NCBI RefSeq assembly: GCF_030440425.1
Contig: NZ_CP098023.1
Coordinates: forward strand, 3,930,001-3,994,000
Length of the DNA stretch: 64,000 nucleotides
Source: Microbulbifer sp. MI-G
GTDB lineage: Bacteria > Pseudomonadota > Gammaproteobacteria > Pseudomonadales > Cellvibrionaceae
Direction of reading: 5' to 3'
The notes beneath the pieces are model-generated. The model ran no database searches, was not told where the DNA came from, and worked only from the letters and a program-made list of their open reading frames with translations. The position numbers were made by a program, and so were the translations under genes. Of this stretch, positions 1 through 64,000 are shown piece by piece. Numbering within the stretch: the first letter of the stretch is position 1; each line of letters opens with the position of its first letter.

Positions 1-324
<324 letters not shown>

Positions 325-536
325 TTACCGGAGTCTGCAGCAAATACAAGCGCACTGCGGCAAGAGGCCCAGGCTGTAAAGGATGTTAGAGAGGAACTAA
401 GCCATGGGCGGACAGGTCAATTATCTCGTGAACCAAGGCGGTTTTTTTGCTATAAAGCCGCCTCAATGTCTGTTTTTTAGACACTTGGAATACCAAGCGC
501 AGATAACAACGACCGCCGGCGCCGCCCGTTAACACC

Positions 537-1916
537 ATGCAAAACCACCGCAAACCGATTCCAAACCCCCGTATTGGCGCCTTGTCCAAACATTTTCCCC
601 GGGTACATGCACTAACCGCTGGTGTCGCTGTATTTGTGTTGGTGCTGGCCGTATTTATTCCCACACCGGAGGTAGAAGCCAGGCGCATGCCCCTGCCGGT
701 CAAACTCTCTCCGGTCACTGGAGAAACCGGCGAGGCCCACCTCGATACCACTCTCGCACCCCATCAGGCTGTGCCATTGGCCAGTGCCGGCACAGAAGCC
801 CTTCAGTCACTGAGTCTGAAAATACGCAATGGCGATACCCTCACTGATCTTTTCAAGCGCGCCAAAGTGCATGCCAGCGAGATGTATCACTTGCTCGGCA
901 GCGGCAGGGAAGCCAAGCAATTGGCCCGCCTGGCTCCGGGGGAAGAACTCACCTTTTTGCTGAATCCAGAGGGACAGCTACAACGTCTTGAGCTGCACAA
1001 GGACCGGCTGAGTCAAGTCAGGTTTACCCGCACAACGGGAAACACATTTAAACACACCCTGGTACAGCGCGAGCCGGACAGCCACCCGGCCTATCGTCAC
1101 GGTGAGATTAGCAGCTCACTATTTGTCGCCGGCAGTGAGGCGGGATTGAGCGACAGCCTGATCATGGAAATGGCAGACGTTTTCAGTTCCGATATCGACT
1201 TCGCGCTGGATATTCGCAAGGGCGACAGCTTTAGCATTATGTTTGAAGAAAAATTTTTCGATGGGGAGAAAATTGGCAACGGGCCCATTCTGGCAGTCAG
1301 TTTTACCAATCAGGGCAGGACCTATAGCGCTGTGCGCTACGTCGACAATAAGGGCGACGCCAACTACTTTACGCCGGAAGGCAAGAGTATGCGCAAGGCC
1401 TTTATCCGCACTCCATTGGATATTGTCCGTATCAGTTCTCACTTTAACCCCCGGCGCCTACATCCTGTGTTCAAATCCCGCCGCCCTCACAACGGCACCG
1501 ACTATGCCGCACCCCGCGGCACGCCCGTCTATGCCACCGGCGATGGCCGTGTCATCGCCTCCAGTTACAGCAAGGCCAATGGGAACTATATATTCATCCA
1601 ACACGGCGAGCGCTATGTTACCCGCTACCTGCACCTGACCAAACGCAAGGTGAAAAAAGGCCAGCGTGTACAACAGCGCCAGGTGATTGGCACCGTGGGT
1701 TCCACCGGTTATGCAACCGGGCCACACCTGCACTACGAATTCCTGGTGGATGGCAGGCATCGCAACCCGGCCACCATAGTGCGCAAACTCCCGAAAGCGA
1801 AATCGGTGCCGACCTCTGAAATGACCCGCTTTAAGAACCAGACCCAGCCATTACTGGCAAAACTGGCCAGTTACCAGGGACCGGCACTGGCCAAACTCGA
1901 CGAGAACAACCCATAA
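537..1916 (+). CDS. mepM: M23-family peptidoglycan DD-endopeptidase (MepM-like)
   Basis: Predicted periplasmic zinc endopeptidase that cuts peptidoglycan crosslinks during wall growth. The 459-residue protein has an N-terminal membrane anchor (about 24-43), an OapA/LysM-like region (about 85-150), and a C-terminal M23 domain. The zinc and catalytic signature is intact: HNGTD (H318, D322), a YLHL motif near 366, and HLHYE (H397, H399). Length and domain order match MepM/YebA proteins. In Pseudomonas the mepM gene lies beside tyrS and anmK, as here. Its stop codon is only 13 bases before the likely anmK start, so the two probably form one operon linking wall hydrolysis with wall recycling. Confidence 0.88.
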   Translation: MQNHRKPIPNPRIGALSKHFPRVHALTAGVAVFVLVLAVFIPTPEVEARRMPLPVKLSPVTGETGEAHLDTTLAPHQAVPLASAGTEALQSLSLKIRNGDTLTDLFKRAKVHASEMYHLLGSGREAKQLARLAPGEELTFLLNPEGQLQRLELHKDRLSQVRFTRTTGNTFKHTLVQREPDSHPAYRHGEISSSLFVAGSEAGLSDSLIMEMADVFSSDIDFALDIRKGDSFSIMFEEKFFDGEKIGNGPILAVSFTNQGRTYSAVRYVDNKGDANYFTPEGKSMRKAFIRTPLDIVRISSHFNPRRLHPVFKSRRPHNGTDYAAPRGTPVYATGDGRVIASSYSKANGNYIFIQHGERYVTRYLHLTKRKVKKGQRVQQRQVIGTVGSTGYATGPHLHYEFLVDGRHRNPATIVRKLPKAKSVPTSEMTRFKNQTQPLLAKLASYQGPALAKLDENNP

Positions 1917-1929
1917 AGTGGCAACCGAT

Positions 1930-3039
1930 ATGCCCAGTCTTTTTATCGGCCTGATGTCCGGTACCAGCGTCGACTCGATTGACGCGGTACTGGTTGATTT
2001 CGGCGATGAAGGCAAGATGAAGCCAAGAATTCTGGCAGCCATAGGACACCCCATTCACGCCGCCCTTCGCGATGCTATATTGGCCCTGTGTGCGCCTGGT
2101 CCCTCCGAACTGGACCGCGCCGGGCAACTCGACCGCCAATTGGGCCAGATCTTCGCTGAGGCCGCGAATCTGTTACTGGCGCGTGCCGGCGTTGAGGCCA
2201 ATGCCGTGACCGCGATCGGCAGCCATGGGCAGACTGTGCGGCACCGCCCTCCGGGCACCGTCACCTCGCCCTTTACCCTGCAGTTGGGCGACCCCAACAC
2301 CATCGCAGCCCTGACCGGTATCAGTACAGTGGCAGACTTCCGTCGCCGCGATATGGCCCTCGGTGGCCAGGGCGCGCCTCTGATGTCCGCATTTCACCGC
2401 GCTGTTTTTAGTACCGGGACCAATCGTGCCGTCGTGAATATCGGCGGCATCGCCAATATTACCGAATTGGCAACAAACGGCAGTGTGTACGGGTACGATA
2501 CGGGTCCCGGCAACGCACTGCTGGATTACTGGGTGGGTTTGCACAGAGATCAACCATTTGACCGGGACGGGGCCTGGGCCGCCAGCGGCCGCGCCAATCC
2601 GGAGTTGCTCAACCGTCTGATGTCCACCCCCTACTTTGCCGCTGAGCCACCCAAAAGCACCGGCCGCGAGACATTCAATGCCAGTTGGCTTGAGCAGGCC
2701 CTGGCGGGCCTGGAGCTGACGCCTGCAGACGTGCAGGCAACCCTGTCGGAAGTTACGGCAGCCAGCATTGCCGAGGCGGTACACTTGTTTGCAGACGGTG
2801 GAGAGCTACTGGTCTGTGGCGGTGGTGCCAAGAACAAAAACCTGCTGTCCCGCCTGCAACGGAGACTGCCTACCTGGTCAATTTCCAACACGAATACCTA
2901 CGGAATTGATGCTGACTGGCTGGAAGCCGTGGGGTTTGCCTGGCTAGCCCGGCAGACACTGCTCGGCCTGCCAGGTAATTGCCCCGGCGTCACCGGAGCG
3001 CGTAAAGAAGCCGTTTTGGGAGCAATCTACCCGCCCTGA
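1930..3039 (+). CDS. anmK: Anhydro-N-acetylmuramic acid kinase
   Basis: Phosphorylates and hydrates 1,6-anhydro-MurNAc, feeding recovered wall sugar into the recycling pathway. The sequence begins MPSLFIGLMSGTSVDS, the family's ATP-binding opening, and contains GSHGQTVRHRP and DTGPGNALLDYW, both diagnostic of AnmK. From the ATG at 1930 the protein is 369 residues, the usual AnmK length. A GTG at 1918 in the same frame is an alternative start, one base after the mepM stop. AmgK and MurU, which use the MurNAc product, are encoded near 39-41 kb in this same window. Confidence 0.94.
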   Translation: MPSLFIGLMSGTSVDSIDAVLVDFGDEGKMKPRILAAIGHPIHAALRDAILALCAPGPSELDRAGQLDRQLGQIFAEAANLLLARAGVEANAVTAIGSHGQTVRHRPPGTVTSPFTLQLGDPNTIAALTGISTVADFRRRDMALGGQGAPLMSAFHRAVFSTGTNRAVVNIGGIANITELATNGSVYGYDTGPGNALLDYWVGLHRDQPFDRDGAWAASGRANPELLNRLMSTPYFAAEPPKSTGRETFNASWLEQALAGLELTPADVQATLSEVTAASIAEAVHLFADGGELLVCGGGAKNKNLLSRLQRRLPTWSISNTNTYGIDADWLEAVGFAWLARQTLLGLPGNCPGVTGARKEAVLGAIYPP

Positions 3040-3062
3040 GGGCAGATACACATCCAACCGGC

Positions 3063-3416
3063 CTATATGGAGAAGGAGGAGCCACAACCACAGGTTGAGG
3101 AAGCATTGGGGTTTTGCACAACGAATCGAGAACCGGACAGGCCCTCTTCATAGTCGACATTGGCGCCCACCAGATAGGGATAGCTCATGGCGTCAACCAA
3201 GACCTGTATGCCATCCTTTTCAATAACGGCATCATCCTCAGCAACCAGTTCGTCAAAAGAGAAGCCGTATTGGAATCCCGAGCAGCCGCCACCGGTGACG
3301 AATACCCTGAGCTTCAGATCTGGGTTGCCCTCTTCTTCCAGCAGGCTCTTTACCTTGGCCACAGCACTATCTGTAACCACCAGCGGTACGGGAGAAAAGG
3401 ATACAACTTCTGACAT
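3063..3416 (-). CDS. erpA: Iron-sulfur carrier protein ErpA
   Basis: A-type Fe-S carrier that delivers clusters to apoproteins such as those of isoprenoid synthesis and respiration. The 117-residue protein has the three conserved cysteines of the HesB/IscA fold: C45 in GGGCSGFQY and C109/C111 in the C-terminal CGCGSSF. N-terminal [19 protein letters not shown] matches the family. It lies convergent with anmK, with only 23 bases between the stops. Gene order anmK-erpA is the same as in Pseudomonas. Among A-type carriers the length and C-terminal ending favour ErpA over IscA. Confidence 0.94.
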
Positions 3417-3575
3417 AAGTCTCTCTCACCTCATCAGGACCATCCCGGCCGGCATAAAGCCAGACAGAACGCAGTCCGGGGGCCCATCATGCTTAAACCC
3501 AGGAAATCAGTCAAGTAATGGACAAGTGCCCCTGATAGCACTGCAATAGCGCGCGTTCCCGGTACAGAGACTGGC

Positions 3576-4019
3576 CTAGGAGACTTCAATCACGGTCTCG
3601 TCTTCCGTGTAGCCAATCCTTTGGGGCTCACCGGCAGAGCTGACATCCACGTTGGAGACCAGGGCACCATTCACCTGTGCCCCTTTGACCATCTCTATCA
3701 ACTTATAGTGTACATTGCCCTCCACCATAGCTTTGGCGGCCAGCTCCAGATGGCGCGCGGCATACACATCGCCATGTACATGGCCATTGATCACCACCTG
3801 CGGCACGCGGATCTCCCCTTCGATAATACCGCCCTCAACAATTTGCAGGCGCGCCTCACTGTCGCTGTTAGCGCTGACATTGCCTTTCACCTTGCCTTCG
3901 ATGACCAGGTTTCCGCGAAAATGGATATTGCCGGACACTTCGGTCTGACGTGCAATCAGGGTGGTGTGGTTACTACCGTTACTGGCCATAGTGGTTTGTT
4001 TCTCTTTTTTTCTCAACAT
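3576..4019 (-). CDS. Bactofilin family polymer-forming protein
   Basis: Bactofilins form cytoplasmic or membrane-attached polymers that position wall enzymes and other proteins. The protein (147 residues from the ATG at 4019; a TTG three codons earlier is possible) has the repetitive glycine/hydrophobic beta-helix pattern of the family: VSGNIHFRGNLVIEGKVKGN, then repeated turns EGEIRV, VNGHVHGDVYA and EGNVHY. Short polar tails flank the helix. It follows the DUF6776 gene by 33 bases on the same strand and probably shares its transcript. No transmembrane segment is seen. Confidence 0.88.
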   Translation of the reverse strand: MLRKKEKQTTMASNGSNHTTLIARQTEVSGNIHFRGNLVIEGKVKGNVSANSDSEARLQIVEGGIIEGEIRVPQVVINGHVHGDVYAARHLELAAKAMVEGNVHYKLIEMVKGAQVNGALVSNVDVSSAGEPQRIGYTEDETVIEVS

Positions 4020-4052
4020 ATTCTCCAAAACCTCATGCCTGTGGCATCGTTG

Positions 4053-4796
4053 CTAGCTTTTCTGAACCAGCCAACCATAGCGCTGTTCAATATTGAACCC
4101 TTTGCGCCCGGTGGATTTGAGCAACAACTCCACACCCTCGGGGACAAACCCCTCCGGTAAGCGCAGCTCGCCCTCGATATTCTGGAAATACTTGAAACGC
4201 AACGCAATGGATTCGTTCTCCACCTGCTCGGATAACGCCTTCAGGGGATAGCGCTTCACCTGCCCATCCTCGCGCCCAACCACAGTAACAGTGGCTGAGC
4301 CCCTGACCACATTGCGCCGCGCCGCTGACTGCTGCACCTGTAATTTGTACTGATACATTCTTGCATCGGCGGTTTGCGAAAGGATAAAGCGGCCAATAGA
4401 AACGCCCTCGCCGCCATCCGCCGGCGCCATAACGCCCCGGTAAAAAGAAATCTCCTGCTTCAACTCGGCAATCTGGTTTTCTTTTTGCACCAGTTCAGCG
4501 CGCACAGCCTCGCTGGCCTTGTCACCAATCGCCAGGGATTGCTCAGCGGTTGTCGCGCGCATACGCAGGGTTTCATTTTCGCCCTTAAGGGCCGCCAGAT
4601 GCTCCAGAACCTTAGTGTGCTGCACAGTCTTTTCATCCAGACTCTTACGCAATTGGTACTGCCCGGTAAAATAGGAGCCGGCAGCCGTGGCCAAAACCAG
4701 CAGAGTGACACCAACTGTGGCGAAAACACCAGAAAAGGGCTTATGGGGCACCACCTTCATGCGGTACTGCTTGCTGCCTTTAACTTTGAGCTCCAT
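4053..4796 (-). CDS. DUF6776-type inner-membrane coiled-coil protein
   Basis: Function unknown. The 247-residue protein has one N-terminal membrane segment (about residues 25-45) after a short basic cytoplasmic tail, then a predicted coiled coil (about 50-115, rich in E, K, L and Q). A periplasmic C-terminal domain follows, holding repeated beta-strand-like stretches (YQYKLQVQQS, GSATVTVVGREDGQ, LRFKYFQNIEGEL). This architecture fits the DUF6776 family, which in Pseudomonas relatives sits between argC and a bactofilin gene, as here. The linkage suggests the membrane protein and the bactofilin act together on envelope organisation; that is inference from context. Confidence 0.75.
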   Translation of the reverse strand: MELKVKGSKQYRMKVVPHKPFSGVFATVGVTLLVLATAAGSYFTGQYQLRKSLDEKTVQHTKVLEHLAALKGENETLRMRATTAEQSLAIGDKASEAVRAELVQKENQIAELKQEISFYRGVMAPADGGEGVSIGRFILSQTADARMYQYKLQVQQSAARRNVVRGSATVTVVGREDGQVKRYPLKALSEQVENESIALRFKYFQNIEGELRLPEGFVPEGVELLLKSTGRKGFNIEQRYGWLVQKS

Positions 4797-4849
4797 AAAG
4801 TCCGTTGCGTTTTATTCGGGTTTTATCGATTGTCGTGGGTGTCCCGATT

Positions 4850-5896
4850 CTAAGGCAGTACCGCCGGACTCTCCAAGCCCAAGGTCTCACTCAGGCCAAA
4901 CATAATATTCATATTCTGTACCGCCTGAGCCGAAGCGCCCTTGGCGAGGTTGTCGATGACCGACATGACCAGCAGCGTGCCCCGCCCCTGTGGCTGCATC
5001 ACAGAGAGGCGACACAGATTGGTGCCTCTCACACTGCGTGTCTCCGGGTGACTGCCGGGGGGCAGTACATCTACAAACGGCTCATCCCTATAGCGATTTT
5101 CATACAGCGCCTGAAGTTCGGCAGCTGACAGATGGCCCCTGGCTTTTGCCAGCAAAGTGGCGTGGATACCCCTGACCATCGGCAACAGATGCGGCACGAA
5201 AGTAACTTGAGCAGGGGTGGCTCCCGGAGGCTGGACTCGGCTCAGGCCCTGCTCTATTTCCGGCAGGTGCCGGTGACCGGAGGCGGAGTAGGCGCGAAAA
5301 TTATCGCTGTTTTCGGCCAGAATCAAGCCCGTTTTGCCCTGACGTCCGGCACCACTGGCACCACTGGCAGCACTGGCTACCAGCCCTTCGGACTCCACCA
5401 TATCCGCCTCCAACAGGGGAATCCAACCCAGTTGAATCGCAGTGGGGTAACAACCGGGACAGGCAATCAGCTGGGCCCCCGCAATCTCGGCGCGATTGAC
5501 TTCAGGCAACCCGTAGACGGCCTCCTGAGCCAGTGCCGGCGCCCCATGCACCTGGCCATACCAGCGTTCCCAGGTGGGAATATCCCGCAGGCGAAAGTCC
5601 GCGGAGAGGTCGATTACCCTGATACCCCGCTCGAGCAGAGGCGGGACCTGGGCCTGGGCAGCACCGTGCGGGGTAGCGAAGAACACCACGTCACAGTCGG
5701 CCAAGCGGTCGATATGCGGTTCGCAGAAAGCCAGCTCACAGTGGCGGCGCAGATTGGGAAAAAGCTCCGCCACACGGATATCTTTCCGGGAGCGGGAAGT
5801 GATGGCAGTGACTTCAGCCTGTGGATGCACCGCCAAAAGCCTCAATAATTCCAGCCCCGTATAGCCGGTGCCACCGACAATTGCTACCTTGATCAC
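4850..5896 (-). CDS. argC: N-acetyl-gamma-glutamyl-phosphate reductase
   Basis: Third step of arginine synthesis: NADPH-dependent reduction of N-acetylglutamyl phosphate to the semialdehyde. The start is taken as the GTG at 5896, giving [20 protein letters not shown], which matches the family's first residues. A GGGAG lies about ten bases upstream, and the protein becomes 348 residues, the usual length. The frame extends to an upstream ATG at 5935, which would add 13 unconserved residues. The glycine-rich NADP motif (GGTGYTG) and the active-site cysteine in [13 protein letters not shown] are intact. It is divergent from the CLC gene. Confidence 0.95.
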
Positions 5897-5992
5897 CTTG
5901 CTAGAATCTCCCGGCAAATCCACCAACTGGGGCAATAATCATAAAACCAGCAGAGCACTTTATCACAAGCACCAGCATTTGAAGGATCGGCG

Positions 5993-7813
5993 GTGTCACA
6001 GCGTCCAAGGAAATTACTCAAGAATACGCTAGCCCGGTGTTTGCCCCGGAAAAACACGCTCGAGCATGTGCGTTTACGGCTTTCCGCGAGAGAGGACCTG
6101 ATACCACTGGCAGGTATGGGACTGCTTATCGGTATCCTGGCCGGCGGCGTGACCATTCTGTTCCGGCTGGCAATGGAGTGGCCCACCACATTTTTTTTAT
6201 CGGTGCCACAGAATTATGAATCCCTCTCGCCCCTATGGCGGTTTATTCTGCCGGTACTGGGGGCTTTGGTGATTGGCTTTATCTACTTGCCACTGAGCCC
6301 CAAACACTACGACGTCGGCGTGGTACACGTGCTTGACCGGCTCTACAACCACCAGGGGAAAATGCCGGTACAAAATGCACTCCTGCAGTTTTTTGCCGGT
6401 GCCATCATCCTGATCAGCGGCCATTCGGTGGGGCGCGAAGGCCCCGCAGTGCATCTCGGCGCGGCCAGCAGCAGTGGCTTGGCGCGCATCCTTCACCTGC
6501 CCAACAACGCCGCACGCAGCCTGCTGGGCTGTGGGGTGGCCGCGGCCATCGCCGCGTCATTTAACACCCCACTGGCCGGTGTGGTGTTCGCCATGGAGGT
6601 GGTTATGCTGGAATATTCCGTGGCGGGATTTCTACCGGTCATGCTGGCGGCGGTGGCCGGCAGCACCCTTACCCAGCTCACCTTCGGGCGCGAGCCGGAT
6701 TTCAATGTACCAGCAATCCAGCTTAACTCCCTGGCGGAGCTGCCCATTCTGGTTGTCTGTGCCCTGGCCATCGGTACGCTGGCGGCCCTATTCATCTGGG
6801 CCCATCGCAGCCTTGCGCGCCAGCAATACCGCTCACCACTGCTGCGCTTTCTGCTGGTGGGCCTGGTGACCGGCACCATTGGCATCTGGGTGCCGGAAAT
6901 TCTCGGCGGCGGTTACGACACCCTGCAAATGGCAATGCTCGGCGAACTCGGTATCGCCACCCTGGCTGTGGTGGTCGCGGCCAAGTTGGTAGCCACGGCC
7001 CTGGGCTCCGGCCTGGGCATTCCCGGCGGGGTGATCGGGCCCAGCCTGATTCTCGGCGCCTGTCTGGGGGGCATCGCCGGCGGGCTCGCCAATCTGTGGC
7101 TGGGCCAGCACGCTGCCAGCCCCGGTTTCTATGCCATGGTGGGAATGGCGGCGATGATGGCTGCCATGCTGAATGCGCCACTGGCGGCGTTGCTGGCCAT
7201 ACTCGAGCTGACCTACAACCCCAATATCCTGTTTCCCGGAATGATGATGATCGTAGTGGCCACAGTGGTGAGCAGACAGCTGTTCTCCACCCAGGGTATC
7301 TACCAGGAGACACTGCGGGCATTGAACAGGGCCGGCACCCCCAGCTGGCGCCAGCAGATGCTCAGCGGTGTCGGCGTCGCCAGTGAAATGGACCGGCACT
7401 TCATCGTAACGCCACAAATCATCACCCTGGCACAAGCCAGGGAATACATCGCCCAGCACCCCCAGTGGATCCTCATTGACCTACCCGATGAACCCTCGCC
7501 ACAGTTACTGCGCGCCGCTGACCTCGCTACGTTCCTGCAGGGCGACGCAAAAGGTGAAATCCCGGCAACCGCTGCTGCAAAAGAGATGGGGATTGCCAAA
7601 GCGCCACCGCGGATCGATCTGCTGAAAATACCCGGTGAGCGCAAACAATTGGCGGAGTTGAACTGGTACGCCACTTTACTGGAGGCCCAACAAAAACTGG
7701 AGAGCACCGGCGCTGACGCCCTGTACATCAGCCGCTACCAGAGCGGTCCGCTGGACAATCGCATCGCAGGTATTATTCTGCCAGAGCAAATTGATAGTTT
7801 TTACCGCAAATAA
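5993..7813 (+). CDS. CLC-family chloride channel/transporter
   Basis: Integral membrane chloride-conducting protein of the CLC family (606 residues, GTG start at 5993 with GAAGG upstream). Roughly ten or more hydrophobic helices fill residues 35-440. Family motifs are seen: GHSVGREGPAVHLGAA, holding the GREGP gating-glutamate motif, and GIPGGVIGPSLILGA, the GxxxP-type anion-coordination helix. The retained gating glutamate is compatible with H+/Cl- exchange, but exchange and channel activity cannot be told apart from sequence alone. The C-terminal 150 residues (about 455-606) look like a degenerate cytosolic CBS-type regulatory tail. It is 34 bases upstream of hemJ on the same strand. Confidence 0.9.
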   Translation: MSQRPRKLLKNTLARCLPRKNTLEHVRLRLSAREDLIPLAGMGLLIGILAGGVTILFRLAMEWPTTFFLSVPQNYESLSPLWRFILPVLGALVIGFIYLPLSPKHYDVGVVHVLDRLYNHQGKMPVQNALLQFFAGAIILISGHSVGREGPAVHLGAASSSGLARILHLPNNAARSLLGCGVAAAIAASFNTPLAGVVFAMEVVMLEYSVAGFLPVMLAAVAGSTLTQLTFGREPDFNVPAIQLNSLAELPILVVCALAIGTLAALFIWAHRSLARQQYRSPLLRFLLVGLVTGTIGIWVPEILGGGYDTLQMAMLGELGIATLAVVVAAKLVATALGSGLGIPGGVIGPSLILGACLGGIAGGLANLWLGQHAASPGFYAMVGMAAMMAAMLNAPLAALLAILELTYNPNILFPGMMMIVVATVVSRQLFSTQGIYQETLRALNRAGTPSWRQQMLSGVGVASEMDRHFIVTPQIITLAQAREYIAQHPQWILIDLPDEPSPQLLRAADLATFLQGDAKGEIPATAAAKEMGIAKAPPRIDLLKIPGERKQLAELNWYATLLEAQQKLESTGADALYISRYQSGPLDNRIAGIILPEQIDSFYRK

Positions 7814-7847
7814 GCAGAGTCCGATTTCATTTTCGAGGGGGTATCCG

Positions 7848-8270
7848 ATGCTGTGGGTCAAGGCTTTTCACATTATCGCCATGGTGAGCTGGTTTGCGGC
7901 ACTATTTTATTTACCGCGCCTTTTTGTCTATCATGTGGATGCCACAGATGCCATCAGTCGCGATCGCTTCTGCATTATGGAACGGCGCCTGTATCGCGTG
8001 ATTGCCATCCCCTCCATGATCACCACAATCGCCCTGGGTATCTGGTTATACAGTTTTAACACCAGCTACTACACTGCCGCAGGCTGGATGCATGCAAAGC
8101 TCGCCTTTGTGGTATTGCTGCTGGTTTATCATCATATATGTGGCGCCTATGTGCGTAAATTTGCCCGGGACAACAATACCCGCAGCGGACGCTTTTTCCG
8201 TATATTCAATGAGATTCCAACACTGGCTCTGATTGTCATTGTCGTCCTGGCGGTAGTAAAGCCCTTCTAA
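7848..8270 (+). CDS. hemJ: Protoporphyrinogen IX oxidase HemJ
   Basis: Small membrane protein that oxidises protoporphyrinogen IX to protoporphyrin IX, the penultimate heme step. Starting at the ATG at 7848 (preceded by CGAGGGGG), the protein is 140 residues, the standard HemJ length. It opens MLWVKAFHIIAMVSWFAALF and continues YLPRLFVYH, with the conserved N-terminal histidine and W/R residues. Four hydrophobic helices are visible. In Pseudomonas a hemJ homolog also lies near argC. The presence of hemL and hemB shortly downstream reinforces a heme role. Confidence 0.9.
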   Translation: MLWVKAFHIIAMVSWFAALFYLPRLFVYHVDATDAISRDRFCIMERRLYRVIAIPSMITTIALGIWLYSFNTSYYTAAGWMHAKLAFVVLLLVYHHICGAYVRKFARDNNTRSGRFFRIFNEIPTLALIVIVVLAVVKPF

Positions 8271-8352
8271 GTTGGCGTTTAGTACTACCAAGTATCGTCG
8301 GCTCAGCAACTAGAATTAGCCGCACAGCTATTGGCAGCCACCCAGAACCCCT

Positions 8353-9138
8353 ATGGATACACCACAGCCCATTATCCTGACCATCACCCACCACGATCCC
8401 AGCGGTAGTGCCGGTATCGCTGCCGATACCGAGACGGCAGTCAGCCTTGGCTGCCACGCCGCTTCCGCCGTCTCTGCCATCAGCGTCGGCAATACCGGTG
8501 AACTGCTCGGGGTGGCGCCGATGGACGACAGCCTGCTGGTGGAACAGACCCGAACGGTCCTCGAGGATATGCCGGTGGCGGCCATCAAGATCGGCTACCT
8601 GGGCTCGGTGGAAAATGTGCGGGCACTGCACAGCGTATTGAGGGACTACCCGGATATCCCGGTGGTTATTGATCCGGATGCCACACTGGCGGACAAGGAG
8701 AGTGTGCTCGCCCCTCCTCTCTGGTCAGCCATGGCGTCCCTGCTGCTGCCCCATGCCACTATGGTCTGCCCAAACCGGCGCGAAGCCCGCGCTATGGCGG
8801 TAGAGGCGGATGTACTGGATGCAATGGCTCAGGAGTTGCTGGAAGGGGGCTGCCGCTACCTGCTGCTCACCGGTGTCCCCTGCAAACAACAGCTGCAAAA
8901 TCGTCTCTACGACGTGCGCGGGCTGATCCGCGAATTTCACTGGGAGAGACTGCCACCGGCCGCCTACGGAGTTTGCGGAACCCTGGCCACTGCGATCGCC
9001 TGCCACATCGCCCATGGCCTGACCATCATTGAGGCGGTAAGTCGCAGCCAGCAGTACACCTGGAGCGCCATCAGAGACAGCCGCCGACTGGGCATGGGCA
9101 GGCCGATCCCCAACCGCCTCTTCTGGTGTGAACGCTGA
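8353..9138 (+). CDS. Diverged ThiD-like hydroxymethylpyrimidine kinase
   Basis: Member of the PfkB/ribokinase fold related to ThiD, which phosphorylates HMP and HMP-phosphate in thiamine synthesis. The 261-residue protein keeps the fold: DPSGSAGIAADTETAVSLGC near the N-terminus, PVVIDPDATLAD in the middle, and a C-terminal nucleotide region. Its catalytic motif is unusual: GVCGTLATA where ThiD has G(T/S)GCTL. The cysteine is displaced by one position, and the substrate region reads SVGNT where ThiD commonly has a TxQNT/TVQDT-type motif. In Pseudomonas thiD also lies near hemL, so this is the positional equivalent. Activity on HMP-phosphate is uncertain. Confidence 0.78.
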   Translation: MDTPQPIILTITHHDPSGSAGIAADTETAVSLGCHAASAVSAISVGNTGELLGVAPMDDSLLVEQTRTVLEDMPVAAIKIGYLGSVENVRALHSVLRDYPDIPVVIDPDATLADKESVLAPPLWSAMASLLLPHATMVCPNRREARAMAVEADVLDAMAQELLEGGCRYLLLTGVPCKQQLQNRLYDVRGLIREFHWERLPPAAYGVCGTLATAIACHIAHGLTIIEAVSRSQQYTWSAIRDSRRLGMGRPIPNRLFWCER

Positions 9139-9328
9139 GCAGTCTCACGGCCCCTTCCTCTTACAAACGGAAATCCCGCACCCAACGCAGGTGAGCGTCT
9201 GACTGGCCTGCCCGTCACCGCCTCTCAATCAGCAGTGTCCACCGCGCTGCACATTGTCCCAAAAGCCCAACGCCGCGATAATATCCCACTGGTCCCTGGT
9301 GTTTTGCACAATTTCAGAAAAAAATTCT

Positions 9329-11901
<2,573 letters not shown>

Positions 11902-11945
11902 AAATTCCAAGGCGGATATACAGGGCGTAGCACCACATCCAAACT

Positions 11946-14528
11946 TCAGGGCCACTGATCTTCCAATGCGGGGCCTGTGGGCTGCACCTCCTCGCCGGGC
12001 ACGTCGCGGGACTCTGTGTCAATGGGCTGCGAGCGGCCCTGTTCGCTGGGGAGCTCGATCGGCTCGTCCTCAGAGCCCGGCGCCGGTCCGAATTCCTCCG
12101 CATCATCCCCCCTCAGCTGCTCCCACAGCTGGCGGCGACGCTCTTCGCGCAGTTGCTGTTCGCTGGGGTTCACCCCCCAGCCCGGCGTCATCTGCTCCCG
12201 CGGTGCCACGTCACGGCGGTCGCGGCCAAACAGGTTGCGGAACCAGCGCCAGCGATCCTGCCCCCGGCATTCCGGTGCCGGTTGCAGGCGAGTTTCGAAG
12301 GAGAAAGGTATCTCGTAGCCACCGCGGCAGTAATCGGGGTCCATAAACTGGCCGCGTGCATTGACCGGCTTGAACTCTACCCCCCGCGGAGGTTCTATCG
12401 GCCCATGCTGGTGGGGCAGCTTGCGCATGATTTCCGTCCAGATCGGCAGGGCACCGGTGGAACCGGTGAGCCGGGTGCGCTCATTGTCGTCGCGTCCCAG
12501 CCATACCACCGCGGTCACATCCGGGGAAAAACCGGCAAACCAGCTGTCGCGATTGTTGTTGGTGGTTCCGGTCTTGCCTGCAAAGGCAACACTGCCCGGC
12601 AGGCGCTTGGCGGAGCTGCGCCCGGTACCTTCACGCACGGCCTGTTCCAGTCCCCAGCGCAGTAGGTAAGCCGGTACCGGATCCACACCGCGATGGGTGC
12701 GGCGGCGGAAATGCTGGACGCGAACCCCTTCTGCATCGGCTACCGCCAGCAGGGTACGCGGCTGCACAGCCTCTCCGCCGTTGGCGATGGCCTGGTACAT
12801 CCCCGCCACCTCGAAGGGGGTCATCTCCACAGCACCCAGCAGCAGCGCCGGCACGCGGGGCAGATGGGCCTCTACGCCCAGACGGCGAATCGTCTGGCGT
12901 ACATTTTGCAGCCCCAGATCGAGACCCAGGTGGGCGGTGGCCAAATTGTAGGATTTGGCCAGAGCCACGTACAACGGGATCTGGCCGTGGGCGCGCTTGT
13001 CGAAATTCTGCGGCATCCATACATCGCCATCCGCCTCCTCAATGCGAATCGGGGCATCGTCGAGCAGCGTGGCCAGATTGTATTCCAAGGGCCGCTCCAG
13101 CGCGGTGAGGTAGACCGCGGGCTTGATCAGGGAACCCACTTGACGGCGGGCCTCCAGAGCGCGGTTAAAACCGGGGTAATCCGGGTCGCGGTCTCCCACC
13201 ATAGCCAGCACATTGCCGCTGCCATTATCCAGCAACACTGCGGCCGCCTGCAGGGAGTTGTCCTCGATATGGCGTTCCTTTTCCAGCGCTTGCACACCGT
13301 TGCTGACTGCCTCCTCGGCAAGTTTCTGCACCGAGGGCGCCAGGGTGGTGTAGATCCTCAGGCCCGCGGTGCGCAACTCCTCATAGGAGTAATAGGGCCG
13401 CAATTCTTCCAGCAGCCGTTCGGTAAAGGCCGGATAAGGATTCTGCGCAGTGACTCCGCCTTTGACCACCCCCAGGGATTTCGTCGAGTAGAGTGCATAT
13501 TGCGTCTGGGTAATCAGCCCGTGCGTCTGCATCACATCCAGCACGGTGTTTCTGCGCGCCTGCGCACGCTCCGGATGACGCCAGGGGTTGTAATAGGATG
13601 CTCCCTTTGCCAAGCCCACCAGCAGAGCTATCTGGTGGGGCTCCAGTGTGTCCAGGGGTTGCTGGAAATAGAATTCCGCTGCCAGGCCGAAACCATAGAT
13701 GCCGCGCGCGCCCTGCTGCCCCAACCACACTTCGTTGATATATTCCTGCAGGATATAGCCCTTGTCGTAGTGCATCTCCATCAACACCGCCATCAGCGCC
13801 TCGTTGATTTTGCGCTGCAGGCTTGGCTTGTGGTCAAAAAAGATATTTTTCACCAGTTGCTGGGTGATGGTGGATCCGCCCTGGACCAAACGACCGGCCT
13901 TCACATTGGCCACCATGGCGCGGGCGATCCCCCGGGGTGAAATACCAAAATGGTGGAGAAAATCCTGGTCCTCGACTGCGATCAGCGTGTTCGCCACCAA
14001 TGGGGGAATCTCATTGAAACGCACCGGATTGCGATCATCACCACCACCGAGCAGGGAACCGATATTAGCGGCATCCAGGCGGAATTCGGCCAGACGCTGG
14101 CCACTGCCATCGCGCAAATTGCTGATTTCATCGTTGCGCAGGCGGAAAGAAACCACCGCTCCGGCACTGCGGCCATCGGAGTGGATAAAATCGCGGCGCC
14201 AGACCCGGTATTCCATACCCTCGCGAGTCCAGGAACCGGGCTCGCTGGGGACTGCCTGTTCGCGGTAACTGAGGGCGGCGAATTCGGAGGCCAATTCACC
14301 CGGATGCATCACCATGCCCTCACGCAGAACCAGCGGTCGCGCGTAGACCCGCGCAGGCAACTGGTACTGGCGGCTGTCCAGGCGCTCGCGCAGCTGCAAA
14401 TCCAGGTACACCATGTAGCCGGCCAGGGCGAGGGCCCCCAGCAGGGCCAGCAGGAACAGAAGCTTGAGCCAGCGATATCGCCTCTTGGTTGTAGACGCCC
14501 TGGTGCGCCGGCGTTTCGTCGAAACCAT
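11946..14528 (-). CDS. mrcB: Penicillin-binding protein 1B (bifunctional transglycosylase/transpeptidase)
   Basis: Class A PBP that polymerises and crosslinks peptidoglycan at the inner membrane. The 860-residue protein has a basic cytoplasmic tail, a membrane helix (about 22-43), a UB2H-like regulatory region (about 55-155), a GT51 domain with catalytic E186 in AVEDQDFLHHFG and the QGGSTITQQLVKN motif, and a transpeptidase domain. The transpeptidase motifs are SLIK (S466, K469), SYN (526-528) and KTGT (652-655). All catalytic motifs are intact. The C-terminal 130 residues are acidic and low-complexity. UB2H in PBP1B is the docking site for lipoprotein activators; a candidate activator lies at 18941-19666. 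Confidence 0.95.
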   Translation of the reverse strand: MVSTKRRRTRASTTKRRYRWLKLLFLLALLGALALAGYMVYLDLQLRERLDSRQYQLPARVYARPLVLREGMVMHPGELASEFAALSYREQAVPSEPGSWTREGMEYRVWRRDFIHSDGRSAGAVVSFRLRNDEISNLRDGSGQRLAEFRLDAANIGSLLGGGDDRNPVRFNEIPPLVANTLIAVEDQDFLHHFGISPRGIARAMVANVKAGRLVQGGSTITQQLVKNIFFDHKPSLQRKINEALMAVLMEMHYDKGYILQEYINEVWLGQQGARGIYGFGLAAEFYFQQPLDTLEPHQIALLVGLAKGASYYNPWRHPERAQARRNTVLDVMQTHGLITQTQYALYSTKSLGVVKGGVTAQNPYPAFTERLLEELRPYYSYEELRTAGLRIYTTLAPSVQKLAEEAVSNGVQALEKERHIEDNSLQAAAVLLDNGSGNVLAMVGDRDPDYPGFNRALEARRQVGSLIKPAVYLTALERPLEYNLATLLDDAPIRIEEADGDVWMPQNFDKRAHGQIPLYVALAKSYNLATAHLGLDLGLQNVRQTIRRLGVEAHLPRVPALLLGAVEMTPFEVAGMYQAIANGGEAVQPRTLLAVADAEGVRVQHFRRRTHRGVDPVPAYLLRWGLEQAVREGTGRSSAKRLPGSVAFAGKTGTTNNNRDSWFAGFSPDVTAVVWLGRDDNERTRLTGSTGALPIWTEIMRKLPHQHGPIEPPRGVEFKPVNARGQFMDPDYCRGGYEIPFSFETRLQPAPECRGQDRWRWFRNLFGRDRRDVAPREQMTPGWGVNPSEQQLREERRRQLWEQLRGDDAEEFGPAPGSEDEPIELPSEQGRSQPIDTESRDVPGEEVQPTGPALEDQWP

Positions 14529-14915
14529 AGAAAAGTGCTATCCAGCCGCCAATTCAGTACATCATTCGATAGCCGGAAGGGCATCAGCGCCCTGTCATCG
14601 CCAAAGGCAGGGAACCAGCCGGTGGCAGCTCCGCTGGTATATTGCCGCCGGCATCTGAGCCTGTGCCAGTGGCAGGAGACTGCCTGTACCGTCGATACTC
14701 AGCGGTCAGGCGGTCTCTGCCGGTCAATTGACCCTCTCAAGGCGATATTCGCGCCTTTGCGTGGATTGACCGCTGTTTCCCTACATAAGTTCACATTGGG
14801 GCAACCGGTGCCGTTATAAAGGCTGCTGAGCAGAAGTCAAATCCACCGCCTTGCACTTGACGGAATCACAGCCATAATGCGGCGGAAATCTATACAAAAC
14901 CCGTTAAGGATGAAT
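14529..14915. promoter_or_regulatory. mrcB/kinase divergent intergenic region with GGTCA palindrome
   Basis: This 387-base gap between two divergent genes holds no convincing gene. It contains a perfect 12-base palindrome GGTCAATTGACC (14722-14733), flanked by an inverted pair AGCGGTCA (14701-14708) and TGACCGCT (14767-14774). That makes four copies of GGTCA/TGACC in about 75 bases, an operator-like layout. A TATAAA lies about 100 bases upstream of the kinase start. No regulator can be named from sequence. Confidence 0.4.
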
Positions 14916-15914
14916 ATGCAGCAATACGACCTCTATGGCATTGGCGCCGCCCTGCTGGATACGGAAATCGAGGTTTCGGATGAGGATTTGTCCGTGCTCG
15001 ATGTTAAAAAGGGGGTGATGACCCTGGTAGACGATGTGCGACAACAGCAATTGCTGGACGCTCTGGGGGACAACCTTGTGACAGCCAAGCGCGCCTGTGG
15101 AGGTTCCGGTGCCAACACAGTAATTGCTGCCAGCTACTTCGGACTGCGCACCTTCTATTCCTGCAAAGTTGCCGCAGATGACAACGGAGACTTTTACCGC
15201 AACAATCTGGCTGCTGCAGGGGTCGACTACCCGGCCGGCCTGCGCCAGGCCGGTATGGGTACCACCGGTAAGTGTTTGGTTCTGATCACCCCGGATGCCG
15301 AGCGCAGCATGAACACTTACCTGGGAATCAGTGAAAAACTGTCGGTCGAGGAGCTGGACACTGAAGCTCTGGCAGCGTCACATTGGGCTTATATCGAAGG
15401 CTACCTGGTCTCCTCGGAAACCGGACGCAAAGCCGCGATTGCCCTGCACAAACAAGCGCAGCAGGCGGGTGTAAAAACTGCCCTGAGTCTCTCTGACCCC
15501 GCGATGGTGCAATTCTTTGGCGAGGGCTTGCGGGAGATGGTTGGCAGCGGTGTGGATATGCTGTTCTGCAACCGGGATGAGGCTTTGGGCTTTACCGGTA
15601 CCGAGTCTCTCGATGCCGCTGCGAACACCCTGCGCGCCTACTGCCGCAGTTTTGCAATCACCCTTGGGGCCGATGGTGCTCTGCTCTGGAATGGCGCCCA
15701 GCTACGGCGGGTGAAAAGCCCGCGGGTACACGCCATCGACACCAATGGGGCCGGGGATATGTTTGCAGGGGCCTTCCTCTACGGCATCAATCGCGATATG
15801 TCCTTTACCGAAGCCGGGGAGCTGGCCTGTCGCGCCGCCGCCCAGGTCGTCAGTCAGTATGGACCTCGCCTGCGGGAAGCCCAGCACTCGGAGCTGCTTG
15901 CCGCAGTCATTTAA
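14916..15914 (+). CDS. PfkB-family adenosine kinase-like carbohydrate kinase
   Basis: Ribokinase/PfkB-fold kinase of about 332 residues. The ATG at 14916 follows AAGGA by five bases and is preferred over upstream in-frame ATGs at 14877 and 14910. It opens MQQYDLYGIGAALLDTEI, with GGSGANTVIAASYFG and the C-terminal PfkB signature DTNGAGDMFAGAF, whose aspartate is the catalytic base. The N-terminal pattern resembles adenosine kinase-like bacterial proteins; the true substrate (adenosine, inosine or a sugar) is not certain. It is convergent with the GGDEF-EAL gene, 23 bases away. Confidence 0.85.
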   Translation: MQQYDLYGIGAALLDTEIEVSDEDLSVLDVKKGVMTLVDDVRQQQLLDALGDNLVTAKRACGGSGANTVIAASYFGLRTFYSCKVAADDNGDFYRNNLAAAGVDYPAGLRQAGMGTTGKCLVLITPDAERSMNTYLGISEKLSVEELDTEALAASHWAYIEGYLVSSETGRKAAIALHKQAQQAGVKTALSLSDPAMVQFFGEGLREMVGSGVDMLFCNRDEALGFTGTESLDAAANTLRAYCRSFAITLGADGALLWNGAQLRRVKSPRVHAIDTNGAGDMFAGAFLYGINRDMSFTEAGELACRAAAQVVSQYGPRLREAQHSELLAAVI

Positions 15915-15937
15915 GCAGAACGGGAAAGCGCACGCGT

Positions 15938-17755
15938 TCAGCCATCGATCTCCGGAAGCGCCGTGGCAGGGGCAATACCGAATCCCTGGGCATAATCCAC
16001 TCCCATCCGGTGGAGTTTTTCCATCACCTCGGGGCTTTCCACATACTCTGCGATGGTACTGATGCCCATACACTTGGCCAGGTGATCAATGGTACTGACC
16101 ATGGCGCTATCGATTTCATCCTCAAGCATATTACGCACGAAACTGCCATCAATCTTGAGAAAATCCACCGGCAGCTGGCGCAGGTAAGCCAGAGAGGAGA
16201 CACCGCGACCAAAATCGTCGAGGGCAAAACTGCAACCGGCGGCACGCAGCTTGTGAATAAAGACCAGCGCCCTTTCCAGATTGTTGATGGCACTGGTCTC
16301 GGTTATCTCAAACTGTACCCGCGAGGGTGTAAGCCTCGCCTCAGCCAGCTCCTGGGAGACGAAGCCGGCAAAGGTATCATCGCCAAGGCTGATACCGGAA
16401 ACATTGATGGCGTAACTGGCCCCGGGGAACCCGGTCCGCTGCTCCCGCGCCATATAGTGGAACACACGCCGGATCACCCAGCGATCCACCTCTTCAATCA
16501 GTCCGTAACGCTCCGCGGCGGGCAGAAACAGGCCCGGTGAAATCACCCCGCCATCGCGACCGAGCATCCGCACCAGAATCTCGTAGTGATGCAGTTTGCG
16601 CCCTCCCTTCAGGGAAATAACCGGCTGGCGGTAGAGAACCAGGCGATCCTCCCGCAAGGCGGCATGGATTTCTGCAACCCAGGTGGTCTCCCGTCGATGC
16701 TCCAGCACCTTGCGGGAGTCCCCAAACAGCTTGACCCGGTTTCGCCCCTGCTCCCGCGCGGAACAACAGGCATCGTTGGCAGAGGCCAGCAGCTGGCTGG
16801 CGTTGGCAGTAAAGCAGTCCACCCCCACAACCCCGATCGAGACTGCCACGCGATTGTTGTCGCCCTCCCAGTCAAAGCTGAAGTCCTGAACCGCATCGCG
16901 CAGACGCGCCACCACCCGGCCACCCTCCCCCAATGTGCAGTCCCGCAGCAAAATGGCAAACTCATCGCTGCCCACACGGGCAAACAGGTCGGCACTGCAC
17001 AGGTTGTGCTGCAGCAAAGCCACCAATTGCACCAGTAACTGATCCCCCGCGACAAAGCCCAGGGTGTCATTGATGACCTTGAACTGATAGATATCCAGAT
17101 ACAGCAGGACATGGTGCTGGCGCTTGTCGACACACTGGGCCAGAAGCTTTTGCAATGCACTTTCGAAATACTGGCGATTGGGCAGACGGGTGAGGGCATC
17201 GTGGCTGGTCTGCCAACTGAGACGCGTGGAAACCCGCCTTGCAGCAGAGGTATCCCGCAACACCAGCACATAATTTTTCAAGGTACCGGCATCCCACAAC
17301 GCCATCACCTGCAGGGTTACTTCCAGAGGAGCACGGGCGCCGTCGCAGCGCAGGATGTAAGCCTGAATTTCACGCATGCTGGGGACTTCGCGCACAGGGA
17401 TATCCGGTAGTGGCGACGGCAAGGGCGCACCCTGGGTATCACAGAGCTGCAGCCCCTCGTTGAGGGGCTGGCCGGGCAACAGACCAACCAGATTACCGGT
17501 CATTTCACTGACCAGAGGGTTGGCATACAGAACGATCCCGCCAGCGTCGGTCACAATGACCCCATCGGCAACCTCCCCAAGCGCCGCCTCCGCCGCTTGC
17601 AGGCTGATTCCCTCACAGGGGTTCAAACCTTTCTCCAACTGGGCCAGTGGCCCCAAATATTCTGCGGATTTAGGATCAAACAGTGTCATGGCCACACACT
17701 CACAAAAGGCTTGGCACCCCTCCCCACAAGCAGAGAGGATCACGGGGCTTTCCAT
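15938..17755 (-). CDS. PAS-GGDEF-EAL cyclic-di-GMP protein with degenerate GGDEF
   Basis: Cytoplasmic c-di-GMP signalling protein of 605 residues with no transmembrane segment. Order: PAS-like sensor (about 50-160), GGDEF domain (about 180-340), EAL domain (about 350-605). The cyclase signature is altered to GSDEF and I see no RxxD inhibitory site just before it. The EAL domain keeps its key residues: EILVR, INVSG, FEITET, DDFGRG, FLKIDGSFV and a late AEYVES glutamate. The likely net activity is phosphodiesterase, with the GGDEF half regulatory; this is inference. A start at the ATG at 17689 is an alternative, since neither site has a strong ribosome-binding sequence. Confidence 0.88.
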   Translation of the reverse strand: MESPVILSACGEGCQAFCECVAMTLFDPKSAEYLGPLAQLEKGLNPCEGISLQAAEAALGEVADGVIVTDAGGIVLYANPLVSEMTGNLVGLLPGQPLNEGLQLCDTQGAPLPSPLPDIPVREVPSMREIQAYILRCDGARAPLEVTLQVMALWDAGTLKNYVLVLRDTSAARRVSTRLSWQTSHDALTRLPNRQYFESALQKLLAQCVDKRQHHVLLYLDIYQFKVINDTLGFVAGDQLLVQLVALLQHNLCSADLFARVGSDEFAILLRDCTLGEGGRVVARLRDAVQDFSFDWEGDNNRVAVSIGVVGVDCFTANASQLLASANDACCSAREQGRNRVKLFGDSRKVLEHRRETTWVAEIHAALREDRLVLYRQPVISLKGGRKLHHYEILVRMLGRDGGVISPGLFLPAAERYGLIEEVDRWVIRRVFHYMAREQRTGFPGASYAINVSGISLGDDTFAGFVSQELAEARLTPSRVQFEITETSAINNLERALVFIHKLRAAGCSFALDDFGRGVSSLAYLRQLPVDFLKIDGSFVRNMLEDEIDSAMVSTIDHLAKCMGISTIAEYVESPEVMEKLHRMGVDYAQGFGIAPATALPEIDG

Positions 17756-17862
17756 TCGGCACGCTGAGCAATTTGACCGACATCAGCGTCCGGGGTCGCC
17801 GATTTTCTTCAATGATTCAGCCTCCCAGCCTGTCTTTTCATCACAGTAGCTAAATGGCACGC

Positions 17863-18429
17863 TCATAAGTGTGTGTACAGGAACTCCTTCAATTTCACGT
17901 CTTCGAATACCCGTTGCAGGGTTGCACCCAGTATGTTGTTCACCCGGGCTTCCACCTCCTCCCGGCTGGGTTTGACCAGATTTCGATCTGTGCCGGAAGC
18001 GCTGTAAGTTCCGAAATAGGTAGCAGCACCAACTTTAACTTCCAGGTGAATCTCAGCAGAAGTATCGATGGTGGTGGTGTACACCATATCGGGGCTGTTA
18101 TAGGTCAGCCGCACCAGCCTTGCGACCACCTGCACCTGGGAGGCGGTATCGGTCACACGAAAAGACCAGTTGGCAAATCCCCGCCGCAGTCCGGCCGCTA
18201 TCGCCTCACCCGCATCATTGGCAACACTGACTCGGGACGTCTCGGAGTAGACCCCACCGAGAGAGCCCAAACCACCACCGGGCAGTTCATTGATACCCTG
18301 TACGCTCAGGGTATGGCCGGACCCTATGGCGTCTGCAGTGACCAGGAACTCGGGGTATACCTGAATCTGCAGCGGGCTATAAGCGCAGCTGGCCAGACAA
18401 AAGACCCCTGCAAGCAACCAGTTTTTCAT
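17863..18429 (-). CDS. YajG-like lipoprotein
   Basis: Predicted lipoprotein of 188 residues. The signal peptide ends in a lipobox LASC, with lipidated C15. The mature part has the alternating pattern of YajG-family proteins: ADAIGSGHTLSVQGINE near the N-terminus, a middle HLEVKVGAATYFGTY stretch, and a C-terminal helix with REEVEARVNNILGATLQ. YajG function is not established. It is the last gene of a three-gene reverse-strand group with the copper chaperone and TPR lipoprotein, 41 bases after the former. Confidence 0.75.
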   Translation of the reverse strand: MKNWLLAGVFCLASCAYSPLQIQVYPEFLVTADAIGSGHTLSVQGINELPGGGLGSLGGVYSETSRVSVANDAGEAIAAGLRRGFANWSFRVTDTASQVQVVARLVRLTYNSPDMVYTTTIDTSAEIHLEVKVGAATYFGTYSASGTDRNLVKPSREEVEARVNNILGATLQRVFEDVKLKEFLYTHL

Positions 18430-18470
18430 TCTTCCCCCCTTTTACCTCGATAAAAAAACATGAATCTGTT

Positions 18471-18944
18471 TCATTCATGGTGCTGATGCTGGGCCTTATT
18501 CACTCCATCCATACGTATGACCGGCACCCGGATATCCAGGTGCGAGGCATCCGCAAAGAGTAAACGCAACAGCAGCGTTTCCCCTGCCTGGAGACGGAGC
18601 CCATTGAGCATCAGGTGCACTCCGCCAGGTGCCATCTCCAGTTGCTCTCCAGCTTCGATAGCTAGATGCTGCAGTCGGCGCATACGGCTGACACCGCCCC
18701 TGTGCTCCGTAGAGTGCAGGTCGGCACTGGCACCTTCTACCTCCGGCAGCGTCACCTCGGTCAGCAGCATTGCCTGCATTCCGGTATTGTGCAGGGACAG
18801 ATAGGCGGCGCTCATGGGCGCTCCCGGCAGTGTTTCACGGGCATAGCCTGCCACCGTGAGGACCGGGGTCGTGCTCCGAGCCTGTGTCGCACACAGCAGC
18901 GCTGTGCCGAATATTATCCAGACTGCTATCAATGGATTTTTCAT
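18471..18944 (-). CDS. PCuAC-type periplasmic copper chaperone
   Basis: Small periplasmic copper-binding protein of the PCuAC/DUF461 family, which supplies copper to cytochrome oxidase. The 157-residue precursor has a signal peptide (cleavage near CATQARS) and the family's metal motif: H in DLHSTEH, an M in SRMRRL, then H and M in GVHLML, in line with the H-M-H-M copper pattern. The C-terminus is histidine-rich (QHQHHE). Its start overlaps the end of the upstream lipoprotein gene by four bases (ATGA), so the two are translationally coupled. Confidence 0.87.
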   Translation of the reverse strand: MKNPLIAVWIIFGTALLCATQARSTTPVLTVAGYARETLPGAPMSAAYLSLHNTGMQAMLLTEVTLPEVEGASADLHSTEHRGGVSRMRRLQHLAIEAGEQLEMAPGGVHLMLNGLRLQAGETLLLRLLFADASHLDIRVPVIRMDGVNKAQHQHHE

Positions 18945-19666
18945 GGGCTCTTGCCACCGGATTGAACTAGAAGCAGTCGCGCTGGACTGCCGACTTTAAT
19001 ATCCCCCCGCACCCGATAACCGGGTACAGCCTCGCGCAGTTGCTGGTAAATCCAGCGCCCCTCGGCATCATCGCGCGCGACAATAATGACGCGCAACTGC
19101 TCACTGCGAATGCGCCGAGCCAGGCGCTGCAACTGCCCTGCGAGTTGTTCCGACCTGGCATTGAGTTCCGCTACCGGGAGGCCAATGCTCTCTCCCTCGG
19201 GAAGATCGAAGCGGGCGCGCTCCCGCTCACGAACCAGTTGCCGGCGCAATTCCACCACCAGTGAATTGCCCGGTGCCAGCATCTCAGCACGTTTGAGCAG
19301 TGTTTCCACTTCGCCAAAGCCACGCTGGCGCAGAGCCTCACGGGCCTGTTCGACATAGGTGACCACCAGGGTCTGAATACCGGCCCGGGCCCGGCGATTG
19401 CCCGGGTCCAATTGCTGCGCGCGCAGATAGTAGTCATAGGCACTGGCACCGGCCGGCTGAGTCAGGTAGCCCTTGCGCAGGGCCTGCTCGGCACGCTTGA
19501 GAAAAAAAGTCACATTGCTCTGGCGAATCTCTTCCGGCGAAGGCCCCGTTTTCTCAGGCGGGGGAGTGGCCGGAGGCCGGATAGGCTTATTGGCGGAACA
19601 GGCCCCGAGCACACCGGCCACCAGCAGGCAGATCCCGAGGCTGTGAAGGCGTTCAAATGACGGCAA
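18941..19666 (-). CDS. TPR outer-membrane lipoprotein, candidate LpoP-type PBP1B activator
   Basis: Predicted lipoprotein of 241 residues. I prefer the TTG start at 19666: it follows CGGGAG by six bases and gives a signal peptide ending in VLGAC (C23). The open frame extends to an ATG at 19744, which would place 26 hydrophilic residues before the signal. After a proline-rich linker, two TPR-like helical pairs are seen (YYLRAQQLDPGNRRARAGIQ and LLKRAEMLAPGNSLVVELR), then a compact C-terminal domain. In P. aeruginosa the PBP1B activator LpoP is a TPR lipoprotein encoded next to mrcB. Here mrcB is about 4.4 kb away on the same strand, so an LpoP role is plausible but unproven. Confidence 0.62.
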   Translation of the reverse strand: MPSFERLHSLGICLLVAGVLGACSANKPIRPPATPPPEKTGPSPEEIRQSNVTFFLKRAEQALRKGYLTQPAGASAYDYYLRAQQLDPGNRRARAGIQTLVVTYVEQAREALRQRGFGEVETLLKRAEMLAPGNSLVVELRRQLVRERERARFDLPEGESIGLPVAELNARSEQLAGQLQRLARRIRSEQLRVIIVARDDAEGRWIYQQLREAVPGYRVRGDIKVGSPARLLLVQSGGKSP

Positions 19667-19786
19667 ATCAATCTCCCGCTGTTGTTTTTTTGTACCGCTG
19701 ACATCGCTATACTGCTGGTGCGACTGAACCCCCACCCGGCACAACAGTCAGAGCTGTACCTCCGACTATAATGAATTTTTTCGTCA

Positions 19787-21589
19787 ATGGCTGTGATGAC
19801 CAAAACTTTCAGAAATAAGTTCCTCGCCCTGCTGGCAATCCTGTTGTTGGTGCCCGGCGCCAATGCCCAGGGGCAAGACCCCGGCAGTCCTTTTGCCACC
19901 CTCAACGACACTCTGGACAATCCCTTTCTGCCGGTTGACGAAGCCTACCGGCAGGACCTTTTGCTGAGCGGCAGCCAGCTCAGTGCTATTTTTGAAATAG
20001 CCCCTGAATACTACCTCTACCGCGAAAAACTTGCCCTCTACCGTATTGAAAACGGACAAAAGACCAAATTGCCCCTGAGCCTGCCGAGCGGCGAGGTAAT
20101 CTGGGATGACTACTTCGAAAAAGAAACCGAAGTCTACCGCGGTCAACTGGAATTCCCCATCCGCCTTGCGGACACCGGCAAGGTCGTGCAGTTGGAGCTG
20201 CACTATCAGGGCTGCGCCGATGCTGGACTCTGCTATCCACCACAAACCCGTCACTACAGCGTGGACAGCGGCAACGGCAGTATCCGGATGCTGGGGACAC
20301 CTCCCCGAAATGTCGCAACCCCGGATACCCAAGCGCTCTCCCCCCAGGAGAATAACAACCGTGCCATTACTGTGCCCCTGGCACTGTTGTTTGCTTTCGC
20401 CGGCGGACTGTTGTTAAACCTGATGCCCTGTGTTTTTCCGGTACTCTCGATCAAACTACTGTCAGTGAGTCAGGCAGCACAGAGTGCCAGCCAGCGCCAC
20501 CACCACGGCTGGGCCTACAGTATCGGCGTTATTCTGAGTTTTGTCGCCATTGCCGCGGTCATGCTGGCGCTGCGTGCCGGTGGCGAGGCAATCGGCTGGG
20601 GCTTCCAATTACAATCCCCGTGGCTGGTGGCCGCCCTGGCCTACCTGTTCTTTGTGATGGGACTCAGCCTTTCCGGTGTCACCGAATTCGGAAGCAGCCT
20701 GATGGGCATCGGCGGTCATTTGAACAACAGCCGGGGTTTGCGCGGCTCCCTGGCTTCCGGCGCCCTGGCCACCCTGGTGGCCAGCCCCTGCACGGCGCCA
20801 CTGATGGGATCTGCGCTGGGATTCGCTGTGACACAGCCGGCTGTGCTGGCACTCAGTATTTTTGCCGCCTTGGGCGCTGGAATGGCCGCGCCTTTCCTGT
20901 TGTTGACTCACCTACCCACCCTGACAGAAAAACTGCCGCGCCCGGGACCCTGGATGGATCGGCTCAAGCAACTGCTGGCCTTCCCCATGTACCTGACCGC
21001 AGTCTGGTTGCTGTGGGTACTGGGGCGGCAAACCGGGGGGGATGGCGTCGCTCTGGTACTCACCGGTGCTGTGGCAATCGCCTTTGCCCTGTGGCTCTGG
21101 CCCCGCCACCAGTGGCGGTGGCTGCAGGGTTGCGTGGCGGCGGTGGCCCTGGTCTTGGCCGTATTATTATTGCCGCACCTCAGCACTGCACCCCAGACTC
21201 AACAACAGTCCAGCGGCTACTGGCAGCCCTACTCAGCCGAAAAACTGGATGCCGCGCGCAGTGAGGGCCGCGCTGTACTGGCGAACATGACTGCTGCATG
21301 GTGTATTACCTGCCTGGCGAATGAACAAATGGTGCTGTCGAGTGATGCCGTGAGCCACGCCATTGAACAACTGGGGATTGTGGCCTTCAAGGGGGACTGG
21401 ACCAATCAGGACCCCCACATCAGTGCGCTGCTGGCCAAGTACAAGCGCACCAGCGTCCCCTTGTACCTCCTCTATCCCGCCGGCGGTGGTGAAGCCAAGA
21501 TTCTGCCGCAAATACTGTCGCGCCGTGAATTACTGGCGGACCTTGAGGCCGCAGCCCGAGGCGGGCTGAGCACCTCTTCAACCCCGTAA
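19787..21589 (+). CDS. dsbD: Thiol:disulfide interchange protein DsbD
   Basis: Inner-membrane protein that moves electrons from cytoplasmic thioredoxin to periplasmic reductase partners. The 600-residue precursor has a signal peptide (about 1-28). The periplasmic alpha domain has C143 and C149 (QGCADAGLCYPP). The membrane domain has about eight helices and its two cysteines, in MPCVFPVLS and SPCTAPLMG. The C-terminal thioredoxin-like gamma domain has C506-C509 (WCITC). All three redox pairs are intact. In Pseudomonas a dsbD homolog also precedes aroQ-accB-accC. Possible clients in this window include the thioredoxin-like protein at 54920-55417. Confidence 0.95.
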   Translation: MAVMTKTFRNKFLALLAILLLVPGANAQGQDPGSPFATLNDTLDNPFLPVDEAYRQDLLLSGSQLSAIFEIAPEYYLYREKLALYRIENGQKTKLPLSLPSGEVIWDDYFEKETEVYRGQLEFPIRLADTGKVVQLELHYQGCADAGLCYPPQTRHYSVDSGNGSIRMLGTPPRNVATPDTQALSPQENNNRAITVPLALLFAFAGGLLLNLMPCVFPVLSIKLLSVSQAAQSASQRHHHGWAYSIGVILSFVAIAAVMLALRAGGEAIGWGFQLQSPWLVAALAYLFFVMGLSLSGVTEFGSSLMGIGGHLNNSRGLRGSLASGALATLVASPCTAPLMGSALGFAVTQPAVLALSIFAALGAGMAAPFLLLTHLPTLTEKLPRPGPWMDRLKQLLAFPMYLTAVWLLWVLGRQTGGDGVALVLTGAVAIAFALWLWPRHQWRWLQGCVAAVALVLAVLLLPHLSTAPQTQQQSSGYWQPYSAEKLDAARSEGRAVLANMTAAWCITCLANEQMVLSSDAVSHAIEQLGIVAFKGDWTNQDPHISALLAKYKRTSVPLYLLYPAGGGEAKILPQILSRRELLADLEAAARGGLSTSSTP

Positions 21590-21830
21590 GGGAAAATGCC
21601 GTCTCGACAGCCATACATCTGGCCAAACCGTCTTAATATGTATATTTTGCGTTAATTTTAGGCAAATATCGCCGAATTGTCGCTAACTTCTCTAAACTAC
21701 CCGAAGAGCATGGACACAGGGTCACTTTTGCGGCACACTCCGGCAACAAAGCTCAACTTTCGCGTTTACTGCGAAATCGTCCTTTAAAACAGTTTGGTGT
21801 GATTTTCCGGCAATCTTCCCGGAGCGTACT

Positions 21831-22307
21831 ATGGCCAAAATTCTTCTCCTGCACGGCCCCAATCTCAATCTGCTTGGCAGCCGGGAGCCGCACATCTACG
21901 GTGTCACCACCCTCGCTGAAGTCAACGAGGCCGCCGCTCACCAGTGCAGTGCTGCCGGCCACACGCTGGAGACCTTGCAAAGCAACAGCGAAGCGGCCCT
22001 GTTGGACCGCATCCACCTGGCCGCGACTACCGATGTCGATTTTATCGTCATCAACCCGGCGGCCTTTACCCACACCAGCGTGGCCCTGCGGGACGCCCTG
22101 GCGGCAGTTGCCATACCCTTTGTTGAACTGCACCTGTCCAACCCCCATACCAGGGAGACCTTCAGGCATCGTTCCTATCTTTCCGATTTGGCCTGTGGTG
22201 TAGTGTCCGGCTTCGGTCCGCACAGCTACACACTGGCCCTACAGGCGGCCATACACCAGTTGGATATGGCACCCCGACATCAACGAGTCAAACCTGCGAG
22301 TGATTGA
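21831..22307 (+). CDS. aroQ: Type II 3-dehydroquinate dehydratase
   Basis: Third shikimate-pathway step, dehydrating 3-dehydroquinate. The 158-residue protein begins [20 protein letters not shown], followed by the catalytic-tyrosine region. It carries [23 protein letters not shown] and the catalytic histidine in FRHRSY, all class II signatures. It is directly followed by accB three bases after its stop, so aroQ-accB-accC form one operon, an arrangement common in gammaproteobacteria. The 241-base gap upstream (21590-21830) is AT-rich around 21630-21670 and probably holds the operon promoter; I see no gene in it. Confidence 0.95.
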
Positions 22308-22310
22308 ACT

Positions 22311-22778
22311 ATGGATATCCGCAAAATTAAAAAACTAATCGAACTGCTCGAAGAATCGGATATCGGTGAGCTGGAGATCAAGGAGGGCGAAGAGTCCGTG
22401 CGCATCAGCCGCGGTGTGAGTAGCGCTGCACAACCCGTCGCCCCGGTATACAGTGCCCCCCCCCCCGCCACACCGGCGACTGTGCCGGCGACACCCTCTC
22501 CAAGCGCTGCCGCGAGCGAACAGGAGTCCAAACCGGAGATCAGCGGCCACGCGGTGAAGTCACCCATGGTAGGCACCTACTACGCGGCACCCAGCCCCGG
22601 TGCCGAGCCTTTCGTCAGGGTGGGTCAACAGGTCAAGGTCGGTGATGTTATCTGCATTGTCGAGGCGATGAAGATGATGAACCAGATCGAAGCCGACAAG
22701 GCCGGCACCATTGGAGCCATTCTGCTGGAAGATGGCCAGCCGGTAGAATTTGATCAGCCGCTCGTGACCATTGTCTGA
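22311..22778 (+). CDS. accB: Biotin carboxyl carrier protein of acetyl-CoA carboxylase
   Basis: Carries biotin between the carboxylase and transcarboxylase of acetyl-CoA carboxylase, the first committed step of fatty-acid synthesis. The 155-residue protein has an N-terminal helix ([20 protein letters not shown]), an Ala/Pro-rich linker (about 40-75), and the biotinyl domain with the modified lysine in [15 protein letters not shown]. The linker is coded partly by a run of eleven C bases (22456-22466). It sits between aroQ and accC with gaps of 3 and 15 bases. Confidence 0.96.
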
Positions 22779-22793
22779 GCGGGGTTAGTGACC

Positions 22794-24134
22794 ATGTTTG
22801 ACAAAATCCTGATCGCCAACCGGGGCGAAATCGCCTTGCGGATTTTGCGTGCCTGTAAAGAAATGGGTATCGCTACCGTGGCGGTGCACTCTCTGGTGGA
22901 CCGCAATCTGAAGCATGTGCGCCTGGCCGATGAATCGGTGTGTATTGGCCCCAACCCTTCACCACAAAGCTACCTGAATGTACCGGCCATTATCTCCGCG
23001 ATGGAGATTACCGACGCGGTTGCTGTGCACCCCGGCTACGGCTTCCTGGCCGAAAACGCCGACTTTGCGGAACAGGTGCAAAAAAGTGGCTTTACCTTTA
23101 TTGGCCCCTCCGCGGATGTAATCCGCCTGATGGGGGACAAGGTTTCCGCTATCGCCGCAATGAAAAAAGCCGGCGTCCCCACAGTCCCCGGCTCCGATGG
23201 CTCGCTGCCTGATAACAGCGAGGGCTGCCTGGAGATCGCGCGCAAGATCGGCTACCCCGTTATCATCAAGGCTGCATCCGGCGGTGGTGGCCGCGGTATG
23301 CGCGTGGTTGAGCATGAAGCGGACCTGATCAATGCCATCGCCGTCACCAAATCCGAAGCGCAAGCCGCTTTCGGTGATGGCACCGTGTATATGGAAAAAT
23401 TCCTCCAGAACCCGCGCCATGTGGAAATCCAGGTAATGTCTGACGGCCAGGGCAATGCTGTGCATCTGGGCGATCGCGACTGCTCCCTGCAGCGCCGCCA
23501 CCAGAAAGTGCTTGAGGAAGCCCCCGCACCGGGGATTCCCGATGCGGTGCGCCGGCGCGTGCAGGAGGCCTGCGTGCAAGCCTGTATCGACATCGGCTAC
23601 CGCGGTGCCGGAACCTTCGAGTTTCTCTACGAGGACCAGCACTTCTATTTTATCGAGATGAATACCCGCATCCAGGTGGAGCACCCCGTTACCGAAATGG
23701 TCACCGGTATCGACCTGATCAAGGAGCAGATCCGCGTCTGTGCGGGCGAGAAACTCTCCCTGCAACAGGCAGACATCGCGATTCGCGGTCATTCCTTTGA
23801 ATGCCGTATTAACGCAGAGGACCCGCGTACCTTTTTCCCGAGCCCAGGCACGGTGAACAACTTCCATATGCCCGGTGGTTTCGGTGTACGCGTAGACTCC
23901 CACCTCTACTCGGGCTATTCAGTACCCCCCAACTACGATTCGATGATTGCCAAGGTCATCACCCATGGGGAAGACCGCGACACCGCCCTGGCGCGTATGC
24001 GCGTGGCCCTGTCCGAACTCGTGGTGGACGGTATCAAAACCAATATTCCCCTGCAGGAGGAGCTGGTACGGGATGAAGCCTTTGCCAAGGGTGGGGTGAA
24101 TATCCATTACCTGGAGAAAAAACTGGGGCTGTAA
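22794..24134 (+). CDS. accC: Biotin carboxylase subunit of acetyl-CoA carboxylase
   Basis: ATP-grasp enzyme that carboxylates biotin on AccB using bicarbonate. The ATG at 22794 gives [20 protein letters not shown] and 446 residues, close to the 449 of E. coli; a GTG two codons earlier is the alternative. Conserved blocks seen: [11 protein letters not shown], the ATP-binding loop [14 protein letters not shown], the bicarbonate/biotin region [17 protein letters not shown], and [16 protein letters not shown]. It is the third gene of the aroQ-accBC operon. accA and accD are not in the window. Confidence 0.97.
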
Positions 24135-24254
24135 TGCCGCGTCTGCACACACTCTGCCACCTGGTGGCGAACCCCGTTGCCATGGATGGCAGCCGGTATT
24201 GAAATCCTGAGGGCGAGTCCGCCCCAAATCGTATCGATCCACCACGGAACCCCA

Positions 24255-25178
24255 ATGCCCTGGCTGCAATTTCGCGTCGACACCAATCGCATACACGCAG
24301 AAAAGATTGAGGAGGCCCTGCTTTTGGCCGGTGCCGTCTCCGTCTCCCTGCAGGACAATGCCGATCAGCCTATTCTCGAACCCGCACTCGGCGAGGCCCC
24401 CCTCTGGGATCAGACCCGGGTGACCGGTCTGTTCCATGCGGAAATCAACACGGCGGCCACAGAGGCCAAAGTGGCCGCCTTGCTCAGCGCACCGCTGCCC
24501 AACGCCCACTGGGAGCAACTGGAGGACCGGGACTGGGAGCGGGCGTGGATGTCCCACTACAAACCCATCCGGTGTGGCGAAAACCTGTGGATCTGTCCCA
24601 GCTGGTGTCAGCCCCCACACCCCGAGGCGATCAACCTGCTGCTCGACCCCGGCCTTGCCTTCGGCACCGGCACCCACCCCACCACATTTCTCTGCCTGCA
24701 GTGGCTGGCCGAGGAGCCACTGCAAAGCCGAAGCGTGATCGACTTCGGCTGCGGTTCCGGCATCCTGGGTATCGGCGCCCTGCTCCTGGGTGCCGAGCGC
24801 GCCATGGGTGCCGACATTGATCCGCAGGCACTGATCGCCAGCCGTAGCAACGCTGCACGCAACGGTATAGACCCCGAGCGCTTTCCGGTCTATCTGCCGG
24901 AACAGATGCCGCGGGAACCGGCGGATATCCTGCTCGCCAATATCCTGGCGGGCCCCCTGATGGAACTCTCCTGCAAATTGATTGACCTGACCAGGATCGG
25001 CGGTCGCATCTGCCTGTCGGGTATCCTTGCCTCCCAGGCGCAACAGGTGAAGGCAGCCTACAGACAGCATGTTGCATTCGACGAAGATCGGGAGCGGGCG
25101 AACTGGGTGCGCCTGAGCGGCACCCGTGTCCGTCAAATGCGCCAGGCACCACTACGCGGGGGCCGGGGAGACTGGTAG
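24255..25178 (+). CDS. prmA: Ribosomal protein L11 methyltransferase
   Basis: SAM-dependent methyltransferase that trimethylates ribosomal protein L11. The start at 24255 gives MPWLQFRVDTNRIHAEKIEE, the conserved PrmA opening; the open frame reaches back to a TTG at 24177 without homology. Length from this start is 307 residues, slightly longer than E. coli PrmA because of a short basic C-terminal tail. The SAM motif VIDFGCGSGILGIGALLLGA and the catalytic loop LLANILAGPLMEL are clear, along with DPGLAFGTGTHPTT. Confidence 0.95.
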   Translation: MPWLQFRVDTNRIHAEKIEEALLLAGAVSVSLQDNADQPILEPALGEAPLWDQTRVTGLFHAEINTAATEAKVAALLSAPLPNAHWEQLEDRDWERAWMSHYKPIRCGENLWICPSWCQPPHPEAINLLLDPGLAFGTGTHPTTFLCLQWLAEEPLQSRSVIDFGCGSGILGIGALLLGAERAMGADIDPQALIASRSNAARNGIDPERFPVYLPEQMPREPADILLANILAGPLMELSCKLIDLTRIGGRICLSGILASQAQQVKAAYRQHVAFDEDRERANWVRLSGTRVRQMRQAPLRGGRGDW

Positions 25179-25211
25179 ACTTGGCCGCAAAACACACTGC
25201 GTCACAATCGA

Positions 25212-26444
25212 ATGTCCCAACTGGTCACCCGCTGCCCCCATTGCAACACCGCATTTCATGTCAACGGTCAGCAACTGCGCGCCGCACGCGGTACGGTGCG
25301 TTGCGGCTCCTGCCTGCAAGTGTTCCGTGCAGACGAAAACATCGTCTTCAACGATACGGATACCGAGATCTCCAACTCGCTGCTCGAGACACTGTTGGAA
25401 GACGACGACTTCCTGATCCACGATGATATGGAGCTGGATGAGACTGAATCGAAGACAGAGAAACGGCAGCTGTCCCCCGCTCCTCCCCCGCCGACCCGAC
25501 AACCAGCGCCAGAGAGAGAGACTGCAGCGGAACCGTCCCCGGTAGATACACACAGTGAGGGGGATTCGGCCCCCGTCATCGGAGAGGCATTTGGCGATAG
25601 TGATTGGCAGCTGCCGGACCCTGAAAGAGTGTCTGGAGAGAGGCCCGATGAAGACCTCGGCGATGTGCTCAAGCCCGATGACGACCCTATCTCTGGCTCA
25701 GATATTGCTCCGACCGGATCGGCAAGCGGCGCAAACGCCCCACAGACCAGCGCGGGGAAACAATCACAAGGTCACACTTGCGGTCAGCCCCCCTTAGCAA
25801 CACTGTCAGCACAAAGGCCTTCCGATCCCCTGAGGGAAGAAGCGGGGGAGCGTAGAGAACCTTTTTTTGCTTTCGTGAATACAGCTGGTACGGAACCGGG
25901 AGGCGAGCCACTGATCTCCTCCATTCAGCCAGTGCCTGTGGAAATGATTTGGGGCTCTCCACAGCAAAAAGCCACACACCCCTGGCTGTGGGGGGGGCTA
26001 CTGTCCCTGTTGACCCTCACACTGCTCGCGCAGGTGGCCTATTTCCAGTTTGACACCCTCAACAAAAAACAGCCCTGGCGCAGCTTGTATGCCGCGACCT
26101 GCCCTGTGTTCGGTTGTTCCCTGCCCCAGCTCAGGGACCCCAACGCCATACAGGCTTCCAACCTAATGGTGCGCAGCCACCCCCAGCGAAACGGGGCCCT
26201 GGTGGTAGATGCAGTGCTGCTCAATACGGCGCCCTACCCCCAGCCTTTCCCCAGTCTGTTATTGCAGTTCACTGACCTGAAAGACATAGCGGTAGCCAGC
26301 CGCCGGTTTACGCCTCAGGAATACCTCCAGGGCGAACTCGCGGGCCGCAAACTGATGCCACCGGCAAGTCCGATTCATCTCGCTATTGAGATAGTGGACC
26401 CCGGCGCCGAAGCGGTTAACTACGAGTTGAATATCACACACTGA
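25212..26444 (+). CDS. Zinc-ribbon and DUF3426 membrane protein
   Basis: Function unknown. The 410-residue protein starts with an MJ0042-type zinc ribbon (RCPHCNTAF and, about 20 residues later, VRCGSCLQVF). A long acidic, proline-rich disordered linker follows (about 60-250). One membrane helix comes next (about 258-280, GGLLSLLTLTLLAQVAYFQF), then a C-terminal DUF3426 domain of beta character. In Pseudomonas the equivalent gene also lies between prmA and dusB. Start and neighbours are unambiguous, 33 bases after prmA. Confidence 0.86.
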   Translation: MSQLVTRCPHCNTAFHVNGQQLRAARGTVRCGSCLQVFRADENIVFNDTDTEISNSLLETLLEDDDFLIHDDMELDETESKTEKRQLSPAPPPPTRQPAPERETAAEPSPVDTHSEGDSAPVIGEAFGDSDWQLPDPERVSGERPDEDLGDVLKPDDDPISGSDIAPTGSASGANAPQTSAGKQSQGHTCGQPPLATLSAQRPSDPLREEAGERREPFFAFVNTAGTEPGGEPLISSIQPVPVEMIWGSPQQKATHPWLWGGLLSLLTLTLLAQVAYFQFDTLNKKQPWRSLYAATCPVFGCSLPQLRDPNAIQASNLMVRSHPQRNGALVVDAVLLNTAPYPQPFPSLLLQFTDLKDIAVASRRFTPQEYLQGELAGRKLMPPASPIHLAIEIVDPGAEAVNYELNITH

Positions 26445-26637
26445 AGCTTGGCTTTACGCCAATACCTCCTACCGGATTGGCACTTAAAACAACAAAAATC
26501 GACCACTCTGCAGGCTAAATGCACAGGGATCGATCAAATTGTCCGCTTTTTCGCTTTTCCAATACCCCACCAGCCGCTATCATAGGCCGCTGTTTTGCAG
26601 GGTCTTGAGCGGCCCCTTCCAGAGAAATGGAGCTGCC

Positions 26638-27630
26638 GTGCCCACTGCCATAGGTCCCTATATTATCGACAGTCCGGTAATTTTGGCGCCAATGGCCGGT
26701 GTGACCGACCGCCCCTTTCGCCAACTGTGCCGCCAACTTGGCGCCGGACTGGCTGTCTCGGAAATGGTGACCTCAGACACCCGCCTGTGGGGCAGCCGCA
26801 AGTCCCGGTTTCGCCTGGATCACTGCGGTGAAATGGCACCCGTGTCAGTGCAGATCGCCGGTGGTGACCCCGAGAGGATGGCCGAAGCCACCCGGGAGAA
26901 TGTGCGTCGTGGCGCGCAGATTATCGATATCAATATGGGCTGCCCGGCAAAAAAAGTGTGCAAAAAGGCCGCTGGTTCGGCGCTGCTGAGGGATGAAAAG
27001 CTGGTTGCGGACATTCTCCAGGCGGTAGTTCAGTCGGCTTCGGTGCCGGTGACACTGAAAATCCGCACAGGCTGGTGTCCGGATTTTCGCAATGGCACCA
27101 CTATTGCCAAAATGGCCGAGGATGCCGGGATCGCTGCACTGGCAGTTCACGGCCGCACGCGCGCCTGCGGGTACCGCGGGGAAGCTGAATTCGATACCAT
27201 TGCCGACATTGTATCCCGGGTTAAAATCCCGGTTTTTGCCAATGGCGATATCACCAGTGCGGATAGAGCCCGCGAGGTGCTTGATTACACTGGCGCAGCA
27301 GCGGTGATGATCGGCCGCGCCGCACAGGGACGACCCTGGATTTTTCGGGAGATAGCCCATTTCCTCGCCACCGGTGAGCGGTTGCCCGAACCGACATTGG
27401 ATGAAGTCAGAAAAATACTGCTCACGCATTTAGGTGAGCTGCACCGGTTTTACGGTGAATTGATGGGGGTCCGTATCGCCCGCAAGCACGTGGGCTGGTA
27501 CTTGAAGACACTTGCAAACAGCGAGTCCTTCCGCAAGACCTTTTTCCAAATAGAGAACGCAGAAGTACAAAATGCCAGCGTTCACGAGTGGTTTGAACGC
27601 CGAATAACGAGAGGGGCACAAGCGGCATGA
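26638..27630 (+). CDS. dusB: tRNA-dihydrouridine synthase B
   Basis: FMN-dependent enzyme reducing specific uridines in tRNA to dihydrouridine. The GTG at 26638 (GGAG five bases upstream) gives 330 residues opening with [20 protein letters not shown]. The frame extends back to 26539 but the extra 33 residues are unconserved. The FMN-binding [10 protein letters not shown], the catalytic-cysteine block [20 protein letters not shown] and the [14 protein letters not shown] motif are present. Its stop overlaps the fis start by four bases (ATGA). dusB-fis is a classic operon whose first gene shares Fis-linked growth-rate control in enterics. Confidence 0.96.
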
Positions 27631-27935
27631 ACAATGACGTATTGATTCCGGATACTGGCAGCGAAGAGGTATCCTCCAGGGGGCAGACACAATTAGCACA
27701 GCCTCAACAGCAATCCCTGCGGGATGCCGTTGAGCAGGCGATGGAAAACTACTTCCGGCATCTGGATGGCCAATTAGTGACCGAAGTCTACGACATGGTG
27801 CTGTCAGAGATAGAAGCCCCCATGCTTGAAGTCGTAATGAAACATACCCGCCACAACCAAACCCGCGCCGCTCAGCTGCTGGGCCTCAACCGCGGCACTC
27901 TGCGCAAGAAGCTGAAGCGCTACGGACTGCTGTAA
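27627..27935 (+). CDS. fis: DNA-binding protein Fis
   Basis: Nucleoid protein that bends DNA and activates stable-RNA promoters in fast growth. The 102-residue protein has a variable N-terminal third and a C-terminal helix-turn-helix, [20 protein letters not shown], that is nearly identical to other Fis proteins. The preceding helices ([20 protein letters not shown]) form the dimer core. It overlaps dusB by four bases and is followed by a strong hairpin. Confidence 0.97.
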
Positions 27936-27960
27936 GCCGTCGTCAGCGTAAGCATGGCAC

Positions 27961-27990
27961 GAAGGGGGGTGGGGTCTCTCACCCCCCTTC
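27961..27990 (+). terminator. GC-rich hairpin after fis
   Basis: An 11-bp perfect stem GAAGGGGGGTG/CACCCCCCTTC with an 8-base loop starts 25 bases after the fis stop. There is no T-run after it (CCTATTTCCC), so it is a likely mRNA 3' end or processing stop rather than a textbook terminator. Confidence 0.5.
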
Positions 27991-28084
27991 CCTATTTCCC
28001 CCACCGTCATTTTCGCCGCCGCACTGGAAACCTGGCAGAAAGCCGGTGGCGAATCCTTTGCAAAAATCAGTTGGACCAAGTGCA

Positions 28085-29656
28085 ATGACAGACAAGGTAG
28101 CGATCCGCCGCGCACTGATCAGTGTCTCCGACAAAAGTGGCATCATTGAGTTTGCCCAGCAACTCTGCGCAATGGGTGTTGAAATGCTCTCTACCGGTGG
28201 CACCTACCGGAAACTGAGAGAAAACGGCATTCCGGTCATCGAGGTCTCCAGCCATACCGGTTTTCCCGAGATGATGGATGGGCGCGTGAAAACCCTGCAC
28301 CCCCTGGTACACGGCGGCATCCTCGGTCGCCGTGGCACCGATGACACCGTCATGCGCAAGCACGGCATTGCCCCAATCGATATGGTGGTTGTGAACCTCT
28401 ACCCGTTCACACAGACCGTGACCAGACCGGGCGCCTCACTGGAAGATGCTATCGACAATATCGATATCGGCGGCCCCACCATGGTGCGCGCAGCGGCCAA
28501 GAACCACAACGACGTCGCTATCGTGGTAAATGCCGGCGATTACACAGGCATTGTGGATGAGATGAGAGCCAACGAAGGCGCGCTCAGCTATGCCAGCCGC
28601 TTCGATCTGGCCGTGAAGGCCTTTGAGCACACCGCCGCCTACGACGGCGCTATCGCCAACTACCTGGGTAGTATCAAAGACAGCGAAACACAGCGGTTCC
28701 CGCACACTTACAACAGCCAGTTCATCAAGAAGCTGGATCTGCGCTACGGTGAGAACCCCCACCAGCAGTCCGCTTTCTACACGGAAGCCAAGCCGACCGG
28801 GGCAAGTATTGCCACCGCCACCCAGTTGCAGGGGAAAGCGCTGTCGTACAACAATATTGCCGACACAGATGCGGCGTTGGAGTGTGTGAAAGCGTTCGAC
28901 GAGCCCGCCTGTGTGATTGTCAAGCACGCCAACCCCTGCGGCGTAGCCATTGCCAAAGAGCTCTGCAAGGCCTACGACCTGGCCTTTGCCACCGACAGAG
29001 AGTCCGCATTCGGCGGTATTATCGCCTTTAACCGCGCACTGGACGGCGCCACAGCGCGGGCCATTGTTGAGCGCCAGTTTGTCGAAGTGATCATCGCGCC
29101 ATCCGTCTCCGCAGAGGCCAGGCAGGCCGTTGCGGAAAAGAAGAACCTGCGCCTGCTGGTGTGCGGTCCGTGGGATTCAGGACACGTGCCAGAGCTGGAC
29201 TACAAACGCGTCAACGGCGGCCTGCTGATACAGGAACGTGACGACGTTATTATTACCGCTGCCAATTTGACCATGGTATCCAGGCGCCAGCCCAGCAAAG
29301 ATGAAATTCGCGACCTGTTATTTACCTGGAAAGTCGCCAAGTTCGTCAAATCCAATGCCATCGTTTACGGTAAAGACGGCCGTACCATCGGTGTGGGCGC
29401 CGGCCAGATGAGCCGCGTCAATTCCGCGCGCATAGCCGCGATCAAAGCCGAGCAGGCCGGCCTCGCGGTGCAGGGTTCCGTGATGGCCTCAGACGCCTTC
29501 TTCCCCTTTCGCGACGGTATCGACAATGCCGCTGCCGCAGGCGTCCGAGCGGTCATCCAGCCGGGCGGTTCCCTGCGCGATGAAGAGGTGATCGCGGCAG
29601 CGGATGAACACGATATGGCCATGGTCTTTACCGGCATACGTCACTTCCGCCACTGA
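28085..29656 (+). CDS. purH: Bifunctional AICAR formyltransferase/IMP cyclohydrolase
   Basis: Performs the last two steps of IMP synthesis. The start at 28085 gives [20 protein letters not shown] and 523 residues, the family length. The N-terminal cyclohydrolase region includes STGGTYRKL and [15 protein letters not shown]. The C-terminal transformylase region includes [13 protein letters not shown], the conserved [10 protein letters not shown], and [19 protein letters not shown]. purD follows after 129 bases. Confidence 0.97.
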
Positions 29657-29785
29657 GCTGGAGTGGGGCATCCCCGTGCCTGCACGGCCGACCGGCAAGG
29701 CTTTCCCCGCACCGATTCCGCGTTACACTAGTGCAACAAATATCGACTCAACAGACCAATCAGGTCTATTCAGGGGGATTGAACA

Positions 29786-31090
29786 GTGAATGTATTGGTT
29801 ATCGGTGCCGGTGGCCGGGAACACGCAATGGCGTGGAAGGCCGCACAAAATCCGGCTGTAGGCACTGTATTTGTGGCACCGGGCAATGCCGGCACCGCGC
29901 GCGAAACCGGACTGCAAAACGTCGCCATCGGTGTGGACAACTTCTCCGCCCTGGCAGATTTTGCCGAGGAACATGCGGTGGCACTCACCATCGTCGGCCC
30001 CGAGGCACCCCTGGTTGACGGCATTGTGGACTTCTTCAATGGTCGTGGCCTCGCCATTTTCGGCCCCAGCAAGGGTGCCGCCCAACTAGAGGGCTCCAAG
30101 GCCTTTACCAAGGATTTTCTCCAGCGTCACAAGATTCCCACCGCCGCCTACCGCAATTTCACCGAGATTGACCCGGCCATTGACTATATTCGCGAATGCG
30201 GAGCCCCAATCGTCGTGAAGGCAGACGGCCTCGCCGCCGGCAAAGGCGTGATCGTGGCGGAAACCGAACAGCAGGCTGAACTGGCAGTGCGGGATATGCT
30301 GTCTGGTAACGCCTTTGGCGATGCCGGCTGCCGGGTGGTGATTGAGGAATTCCTGCAGGGGGAAGAGGCCAGTTTTATCGTGATGGTCGATGGCAAGAAC
30401 ATACTGCCCATGGCCACCAGCCAGGATCACAAGCGGGTTGGCGATGGCGACACCGGCCCCAACACCGGTGGCATGGGTGCCTATTCCCCTGCTCCGGTGG
30501 TCACAGACAGTGTGTACCTGCGCATTATGCGAGAAGTGATTGAACCCACCGTGCAGGGGCTGGCTACTGAGGGTATACCCTACACCGGTTTTCTTTACGC
30601 GGGGTTGATGATCGACCCGCAGGGCGCGCCTAGGGTCATCGAGTACAATTGCCGCTTTGGCGACCCGGAAACACAACCCATCATGATGCGCCTCAAGTCC
30701 GATCTGGTGAACCTCTGCCTGGCCGCCCTGGACAGCAAACTCGACCGCGCACAGGCCGAATGGGACCCGCGCCCGGCCCTGGGTGTGGTGCTCGCCGCAC
30801 ACGGCTACCCCGGCAGCTATCGCAGGGGTGATGCCATTGGCGGCCTGGAGAGCGCCGGCAGTGACCGGGCAAAAATCTTCCACGCCGGTACCGCCGAAGA
30901 TGGAAACCGCGTGGTGACCAATGGTGGGCGGGTCTTGTGCGCCACAGCTCTGGGCGACAGTGTTGCCGATGCCCAGACCAATGCCTATACGGCGGCACGC
31001 GCCATCTACTGGGATGGTCTCTTCTATCGCAGGGATATCGGCTATCGCGCCATCGAGAGAGAAGAGGTCACTGCCGGAGAACAGCCATGA
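29786..31090 (+). CDS. purD: Phosphoribosylamine-glycine ligase
   Basis: ATP-grasp enzyme joining phosphoribosylamine and glycine in purine synthesis. The GTG start at 29786 is preceded by AGGGGG. The 434-residue protein opens [20 protein letters not shown] and holds [51 protein letters not shown] and [12 protein letters not shown], all PurD signatures. Its stop overlaps the coq7 start by four bases. Confidence 0.97.
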
Positions 31091-31788
31091 CAACAACACA
31101 GGACCGCGGCACCCGGGAGTCAACGCAGCAGCGCGTGCAGCCTGTGGGTAAACGCCATCTGAGCGGGCTCGACCGCTTGCTTGTCCAGGCCGACCGGGCC
31201 CTGCGCACCCTGAGCCCCGGTGAACCCTGCCATGGGCGGCCTTCCCCTGCCAGGGCCGAGGCAGAGGCCGAACTCAGCAGCTCGGAACGCAGACATGCCG
31301 CCGGCCTGATGCGGGTCAATCACAGTGGCGAAGTCTGCGCCCAGGCGCTCTATCAGGGCCAGGCACTCACCGCGAAACTGGCGAAAGTGCGCAGCGAAAT
31401 GGCACGCGCCGCCGATGAGGAGATAGATCACCTGGCCTGGTGTGAACAGCGCCTGCAGGCACTGGACAGTCGGCCCAGCTGGCTCAACCCCCTCTGGTAC
31501 GGCCTGTCTTTCGGCCTCGGCGCCGCCGCCGGCAAGATCAGCGACCGCATCAGCCTGGGCTTTGTGGCTGCTACCGAGGAACAGGTATGTAAACACCTGC
31601 AGGACCACCTGGAAAAACTGCCGAGCCGGGACAAGAAAAGTCGCGCGGTGGTAAAGCAGATGCTGATCGACGAGGAGGCGCACGCCCACGCAGCACTGTC
31701 TGCCGGTGGGCGTCGTTTTCCCCGGCCCGTTAAGGGCGTTATGTCGCTGGTGGCAAAAGTAATGACCTCCACCAGCTATAGAATCTGA
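31087..31788 (+). CDS. coq7: Ubiquinone biosynthesis di-iron hydroxylase Coq7
   Basis: Di-iron monooxygenase for the C6 hydroxylation (demethoxyubiquinone to demethylubiquinone). The 233-residue protein starts at the ATG overlapping the purD stop. Metal ligands are seen in [26 protein letters not shown] and [14 protein letters not shown], the ExxH repeats of the family. A hydrophobic membrane-binding helix lies in [20 protein letters not shown]. The first 60 residues are poorly conserved. In Pseudomonas coq7 is also close to crp/vfr and trpC. Confidence 0.94.
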
Positions 31789-31921
31789 GGACAATACGCC
31801 GAGTGGTGATCGTGCTCCAGGGAATCACGCAAGTGGCTTTTACGGGATGGTTGCACGCGATCATACAATGGCTTCGTGCGCCCAGTTTTATCGCCGCCCG
31901 ATTATTCCGGCAGTATTTCAA

Positions 31922-32335
31922 TCACGCCTCTTCAACACGGTAGCGGTGTACTATCTCCACCCCGGCATTGCGCAGCATAATAGAGGCGGAACAGTATTTT
32001 TCCGCGGAGAGCCTCACCGCCCGCGCCACATGACTTTCTTTCAGCCCGCAACCACGCACCACAAATTCCATATCTATCCGTTCAAACGGCGAGGGGCCTG
32101 TATCCGGTCGTGCCCCATCCAGTTCACAATGGCAGGAAATAATATTCTGGCGCGCTTTCTGCAGAATAGAAACAACATCATAGGCGGCACAACCGCCGAC
32201 ACCCAGCAAAATCATTTCCATGGGGCGAACGCCGTTATTGGAGCGCCCACCTTCCATCACCACTGCATTCCCACTGCCGGCTTCACCGACAAACATGACA
32301 TCCCTGACCCAGGTTACCTTGCCCCGCATTCGCAT
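31922..32335 (-). CDS. OsmC-family protein (YhfA type)
   Basis: Member of the OsmC/Ohr fold. The start at 32335 gives about 137 residues and MRMRGKVTWVRDVMFVGEAG, aligning with the start of E. coli YhfA; the open frame reaches 32443 without similarity. The two conserved cysteines lie in LLGVGGCAAYDVVSILQKAR and LSAEKYCSASIML, and PMEMILLG is typical. In E. coli yhfA is divergent from crp, and here too it is divergent from crp across about 300 bases. The true substrate is unknown; peroxidase activity is possible from the paired cysteines. Confidence 0.87.
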   Translation of the reverse strand: MRMRGKVTWVRDVMFVGEAGSGNAVVMEGGRSNNGVRPMEMILLGVGGCAAYDVVSILQKARQNIISCHCELDGARPDTGPSPFERIDMEFVVRGCGLKESHVARAVRLSAEKYCSASIMLRNAGVEIVHRYRVEEA

Positions 32336-32508
32336 CCCCCCACGAAATTCCAAGTCGCAAAGCTTAGCATATTGCGCAAGATTATCCCGGTGTCCGCCTA
32401 TTTCCGGTATAGTGTCTGCACGCCTCCGCGCGAAATGCCCCACAGCACCATTTCAGCAGATGCCAGTGACACCTGAGCCATACTGAAGTCCAATCCCGCC
32501 AGTACCAG

Positions 32509-32524
32509 AGTGTCACAGGTCACA
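32509..32524. promoter_or_regulatory. Possible CRP-binding site upstream of crp
   Basis: The 16-base sequence AGTGTCACAGGTCACA fits the CRP core: GTG, eight bases, CAC, with one perfect TCACA half-site and one weaker half. It lies 117 bases before the crp GTG start, in the gap shared with the divergent OsmC gene, so it could mediate CRP autoregulation. The weaker half-site limits confidence. Confidence 0.35.
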
Positions 32525-32640
32525 ATGCGGAACTTTGCCACCATCAACCTCTGTTGGGGACGCTTTTTTCGCGCGATAATTCAACAGTGCTCCGCTGCTC
32601 AAGCCTGGATAGAGCACGAGACAAAAATGAGGAATACATC

Positions 32641-33276
32641 GTGACGGTTGCTATCGAAGAACCCATAACCATCGGCAATATTGAAGACTTTCTGGCCCAT
32701 TGCCACCGGCGTCGCTACCCGGCCAAGAGCACAATTATCTATGCCGGCGACCGCTGTGAATCCCTGTATTTTATTATACGCGGCTCGGTAACCGTGCTAA
32801 TTGAGGACGACGAGGGCCGAGAGATGATCGTCGCCTACTTGAATGATGGGGACTTTTTCGGTGAGATGGGGCTCTTTGATCAGGATACCCGCAGTGCCTG
32901 GGTACGCACTAAAACCGAGTGCGAGGTGGCGGAAATCTCCTACACCAAATTCCAGGAGCTGACCCGCCAGCACCCCGAGTTCCTGTTTGCCCTGGCCACA
33001 CAAATGGCGGGTCGCCTGCGCAATACCACGCGCAAGGTCGGTGATCTGGCATTCCTGGATGTCACCGGACGCGTGGCGCGCACCCTGCTGGATTTGTGCA
33101 ATGAGCCCGATGCAATGACACACCCCGAGGGGATGCAGATTAAAATTACCCGCCAGGAAATCGGTCGTATCGTCGGCTGTTCACGGGAAATGGTGGGGCG
33201 GGTGCTGAAGACTTTGGAAGAACAGGGTCTGGTCTCCGTTAAAGGCAAAACCATGGTGGTCTACGGCACCCGCTGA
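32641..33276 (+). CDS. crp: cAMP receptor protein (CRP/Vfr-type transcription regulator)
   Basis: Global cAMP-dependent regulator. The GTG start at 32641 is preceded by GAGG eight bases upstream and gives 211 residues, like Vfr and CRP; the frame extends back to 32554 without similarity. The cAMP-binding core reads [20 protein letters not shown], with the conserved Glu and Arg-Ser pair. The DNA-binding helix is [20 protein letters not shown], with the recognition residues R, E and R of CRP. It is followed by a perfect hairpin shared with trpC. Confidence 0.96.
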
Positions 33277-33293
33277 GCCCAAGCGATGACACA

Positions 33294-33333
33294 GAACAAA
33301 AACAGGCGATCCTATGATCGCCTGTTTTTGTTC
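33294..33333. terminator. Bidirectional terminator between crp and trpC
   Basis: A perfect 18-bp inverted repeat (33294-33311 and 33316-33333) with a 4-base CTAT loop lies between two convergent genes. The core is AGGCGATC/GATCGCCT, followed by TGTTTTTGTT on the plus strand and the same on the minus strand, so it can stop both transcripts. Confidence 0.9.
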
Positions 33334-33355
33334 AGCCGCATAAAAAGATTACAGC

Positions 33356-34150
33356 TCAGTTAAACATCTCCATCAATTTGCGTCCGGGTTCCCGCTCGCG
33401 CATAAACGCCTCACCCACCAGGAAAGTATCGACGCTGTGCCCACGCATGGCCGCGACATCATCGGTGGTATGAATGCCGCTTTCGGTCACTACAATGCGG
33501 TCAGAAGGCACCAGGTCGAGCAGTTTAAATGTATTTTCCAGGTGTACCTCGAAGGTGTGCAGATCGCGGTTGTTGATACCAATCAAGCGGTTCTGCAGAA
33601 CCAGCGCGCGCTCCAACTCACGGCGGTTATGCACTTCCACCAACACATCCAGACCGAGCTCCCGTGCCAAACCGTTGAGATCCTGCATTTGCTGATCCTC
33701 CAGACAGGCGGCAATCAGCAGGATACAGTCGGCCCCGATAGCCCGCGCTTCGTAAACCTGGTAGGGGTCCACGGTAAAGTCCTTGCGCAATACTGGCAGA
33801 CGCACCGCATTGCGCGCCTGTTGCAAATAGCTGTCGGCTCCCTGGAAGAAATCGACATCGGTCAGTACCGACAGACAAGCCGCACCACCCTTTTCATAGC
33901 TGGTGGCAATTTCCGCAGGCAAAAAATCCTCGCGGATCACCCCTTTGCTGGGAGAGGCTTTTTTGATTTCCGCAATCACTGCGGCTTCACCTTCGGCAAT
34001 CTTGCGTTCCAGTGCAGCCACAAAACCCCGCACAGGGGCCTGGTCTCTTGCGCGCAAGCGCATCTCTTCCAGGGTACACCGGGACTTGCGCTCTCGGATT
34101 TCCTGCCATTTGCGCGCAATAATGGCGTTGAGAATCGTGGGGGTGCTCAC
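33356..34150 (-). CDS. trpC: Indole-3-glycerol phosphate synthase
   Basis: Fourth step of tryptophan synthesis. The 264-residue (beta/alpha)8 enzyme carries [16 protein letters not shown], the catalytic lysine in [24 protein letters not shown] and VTESGIHT. The protein is monofunctional; no TrpF domain is fused. It overlaps trpD by four bases and is the last gene of the trpE-channel-trpG-trpD-trpC operon. Confidence 0.97.
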
Positions 34151-35196
34151 GATCGCACCTCCTCTGGACGGAAGGCACTACTGAAAGCGACCAGGTCATG
34201 GATTTTCTCAGCGGCGAGACCACTGTCGATCGCATCCTGAGCCATGGCGACACCCTGCCCAGCGGTGGTCGCTACACCACTCACATAAATGGCCAGGCCG
34301 GCATTCAGGGCAATAATATCCGCAGCTTTTTGCCCATTCACGGTCGAGCGCTTGCCGAGGGCATCGCGAATTAACACCAGGGAATCCTCGGGACCGGATA
34401 CACTGAGGCCACTCAGATCACGGCGCTGTAAGCCGAAGTCCTCCGGGCGCAGCAGAAATTCTGCAACAACCCCGCCTTTCAACTCCACGGCAAAAGTGTC
34501 CGCAGCGAGACTGGCTTCATCCAGGCCGTCATCACTGTGCAGTACCAGTACATGCTCGGAACCGAGGTGCTTAAGCACCTCGGCCAGTAAGCGGCAATAG
34601 CGCTTCTCATAGACTCCAATCACCTTGCGTTTGACACCCGCGGGGTTGGTCATGGGGCCGAGTAGATTGAAAATGGTGCGCAACCCCAGCGCCTTGCGTG
34701 CCGGCCCCACATGGCGTACCGCACTGTGAAAGCTGGGGGCAAACATAAAGCCAATACCGATAGTTTCCACACAGCGGGCCATTTGCTCCGGACTCAGCTC
34801 AAGAAAAACACCTGCGCGCTCGAGCAGGTCGGCGGAACCACTGCTGGAGGAAACCGAGCGATTGCCATGCTTGGCCACCCTGGCACCCGCCGCCGCCGCA
34901 ACAAAGCTACTGGCAGTGGAAACATTGAAAAGGTTGGCGCCATCGCCACCGGTGCCGACAATATCCACGGTGTTATCCAGATTCAGCTCCACCCTGGTGG
35001 CCAGCGCGCGCATGGTTTCCACGGCACCTACGATTTCATCGACGGTCTCACCGCGGATACGCATTGCGACCAGCAGCGCGCCAATCTGGGCTTCCTCCGC
35101 CTCACCACACATAATCTGGCCCATGGTCTCGCGCATTTCCACACGGGTGAGATGCTCCCCATCCACCAGTTTGGCGATGGCTTGTTGAATATTCAT
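34147..35196 (-). CDS. trpD: Anthranilate phosphoribosyltransferase
   Basis: Transfers the phosphoribosyl group from PRPP to anthranilate. The start at 35196 (GGGGAGCAGC upstream) gives [20 protein letters not shown] and 349 residues; the frame extends 21 codons further without similarity. The PRPP-binding [34 protein letters not shown] and [20 protein letters not shown] are clear. It lies 80 bases after trpG. Confidence 0.97.
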
Positions 35197-35276
35197 GCTG
35201 CTCCCCTTGGCCCTGCTCTGTGGTTTATTGTGCAGGACAGGCAGCGGCCTGTCCTGCAATCGTTTGTCCCAGAAAA

Positions 35277-35855
35277 TCAGGACTCGAGAAAATTCCGCAC
35301 CATGTCGTGGCCGTGCACGGTGAGAATGGACTCGGGGTGAAACTGCACCCCCTCAACCGCCAGTTCACGGTGGCGCAACCCCATGATTTCATCGATCTCA
35401 CCGTCTTCGGTTTCAGTCCAGGCGGTAATCTCCAGGCATTCCGGCAGACTCTGCTTCTCCACCACCAGGGAATGGTAGCGGGTCGCCTCGAAAGGATTGG
35501 ACAGACCGTGAAATACCCCCAAGTTATTGTGCACGATAGGGGAGGTTTTACCATGCATTACCCGGCGCGCACGCACCACCCTGCCGCCAAAGATCTGACC
35601 GATACTCTGGTGGCCGAGGCAAATCCCCAGTATCGGAATCCTGCCGGAAAAGCGGCGAATCACATCAAGGGAAATACCCGCCTCATTGGGCGTGCAGGGC
35701 CCCGGGGAGATCACAATTTTCTCCGGGGACATTGCTTCAATCTCCTCAAGGGCAAACTCGTCATTGCGCTTGACCTCAACCTGCGCGCCCAGTTCCTGCA
35801 GATACTGCACCACATTCCAAGTAAAGGAATCGTAGTTGTCTATCATCAGAATCAT
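35277..35855 (-). CDS. trpG: Anthranilate synthase glutamine amidotransferase component
   Basis: Supplies ammonia from glutamine to TrpE. The 192-residue protein begins [20 protein letters not shown]. The class I amidotransferase nucleophile lies in [15 protein letters not shown], preceded by the [11 protein letters not shown] motif, and the histidine/glutamate pair in [10 protein letters not shown] completes the triad. Its ATG overlaps the TAA of the upstream channel gene (TAATG), so it depends on translation of that gene. It may also serve folate synthesis as PabA; this cannot be told from sequence. Confidence 0.96.
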
Positions 35856-36715
35856 TACTCGGCCCCCATTACCTTTGCTGAATAATCACTTGCCTCCATG
35901 CGCTTTTGCAGGCGCACCAGGGACATCTGGGTTGCGCGCAGCTCCCGCAGTATCTCTGCCTGGCTCGGCGGCAGGCGCAACTCGTCCATGCGGCGCAGCT
36001 TGGCCTCCTCCAGATTATTGAGCACAACCCCAATAAACAGATTAATCATTACAAAGGCGCCCATCACTACGAAGCTGACAAAATAGACCCAGGCCCAGGG
36101 CATCGCCTCCATAGCGATATACATAATGTCGGTCCAGTCCTCGAAGGTAACAATGCGAAACAGGCTCAGCAGGGCAATTGGCAGACTGCGCCAGTGTACG
36201 GGATCAATTTCATGGAAGAGAAAATAACCGGCCACGCCGTAGATATAAAAAATAATCCCCATCAATAGCGCAATATGCAGCATGCTCGGCAGGCTGCGCA
36301 GCAGGGTATCCACGAGAACGCGCAATTCCGGAAAAGCGGAAACCAGGCGCAAAACCCGCAGAACGCGCACCAGTCGTGCCAGGGTTGCCAGTGGCCCCGC
36401 CGCGGGAATCAGGCTCAAGACGATAATGGTGAAATCAAAACAATTCCAGCCGCTGGTAAAATAGCGCCACGGGCGCGATCCATAAGCGGCGATCTTGACC
36501 GCCGCCTCCAGAATAAACACCCCCAGCACCAGCTGGTTGATGCCACCGAGCAACAGGCCAAAACGCTCCACCATCCAACTGGAAGTCTCCAGCCCAACCG
36601 CAATCCCATTGAGTAAAATTACGCCAATAATCATCTGATTAAACAGCGGTGCTGCAACAATACGCTGGCAGCGTGCGGCAAAGGAGAACTTTTGGGGAAT
36701 ACTAACTTCGCTCAT
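35855..36715 (-). CDS. Single-domain voltage-gated cation channel (BacNav/Cav-like) inside the trp operon
   Basis: Six-helix voltage-gated channel subunit of the ion_trans family, expected to form a homotetramer. Of 286 residues, S4 carries R114, R117, R120 and R123 spaced by three. The pore loop reads [14 protein letters not shown] (filter T190-D196) and S6 has [16 protein letters not shown]-terminal helix (247-273) may form the usual coiled-coil bundle. The filter resembles bacterial sodium channels (TLESW) but has Asp at the positions corresponding to 178 and 181 of NavAb, as in the engineered calcium-selective CavAb, so calcium selectivity is possible. It overlaps trpE by 14 bases and trpG by one, so it is co-translated with tryptophan enzymes. 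Confidence 0.9.
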
Positions 36716-38213
36716 CTTGCTCGGTCTTTACTGCATCACAACGACTGGCCAGGGCCATACCTGCAGCGCGGAACAGCGCACGGGCCTTATTCATGGTTTC
36801 ATCCCATTCAGATTGGGGGTCGGAGTCCGCCACCAGACCGGCGCCGGCCTGGATAAACAGCCGGCCATTTTTGATCACGGCAGTGCGGATCGCAATGGCG
36901 GTGTCCATATTGCCATTCCAGGCCACATAACCCACGGCGCCACCATAGATGCCGCGTTTTTCCGGCTCCAATTCATCAATGATTTCCATCGCGCGGATTT
37001 TTGGCGCCCCAGACAGGGTGCCAGCAGGCAGGGCAGCACGCAAGGCATCCATACCGCTCAGGCCAGCTCTGAGATGGCCGGTCACATTAGAGGTGATATG
37101 CATGACATGGGAATAGCGTTCCACCACCATCTGCTCAGTCACCCGCACACTGCCGGTTTCCGCCACACGCCCTACGTCGTTGCGCCCCAGATCGATCAGC
37201 ATCAGGTGTTCAGCCCGCTCCTTGGGGTCGGCCAGCAACTCCTTTTCCAGAGCCTGATCCTCTGACTCCGAATCACCGCGACGGCGGGTGCCCGCCAGGG
37301 GGCGCACCGTTATTTCCCCCTCCTCCAGACGTACCAGGATTTCGGGACTGGACCCCACCACCTGGTGGTCCCCCAGATCGAGAAAATACATATAGGGGGA
37401 AGGATTGAGACTGCGCAGGGCGCGGTAGAGATTCAATGGCGGCGCATCGAAAGGTACGGACAGCCGTTGCGACGGCACCACCTGCATGACATCACCGGCC
37501 AGGACATATTCCTTAACCCGCGCCACCGCGTTCTTGAAATTCCCTTCACCAAAGTGGGAGTGGAAGGCGCCCTCGTCGATCCCCATGCCGTCGAGGTCCA
37601 TAGACACCAGATTCGGCAGCGGCTGTGCAAGCCTGCTGACCAGCTGATCCAGACGCTGTTGCGCCCGCTCGAAAGCAGCCGACTGCTCCGGATCGGCATG
37701 GACGATAAAGATCACCGCACCGGCCAGGTTGTCGAACACCACCAGCTCATCACTGACCATCAGCAAAATATCGGGATTGTCCAGAGTATCCGGTGGCGTG
37801 CTGAGGGCCAGGCGCGGTTCAATAAAGCGCACGCAATCGTAGCCGAAATAGCCTACCAGCCCACCGTGGAAGCGCGGCAGGTTGGGCAATTCCGGCACCC
37901 GGTAACGTTTCTGAAAACGCTCCACAAACGTCAGCGGATCCGCCGAGGTTTCACTCTCCACCACTTCCCCATCCCGTTCCACGACCACCATATTGCCGCT
38001 TACCCGCAACAGGGTCCGCGCCGGCAACCCGATAATGGAATAGCGGCCCCATTTTTCGCCCCCCTGCACAGATTCGAACAGGTAACTGTAGCGCCCCACC
38101 GCGAGCTTCAGGTACGTGGATAACGGCGTTTCGATATCCGCCAGTACACGGCGCACCAGCGGTATCCGGTTATAGCCCGCAGACACGAGCCGGGCATATT
38201 CACTTGGGGTCAT
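36702..38213 (-). CDS. trpE: Anthranilate synthase component I
   Basis: Chorismate to anthranilate, first committed tryptophan step. The 503-residue protein holds the feedback-site motif [15 protein letters not shown] near the N-terminus. The chorismate-binding half carries [50 protein letters not shown] and the late [18 protein letters not shown]. Its last 14 bases overlap the channel start. A leader peptide with Trp codons lies 110 bases upstream. Confidence 0.97.
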
Positions 38214-38323
38214 AGAGACTCCAGACTGTCTTTGTATTGCTTGGCTAGGCGCGCCCGATTAATGGCAGCGCTTAAGGGGAGGGCGGCCGAATTGGCAGTG
38301 ACTACCGATTGAGCCTCAATGGG

Positions 38324-38371
38324 TCAGTGGCGCCATCGCCAGTGGATAGTCAGGGGGGCAACACGATTCAC
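38324..38371 (-). CDS. trpL: Candidate trp leader peptide with two Trp codons
   Basis: A 15-codon ORF with a GTG start and an upstream GAGGGAATCTCC encodes MNRVAPLTIHWRWRH, with Trp at positions 11 and 13. It ends 110 bases before trpE. Two Trp codons in such a short ORF upstream of trpE are the hallmark of attenuation or ribosome-stalling control. The Trp codons fall in a small TGGCG/CGCCA hairpin. Too short for ordinary gene finding; supported by position and composition only. Confidence 0.72.
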   Translation of the reverse strand: MNRVAPLTIHWRWRH

Positions 38372-38398
38372 GGAGATTCCCTCTTTACAAGGTACACC

Positions 38399-38427
38399 AG
38401 TTTACAAAGCCCCCGAGCGGTGGGCAA
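38399..38427 (-). promoter_or_regulatory. Possible sigma-70 promoter for the trp operon
   Basis: On the minus strand TTGCCC (38427-38422), a 17-base spacer and TAAACT (38404-38399) form a plausible promoter. It would start transcription about 20 bases before trpL. The elements are only partial matches, and the -35 box falls inside the loop of the hairpin after rpe. Confidence 0.35.
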
Positions 38428-38443
38428 GAACCCGCTCGCGGGG
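38411..38443 (-). terminator. Hairpin after rpe
   Basis: Seven bases beyond the rpe stop, CCCCGAGCGG (38411-38420) pairs with CCGCTCG-C-GGGG (38432-38443), with one bulged C. On the minus strand it is followed by only a short CTTTG, so termination may be partial and trp genes could also be read from the amgK-murU-rpe transcript. Confidence 0.5.
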
Positions 38444-38449
38444 CATTGA

Positions 38450-39112
38450 TCAGCCCAGGCTACTGCGCAGAGCGCCAATGGCCTCAGCGTAGTCCGCTGT
38501 GCCAAAGATGGCGGACCCCGCCACAAAGGTGTCGGCGCCAGCGGCGGCGATGTCCGCAATGTTGTCCCGATTGACGCCCCCGTCAATTTCCAGTCGAATA
38601 TCAAAGCCGGAGGCATCGATCATCCTGCGTGCCTCACGGAGTTTGGCCAGCGTTGACGGTATAAACTTCTGGCCCCCAAAGCCCGGATTGACTGACATAA
38701 GCAGGATCATATCCAGCTTGTCCATGACATATTTGGCCGCATCCAGGCTGCTGGCCGGATTGAGTGCCAGGCCAGCTTTGCAGCCGAGGCTGCGGATCAA
38801 CTGCAGGGAGCGGTCCGGGTGACGGGAGGCCTCCGGATGGAAGGTGATATAGTTGGCGCCGGCATCGGCAAACATACGAATCATGTCATCGACCGGCTCC
38901 ACCATCAGGTGCACATCAATCGGAGCTTCGATGCCGTGTTCACGCAGAGCCTGGCACACCATGGGACCAATCGTGAGATTCGGCACATAGCGATTATCCA
39001 TAACGTCGAAGTGCACCCAATCAGCTCCGGCTGACAACACCGTTTCCACCTCTTCCCCCAGCCGCGCGAAGTCGGCGGAGAGGATGGATGGGGCAATCTT
39101 GTATTCTGGCAT
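38450..39112 (-). CDS. rpe: Ribulose-phosphate 3-epimerase
   Basis: Interconverts ribulose-5-phosphate and xylulose-5-phosphate in the pentose phosphate pathway. I place the start at the ATG at 39112 (AAGGG seven bases upstream), giving [20 protein letters not shown] and 220 residues; ATGs at 39118 and 39130 are alternatives. Metal and catalytic motifs are present: [43 protein letters not shown] and [12 protein letters not shown]. In many gammaproteobacteria gph follows rpe before trpE; here gph is absent. Confidence 0.96.
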
Positions 39113-39130
39113 TTCCATACCCTTAGTCAC

Positions 39131-39838
39131 TCAGTATTCCGCGGCCAACCGGCGGTGCAGTTGCTCCAGGCGCTCCGGGGTACCCACATCACACCAATCC
39201 CCTGTGTACAACTCTGCCTGCAACCTGTCTTCATTCAAGGTAAACACCTCCCCCAGACCAAAGCAATCTCGCAATTTCGCATAGCCGGTGAGCATCTCCG
39301 GTCGCAACCAGCTGATGCCGGCAAAAGTGTAGCGGGGCCTGGAGCCACCCGACAACAGCCCCCGCTCAATACCGAAATCACCCTCCGGATTGTGCGGGGG
39401 GTTTGGCACCATCAGCAACCGTCCCGGACAGTGTTTCGGTAGCGGTCGGGCCACCCACTGGGACAGGTCAAAGTCACACCAGACATCGCCATTGACCACC
39501 AGAAAGGGGGCATCCCCCAAAAGGGGCATGGCCTTGAGGATACCGCCGGCGGTCCCCAGAGGTTGCTCTTCATGCTCCACCGAATAGCAAATATCCAGTC
39601 CCCAGCGCTCTCCTCCGCCCAGGTAATCCCGGATTTTTTGCCCGAGATAGCCGAGGTTGATCACCACACGCCGGACACCGATACCCCGCAGACGCTCCAG
39701 CGCGTGTTCTATCAGTGGCTTTCCGGCAACAGACAGCAGAGGTTTTGGTATTTGGTCCGTGAGCGGGCGCATGCGGCGTCCGAAGCCTGCGGCCAGCACC
39801 ATGGCGATGGCCGGGGGAGTCTCTCTGCGCTGGGTCAT
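39131..39838 (-). CDS. murU: N-acetylmuramate alpha-1-phosphate uridylyltransferase
   Basis: Nucleotidyltransferase that makes UDP-MurNAc from MurNAc-1-phosphate in the wall-recycling route that bypasses de novo synthesis (and hence fosfomycin). The 235-residue protein opens with AMVLAAGFGRRMRPLTDQIP, the classic NTP-transferase loop, and has the catalytic lysine in PKPLLSVAGKPLIEH and the metal aspartate in VVNGDVWCDFDL. It follows amgK and precedes rpe on the same strand. AnmK at 1930-3039 is the earlier recycling enzyme. Confidence 0.93.
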   Translation of the reverse strand: MTQRRETPPAIAMVLAAGFGRRMRPLTDQIPKPLLSVAGKPLIEHALERLRGIGVRRVVINLGYLGQKIRDYLGGGERWGLDICYSVEHEEQPLGTAGGILKAMPLLGDAPFLVVNGDVWCDFDLSQWVARPLPKHCPGRLLMVPNPPHNPEGDFGIERGLLSGGSRPRYTFAGISWLRPEMLTGYAKLRDCFGLGEVFTLNEDRLQAELYTGDWCDVGTPERLEQLHRRLAAEY

Positions 39839-39890
39839 CTCATTAATCTATACAATGTGCTTGCAACGTATTTTTTGTAGCCTGCCTATG

Positions 39891-40964
39891 CTAGCTTCCG
39901 GCCATACGGTAATCGCTGTACCAGGGTTGTCGCTCGATCAGTGGCAGCAGCTCACTGCCAAACCATTCGCCAAAGGGTTTCAATTCAGGATAGCGTTCGG
40001 AGATTTCCAACACATAGCGAATCACCAGCGGTAGATTCTGCAAATATCCCCGCTTCCCATCCCGTAGTAACAGGCGCGGAAACAGGCCGAGTACCTTAAT
40101 ATGGCGCTGCAGGCCCATCCAATCGAACCAGCGTATGAACCTTTCCTGAGCCACAGGTTCCAAAATCCCCGCCGATTCGGCAGTGGCGGCATAGGCCAGG
40201 GCCCAGCGCACGACCCGTTCGCGCGGCCAGCGTATATAACAATCGCGCAACAGGGAGGCAAGATCGTAAGTGACCGGTCCCCAGACAGCATCCTGAAAAT
40301 CCATAATACCGGGGCGCTGCCCCCCTCGGACCATCAGGTTACGACTGTGGTAGTCCCTGTGCACCAGGGTCTGAGGCTGCTCGGCAGCACTTTCCAATAA
40401 AAGCCGGAAGGTCATCTCCAGTAACTGTACCTCCGGTTCACTGAGGGAATAGCCAAGCATTTTTCCCGCCAGCCATTCCGGCATAATACGCATCTCCGCC
40501 AGTAACAGTTCCCGGCTGTAGGCTGGCAACAGCGCTTCTTCGCGGGGTATCTGCTGCAAACACAGCAGCTCGCTCAGAACTTCTGCGTAAAGGCCCTCAA
40601 CGCTGTCTTTATTGAGCGCGCAGAATAACTGGATATCCCCGAGATCTTCCAGCAGGAGAAAGCCCTTTGCGGTATCCGCCGCAATCACCATCGGGGTATG
40701 GATGCCATTGCGCCGCAGGTAATCCGCCAGAGCCACAAAGCGGGCGGGGTTCGTGCGCTGAGGTGGGGAGTCGACGGCCACCAGGCGAGGTTCAGTACCG
40801 GTGCGGAAGTAACGCCGGAAGCCCGCATCTCCGGCGAGATCAAGGAGCGCAACAGCCCTGTCCATTTCCAGGGCTCGACCCACCCAGCGAGCCAACTGCT
40901 CGCGCCGCAGGTCATCACGCACAACATACCCCTCTTCCATCCCACCGGCCAACCGCTTGTTCAT
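39891..40964 (-). CDS. amgK: N-acetylmuramate/N-acetylglucosamine kinase
   Basis: Anomeric sugar kinase that phosphorylates MurNAc at C1 in peptidoglycan recycling. Phosphotransferase-type catalytic motifs are seen: LVHRDYHSRNLMV with the catalytic aspartate, and IMDFQDAVWGPVTYDL with the metal-binding aspartate. The frame opens at 41084, but homology begins near 40964-40940 (VVRDDLRREQLARWVG), so I choose the ATG at 40964 (357 residues); 40940 is equally possible. It is divergent from lptD, with murU 52 bases downstream, as in Pseudomonas. Confidence 0.9.
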   Translation of the reverse strand: MNKRLAGGMEEGYVVRDDLRREQLARWVGRALEMDRAVALLDLAGDAGFRRYFRTGTEPRLVAVDSPPQRTNPARFVALADYLRRNGIHTPMVIAADTAKGFLLLEDLGDIQLFCALNKDSVEGLYAEVLSELLCLQQIPREEALLPAYSRELLLAEMRIMPEWLAGKMLGYSLSEPEVQLLEMTFRLLLESAAEQPQTLVHRDYHSRNLMVRGGQRPGIMDFQDAVWGPVTYDLASLLRDCYIRWPRERVVRWALAYAATAESAGILEPVAQERFIRWFDWMGLQRHIKVLGLFPRLLLRDGKRGYLQNLPLVIRYVLEISERYPELKPFGEWFGSELLPLIERQPWYSDYRMAGS

Positions 40965-41183
40965 ACCCCGGAAGTTTCCCATTTCCCAGGCTGCATTGTA
41001 ACCCTGTAGCCATTCACGTCCAGCGGCGGCGATACACCCTTCCCCTGTACCCGCCCTGTGGCTATCAACCACTTCTACATTCAAGTAGAATCACGCGAAG
41101 GTTGTTGCGCGCCCCGGCTGGATAGCTGTCGCACGCTTATCCCAATAAAAGACACACTCAAGATAGCCGGAACATATCGTTTG

Positions 41184-43784
41184 ATGCTCGAAGTCTCCCG
41201 GTGGCACCGCCTCGCGCTGGCGATCGCTAAAAACTCGCAAGCCCGCACCCTCACCATCGGCCTGATCGCTGCGCAATCCCTGTGTGCCCACGCTGAGCAG
41301 GCGCCCACGGCAGATCCGGACTACAACCCCTATCTGTATCTGGACTGGCTGCCCCGTTCAGAACTATCCCCAGAGATGCGAGCCAGACTACCGGCGATTT
41401 GCTCGGGCGCCTTTGTCGCCCCTCCCAGGCGCTATCCGGGAGCGGACCTACCACCAGAGACGGCTCCGCTGCGCGCCACTGCCGTGCAGTCCATGTGGCT
41501 GGAAGACGGCAGTGCAGAACTGAGCGGCAATGTGCATATCACCCAGGGATACCGCCAGCTGTTTGCGGACCGGGTGGAGATCAATCGCGCCAATAATACC
41601 GCCTACCTGAGCGGCGCTATCGAACTGCGCGAGCCCGATCTACTGGTGCGTGGCGCCACGGCGGAAGTGCACACAGAAAGTAACGCCGCTTCAATTGATG
41701 ACGCCACCTACGTGGTACACGACGCGTTTATTCACGGCACCGCCGCCTTCGCTGCCCGCCAGGCCAGTGGCGAACTGAGCCTGACAGACGGCACCTACAC
41801 CCGCTGTGAACCGGGCAGGGAGTTCTGGCGTCTGAGCGGCGGTGAAATCAATATCGATAGAGTCGAGAGCCAGGGGGTAGCGCGGGATGTACGCTTGGAA
41901 ATTCTGGGCGTACCGGTTCTCTACCTCCCCTATTTTCGCTTCCCGGTAGACGATACCCGCATGTCGGGGTTTCTGTTTCCCTCAGTGAGTAACAGCGATG
42001 AAAACGGCTGGGACGCTGCCATCCCCTACTATTGGAATATTGCCCCTCAGATGGACGCGACTATTACGCCGCGCTATATCCAATACCGTGGAACCGGCCT
42101 GGAAGTCGAATTCCGCCACCTGAGCCCCGTGTTCAACACCATTGTGCGCGCAGCGGATTTGCCCAATGACAAGGGGGGCAACGACGACCTCTCCCGCGAA
42201 CTGATCGACAGGGGTTTTCCGCAAGCGCTGGTACTGCCCTACAAGGGAGAGGATCGCTGGCTGTTTAGCCTCGAACAGGCAGGGGGCTACAGCGGCAGTG
42301 TCTGGCGCACCAATATCGATTATACCAAGGTCAGTGACCCCGATTACTTCCGCGATCTAAGCCCCGCCAACCTGGCAATCAGTGCCGAAACCAAGGTCAA
42401 CCAGACGGTACAGGGCAGCCTCAACTTTGAGCACTGGCGAGTCGCACTTCGGGCGCAGGACTACCAGGTACTGGAAAATGACGTCTTTGATGCTTTTGCC
42501 CAATTGCCGCGCCTGGATGTGGACGGCAATTACCGCTGGGGCGACTGGCAATTATCCCTGCAAAACGAAGCCACAATATGGGACCATCAGGATACCCAGA
42601 CAATCACATTTATACGGGATATAGACGACCCGGACAGTGTAACCAGTCGAACCCAAGATTTTATTAACGCGGATCGGCTGCGCCTGGATTACGAACTCCA
42701 ATGGGACAAGGAGTGGATCTGGGGCTATTTCAAGCCCGGCATCGCTGCACGCTACCTGGGGTACCGAGTCAGCGACCTGTTCCTGTCCGAGGATGCCAAT
42801 AATACCCCGAGTGCCTCCGCCGGCCAGTTTACCCTGGATACGGGCCTCTATTTTGAGCGGGATGGATATCTTTTCAACCGCGACTATATCCAGACCCTTG
42901 AGCCCCGCTTATTCGCCCTGATCAGCAGCAGTGCCAACCAGAGTGACTTTTTCGATATCAGCGGAGATGACATTAACAACATTGGCCCGATCGACCCTTT
43001 GAGTAATAACCTGCTTTACGATACCTCGCTGTTCACCTCCAGTTATGACCAACTGTTCCGGGACAGCCGTTTTACCGGAAATGACCGTATAGACGATGCC
43101 GACCGAATTGCCCTGGGCCTGACCACACGCTTTATCGACCCCGTCAGTGGGCGTGAATTATTCTCCGCCAGCGTCGGCCAGGCCTTCTATTCGAGCGACT
43201 CACAAATCGGCTTGAGGGAACTCATTGAGAATACACCCCGCTCCGAGCTGGCCGCACAACTGCAGAGTCGGCCCCTGCAATCCCTGCGTATTGACAGCGA
43301 ACTTGTCTACGATGACACCGAGCACAACATCAACCGCGGCAACTTCAACCTGCGCTACTTTGACAATGATGCCAGGATTTTTAACCTCGGGTACAACTAC
43401 GTTCGAAATGACGCAATCAGGGTAATCGAGGACGGTAACGAGGTGGACTCCTCCACCCGGCAGCTGAACAGCTCCGCCGTCCTGCCCATCAGCGCCCACA
43501 CCGCTATACTGGCTGGCGCGGCCTATGATCTGACTTTGGATCGGGAACTGGAATACCTGGCGGGTATCGAATATGACGACTGTTGCTATCGTGCGCGGCT
43601 GGTGTGGCGTCGCACCCTGGACAATAATCTGGCAGGGATAGTGGCGGCAGAGGATCTGGAGTACGACGAGGGTGTCTTTCTCGAGATACAACTGAAAGGT
43701 CTGGCCGGCTTCGGCGCAACCGTTACCCAAATACTGACCCAGGGGATCGCCAACTTTGACCAGAGAGAAGAGCTGAAACCGTGA
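41184..43784 (+). CDS. lptD: LPS-assembly outer-membrane protein LptD
   Basis: Beta-barrel that inserts lipopolysaccharide into the outer leaflet. The ATG at 41184 gives a precursor of 866 residues with a signal peptide ending near LCAHAEQA; the frame runs back to 41058 but the extra 42 residues lack signal character. The jellyroll (OstA/LptA-like) domain begins near 120 (WLEDGSAELSGNVHITQGY). The family marker VPVLYLPYFRFPVDDTRMSG is present. N-terminal cysteines lie in AICSGAF and YTRCEPG, and the C-terminal CC pair in DDCCYRARLVW fits the inter-domain disulfides. It overlaps surA by four bases. Confidence 0.95.
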   Translation: MLEVSRWHRLALAIAKNSQARTLTIGLIAAQSLCAHAEQAPTADPDYNPYLYLDWLPRSELSPEMRARLPAICSGAFVAPPRRYPGADLPPETAPLRATAVQSMWLEDGSAELSGNVHITQGYRQLFADRVEINRANNTAYLSGAIELREPDLLVRGATAEVHTESNAASIDDATYVVHDAFIHGTAAFAARQASGELSLTDGTYTRCEPGREFWRLSGGEINIDRVESQGVARDVRLEILGVPVLYLPYFRFPVDDTRMSGFLFPSVSNSDENGWDAAIPYYWNIAPQMDATITPRYIQYRGTGLEVEFRHLSPVFNTIVRAADLPNDKGGNDDLSRELIDRGFPQALVLPYKGEDRWLFSLEQAGGYSGSVWRTNIDYTKVSDPDYFRDLSPANLAISAETKVNQTVQGSLNFEHWRVALRAQDYQVLENDVFDAFAQLPRLDVDGNYRWGDWQLSLQNEATIWDHQDTQTITFIRDIDDPDSVTSRTQDFINADRLRLDYELQWDKEWIWGYFKPGIAARYLGYRVSDLFLSEDANNTPSASAGQFTLDTGLYFERDGYLFNRDYIQTLEPRLFALISSSANQSDFFDISGDDINNIGPIDPLSNNLLYDTSLFTSSYDQLFRDSRFTGNDRIDDADRIALGLTTRFIDPVSGRELFSASVGQAFYSSDSQIGLRELIENTPRSELAAQLQSRPLQSLRIDSELVYDDTEHNINRGNFNLRYFDNDARIFNLGYNYVRNDAIRVIEDGNEVDSSTRQLNSSAVLPISAHTAILAGAAYDLTLDRELEYLAGIEYDDCCYRARLVWRRTLDNNLAGIVAAEDLEYDEGVFLEIQLKGLAGFGATVTQILTQGIANFDQREELKP

Positions 43785-45127
43785 AGAGAATAATGCAGAA
43801 AGTCACCTCGACATTCATCCTGTCCTCCATGCTCGCTGCCTGCGTCCTGGTCGGGGGCCCTGTCACAGCGCAGGTACAAACACTTGACCAGGTGGTCGCA
43901 GTTGTCGACGACGATGTCGTAATGGCCAGCGAGCTGGTGCAACGCATGAATACGATTGCAGCCCAGATTCAGGCCCAACAGATGCAGGCGCCTCCGGTGG
44001 ATATTCTGCGCCGGCAGGTACTGGAGCAGCTGATTATAGAGCGGCTGCAATTGCAAATGGCTTCCCGGGCCGGCGTCACCATTTCCGAGGCGGAACTCGA
44101 TCAGGCGATCGCCCGGGTACAGCAGAATGCCGGGGTCAGTCCGGAAGCATTTCGCCAGCGCCTGCGCGCAGATGGCATGAGCATGAAAAACTTTCGCCAG
44201 CAAATCCGCCAGGAACTCATGATTCGCCGCGTGGAGCAGGGCAGTGTCAACCGGCGCATTCAGATCACCGAACAGGATATCGACAACTTTCTCCGCTCCA
44301 AGGAAGGGGCCTTCTGGCGCTCCCCCCAGTATGAACTCGGCCATATCCTGATACCCATCAGCTCCAGTGCCCCCGCCAGTGAGGTCACACAGGCCCGTGA
44401 GAAGGCGGAAGAACTGGTACAACGGGCCCGCGAAGGCACCGACTTCCGCCAGCTCGCCATCGCCAACTCCGCCGGGCAAAACGCCCTTGCCGGTGGCGAT
44501 CTGGGCTGGCGCAAAACCGTAGAGTTGCCCACCCTGTTTGCCGATGCGCTCAATGGCCTCAAGGTGGGAGAGGTCACTGACCCCTTCCGCAGTGATGCCG
44601 GTTTTCACATACTCAAGATCCACGCCCAGAAAGGCGCCGGTGAGCAGTTGGTTGAGCAGACCAAGGTGCGCCATATACTGCTCAAGCCCTCCGCCATTCT
44701 CACTGACGACGAAGCCTACAACAAATTGATCAGGCTGCGTAAAGAAGCCATGGCCAGTGAGAACTTTGCCGAATTGGCGCGCGAAAACTCAGAAGATATT
44801 GGCTCCATGCTTTCCGGTGGCGATCTCGGCTGGTCCATGCCCGGGCAATTCGTCCCCGAGTTTACCCAGGCCATGAACACAACCAGTATCGGTGAAATCA
44901 GCCTGCCCTTCCGCAGCCAGTTTGGCTGGCACATCCTGATGGTGGAGGGCCGCCGCAAGCAGGATATGACGGACCAATATATCCGCAATCAGGCCGCCAA
45001 TTTGTTGCGCAATCGTCGCTACGAAGAGGAACTGCAGAATTGGCGTCGTGAAATTCGTGACCAGGCCTATGTGGAAATCAAACTGTCTGAGGAAAAAGAA
45101 GCCAGTTCTGACAGTGAACAACGGTAA
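43781..45127 (+). CDS. surA: Periplasmic chaperone/peptidyl-prolyl isomerase SurA
   Basis: Escort for outer-membrane proteins such as LptD. The 448-residue precursor (GTG start overlapping the lptD stop) has a signal peptide ending near GGPVTAQVQ. A chaperone N-domain follows (VVAVVDDDVVMASELVQRM), then two parvulin domains, each with a clear GGDLGW motif (about residues 240 and 350), and a C-terminal helix rich in E, K and Q. Both PPIase domains appear complete. Confidence 0.96.
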   Translation: MKRIMQKVTSTFILSSMLAACVLVGGPVTAQVQTLDQVVAVVDDDVVMASELVQRMNTIAAQIQAQQMQAPPVDILRRQVLEQLIIERLQLQMASRAGVTISEAELDQAIARVQQNAGVSPEAFRQRLRADGMSMKNFRQQIRQELMIRRVEQGSVNRRIQITEQDIDNFLRSKEGAFWRSPQYELGHILIPISSSAPASEVTQAREKAEELVQRAREGTDFRQLAIANSAGQNALAGGDLGWRKTVELPTLFADALNGLKVGEVTDPFRSDAGFHILKIHAQKGAGEQLVEQTKVRHILLKPSAILTDDEAYNKLIRLRKEAMASENFAELARENSEDIGSMLSGGDLGWSMPGQFVPEFTQAMNTTSIGEISLPFRSQFGWHILMVEGRRKQDMTDQYIRNQAANLLRNRRYEEELQNWRREIRDQAYVEIKLSEEKEASSDSEQR

Positions 45128-45197
45128 AGGCCCGGTATTGCGGCAAAGCCAGCCCCTTGAACGGGTTTGTTGATGCGCTTAGGAAACCGCCAGCTCG

Positions 45198-46184
45198 ATG
45201 ATACCCAGAATTGCCCTCACGCCCGGCGAACCGGCCGGCATCGGCCCGGAGCTGGTAGTTAAACTGGCGCAACGGGGCAGCGCAGCGCAGCTGGTTGCCG
45301 TCGCCGATCCAGCGCTGCTGCGCCAGGAGGCGATAAACGCAAATCTTCCCCTGCAACTGTTGCCCTTTACCCCGCAATCCCCTGCCCTTGAGACACCGCC
45401 CGGCAATCTCTATGTTCAGGCGGTACCCATGGCGGAGCCGGGACTGCCCGGTGTTCTGAATATCGCCAATGCACCGTATGTCCTGGAAACCCTGAGAGCA
45501 GCCACGCGGGGTTGCCTCGGGCGGCACTTTGATGCCCTGGTCACCGGTCCTGTGCACAAGGGGATCATCAATGACGCCGGCATCCCCTTTAGCGGGCATA
45601 CCGAATTCCTTGCCGGTCTGGCCGGTGTCGGGCAGGTGGTTATGATGCTTTCCGCCAAAGGGCTGCGCGTCGCCCTGGCCACCACGCACCTCCCTCTGAA
45701 AGATGTCAGTACTGCCATTACCGGCTCGCACCTGGAGCAGGTTATCGGGATTTTGTACCAAAGCCTGCGCACCCAGTTCTGTATAGACTCACCTTGTATC
45801 GGGGTATGCGGGCTGAATCCCCACGCCGGGGAGGGCGGCCACCTGGGACGGGAGGAACTGGAGATTATCGAACCCGCACTGACCAGACTGCGCGCACAGG
45901 GTTTGCACCTGATCGGTCCCCTACCCGCCGATACCCTGTTTACACCACCCCAACTGGCCCGCTGCGACGCCGTATTGGCCATGTACCACGATCAGGGACT
46001 GCCGGTGTTAAAATTCAAAGGTTTCGGCAGCGCCGTCAATATCACACTGGGCCTGCCCTTTATCCGCACCTCCGTCGATCACGGTACAGCGCTGGATATT
46101 GCCGGTAAAGGCCGCGCCAGTGATGGCAGCCTGATGGCGGCCCTGTCCGAGGCGGTTCAGTTGGCAAAACTCCAGAAACCCTGA
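45198..46184 (+). CDS. pdxA: 4-hydroxythreonine-4-phosphate dehydrogenase
   Basis: NAD(P)-dependent enzyme of pyridoxal phosphate synthesis. The 328-residue protein opens MIPRIALTPGEPAGIGPELV and has the metal-ligand motifs GPVHKGIINDAGIPFSGHTE, TTHLPLKDVS, NPHAGEGGHLGREE and MYHDQGLPVLKF, with C-terminal RTSVDHGTALDIAGKG. It belongs to the lptD-surA-pdxA-rsmA-apaH series, 70 bases after surA. Confidence 0.96.
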   Translation: MIPRIALTPGEPAGIGPELVVKLAQRGSAAQLVAVADPALLRQEAINANLPLQLLPFTPQSPALETPPGNLYVQAVPMAEPGLPGVLNIANAPYVLETLRAATRGCLGRHFDALVTGPVHKGIINDAGIPFSGHTEFLAGLAGVGQVVMMLSAKGLRVALATTHLPLKDVSTAITGSHLEQVIGILYQSLRTQFCIDSPCIGVCGLNPHAGEGGHLGREELEIIEPALTRLRAQGLHLIGPLPADTLFTPPQLARCDAVLAMYHDQGLPVLKFKGFGSAVNITLGLPFIRTSVDHGTALDIAGKGRASDGSLMAALSEAVQLAKLQKP

Positions 46185-46248
46185 CAGCCCACATGGCATC
46201 CCCAATAACTCACCGCCCTTAATGACACCTTGAACGACTGATTATTTG

Positions 46249-47049
46249 ATGGACAACTTTTTCCAGCACAAGGCCCGCAAGCGCTTCGGGCAAAACTTTT
46301 TGATTGACGAAACAATTATCGAGCGCATAGTGCGCGCCATTGCACCCAGGGCGTCAGACAGGCTTGTCGAGATCGGTCCCGGCCAGGGCGCCATCACCGA
46401 ACTGCTCCTGCAGCACTGCCCCAGCCTGACCGCTGTGGAATTGGATCGGGACCTAGTTCCTCTCTTGCAATTCAAGTTCAGGGAATATCCGCAATTTCAG
46501 GTTATCGAGCAGGATGCCCTGAAGTTCGACTTTGGCAGCATTGCGGCACAGAGTGCTCTGCGTATAGTCGGCAACCTGCCCTACAATATTTCCACGCCAC
46601 TGCTGTTTCACTTGCTCAGTTTCAAAGGCAAGGTGCAGGACATGCACTTTATGCTGCAAAAGGAAGTCGTGGACCGCCTGAGCGCCACACCGGGCACCAA
46701 ATCCTACGGCCGCCTGAGTGTCATGGCGCAATATCACTGTCGTGTGCAGGGGCTTTTCCCCGTACCCGCGCGATCATTCCGGCCAGCACCCAAAGTGGAA
46801 TCCGCCATTGTACGCCTCACCCCCCACAGTCCCCCATCCTGTTCCGCCAAGGACGAAAGATTGTTGGGACAAATCGTCAATACCGCTTTCCAGCAGCGCC
46901 GCAAAACGCTGCGCAATGCCCTGAAACCCCTGTTTCCGGAACTTGAGCCAGAATCAGTGCCACTGGATATGAGTCGCCGACCGGAGACACTCAGCGTGGG
47001 GGATTTTGTACAATTGGCAAACACCTGTTTTGAACGCAACTCGGAATAA
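46249..47049 (+). CDS. rsmA: 16S rRNA dimethyladenosine transferase
   Basis: Dimethylates two adjacent adenines near the 3' end of 16S rRNA. From the ATG at 46249 (a TTG immediately before it is the alternative) the protein is 266 residues. It carries KARKRFGQNFLIDETIIERI, the SAM motif VEIGPGQGAITELLL and the catalytic NLPYNISTPLLFH. It is followed directly by apaH after 30 bases; the usual apaG is missing in between. Confidence 0.96.
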   Translation: MDNFFQHKARKRFGQNFLIDETIIERIVRAIAPRASDRLVEIGPGQGAITELLLQHCPSLTAVELDRDLVPLLQFKFREYPQFQVIEQDALKFDFGSIAAQSALRIVGNLPYNISTPLLFHLLSFKGKVQDMHFMLQKEVVDRLSATPGTKSYGRLSVMAQYHCRVQGLFPVPARSFRPAPKVESAIVRLTPHSPPSCSAKDERLLGQIVNTAFQQRRKTLRNALKPLFPELEPESVPLDMSRRPETLSVGDFVQLANTCFERNSE

Positions 47050-47079
47050 GCGTCAAATAGGACATGATGGGAAGATACA

Positions 47080-47892
47080 TTGGCCACTTACGCCGTTGGT
47101 GATATTCAGGGCTGCTACAAACCGCTGCAGCGCCTGTTAAAAAACATTCCATTCCGCTTTGACTGCGACAAACTATGGATCGCCGGGGATATGGTGCACC
47201 GCGGGGATGACAGCCTCGGTACCCTGCGCTTCCTGTACGATCACCGGCACCAGGTCACCGCAGTGCTCGGCAACCACGACCTGCACCTGCTGGCACTGGC
47301 CCACGGTGCCAAACGGCTTTCAAAAAAGGAACAGGATTTAACCCGGGTGCTACAGGCCAAGGATGCGGACAAATTACTAAACTGGTTGCAAAGCCTGCCC
47401 CTGCTTGTACACAGGAAGGGTTACACCATGGTACATGCGGGTATTCCACCGATTTGGGGTATTACAAAAGCCGGGGAACTGGCCCGTGAAGTGCACCGGG
47501 CCCTTGCCGATGCATCTATGGCCAAGGCTTATTTCTACGGTATGTACGGCAATGAGCCGCACTGCTGGAATGATCATCTCTTCGGTATCGAGCGGCTGCG
47601 CTCCATCACCAATTACCTTACCCGCATGCGCTTTTGTAAAGCGGATGGCACCCTGGATCTTGTCACCAAGCGCGGTCCACTGGCTGCCCATGGGGAATAC
47701 AAACCCTGGTTCAGTTTTGCCAATAGAAAAACCCGGGATGACAAAATCCTTTTTGGCCACTGGGCCGCCCTGGAAGGGCGCGCAAATACCAAAAATATAT
47801 ATGCCCTGGATACCGGCTGTGTTTGGGGTGGCTGCCTGACCGCCATGCGACTCGGTGACGAACAGTTTTTTTTTACGGACTGTCGTGCGTGA
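47080..47892 (+). CDS. apaH: Symmetrical diadenosine tetraphosphatase
   Basis: Hydrolyses Ap4A to two ADP and acts in NpnN-cap removal. The protein of 270 residues uses a TTG start at 47080 with GGGAAGA upstream. It begins MATYAVGDIQGCYKPLQRLL and has the metallophosphatase signature GDIQGC, GDMVHRG, LGNHDLHLL and a late VHAG. It lies 30 bases downstream of rsmA and probably shares its transcript. Confidence 0.95.
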   Translation: MATYAVGDIQGCYKPLQRLLKNIPFRFDCDKLWIAGDMVHRGDDSLGTLRFLYDHRHQVTAVLGNHDLHLLALAHGAKRLSKKEQDLTRVLQAKDADKLLNWLQSLPLLVHRKGYTMVHAGIPPIWGITKAGELAREVHRALADASMAKAYFYGMYGNEPHCWNDHLFGIERLRSITNYLTRMRFCKADGTLDLVTKRGPLAAHGEYKPWFSFANRKTRDDKILFGHWAALEGRANTKNIYALDTGCVWGGCLTAMRLGDEQFFFTDCRA

Positions 47893-47982
47893 TCGGCTCA
47901 CAGAAGTGCATACAGGGCATAGCGAGGGCAGCCCGGGATACGTTTTTTAAAACGGCAACAACCAAGCCGGCACAGCGGATGG

Positions 47983-49407
<1,425 letters not shown>

Positions 49408-49410
49408 GCT

Positions 49411-50481
49411 CTAGCACCCTGTATTGGCGGATTTGGATGAAAGTGGCAGGTAGATTTGGAACACACTGCCTCCGGAGCGGCTGTCATACTGGATCAGGCC
49501 ACCGTGCTGGTTGATGATGTTCTGGGAGATGGAGAGCCCCAGCCCCGTGCCCTCGGCGCGCCCGGAAACCATGGGAAAGAAAATCTGCTCCCTGAGTGCC
49601 TCGTCAATGCCAGGGCCATTGTCCTCAACCTCAATGCAGCAGACCAGTGGGCAGAGACGCCGACCGATGGTAAAACGCCGCTGTATGCGGGTGCGTAAAA
49701 CAATCTCACCGCTGGTGAGGCCGGAGTACTCGCCAACAGCCTGCATGGCATTGCGGACAATATTCAGCAGAGCCTGTAGCAATTGCTCGCGATCCGCCGG
49801 CACTTCCGGTATGGAGGGATCGTAGTCGCGGCGAATGTGCAGCCTGCCCTCACATTCCGCATCCACCAGTTGCGCCACCCGTTCGAGCACCTCGTGCACA
49901 TTGGTGGCCATCAGCTTCAGGCGCTGGCGCGAACCCAACAGGTGATCCACCAACTGGCGCAGGCGATCCACCTCCTCAATGATGACCTGGGTATATTCCT
50001 CTAGGGCAGGGTCCGGCAGCTCCCGCTGCAACAGCTGGGCGGCACCGCGAATACCACCCAAGGGGTTTTTGACTTCGTGGGCCATGCCGCGCACCAGGTT
50101 GCGCGTGGTCTCACGAGTGTTGTACAGCGTATCCTCACGCGCGATGCGCAACAGCCGTTCCACCGGTTGCACCTCAACCAAGAGCATTCCCAGCTCCGAC
50201 AGCGGGCCTACCGAGTAGTCCACGATGCGCATTTCCCGGTTGTGCAGGTGCCAATGGGCGCGGCGCACCGTATACCTCTCCCCCTTTACTAACACCTCCC
50301 GCAAAGCCTGCCAGGAGCCGGTTTCGCGCACCACCTCATCCAGCGACAACCCGATGACCCTGGCGCTGGAGGCACTGAGCAGGTCCTCGGCGGCATTGTT
50401 CAGATAGCGCAGCGACAATTCGCTATCCAACATCAGCACAGCGGAAGTCAGGTTGTCCAGCAGCTGGCGGTCATTCAGCAT
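49411..50481 (-). CDS. ntrB: Nitrogen-regulation sensor histidine kinase NtrB
   Basis: Cytoplasmic kinase/phosphatase that controls NtrC according to PII state. Of 356 residues, a PAS-like domain occupies about 10-105. The phospho-acceptor H135 is in RGMAHEVKNPLGGIRGAAQL. The ATP-binding domain has NAMQAVGEYSG, VEDNGPGID and GTGLGLSISQNI. No transmembrane segment is seen. Its promoter region holds a sigma-54-like site and an NtrC palindrome, consistent with autoregulation. Confidence 0.96.
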   Translation of the reverse strand: MLNDRQLLDNLTSAVLMLDSELSLRYLNNAAEDLLSASSARVIGLSLDEVVRETGSWQALREVLVKGERYTVRRAHWHLHNREMRIVDYSVGPLSELGMLLVEVQPVERLLRIAREDTLYNTRETTRNLVRGMAHEVKNPLGGIRGAAQLLQRELPDPALEEYTQVIIEEVDRLRQLVDHLLGSRQRLKLMATNVHEVLERVAQLVDAECEGRLHIRRDYDPSIPEVPADREQLLQALLNIVRNAMQAVGEYSGLTSGEIVLRTRIQRRFTIGRRLCPLVCCIEVEDNGPGIDEALREQIFFPMVSGRAEGTGLGLSISQNIINQHGGLIQYDSRSGGSVFQIYLPLSSKSANTGC

Positions 50482-50557
50482 TCAGTCGTTTCCGGTTCAA
50501 TTCACAAGCCGGCGCCGTGTTCTACGCGCGGTGCCACAAGCTCTTGAGTTTGGTCAG

Positions 50558-50573
50558 TGCAAAAAGCAAACCA
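50558..50573 (-). promoter_or_regulatory. Possible sigma-54 promoter for ntrBC
   Basis: On the minus strand TGGTTTGCTTTTTGCA fits TGGCACG-N4-TTGCW in spacing and keeps the essential TGG and TTGC elements, though CACG is replaced by TTTG. Transcription would start near 50546, about 65 bases before ntrB. Confidence 0.5.
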
Positions 50574-50703
50574 AAATGGCGCACGGGGACAGGGATAGCC
50601 CTAAAGTCATCCCTGCCGGGGGGTATCTACAGCCAGTGTCGTTTTTTAAGCCCGCCACGATGCCCATTCCGAAGAAGCCCGACGCAACGCCCGAATGCGA
50701 GAA

Positions 50704-50720
50704 TGCACCATATCGGTGCA
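50704..50720. promoter_or_regulatory. NtrC-binding site upstream of ntrBC
   Basis: TGCACCATATCGGTGCA is a palindrome with perfect TGCACC/GGTGCA half-sites, matching the NtrC consensus. It lies about 165 bases upstream of the predicted sigma-54 start of ntrBC. The rest of the 365-base gap 50482-50846 shows no gene. Confidence 0.75.
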
Positions 50721-50846
50721 AAGTTCAAAATTCAACCAAAAGGAAATGATTGGGACAGCCCCGGATGCCGGAGACTCCGCTGCCAGCGCTAGCGGCGGTG
50801 TGGGTTGGGAATGCCTTCGGCCTGCTTTGCAAGTGCCGGTACACCC

Positions 50847-51419
50847 CTACCTGGCGGGCAGGTTGACACTGGGGCGCTGCACATACAGGGTGATCGCCGG
50901 GGACTGGGCCAGTACCCGGCCATTGGCATCGGTGAGTACCACCTGCACACTGTGGCTGCCGCGCTCCAGCATTGAGAGATCCAGGGCGGAACCGTTGGAG
51001 CTGCCGCGCCAGGGCTGGCCGTCGATCACTGCAAAGAAGCGGGCGCCTTCTGGATAGACTGGCTGCACGTCCACCTGCAGGGCAACCAGGCGCTGTCCCG
51101 GCGGTATAGTGGCGCCATCTTGGGGGCTGACTATGCGGATAGAGACCGGGCCCAGGCCCGCTCCCGCACCGCTGTCTGCCTTTGGGGACAATTTGCGCAT
51201 CGGCAACGGACGCGGCAGGGTGATGGGCTGGATATTGATAGGCGCCAGCTCCACCTTCTCTGCCTGCCTGTCTACCGGGGGGGTATCACTGAAAGTCACC
51301 TGGCCGTCCGGGCCGACGATCTTGTAAATGGCACCGGATTCTTTACTGCCATCGGGACCGGCAGACACCATCAGAGGCACAGCGAGCAACAGTATCTGCA
51401 GCAGTCTTGGAATTCCCAT
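50847..51419 (-). CDS. DUF4124 domain periplasmic protein
   Basis: Function unknown. From the ATG at 51419 the protein is about 190 residues with a signal peptide (MGIPRLLQILLLAVPLMVSA). The DUF4124 segment IYKIVGPDGQVTFSDTPP follows at about 30-50, then a proline-rich linker and a C-terminal Ig-like beta domain (VSIRIVSPQDGATIPPGQRL onward). The upstream frame to 51491 lacks signal character and is unlikely. Such genes often lie between ntrB and glnA in Pseudomonas relatives. No catalytic motif is seen. Confidence 0.8.
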   Translation of the reverse strand: MGIPRLLQILLLAVPLMVSAGPDGSKESGAIYKIVGPDGQVTFSDTPPVDRQAEKVELAPINIQPITLPRPLPMRKLSPKADSGAGAGLGPVSIRIVSPQDGATIPPGQRLVALQVDVQPVYPEGARFFAVIDGQPWRGSSNGSALDLSMLERGSHSVQVVLTDANGRVLAQSPAITLYVQRPSVNLPAR

Positions 51420-51566
51420 AGCGATGATCAACCGCAACCTGCGGATGCTCCCTTTACAGGCCCCGTGACGGAGCGCAAGCAGTCGGGACAATCGGCCACC
51501 GCCAAGAACCCAACACCGTGATTAAAACGACAGCGCGAAAGCTGCCCTATTCACAGTGTACCCCCA

Positions 51567-51601
51567 TTAAAAAAGCCCGCGCCAGGGCAGTGCGGGCTTT
51601 T
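51567..51601 (-). terminator. Intrinsic terminator of glnA
   Basis: AAAAGCCCGC (51571-51580) pairs with GCGGGCTTTT (51592-51601), a 10-bp stem with an 11-base loop. On the minus strand it is followed by six Ts. It lies about 40 bases beyond the glnA stop codon. Confidence 0.88.
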
Positions 51602-51639
51602 CGCCAAGCGGTCGACAGTCTCTCGGTGCGCAGTCGCCG

Positions 51640-53046
51640 TTACACGGAGTAGTACATATCAAACTCCACCGGGTGGGTGGTCATGTTCAGGCGCTCAACC
51701 TCTTCGCGTTTCAGCTCGATGTAGGCATCAATCGCGTCATCGGTGAATACCCCCCCCTCAATCAGAAAAGCGCGGTCCCTGTCCAAAGCGTCCAGGGCCC
51801 CCTCCAGGCTGTCGGCCACTGTGGGGTACTCGGCCAGCTCTTCCGGCGGCAGGTCGTACAGGTCCTTGTCTGCGGCATCACCGGGGTGGATCTTGTTTTT
51901 GATCCCGTCCAGGCCCGCCATCAGCAGTGCCGCAAAGGCCAGGTAGGGATTGGCGGTCGGGTCCGGAAAGCGGGTCTCAATGCGCTTGCCCTTGGGCGAG
52001 GTCACGTAGGGAATGCGGATGGACGCCGAGCGGTTGCGCGCGGAGTAAGCCAGGATCACCGGCGCCTCGAAACCGGGCACCAAGCGTTTGTAGGAGTTGG
52101 TGGAGGCGTTGCACAGCGCGTTCAGGGCGCGGGCGTGCTTCACAATACCGCCGATGTAGTACAGAGCGGTTTCCGACAGGCCGGCGTAGGTGTCGCCGGC
52201 AAACTGGTTGACCCCACCTTTCGAGAAGGATTGGTGTACATGCATGCCCGAACCGTTGTCACCAACCAGTGGCTTGGGCATAAAGGTAGCGGTTTTGCCG
52301 TAGGCATGGGCAACATTGTGCACGGCGTACTTGAGAATCTGAACCTCATCCGCTTTTTTCGTCAGGGTATTGGCGGCAACCCCGATCTCACACTGGCCGG
52401 CGGTACCCACCTCGTGGTGGTGTACTTCAACGTGCAGACCCATCTGCTCCATGGCGGAACACATGGCGGCACGGACATCGTGCAGGGAATCCACCGGCGG
52501 CACCGGGAAATAGCCCCCCTTGATACCCGGGCGATGGCCGATATTGCCCTCCGCAAAACTGTGTCCGGAAGACCAGGCCGCCTCTTCAGAATTGATCTTG
52601 TAGAAAGCCCCACCCATTTCCGCGCCCCAGGTGATGTCGTCGAATACGAAGAATTCGGGCTCCGGCCCGAACATCGCTGTGTCCCCCAGACCGGTGGACT
52701 TCAGGTACTCCTCGGCGCGCAGGGCAATGGAACGTGGATCGCGCTCATAGCCCTGGCCGGTGACGGGATCAACGATATTGCAGCGCACAATGACTGTGCT
52801 CTCGTCGGTAAAGGGGTCGAGGAAAGCGGTTTCGTCGTCCGGCATCAGAATCATGTCGGATTCGTTGATCCCCTTCCAGCCAGCAATGGAGGAGCCATCG
52901 AACATCTTGCCCTCTTCAAAGAACTCACCATCCACTTCCGACGCGGGGATGGAGACATGCTGTTCTTTTCCCTTTGTATCGGTGAAGCGCAGGTCTACCC
53001 ACTTGGCTTCACTTTCATTGATCAAATCAAGCGTTTTCACTGACAT
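51640..53046 (-). CDS. glnA: Glutamine synthetase (type I)
   Basis: Makes glutamine from glutamate and ammonia; central to nitrogen assimilation. The 468-residue protein begins [23 protein letters not shown] motifs present include the catalytic [10 protein letters not shown] loop, the ATP-region [16 protein letters not shown], and [10 protein letters not shown]397 in [14 protein letters not shown] is the adenylylation site, so the beta-subdivision regulation by GlnE should apply. Upstream is a near-consensus sigma-54 promoter with two NtrC sites, so expression is expected to be NtrBC-dependent. Confidence 0.98.
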
Positions 53047-53126
53047 TGCAGCCCTCCAGGTCTTGAAAAAAATTGGTCGCTATGCCTTTTGCTGCCGGCA
53101 TTCACGCTGTACCTGGCGTGAAATAA

Positions 53127-53142
53127 AGCAAGGAGTGTGCCA
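53127..53142 (-). promoter_or_regulatory. Sigma-54 promoter of glnA
   Basis: On the minus strand TGGCACACTCCTTGCT matches the sigma-54 consensus TGGCACG-N4-TTGCW except for one base. It predicts a start near 53115, about 70 bases before the glnA ATG. Confidence 0.88.
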
Positions 53143-53235
53143 AATCAGGGCATCCACGCCCTGGTGGCGACGGGCCCGGTCGCCGGGCCGGCTGAGGCAG
53201 GATAGATGCCTTATGGCCGGGCAGCTACCGGGAAG

Positions 53236-53284
53236 TGCACCAGTATGGCACATCCCGAGCCAACAGGCGCACCACTTGGGTGCA
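53236..53284. promoter_or_regulatory. Paired NtrC-binding sites upstream of glnA
   Basis: Two 17-base palindromes, TGCACCAGTATGGCACA (53236-53252) and CGCACCACTTGGGTGCA (53268-53284), have centres 32 bases apart. They lie about 129 and 161 bases upstream of the predicted glnA start. In E. coli the glnA NtrC sites are also 32 bases apart, in the right phase for cooperative binding. The pair ends about 70 bases before the divergent thiI start, so it may influence thiI too. Confidence 0.85.
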
Positions 53285-53353
53285 TCTCCAGGTCCCCCCT
53301 GCCTGGTTTATACTGTCGCATCTTCTATCAACAGCAGTACCCGGCGAAACCCC

Positions 53354-54853
53354 ATGCACTTTGTCGTCAAGTTTTTCCCCGAGATCACCATCAAGAGCAA
53401 TCCCGTGCGCAAACGTATGTCGCGCCAGCTGAAGGACAACCTGCAGCGCCTGCTGCGACAGCTGGACGACCGTATCCAGGTGCGCAAGGACTGGGAAAAG
53501 ATCGACGTGGTTGCCCCGGACGCCGTGGCCCACCTGGGTGATCGCATCGAGGAGGTACTCTCCAACACGCCCGGCATCGCCAACTTCTCCCGTGTGCGCC
53601 AGTTCCCCCTGGGCGACCTGCACGATATCTACGAGAAAACCCTGCCGGTGTGGGGCCCGGCACTGAAGGATAAGACGTTCTGCGTGCGCGTAAAGCGCAC
53701 CGGCAAACACGAGTTTCAATCCCTGGATGTAGAGCAGTATGTGGGCGGCGGCCTCAACAGGAACACCGAAGCGGCCGGGGTAAAACTGAAAAATCCGGAT
53801 ATCACGGTAAAACTGGAGATCCGCCACGACAAACTCAATGTCATTGAGAAGCAGCACCCCGGTCTCGGTGGCTTTCCCCTGGGTACCCAGGACCCGGTGC
53901 TGTCGCTGGTATCCGGCGGCTTCGACTCCACCGTGGCCAGCTACCTGACCATCAAACGCGGCATCCGCACCCATTTCCTGTTTTTTAATCTGGGGGGGCG
54001 CCAGCACGAATTGGGTGTTAAGGAGGTGGCCTATTACCTGTGGAACAAGTTCGGCGCCTCTCACCGGGTGCGCTTTGTCACTGTGCCCTTCGACGAGGTG
54101 GTGGCAGAAATTCTCGAGCGGGTCGACGACTCCTATATGGGCGTGATCCTAAAGCGCATGATGTTGCGCGCTGCCGGTGTGATGGCAAAAGAGCTGGAAG
54201 TGGATGCACTTGTGACCGGCGAAGCCATTGCGCAGGTCTCCAGCCAGACCCTGAAGAATCTCGCAGTCATCGACAGCGTCACCGATACCCTGGTCCTGCG
54301 CCCACTGATTGCCAGCGACAAGACCGACATTATCAGGACTGCGCGGGCAATCGGCACAGAAGAGTTTGCCGCCAATATGCCGGAATACTGCGGCGTGATT
54401 TCGGTAAAACCCACCACCCGCGCCAAAATCGAGAAAGTGGAAAGCGAGGAGAACCGCTTCGACTTCACTGTCCTCGATCGCGCCATCGGCAACCGCGTGG
54501 TCCAGAACATCGACGAGGTGATCGAAGAAGTAGGCGGACAGGCGCCGGAGGTGGATATCCGCGAGGAACCCGGCAGTGCGGTAGTGATCGATATCCGCCA
54601 CCCGGACGAAGAGGAACTGGACCCGCTGGAACTGGAAAACGGTGCAGTACAAACCATTCCCTTCTACCAACTCAACAACCGCTTTGCCCAACTGGACCAG
54701 GCGCAGGAATACCTGCTGTATTGCGCCCGCGGTGTGATGAGCCGCCTGCACGCCTCCCATCTGCTCGACGAGGGCTACCGCAATGTGGGTGTCTACCGAC
54801 CGCAAAGGCCCCATCGGCAGGAGAAGGCGGGAGTGGGCAAAACCGTAAAATAA
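53354..54853 (+). CDS. thiI: tRNA 4-thiouridine/thiamine sulfurtransferase ThiI
   Basis: Puts sulfur into tRNA 4-thiouridine and the thiamine thiazole. The start at 53354 gives MHFVVKFFPEITIKSNPVRK and 499 residues; the frame is open much further back, antisense to glnA, without relevance. THUMP domain about 60-165, PP-loop LSLVSGGFDST, conserved C346 (EYCGVIS), and a C-terminal rhodanese domain with active C457 (YLLYCARG). C346 and C457 correspond closely to the catalytic pair of E. coli ThiI, so both activities should be retained. Confidence 0.95.
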   Translation: MHFVVKFFPEITIKSNPVRKRMSRQLKDNLQRLLRQLDDRIQVRKDWEKIDVVAPDAVAHLGDRIEEVLSNTPGIANFSRVRQFPLGDLHDIYEKTLPVWGPALKDKTFCVRVKRTGKHEFQSLDVEQYVGGGLNRNTEAAGVKLKNPDITVKLEIRHDKLNVIEKQHPGLGGFPLGTQDPVLSLVSGGFDSTVASYLTIKRGIRTHFLFFNLGGRQHELGVKEVAYYLWNKFGASHRVRFVTVPFDEVVAEILERVDDSYMGVILKRMMLRAAGVMAKELEVDALVTGEAIAQVSSQTLKNLAVIDSVTDTLVLRPLIASDKTDIIRTARAIGTEEFAANMPEYCGVISVKPTTRAKIEKVESEENRFDFTVLDRAIGNRVVQNIDEVIEEVGGQAPEVDIREEPGSAVVIDIRHPDEEELDPLELENGAVQTIPFYQLNNRFAQLDQAQEYLLYCARGVMSRLHASHLLDEGYRNVGVYRPQRPHRQEKAGVGKTVK

Positions 54854-54919
54854 CCCCGCTAAGGGTTCATACCGGGAGAAGTTTCGTGCGAGCCGCGGGC
54901 ACGGCGGCCTGCACCCCGT

Positions 54920-55417
54920 TTAGCTGCCGCAAGTGACCCCCAGGTACGCCGCCAAAACCGGTGTCAATTTCTCCTCGGGCATAAACCCCCTCAGCCAGCC
55001 CGCGGGCGCGCCGTGGCGGTCGATCAGCAGGGTGAAAGGCGTGGCGGGAATGGTACCTACTGTATCGAGCAGCGCACTGCTGATCTGGAAGGCGGGGAAA
55101 TCCGGGCGCAGCCTGCGGTATTCTGCTTTCAGTGCCCGGCGGGAGCCGTTGGTGCCCACTGCCAGGGGCTGAAACTGACCGGGGCATTGGGCCAACAGCC
55201 GATTGAGCACCCGCACCTGGCGAAAGCACCAGGGGCACTCGGGTTCAAAAAACACCATCAACGCTGGTTGCCCCTGGTACTGCGCAAGGCTGATACGCCC
55301 GGGGCTGGCCAGGTCTCTCAGTGTCAGATCCAAAAGCGAAGCGCCCTGCGCAGCAGCGGGAAAGGCCGGTATGCACAGGGTAAACAGCAGGAACAGGAAC
55401 AAAAAACGGCGCACCAC
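54920..55417 (-). CDS. Periplasmic thioredoxin-like protein (TlpA/ResA type)
   Basis: Predicted periplasmic disulfide oxidoreductase or peroxiredoxin-like protein of 165 residues with a signal peptide ending near AFPAAAQG. The active site is CPWC (C61, C64) in FFEPECPWCFRQ, and the cis-proline motif is GTIPATPFTLLID. A third cysteine lies two residues from the C-terminus (TCGS), and another in AQCPGQ. The GTG start overlaps the stop of the upstream receptor gene by one base, so the two are translationally coupled and probably work together. DsbD in this window could supply electrons. Confidence 0.85.
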   Translation of the reverse strand: MVRRFLFLFLLFTLCIPAFPAAAQGASLLDLTLRDLASPGRISLAQYQGQPALMVFFEPECPWCFRQVRVLNRLLAQCPGQFQPLAVGTNGSRRALKAEYRRLRPDFPAFQISSALLDTVGTIPATPFTLLIDRHGAPAGWLRGFMPEEKLTPVLAAYLGVTCGS

Positions 55418-57537
55418 TACCAGTTCCAGTCAAAGCCCAGATAGAATTCCCGGCCGCGCAGCGGGCCGTAGATATAGGCCACATCGTAAGCGCCCCCGGC
55501 ATCCCAGAACAGCGGGGTTTCCGCATCGTTGACCTGGGTGTAGTCGGTGATGTTATTGCCGCCGACATACACATTCAGGTTTTCACTCACGTCGAAGGCC
55601 ACCTTCATATCCAGGGTCCAGTAGCTTTCCGCGCTGTTGCTCTTGCGCTCTCTGCCAGGCTGGTTGTAGCCCTCATAACCATAATCCCCCAAGTCCCGCT
55701 GGCCCACCCAACTGGCGCCGGCGTATAGCATCCAGGGGCCGCTGCCATAGTCCAGACTGAACAGCGCCCGTTGTTCGATGGGCGTTATGGCGTAGGATTC
55801 CTTGAAAATGCGGTCATAGTCATACCCTTCCAGGGTAACGGCGAGTTTCAGTGCCTCGTTCAGGGTATAACCGAGACTGATATCCCCAGCGCTGACAACC
55901 GCGCTTTCGCGCATCTGTGTCAGCAGTGGCACACCGTTTTCCGTTTCTCCCAGTGCGGCCAAATGCTCCACGGTTGTGTGTGCCAGTGACAGGGTGCCAC
56001 TCAGGCGCTCACCCTCGTAGCTCAGTGCGTAGGTTGCGGAGAGGGACTTTTCCAGTTTGTCGATCTCGATGGCAAAGCCATCGCCGGCATCCAGAATACC
56101 GTGGTCGGTCTCGAAGAAAGACAGCGGAGCGCGGTAGCCGCGACCAAAGGCCAGGCGCGATGTCCATTGGTCGTTGTGCAGGTAGCGCATATCGATCCGT
56201 GGAACCAGCAGGGTCTCCTCAATCTCGGTGCCGGGTTTTTCCTCCGCCACAAAGTCGGCGCGTACCCTGTCGAGGCGCACCGCGGCGGCGACTTCCAGTT
56301 GCGGCGACACCTGCCAGGTATCCTGCAGGTAGACACCACCGGTGCGGTAGTCGAAGCTGTCCTCCACATAGTCGGCGCTCTCGGCACCCGCAACGGAATC
56401 GGAGCGCATTTCCTCGTCGCGCAAATCCATACCGAAGGTCAGGGTGTGCGCCTCGTTCACTATCAGGTTGTTGCGCCAGTCGAAGTAAAAGAGTTGGTCG
56501 GTCGCCGCATAGTCAAATCCCTCGTAGAAGGAATCCTGTCGGTGTTCAGACCAGGCCAGGGTGACCATGGCATTGTAGTGTTCATTGAATTCCCGCAGCC
56601 AGTTGGCGGAAACCTCGGTGCGCTCTGTATCGATCCACTCGGTGGTCTCCCAGGGTTTACCGGTGAACTTGGCGCGTACATCGTCATTTTCAAACAGATG
56701 CTCGGATTCCACACCGTCAAAACCCCGCAGCACTGTGCCGATGTTATAGCCCTGGGGGCCGCCGAAGATGGTGGAGTCGGTGTAGGCCAGACGCAGCACC
56801 AGGTTGTCGCGTTCAGTGAAATCATGGGAGACACGGCCAACGTAGCTGGTGTTTTCCTGCAACGGGGCTTCGCTGACGCCGTTGTTATCGTTGTCCATCT
56901 GGTGATGCTTGTCACCCTGGTACACCAGGCTGGTGCGGGTGCGATCATCGTCGCTGACATGGCTGCCCATCATACCGACGAAGAAGCTGTCGTTATCCTC
57001 CCAGGAAGCGTTGATATTGAAACCGGTTTCCTGTGGCTCCTTGGAAATCACGTTGATGGTGCCACCAATGGCCTCGGGGGCAAGCAGCGAAGCGCCGGCG
57101 CCACGCGCCACTTCGATACGCTCCACCCCGGTAGTGGCGAGGGCGTCCACCGCATAGTAGCCGGCCATCATGGTGTGCAGGGGGATACCATCGGTGAGGA
57201 TGGTGGAATGCTCACCGCGCATCCCGTTGAGCATAATGCGCTTCACGCCGCACATGGAGCACTCGTTCGAGACCCGCACGCCGGGGGATTTCTCAATGGC
57301 CTGGGTCAGGTTGACCGCCTGCATGGCCTTTATGCGGGTTTCATCCACCACCTCGGTTTTCTGGATGGCGTCCAGCAGGGTACCGGCGTCGTACAGGCGT
57401 TGGCGCACGCCCACAACCACCGTTTCCTCGATAACGCCATTTAAGGACCCCTCGGCCTGGGGTTCGGCCGCGAAGGCGGTTGGCAGGGCTGCGGCAAAAA
57501 TCGCCAATGACAGCAGAGTGCGATGATAAGCGGGCAT
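55417..57537 (-). CDS. TonB-dependent outer-membrane receptor with Cys/Met-rich plug
   Basis: Outer-membrane transporter of 706 residues. The ATG at 57537 (CGGAGC upstream) gives a signal peptide ending in TAFA; the longer frame to 57609 would put a hydrophilic stretch before it. A TonB-box-like EETVVVG lies near 38-44. The plug domain holds NECSMCGVKRIMLNGMRGEH (C93, M95, C96, M102, M106, H110) and then H121, M123 and M124. The rest is a 22-strand barrel ending in an aromatic residue (FDWNW). The cysteine/methionine cluster suggests a transition metal or metal chelate, substrate unknown. Confidence 0.9.
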   Translation of the reverse strand: MPAYHRTLLSLAIFAAALPTAFAAEPQAEGSLNGVIEETVVVGVRQRLYDAGTLLDAIQKTEVVDETRIKAMQAVNLTQAIEKSPGVRVSNECSMCGVKRIMLNGMRGEHSTILTDGIPLHTMMAGYYAVDALATTGVERIEVARGAGASLLAPEAIGGTINVISKEPQETGFNINASWEDNDSFFVGMMGSHVSDDDRTRTSLVYQGDKHHQMDNDNNGVSEAPLQENTSYVGRVSHDFTERDNLVLRLAYTDSTIFGGPQGYNIGTVLRGFDGVESEHLFENDDVRAKFTGKPWETTEWIDTERTEVSANWLREFNEHYNAMVTLAWSEHRQDSFYEGFDYAATDQLFYFDWRNNLIVNEAHTLTFGMDLRDEEMRSDSVAGAESADYVEDSFDYRTGGVYLQDTWQVSPQLEVAAAVRLDRVRADFVAEEKPGTEIEETLLVPRIDMRYLHNDQWTSRLAFGRGYRAPLSFFETDHGILDAGDGFAIEIDKLEKSLSATYALSYEGERLSGTLSLAHTTVEHLAALGETENGVPLLTQMRESAVVSAGDISLGYTLNEALKLAVTLEGYDYDRIFKESYAITPIEQRALFSLDYGSGPWMLYAGASWVGQRDLGDYGYEGYNQPGRERKSNSAESYWTLDMKVAFDVSENLNVYVGGNNITDYTQVNDAETPLFWDAGGAYDVAYIYGPLRGREFYLGFDWNW

Positions 57538-57569
57538 GGCTTGCTCCGAATTCCTGTGACGATACTTCT

Positions 57570-57588
57570 GATAAATGCGAATGATAAA
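57570..57588. promoter_or_regulatory. Possible Fur (or Zur-like) box upstream of the TonB receptor
   Basis: GATAAATGCGAATGATAAA resembles Fur boxes built from GATAAT-like repeats (matches at GATAA, GAAT and GAT). It lies 33 bases before the receptor start, where a metal-repressed promoter would be expected. A single partial match only. Confidence 0.45.
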
Positions 57589-57771
57589 CCCTCTCATTAT
57601 GTGTCGCAAACAATAATCGCGGGGTCAGCGGGACTGTCCGGTACAGTCATCCACGGCTTGAATTTCTACAGGCAGTGAATTTCATCAGCCCACTACGGCG
57701 GCCTGTCCGGCCGCCGCTACCTTCAGGGTTATGTTTGGAGGAAAATTTCCGGCTGGGCGCAGGTTTGGCAA

Positions 57772-57814
57772 TTGATCCAAATCAATTTCAAGCAACCTCA
57801 GGTCCCTGTATAAC
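57772..57814 (+). promoter_or_regulatory. FNR-box promoter facing 57820
   Basis: TTGATCCAAATCAA (57772-57785) is a perfect FNR/ANR site (TTGAT-N4-ATCAA). A TATAAC -10 element lies at 57809-57814, so the site is centred 41.5 bases before the predicted start near 57820, the exact geometry of class II FNR activation. No nearby gene obviously owns this promoter. Confidence 0.65.
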
Positions 57815-57819
57815 GATAC

Positions 57820-58139
57820 GTTCAACAGCCAGCCAGGGCATTGCCATCACTGATGGCTGTTATCCTTCCTTGGCGTTCAGCATTTCCGAATCCGGCACTA
57901 TGGATTTCTTTGGACCGGGTCCAAGCAGTTGGCAAATTTCTGTAAAAATAGCTTCCGCAGTTTGCCTGTTGGTTGGTTTTTTTGACGGTTTGTTTTTTCT
58001 CCAAGCAAAACCAACGGATACCATTTTCTCCACCCTCAAGGGGATCACCCTTATGCGCCTATTCTGCATAGTCAGTGAAAATCATATCCGGCGCATCGCC
58101 CCACTCAATGAATAGCCCTGCATCGAAAGGCTATTTTTT
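57820..58139 (+). ncRNA. Candidate FNR-dependent small RNA
   Basis: From the predicted FNR start to the terminator at 58111-58139 there is about 320 bases with no convincing protein gene. The 5' part can fold (AACAGCCA/TGGCTGTT, about 57822-57859). An open frame at 57900-58115 (71 codons, one hydrophobic stretch) lacks a ribosome-binding site and has no family I recognise; if translated, it would be a small membrane protein encoded on the same RNA. Confidence 0.35.
58111..58139 (+). terminator. Intrinsic terminator
   Basis: AATAGCC (58111-58117) and GGCTATT (58129-58135) form a 7-bp stem with an 11-base loop, running into TTTTTT. Strong plus-strand terminator, consistent with a short transcript from the FNR-type promoter at 57772. 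Confidence 0.75.
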
Positions 58140-58210
58140 CATGGAGCATTGTGGCTTCACCAGGCCATTGAGATCCCTATCGGGCCGTCCCTACCGCAAG
58201 AATCCATTGC

Positions 58211-58399
58211 TCAACGATTGCCATTGCCCAGCGTCCGCTCCTTTTGGATACGCAGATACACTTCCTCCCGGTGCACAGGCGTGGATTTGGGGGCCTCTAT
58301 GCCCACTCTCACCTGGTTACCCGAAATACCCAATACGGTGACGGAAACATGGGTTCCAATTCTGAGGTTCTCGCCTGGCCGGCGCTTTACCACCAACAT
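58211..58399 (-). CDS. csrA: CsrA-family RNA-binding regulator
   Basis: Small post-transcriptional regulator that binds GGA motifs in mRNA leaders. The start at 58399 gives 62 residues, [20 protein letters not shown] onward; the frame extends 29 codons upstream without homology. It follows CsrA closely: [12 protein letters not shown] and HREEVY with the essential R44, though residue 4 is V rather than L. The ribosome-binding sequence AAGGAAAGG contains GGA, as in self-repressing csrA genes. It stands alone, so it may be a second copy beside the usual csrA elsewhere. Confidence 0.9.
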
Positions 58400-59027
58400 A
58401 AGCCTTTCCTTCCGGGTCGCAAATCCCGGGATAATTTTTAGAGAGGGGGATACCTGGAAAAAAACGATTGAAGGCAAGGGGGGCACGGGAACGGTAGGCG
58501 GTAAAGCAGAATCGGCGGACGCAATGCTCCCAAAGCCTGGGCAACTGCGCCAGGTACCTGCAGGGACTCCGCTTTATTGAAGACGAGCGGGCTTCTAGCG
58601 TATTATCCATATAGCCATTTTGATACTTGCTTATCAATTTGGTTAGCTGGCCCCTGGTGTCCTACCACCTTGGGTCAGCGCCTTTTACTTACGCTTAGGT
58701 CACACTACCGTTCTCCTGTGGAAAGAATGGCGCTTTGAAAAAATGCCTGGGGGTTTGGGGCCTCTTGCGCTATTGGTGCGCAGAAACTGGCCCAAATATT
58801 CATCAATAACTATGGATTTTACGCCGCTTTACCCCTGAAGAAAACCGAATGCAATCCAATAAGATCATTTTGGTGCCTATATTTCCAGGCATGTACGCCT
58901 GGAAAAACCGCAGTTGCCCCTTTAAAAAATGCACATTCAGTTGGCATTTCTCAGTGCCACTCACATTCGAATGCAACTATAAAATGTGGCAATTCTTAGC
59001 GTGGTGAAACGGCACAAGGATAGGGCA
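58400..59027. other. Gene-poor stretch between csrA and the TfoX-domain gene
   Basis: About 630 bases without a convincing gene. It is more AT-rich than the flanking blocks. It holds a perfect inverted repeat TTTCCAGGC-ATGTAC-GCCTGGAAA at 58882-58905. I see no tRNA or mobile element here. Confidence 0.6.
58882..58905. repeat. Perfect 9-bp inverted repeat
   Basis: TTTCCAGGC and GCCTGGAAA flank a 6-base loop ATGTAC, itself nearly palindromic. There is no T-run downstream on either strand, so it is more like an operator than a terminator. It lies 123 bases before the TfoX-domain gene. Confidence 0.5.
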
Positions 59028-59297
59028 ATGTCAAACAGAACACTTTTAGAGTTAAAAAACATTGGAAAAACCGTGGCATCCAGGCTGTATCAAATTGGTA
59101 TCACCAATGAAGCCGAATTGCGAAAGCTCGGTTCGGCCAAAGCCTATCGATGGCTCTTGGAGAAAAATACAGAAAAACAACTTCCCGTTTGTTATTATCT
59201 GTATTCCCTGGAGGGCGCGATCCAGGACAGGCATTGGGATGCGTTTTCTGAAAGGGAGAAGACAGCGCTGAGGTTGTCGGCGGGACTCACGAAGTAA
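59028..59297 (+). CDS. Stand-alone TfoX C-terminal-domain protein
   Basis: The 89-residue protein (ATG at 59028, AAGGATAGGG upstream) resembles the C-terminal domain of TfoX/Sxy competence regulators: LLELKNIGKTVASRLYQIGI, then ELRKLGSAKAYRWLLE, and a final aromatic helix. It lacks the N-terminal domain of full TfoX. The helix-hairpin-helix-like fold suggests DNA or protein binding, but function of lone domains is not established. It is isolated; nearest neighbours are csrA and a small membrane protein. Confidence 0.8.
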   Translation: MSNRTLLELKNIGKTVASRLYQIGITNEAELRKLGSAKAYRWLLEKNTEKQLPVCYYLYSLEGAIQDRHWDAFSEREKTALRLSAGLTK

Positions 59298-59826
59298 ACA
59301 AGCTTCAAACCGAATGGAGTCACGGCAGGTTTCAGGGGGACACCCACAGACCTGCAGACCTGTACCACCCAGGTCCTGATCACTTAATAAGTCCCTTCAG
59401 GATGGGCAAGCGTGCAGTGGCCCGATATTTCCCCGGGATCTTTCCCAAAAAGGCCATGCCCCTGGTGTTTTATCCCTGGGGGCTGCCATTGATAATCCGC
59501 CCAGGGTAAACCACTGCCCGATGGACGATCTGAATTACTGACAGGCGGTCGGGATTGGGTATTCTCGATATTGTGTGATCCCGAAGCGAGAGACTATACA
59601 CTAATCCCCGAGTTCGCTTTTAGTGCCCGTCATTAGCGCGTGCGGGGACATCCGTAGCTGCATGGTCAAATTCCAGGGTTCTACCGGGCGGAAATTCCAT
59701 ACACTGTCTTCTTGGTGATACCGGTGACAGGTGCATGAGCATATTGCGTATTCGCTGACTAACCCAGGAAGAAACTGCAGGTGTCATTGAAATACCCAGT
59801 CATTTTTACACTACACCGGAGAGCGT
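59298..59826. other. Intergenic stretch without recognised gene
   Basis: About 530 bases with no convincing open frame, RNA gene or strong repeat. Composition is mixed and no terminator with a clear T-run was found. It separates the TfoX-domain gene from the DUF6632-like gene. Confidence 0.55.
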
Positions 59827-60231
59827 ATGGATGACATAACCCGCGTAAAATATCTCCCCATTGCGTTGAAACTTATAGGCCTGTTTTTTATTTTTGCCAT
59901 TTACCCGATGATGGTATGGATATGGCCTGCCGGATGGGGATGGACGCCACCACAGCCTGAGTATGAGCAGATTTTGATGGGCATATTCGCAACACTGGGT
60001 GTTTTTCTGTTTCTCGCCTCGGAGAATCCTGCCGCCAATGTCAGCCTGATTTGGTTCACCATCTGGTTGAACCTGGTCTATGCCACCATTATGTTGTTGA
60101 TGGTGTTGGCTGATCGAGCTGAGCAGGCAAATCTGATCGGCAATATCCCTGTGCAATATTTAATAGCCGGCGTTCTCTGGTATTTGATGCCCGCACACAA
60201 TTTCAATAAGAAAAAGAATACTGATGACTAG
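59827..60231 (+). CDS. Small four-helix membrane protein (DUF6632-like)
   Basis: Function unknown. The 134-residue protein has four hydrophobic segments (about 13-33, 46-66, 71-92 and 105-122), a WPAGWGWTPPQPEYEQILMG motif between the first two, and a basic C-terminus (NKKKN). The pattern resembles DUF6632 proteins, which I recognise only moderately well. The start at 59827 is preceded by CCGGAGAGC. It stands alone. Confidence 0.72.
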   Translation: MDDITRVKYLPIALKLIGLFFIFAIYPMMVWIWPAGWGWTPPQPEYEQILMGIFATLGVFLFLASENPAANVSLIWFTIWLNLVYATIMLLMVLADRAEQANLIGNIPVQYLIAGVLWYLMPAHNFNKKKNTDD

Positions 60232-60538
60232 AATATCCTCAAGATTTACACTGTATGGCGCCGTGGGAATACGTGGGTGTTTTTAATGCCTGTAAAACCC
60301 AGGTTTATTTGCGCTATAGACTGGCAGAGGGCGATGCGCATTCCAACCCTTTCGAGAATCTGTCGAAAAAGTCCCTGCCACTGTGTCCTACCGTCAAAGC
60401 ACTCAGGACTACACTCTGTTGCCTCCAGGGGATATCAGGCTCGACTGGAAGCCGCAGATGCGCCGTGCTGTTCTATAGTAAACATCAGCGGCGGTACTGT
60501 AGAATTGGATCTGCCAACAAATAAAGAGGGAAAGTACC
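60232..60538. other. Intergenic stretch before the hydrolase-OsmC gene
   Basis: About 300 bases without a convincing gene. A TAGAAT near 60500 may be a -10 element, but no good -35 was seen. The only clear signal is the AGAGGGAAAG ribosome-binding sequence at its end. Confidence 0.5.
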
Positions 60539-61759
60539 ATGGGCAGACGCATCAAACTGGAGTTTGCTGCTACGGATGGATTGATGGTGGCGGGCCTATT
60601 GGAGATGCCTGATGTCAACCCACATTCCTTTGCCCTGTTTGCCCATTGCTTTACCTGCGGTAAGGATGTGGTGTCGGCCTCGCGCATCGCGCGTGCACTG
60701 GTCACCCGGGGCTACGCCGTGTTGCGATTTGATTTTACCGGGCTCGGTGGCAGCGATGGTGATTTCGCCAATTCCAACTTTTCATCGAACGTGAATGATC
60801 TGGTAATGGCTGCCAATTTCCTGCGCGATCACTACCGTGCCCCTTCTTTATTGATTGGCCATAGCCTGGGGGGCGCTGCGGCTCTGGCAGCCGCCCATTC
60901 GATGCCAGAGGTCAGAGGGGTGGTCACCATCGGTGCCCCGGCAGACCCGCACCATGTCGTGAAGCAGTTTGGCTGCAAGCTCGATGAGATCAGTACCCAG
61001 GGCGTGGCGGAGGTAACATTGGCCGGCAGGCGCTTTACCATTAAAAAACAGTTTCTGGATGACCTGGATAACCACTATCAGTCAGAAAAAATTGCAAAAT
61101 TGAAAAAACCCCTGCTGATATTTCATTCTCCAGTGGATGCCACAGTATCGATCCACGAAGCTGAAAAAATTTTCCGCAGCGCCAAACATCCCAAGAGTTT
61201 CATCAGCCTGGATAACGCCGATCATTTACTGACCAAGGCCAGGGATGCCGAGTATGTTGCAACTACATTGGCCGCCTGGGCAACACGATATATTGAGGAA
61301 CCGGAGAATATTGAACAAAAAGACTCTGCCATACCCAGCGGGCATGTCCTGGTTAAAGAAAAGAACAGGCAGTTTACCCGCACAGTGATCAGTGATTCCC
61401 ATGTATGGCTGGCCGACGAACCCACGGCAATGGGTGGCAACGACCTTGGCCCCGATCCTTATGAACACTTATTGGCGGCACTCGGCACCTGCACATCAAT
61501 GACAATTCGCATGTATGCCAGGCACAAAAAAATTCCCCTGCAGGACGTCTCGGTGCACTTGAGCCACAATCGCGAACATGCCCGTGACTGCGAGGATTGC
61601 GAATCCAGCCCACAGAAAATTGAAGTGATCAACAGAGTGGTCACCCTGGTCGGCGATTTGACCGATGAGGTACGGGATCGTCTATTACAAATTGCTGACC
61701 GGTGCCCGGTCCATCAGACCCTGCACAGCGACCTCAAAATCATCACGAAACGGGATTAA
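60539..61759 (+). CDS. Alpha/beta hydrolase fused to an OsmC domain
   Basis: Two-domain protein of 406 residues. The N-terminal alpha/beta hydrolase has a full Ser-Asp-His triad: S109 in GHSLGG, D200 in SPVDATVS, and H229 in NADHLLT. The C-terminal OsmC/Ohr-like domain has cysteines C318 (LGTCTSMT) and C389 (DRCPVHQTL) that could form a peroxidase pair. This fusion is a known architecture; the substrate is not established. A good ribosome-binding site precedes the ATG. A separate OsmC protein is encoded at 31922-32335. Confidence 0.9.
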   Translation: MGRRIKLEFAATDGLMVAGLLEMPDVNPHSFALFAHCFTCGKDVVSASRIARALVTRGYAVLRFDFTGLGGSDGDFANSNFSSNVNDLVMAANFLRDHYRAPSLLIGHSLGGAAALAAAHSMPEVRGVVTIGAPADPHHVVKQFGCKLDEISTQGVAEVTLAGRRFTIKKQFLDDLDNHYQSEKIAKLKKPLLIFHSPVDATVSIHEAEKIFRSAKHPKSFISLDNADHLLTKARDAEYVATTLAAWATRYIEEPENIEQKDSAIPSGHVLVKEKNRQFTRTVISDSHVWLADEPTAMGGNDLGPDPYEHLLAALGTCTSMTIRMYARHKKIPLQDVSVHLSHNREHARDCEDCESSPQKIEVINRVVTLVGDLTDEVRDRLLQIADRCPVHQTLHSDLKIITKRD

Positions 61760-62222
61760 CTTGCCGCAGTTTGACCCTGTTGTGGCAGTTATCTCTCCCC
61801 AAGACGTGCGCTCTGGGTTCAGGCCCAATTATGTAGGTTAGCATAGGCAAATCTCCATTCTGCAATGCATAGCCTGTACCCTCATCCCCGTTACAAGAAT
61901 CCCCTTTCCAGATCACAGGTCATGCATTGCTCACAGCCTGTATTGCACCTGCTCCAGGCCAGTGTGAACCCGGGATGGAGGAGGCATTACCGCTGCAGAT
62001 AGCCACCTACCACAATGCCATCCTCAACGCACCCATTGACCGGGGGCCCCGTGTTCTTCGTGCAGGAGCGAGACAGGATCGCGCTTGTAAGCCACCTCTT
62101 ACGTTATCAAAAGTTGGGGCTATAATTGGCAACTTTTCCGTTTGGCTCCTGCAGGAGATAGCGTTACGAATGTGTACATTGCTGTGTACAAATTCTGTTT
62201 TATTTAAGGTGTTATGCAGTAA
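61760..62222. promoter_or_regulatory. typA upstream region
   Basis: This 463-base gap has no convincing gene; a 106-codon open frame at 61927-62247 looks like chance. A TATAAT at 62121-62126 is a likely typA -10 element, though its -35 is weak. Just before typA, an AAGG (62206-62209) is spaced for a two-codon frame ATG-CAG-TAA (62214-62222) whose stop touches the typA ATG. Confidence 0.5.
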
Positions 62223-64000
62223 ATGTCCAATATTATCAACAACTTAAGAAATGTGGCCATCATTGCCCATGTAGACCACGGCAAAACCACGCTGGTGGAC
62301 AGGCTCTTGCAGCAGTCCGGCACACTGGATCGCCGCGACGCCGACGCAGAGCGGGTGATGGACTCCAACGATCAGGAGCGAGAGCGCGGCATTACCATAC
62401 TGGCCAAAAATACTGCCATCCGCTGGCGTGATTACCGCATCAATATTGTTGACACCCCCGGGCATGCCGACTTCGGAGGCGAGGTGGAGCGCGTGCTGTC
62501 CATGGTGGACTCGGTTTTGCTACTGGTGGATGCCGTCGACGGCCCCATGCCACAGACCCGCTTTGTCACCCAGAAAGCGTTCGAGCAGGGTCTCAAGCCC
62601 ATTGTGGTGATCAACAAAGTCGACCGTCCCGGCGCACGCCCCGACTGGGTGATGGACCAGGTTTTTGACCTGTTCGACAACCTCGGCGCCAGCGACGAGC
62701 AGCTCGACTTTCCCGTGGTTTACACCTCCGCCTTAAACGGCATTGCCGGCCTGGATGACACCGCTATGGCGGACGATATGGCCCCGCTGTTCCAGATGAT
62801 TCTGGATAAGGTACCCCCTCCCAAAGTGGACCTCAACGGCCCTTTCCAGATGCAGATCTCCGCGCTGGACTACTCCAGTTATGTGGGTGTGATCGGCGTG
62901 GGCCGTATTACCCGCGGCACCCTCAAGCCAAACCAGCCGGTGGTGGTACTGGACCGTGATGGCAAGGCGCGCAAGGCCAGGGTACTGCAGGTGATGGGTT
63001 ATCTGGGGCTTGAGCGCACCGAAGTGGAGCAGGCCAGCGCCGGCGACATTGTGTGTATCACCGGTGTGGGCGCACTGAATATCTCCGACACCCTGTGTGA
63101 CCCGGACACCCCGGAAGCCCTGCCCGCCCTGAGTGTGGACGAACCCACCGTGAGCATGACCTTTCAGGTGAACGACTCCCCCTTCTCCGGCCAGGACGGC
63201 AAGTTTGTCACCTCCCGCAACATCCGCGAGCGCCTGGAACAGGAACTGATCCACAACGTGGCGCTGCGTGTGGAACAAGGCGATTCCCCGGACAAATTCA
63301 AGGTCTCCGGTCGCGGCGAACTGCACCTGTCCGTGCTGATCGAGACCATGCGCCGGGAGGGTTTTGAACTGGGTGTGTCCCGCCCGGAAGTAGTGCAGAA
63401 GGCGGTGGACGGCGACATCCACGAGCCCTACGAGGCCGTGGTCATCGACGTAGAGGACCAGCACCAGGGTTCGATTATGGAAGAACTGGGCCTGCGCAAG
63501 GCAGAGCTGACCAATATGGAACCGGACGGTAAAGGCCGCGTACGCCTGACGTTTATCGTGCCCTCCCGCGGTATGATTGGCTTTCGCAGCCAGTTCCTTA
63601 CCCTCACCAGCGGCTCCGGCATTATGACCAGCATATTCGACCACTACGGCCCGGTAAAACAGGGCGAGGTAGGCAAACGCACCAATGGCGTGTTGGTCTC
63701 CATGGTCAACGGCAAAACCCTCGCCTATGCCCTTTACGCCCTACAGGATCGCGGCCGCCTGTTTCTTGGCCACGGAGAGGACATCTACGAGGGCCAGATC
63801 GTCGGCATCCACTCGCGCGGCAATGACCTGGCGGTAAACCCTACCAAGGCCAAGCAGCTTACCAATATCCGCGCCGCGGGCACAGACGAGGCCCTCACCC
63901 TTACCCCACCGATTCGCCACACACTGGAACAGGCCCTGGAATTTATCGAAGAGGATGAACTGGTAGAGGTAACCCCCAATCATATCCGCCTGCGCAAGAA
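62223..64000 (+). CDS. typA: Ribosome-associated GTPase TypA/BipA (3' end beyond window)
   Basis: Translational GTPase that binds 70S ribosomes and helps 50S assembly and stress growth. The visible 592 codons cover nearly the whole protein (about 605-610 in relatives). G1 [15 protein letters not shown], the switch region [15 protein letters not shown]3 [15 protein letters not shown] and G4 NKVDRPGAR are intact. The beta-barrel, the EF-G-like domains and the BipA-specific C-terminal part ([20 protein letters not shown]) follow. The start ATG at 62223 follows directly on the stop of a two-codon mini-frame. The gene continues past 64000. Confidence 0.95.

Follow-up and report, generated by a model that had tools for sequence, protein, structure and literature searches.

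The trp operon of Microbulbifer sp. MI-G carries a gene for a voltage-gated cation channel between trpE and trpG. The gene, its fold class and its filter, the order of the operon, the conservation and losses of the gene and the other positions of its relatives are documented below. We favour, with moderate confidence, the explanation that this is a channel of the AnclNav type, probably preferring Na+, which has long been lodged in the trp operon and is mainly a co-expressed passenger there. Calcium selectivity and a coupling to tryptophan both seemed less likely than this.

To our knowledge, the roles of bacterial Nav channels in their hosts are largely open. The channel type found here is already known. 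Its position in the trp operon was not found in the open-licence literature, in which no paper on an ion channel in a trp operon was retrieved. As pairs of species with and without the gene occur within one genus, and the operon is defined with predictable tryptophan induction, both the role and the regulation of the channel are testable. In addition, its filter TFEDWTD, common to many gammaproteobacteria, offers a fresh case for telling sodium-passing AnclNav filters from calcium-passing ones.

The operon and the channel protein

The window, that is, the whole 64,000-nt stretch of DNA analysed, has rpe preceding the operon, followed by trpE, the channel gene, trpG, trpD and trpC. The first-pass annotation had described the channel gene as sharing 14 nt with trpE and 1 nt with trpG, and the coordinates confirmed this.

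Table. Features of the trp operon and of the channel gene in the window.
Feature	Position	Strand	Basis
Probable trp leader peptide VNRVAPLTIHWRWRH, two Trp codons	38324..38371	-	sequence
trpE, anthranilate synthase component I	36702..38213	-	TIGR00564, 575 bits, cut-off 518
trpE end / channel start overlap, 14 nt	36702..36715	-	sequence
Voltage-gated cation channel gene, 286 aa, BacNav/AnclNav-like	35855..36715	-	ORF; Pfam Ion_trans 1.3e-50; model similar to NavAb, NavMs, NaChBac
S4 voltage-sensor helix, residues 107-127, four evenly spaced arginines (R114, R117, R120, R123)	36335..36397	-	model helix; alignment
Selectivity filter TFEDWTD, residues 190-196	36128..36148	-	sequence
C-terminal helix, residues 252-282	35870..35962	-	helix in model
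Channel stop / trpG start overlap, 1 nt, TAATG	35855..35855	-	sequence
trpG, glutaminase subunit	35277..35855	-	TIGR00566, 289 bits, cut-off 121
trpD, taken as the longest ORF; may start later	34147..35259	-	TIGR01245
trpC	33356..34150	-	NCBIfam TrpC NF001373, 410 bits, cut-off 317

A search of the host genome (4.48 Mb) with trpG gave no close second copy, the other matches being 30% and 25% identical. Therefore, trpG may also serve folate synthesis. Immediately downstream of trpG, either ahead of trpD or inside its beginning, is a perfect hairpin of 12 pairs (35231-35258) that has no T-run on the trp strand. Upstream of rpe, the minus strand (39131-41084) holds a nucleotidyltransferase gene (Pfam NTP_transferase) and a 397-aa ORF. 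These two may correspond to a murU-amgK pair.

The earlier identification of a six-helix channel was borne out by the Ion_trans match and by the structure matches. The protein has a single six-TM Ion_trans domain, falls in the BacNav size class of about 270-290 aa, carries R-x-x-R repeats in S4 and has a pore filter of the TxExW form, and its model has the fold of NavAb, NavMs and NaChBac. The AlphaFold monomer model (pLDDT 82.5, pTM 0.60) matched NavAb, CavAb, NavMs and NaChBac entries, and the C-terminal helix in it is probably a coiled coil. Across 47 aligned rows, made up of the sequence from the window and those of 46 relatives, there was no variation in the four S4 arginines or in T190, E192, D193 and W194 of the filter; T195 and D196 were present in at least 90%.

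When the sequences of solved structures were searched, the top summed scores belonged to four-repeat eukaryotic channels, with T-type calcium channels first (7.7e-87 over six stretches, the best stretch scoring 76 bits). The best one-domain PDB chain was NaChBac 6vwx (E=8.1e-52, 179 bits in one stretch), with 40% identity over 223 columns. Further one-domain matches were 4bgn, a voltage-gated sodium channel (5.9e-51), NavMs 5hvx (7.2e-43) and CavAb 5klb (1.5e-41). The sole other Ion_trans match in the host genome (L036) has TVGYGD in its pore, a potassium-channel signature.

We also estimated dN/dS by the Nei-Gojobori method among 11 Microbulbifer sequences, using the pairs with dS below 2. 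The median was 0.11 for the channel (41 of 55 pairs), compared with 0.10 for trpE (40/55), 0.06 for trpG (39/55) and 0.07 for rpe (38/55). The channel is under purifying selection similar to that on trpE.

Linkage to the trp operon

In the family sample from GTDB, 144 genomes were searched, among which 48 belonged to the genus of the window, its own genome included. The channel was found at 78% identity or more in 44 of the 48 Microbulbifer genomes. A comparison of coordinates by hand placed all 44 genes next to trpE, sharing its contig and strand. None of these matches has an internal stop, and no second match at E<1e-30 was found in any of the 44 genomes. Among 26 named Microbulbifer loci (L001-L025 and L033), the junction between trpE and the channel varied between an overlap of 14 nt and a gap of 72 nt. 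The channel overlapped trpG in 25 of them, by 4 nt in 23 and by 1 nt in L002 and L004; the exception, L015, has a gap of 12 nt. Where the channel is lacking, an identical 4-nt overlap joins trpE to trpG in L111 and in four of 16 trpE regions from other genera (L114, L115, L117 and L120). From these junctions, it looks as if the channel replaced trpE as the coupling partner of trpG.

The channel is gone from the trp interval in at least three Microbulbifer species. In G100, a clean 4-nt overlap of trpE and trpG is left. G098 (locus L110) keeps a 36-codon ORF remnant between the two genes, comprising the start of the channel and part of its C-terminal end; in this assembly, its trpE is spread over two frames, which may be real or a sequencing error. 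In G107, a 33-codon ORF stands where the channel would start, with little likeness further on, and G097, an 80% complete genome, has a gap of 18 nt. The trpE tree placed G100 and G107 within the channel-bearing Microbulbifer, suggesting that they lost the channel secondarily; the position of G097 was not resolved in this tree and G098 was left out.

The remaining 96 family genomes gave no close relative of the channel; 58 of them have a homologue 35-43% identical to it. We surveyed 20 loci with this homologue (19 from other genera and one from G097), and none had trpE on the strand of the channel. In 14 of these 20 genomes, those in which trpE was located, it lay elsewhere. The 16 trpE regions from other genera gave no channel match at 1e-8; in 11 of them trpG came after trpE with a spacing of -4 to 491 nt, and in five it was not found in the stretch.

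Outside the family, a search reaching close relatives only showed trpE directly before the channel in 34 of 34 loci on named contigs, nine of which were not Microbulbifer by title; some of these loci are on the same contigs as in the order and class samples. Of the 390 genomes in the order sample, 21 gave a match with an identity of roughly 50% or higher; 10 of these were Microbulbifer and 11 were others. Eight of the 11 carry the channel beside trpE, and no trp gene match was found within about 5 kb of the channel in G509, G462 and G393. In the class sample (369 genomes), the clade was present in 18 others: four genes lay between trpE and trpG, one was divergent from trpG, and 13 had no trpE or trpG match in the flanking DNA, which in G770 extends only 1.5 kb on each side.

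The upstream neighbours were scanned in eight class-sample loci. The same-strand gene directly upstream, named by its domain, was purL in L173, PEP carboxylase in L177 and an M23 peptidase in L170 and L172. The upstream ORF of L178 has the same length as that of L177. No such pair with a housekeeping gene was seen among the proteins scanned in L168, L169, L174 and L175. In L168 (G585), two different BacNav-type genes, 61% and 39% identical to the channel of the window, were found about 3 kb apart. Mutual exclusion of the two homologue types is not general, because at least five of the 18 class-sample clade genomes had two matches at 1e-60.

Three order-sample loci (L134-L136) have trpE, the channel and then an ORF of 1139, 1084 and 1075 aa, respectively, with PD40 and amidohydrolase matches. 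In L134 and L135, this ORF and the channel share 4 nt; in L136, it lies 48 nt behind the channel. In L135, trpG was located about 6 kb further on; it was not seen in the L134 and L136 stretches. A fusion of trpE and the channel in L075 and L134 was considered and rejected, because the long ORF is the channel frame remaining open across trpE, which is in another frame.

Adjacency to trpE in 44 of the 48 Microbulbifer genomes, and also in several other gammaproteobacterial families, makes the arrangement look old. The other positions and the losses indicate that the linkage, although old, is not obligatory. The channel and trpE trees were broadly congruent. This is a judgement by eye, since the trpE tree was a quick one in which the places of other families were partly supported. 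The channel tree was also quick, with long branches and the loci of this analysis alone, and we did not trust it for the relations among the three channel types. The broad congruence, together with the nesting of Microbulbifer trpE in its own family, suggests an old and vertically inherited linkage. That nesting leaves a joint transfer of trpE and the channel into Microbulbifer unsupported.

The first-pass annotation had held that a functional link would be weakened if the overlap were absent in close relatives. The outcome was mixed: 44 of the 48 Microbulbifer genomes and members of other families retain the position, but the junction varies, three species have lost the gene and genes of the clade are also found apart from trpE.

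In 26 of the 27 channel-bearing Microbulbifer loci scanned, the window included and L004 being the exception, trpE is preceded by a short ORF whose peptide closes with WRW and one to a few further residues. A stricter rule for this leader retained 25 of the 27. Both scans also found it in L110-L112, the loci with the channel lost; under the stricter rule it was further seen in Parendozoicomonas (L028) and in four of the 16 channel-less regions from other genera. The leader is therefore part of the trp operon and not of the channel. Among nine aligned leaders, the best conserved stretch was the DNA surrounding this ORF, TGGCGATGG. The leader is a short ORF with clustered Trp codons, as in a Trp attenuator. 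A terminator scan revealed no U-tract terminator-like site on the trp strand within it. No Rfam trp leader match was obtained up to E=1 in 32000-42000; the three Rfam matches in this interval were all under their gathering scores. Trp attenuation is a likely candidate mechanism at this site. A search of the open-licence literature found no paper on trp attenuation in Pseudomonas.

Because a leader with Trp codons (...WRWR) precedes trpE, the channel probably shares Trp-sensitive transcription. Within the channel gene, the trp strand has two weak terminator-like sites, which is within the range of shuffled sequences. No sigma-70-like promoter was found in 35200-38700, including the part ahead of trpE. 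As the scan was also blank before trpE, it says little about a single transcript or internal promoters.

The selectivity filter

Among the 26 named Microbulbifer loci, 25 have TFEDWTD and one, L013 (M. thermotolerans), has TLEDWTD. The latter was found in every non-Microbulbifer locus of the clade with a readable filter; L034 and L080 end before the filter and were unread. At least one relative in the protein-match alignment (P0100) has TLEDWSK. Of the distant homologues L081-L109 (n=29), 26 have TFEDWTD and three have TLESW types; of L157-L167 (n=11), seven have TFEDWTD, two TLEDWTD and two TLESW types. The idea that TFEDWTD is a rare filter was rejected on these counts. The string 'FEDWTD' occurred in no paper in the open-licence full text.

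The filter had earlier been read as TFEDWTD and aligned so that Asp occupies two positions as in CavAb and Glu is kept; this reading holds. It is a TLESW-like filter with extra acidic residues (TLED/SWTD type), as in AnclNavs. At filter position 4, where a CavMr-type Ca2+ channel has Gly, it has Asp193. Instead of the Asp at positions 3, 4 and 7 of a CavAb-type Ca2+ channel, it has E at 3 and D at 4 and 7.

According to PMC7041947, NavPp (TLEDWTD) has a PCa/PNa of 0.308, passing some Ca2+ and being blocked by Ca2+. Its TLEDWSD mutant remains Ca2+-blocked, and the same filter in NavAb is Ca2+-selective. The same paper gives Gly4 as a key determinant of Ca2+ selectivity in CavMr, and reports that no currents were obtained from the AnclNavs of T. 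turnerae and H. elongata, which have similar filters. PMC10349818 places Phe at the Leu176 position in some BacNavs and AnclNavs, and states that L176F causes no block in NavAb. A review associates Asp at this filter position with either Ca2+ selectivity or a Na+ conductance blocked by Ca2+ (PMC10120453). Since TLEDWSD makes NavAb Ca2+-selective, the logic of the filter depends on the backbone. By analogy, the best forecast is that the channel is probably Na+-preferring and Ca2+-blocked.

Interpretation and comparison with known systems

In the explanation we favour, the channel would be a depolarisation-activated homotetramer of the ancestor-like (AnclNav) type within the bacterial Nav superfamily. 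A subunit would consist of a voltage sensor (S1-S4), a pore (S5-P-S6) that carries TFEDWTD, and a helix at the C-terminus. Depolarisation would most likely let in Na+ and some Ca2+, and millimolar Ca2+ would block the channel, as in NavPp. The gene would be co-transcribed with trpE and trpGDC from a promoter before trpE, under the Trp leader peptide. It would be coupled in translation to trpG through the stop-start overlap, like trpE and trpG through their overlap in several channel-less relatives. The trp position would then be an ancient lodging that supplies expression, and the job of the channel, whether in Na+ entry, in motility or in balancing ions or pH, would not be specific to tryptophan.

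The first-pass annotation had proposed a natural calcium-permeable channel by comparison with CavAb. Spelled out, the three acidic rings E192, D193 and D196 would give Ca2+ selectivity and the entry of Ca2+ would act as a signal. We consider this unlikely. The D at positions 4 and 7 is as in CavAb, NavAb with TLEDWSD is Ca2+-selective (PMC7041947), and the review offers Ca2+ selectivity as one of two outcomes of Asp here (PMC10120453). However, the calcium-permeable reading is weak in view of NavPp, in which TLEDWTD gives a PCa/PNa of 0.31 with Ca2+ block and the TLEDWSD mutant is likewise Na+-preferring or Ca2+-blocked, and CavMr relies on a Gly at position 4 (PMC7041947) that is Asp in the window channel. 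TFEDWTD is also common, being carried by 26/29 and 7/11 non-clade homologues. The analogy with CavAb was set aside, as NavPp-type filters behave otherwise.

A functional coupling appears rather unlikely. It would mean that Trp starvation lifts channel synthesis via the leader, so that permeability tracks Trp supply, or that ion entry tunes Trp synthesis or Na+-driven Trp uptake. The WRWR leader and the 4-nt or 1-nt overlap with trpG in 25 of 26 loci (L001-L025 and L033) fit such a coupling, and the long retention of an old linkage in several families could reflect it. Against this, L110-L112 lost the channel and kept the leader and the trp operon, genes of the same clade follow other housekeeping genes or have neither trpE nor trpG in their vicinity, and the homologue in other genera of the family is a different one that lies apart from trpE (in none of 20 loci, 19 of them from those genera, was trpE on its strand). 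That channel dose is set by tRNA-Trp charging, with leader-controlled trp transcription tying Na+/Ca2+ permeability to tryptophan supply through a link predating the split of several gammaproteobacterial families, is in our view quite improbable. A selfish or decaying insertion without function is scarcely credible: the channel was lost in at least three species, but its dN/dS of about 0.11 is near that of trpE, and it is kept by 44 of 48 genomes with no internal stop in the 44 matches. The co-expressed passenger corresponds to the fallback of the first-pass annotation, a fixed operon position without specific coupling, which fits best given the varying junction, the losses and the clade members away from trpE.

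CavAb was engineered to have TLDDWSD, and native NavAb is Na+-selective with TLESWSM. NaChBac, the best one-domain PDB match of our channel by sequence (6vwx), has a filter of the TLESW type and comes from an alkaliphilic Bacillus relative. NavPp, the AnclNav of Plesiocystis pacifica, is a one-domain voltage-gated channel like that of the window (PMC7041947). Its filter TLEDWTD, as given there, is that of L013 and of the readable non-Microbulbifer loci of the clade. The two are likened by filter; the window channel differs in having F at filter position 2 and in sitting in the trp operon. CavMr, the AnclNav of Meiothermus ruber, belongs to the same architecture class (PMC7041947), and filter position 7 is acidic in both; its filter TLEGWVD has Gly4, compared with Asp4 in the window channel. 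By filter type, the channel is best read as a probable AnclNav-type voltage-gated cation channel. The operon around it shares the order trpE, trpG, trpD, trpC and a Trp-rich leader ORF with trp operons that have a Trp-codon leader peptide, and it differs from an ordinary operon of this kind in having a channel gene between trpE and trpG.
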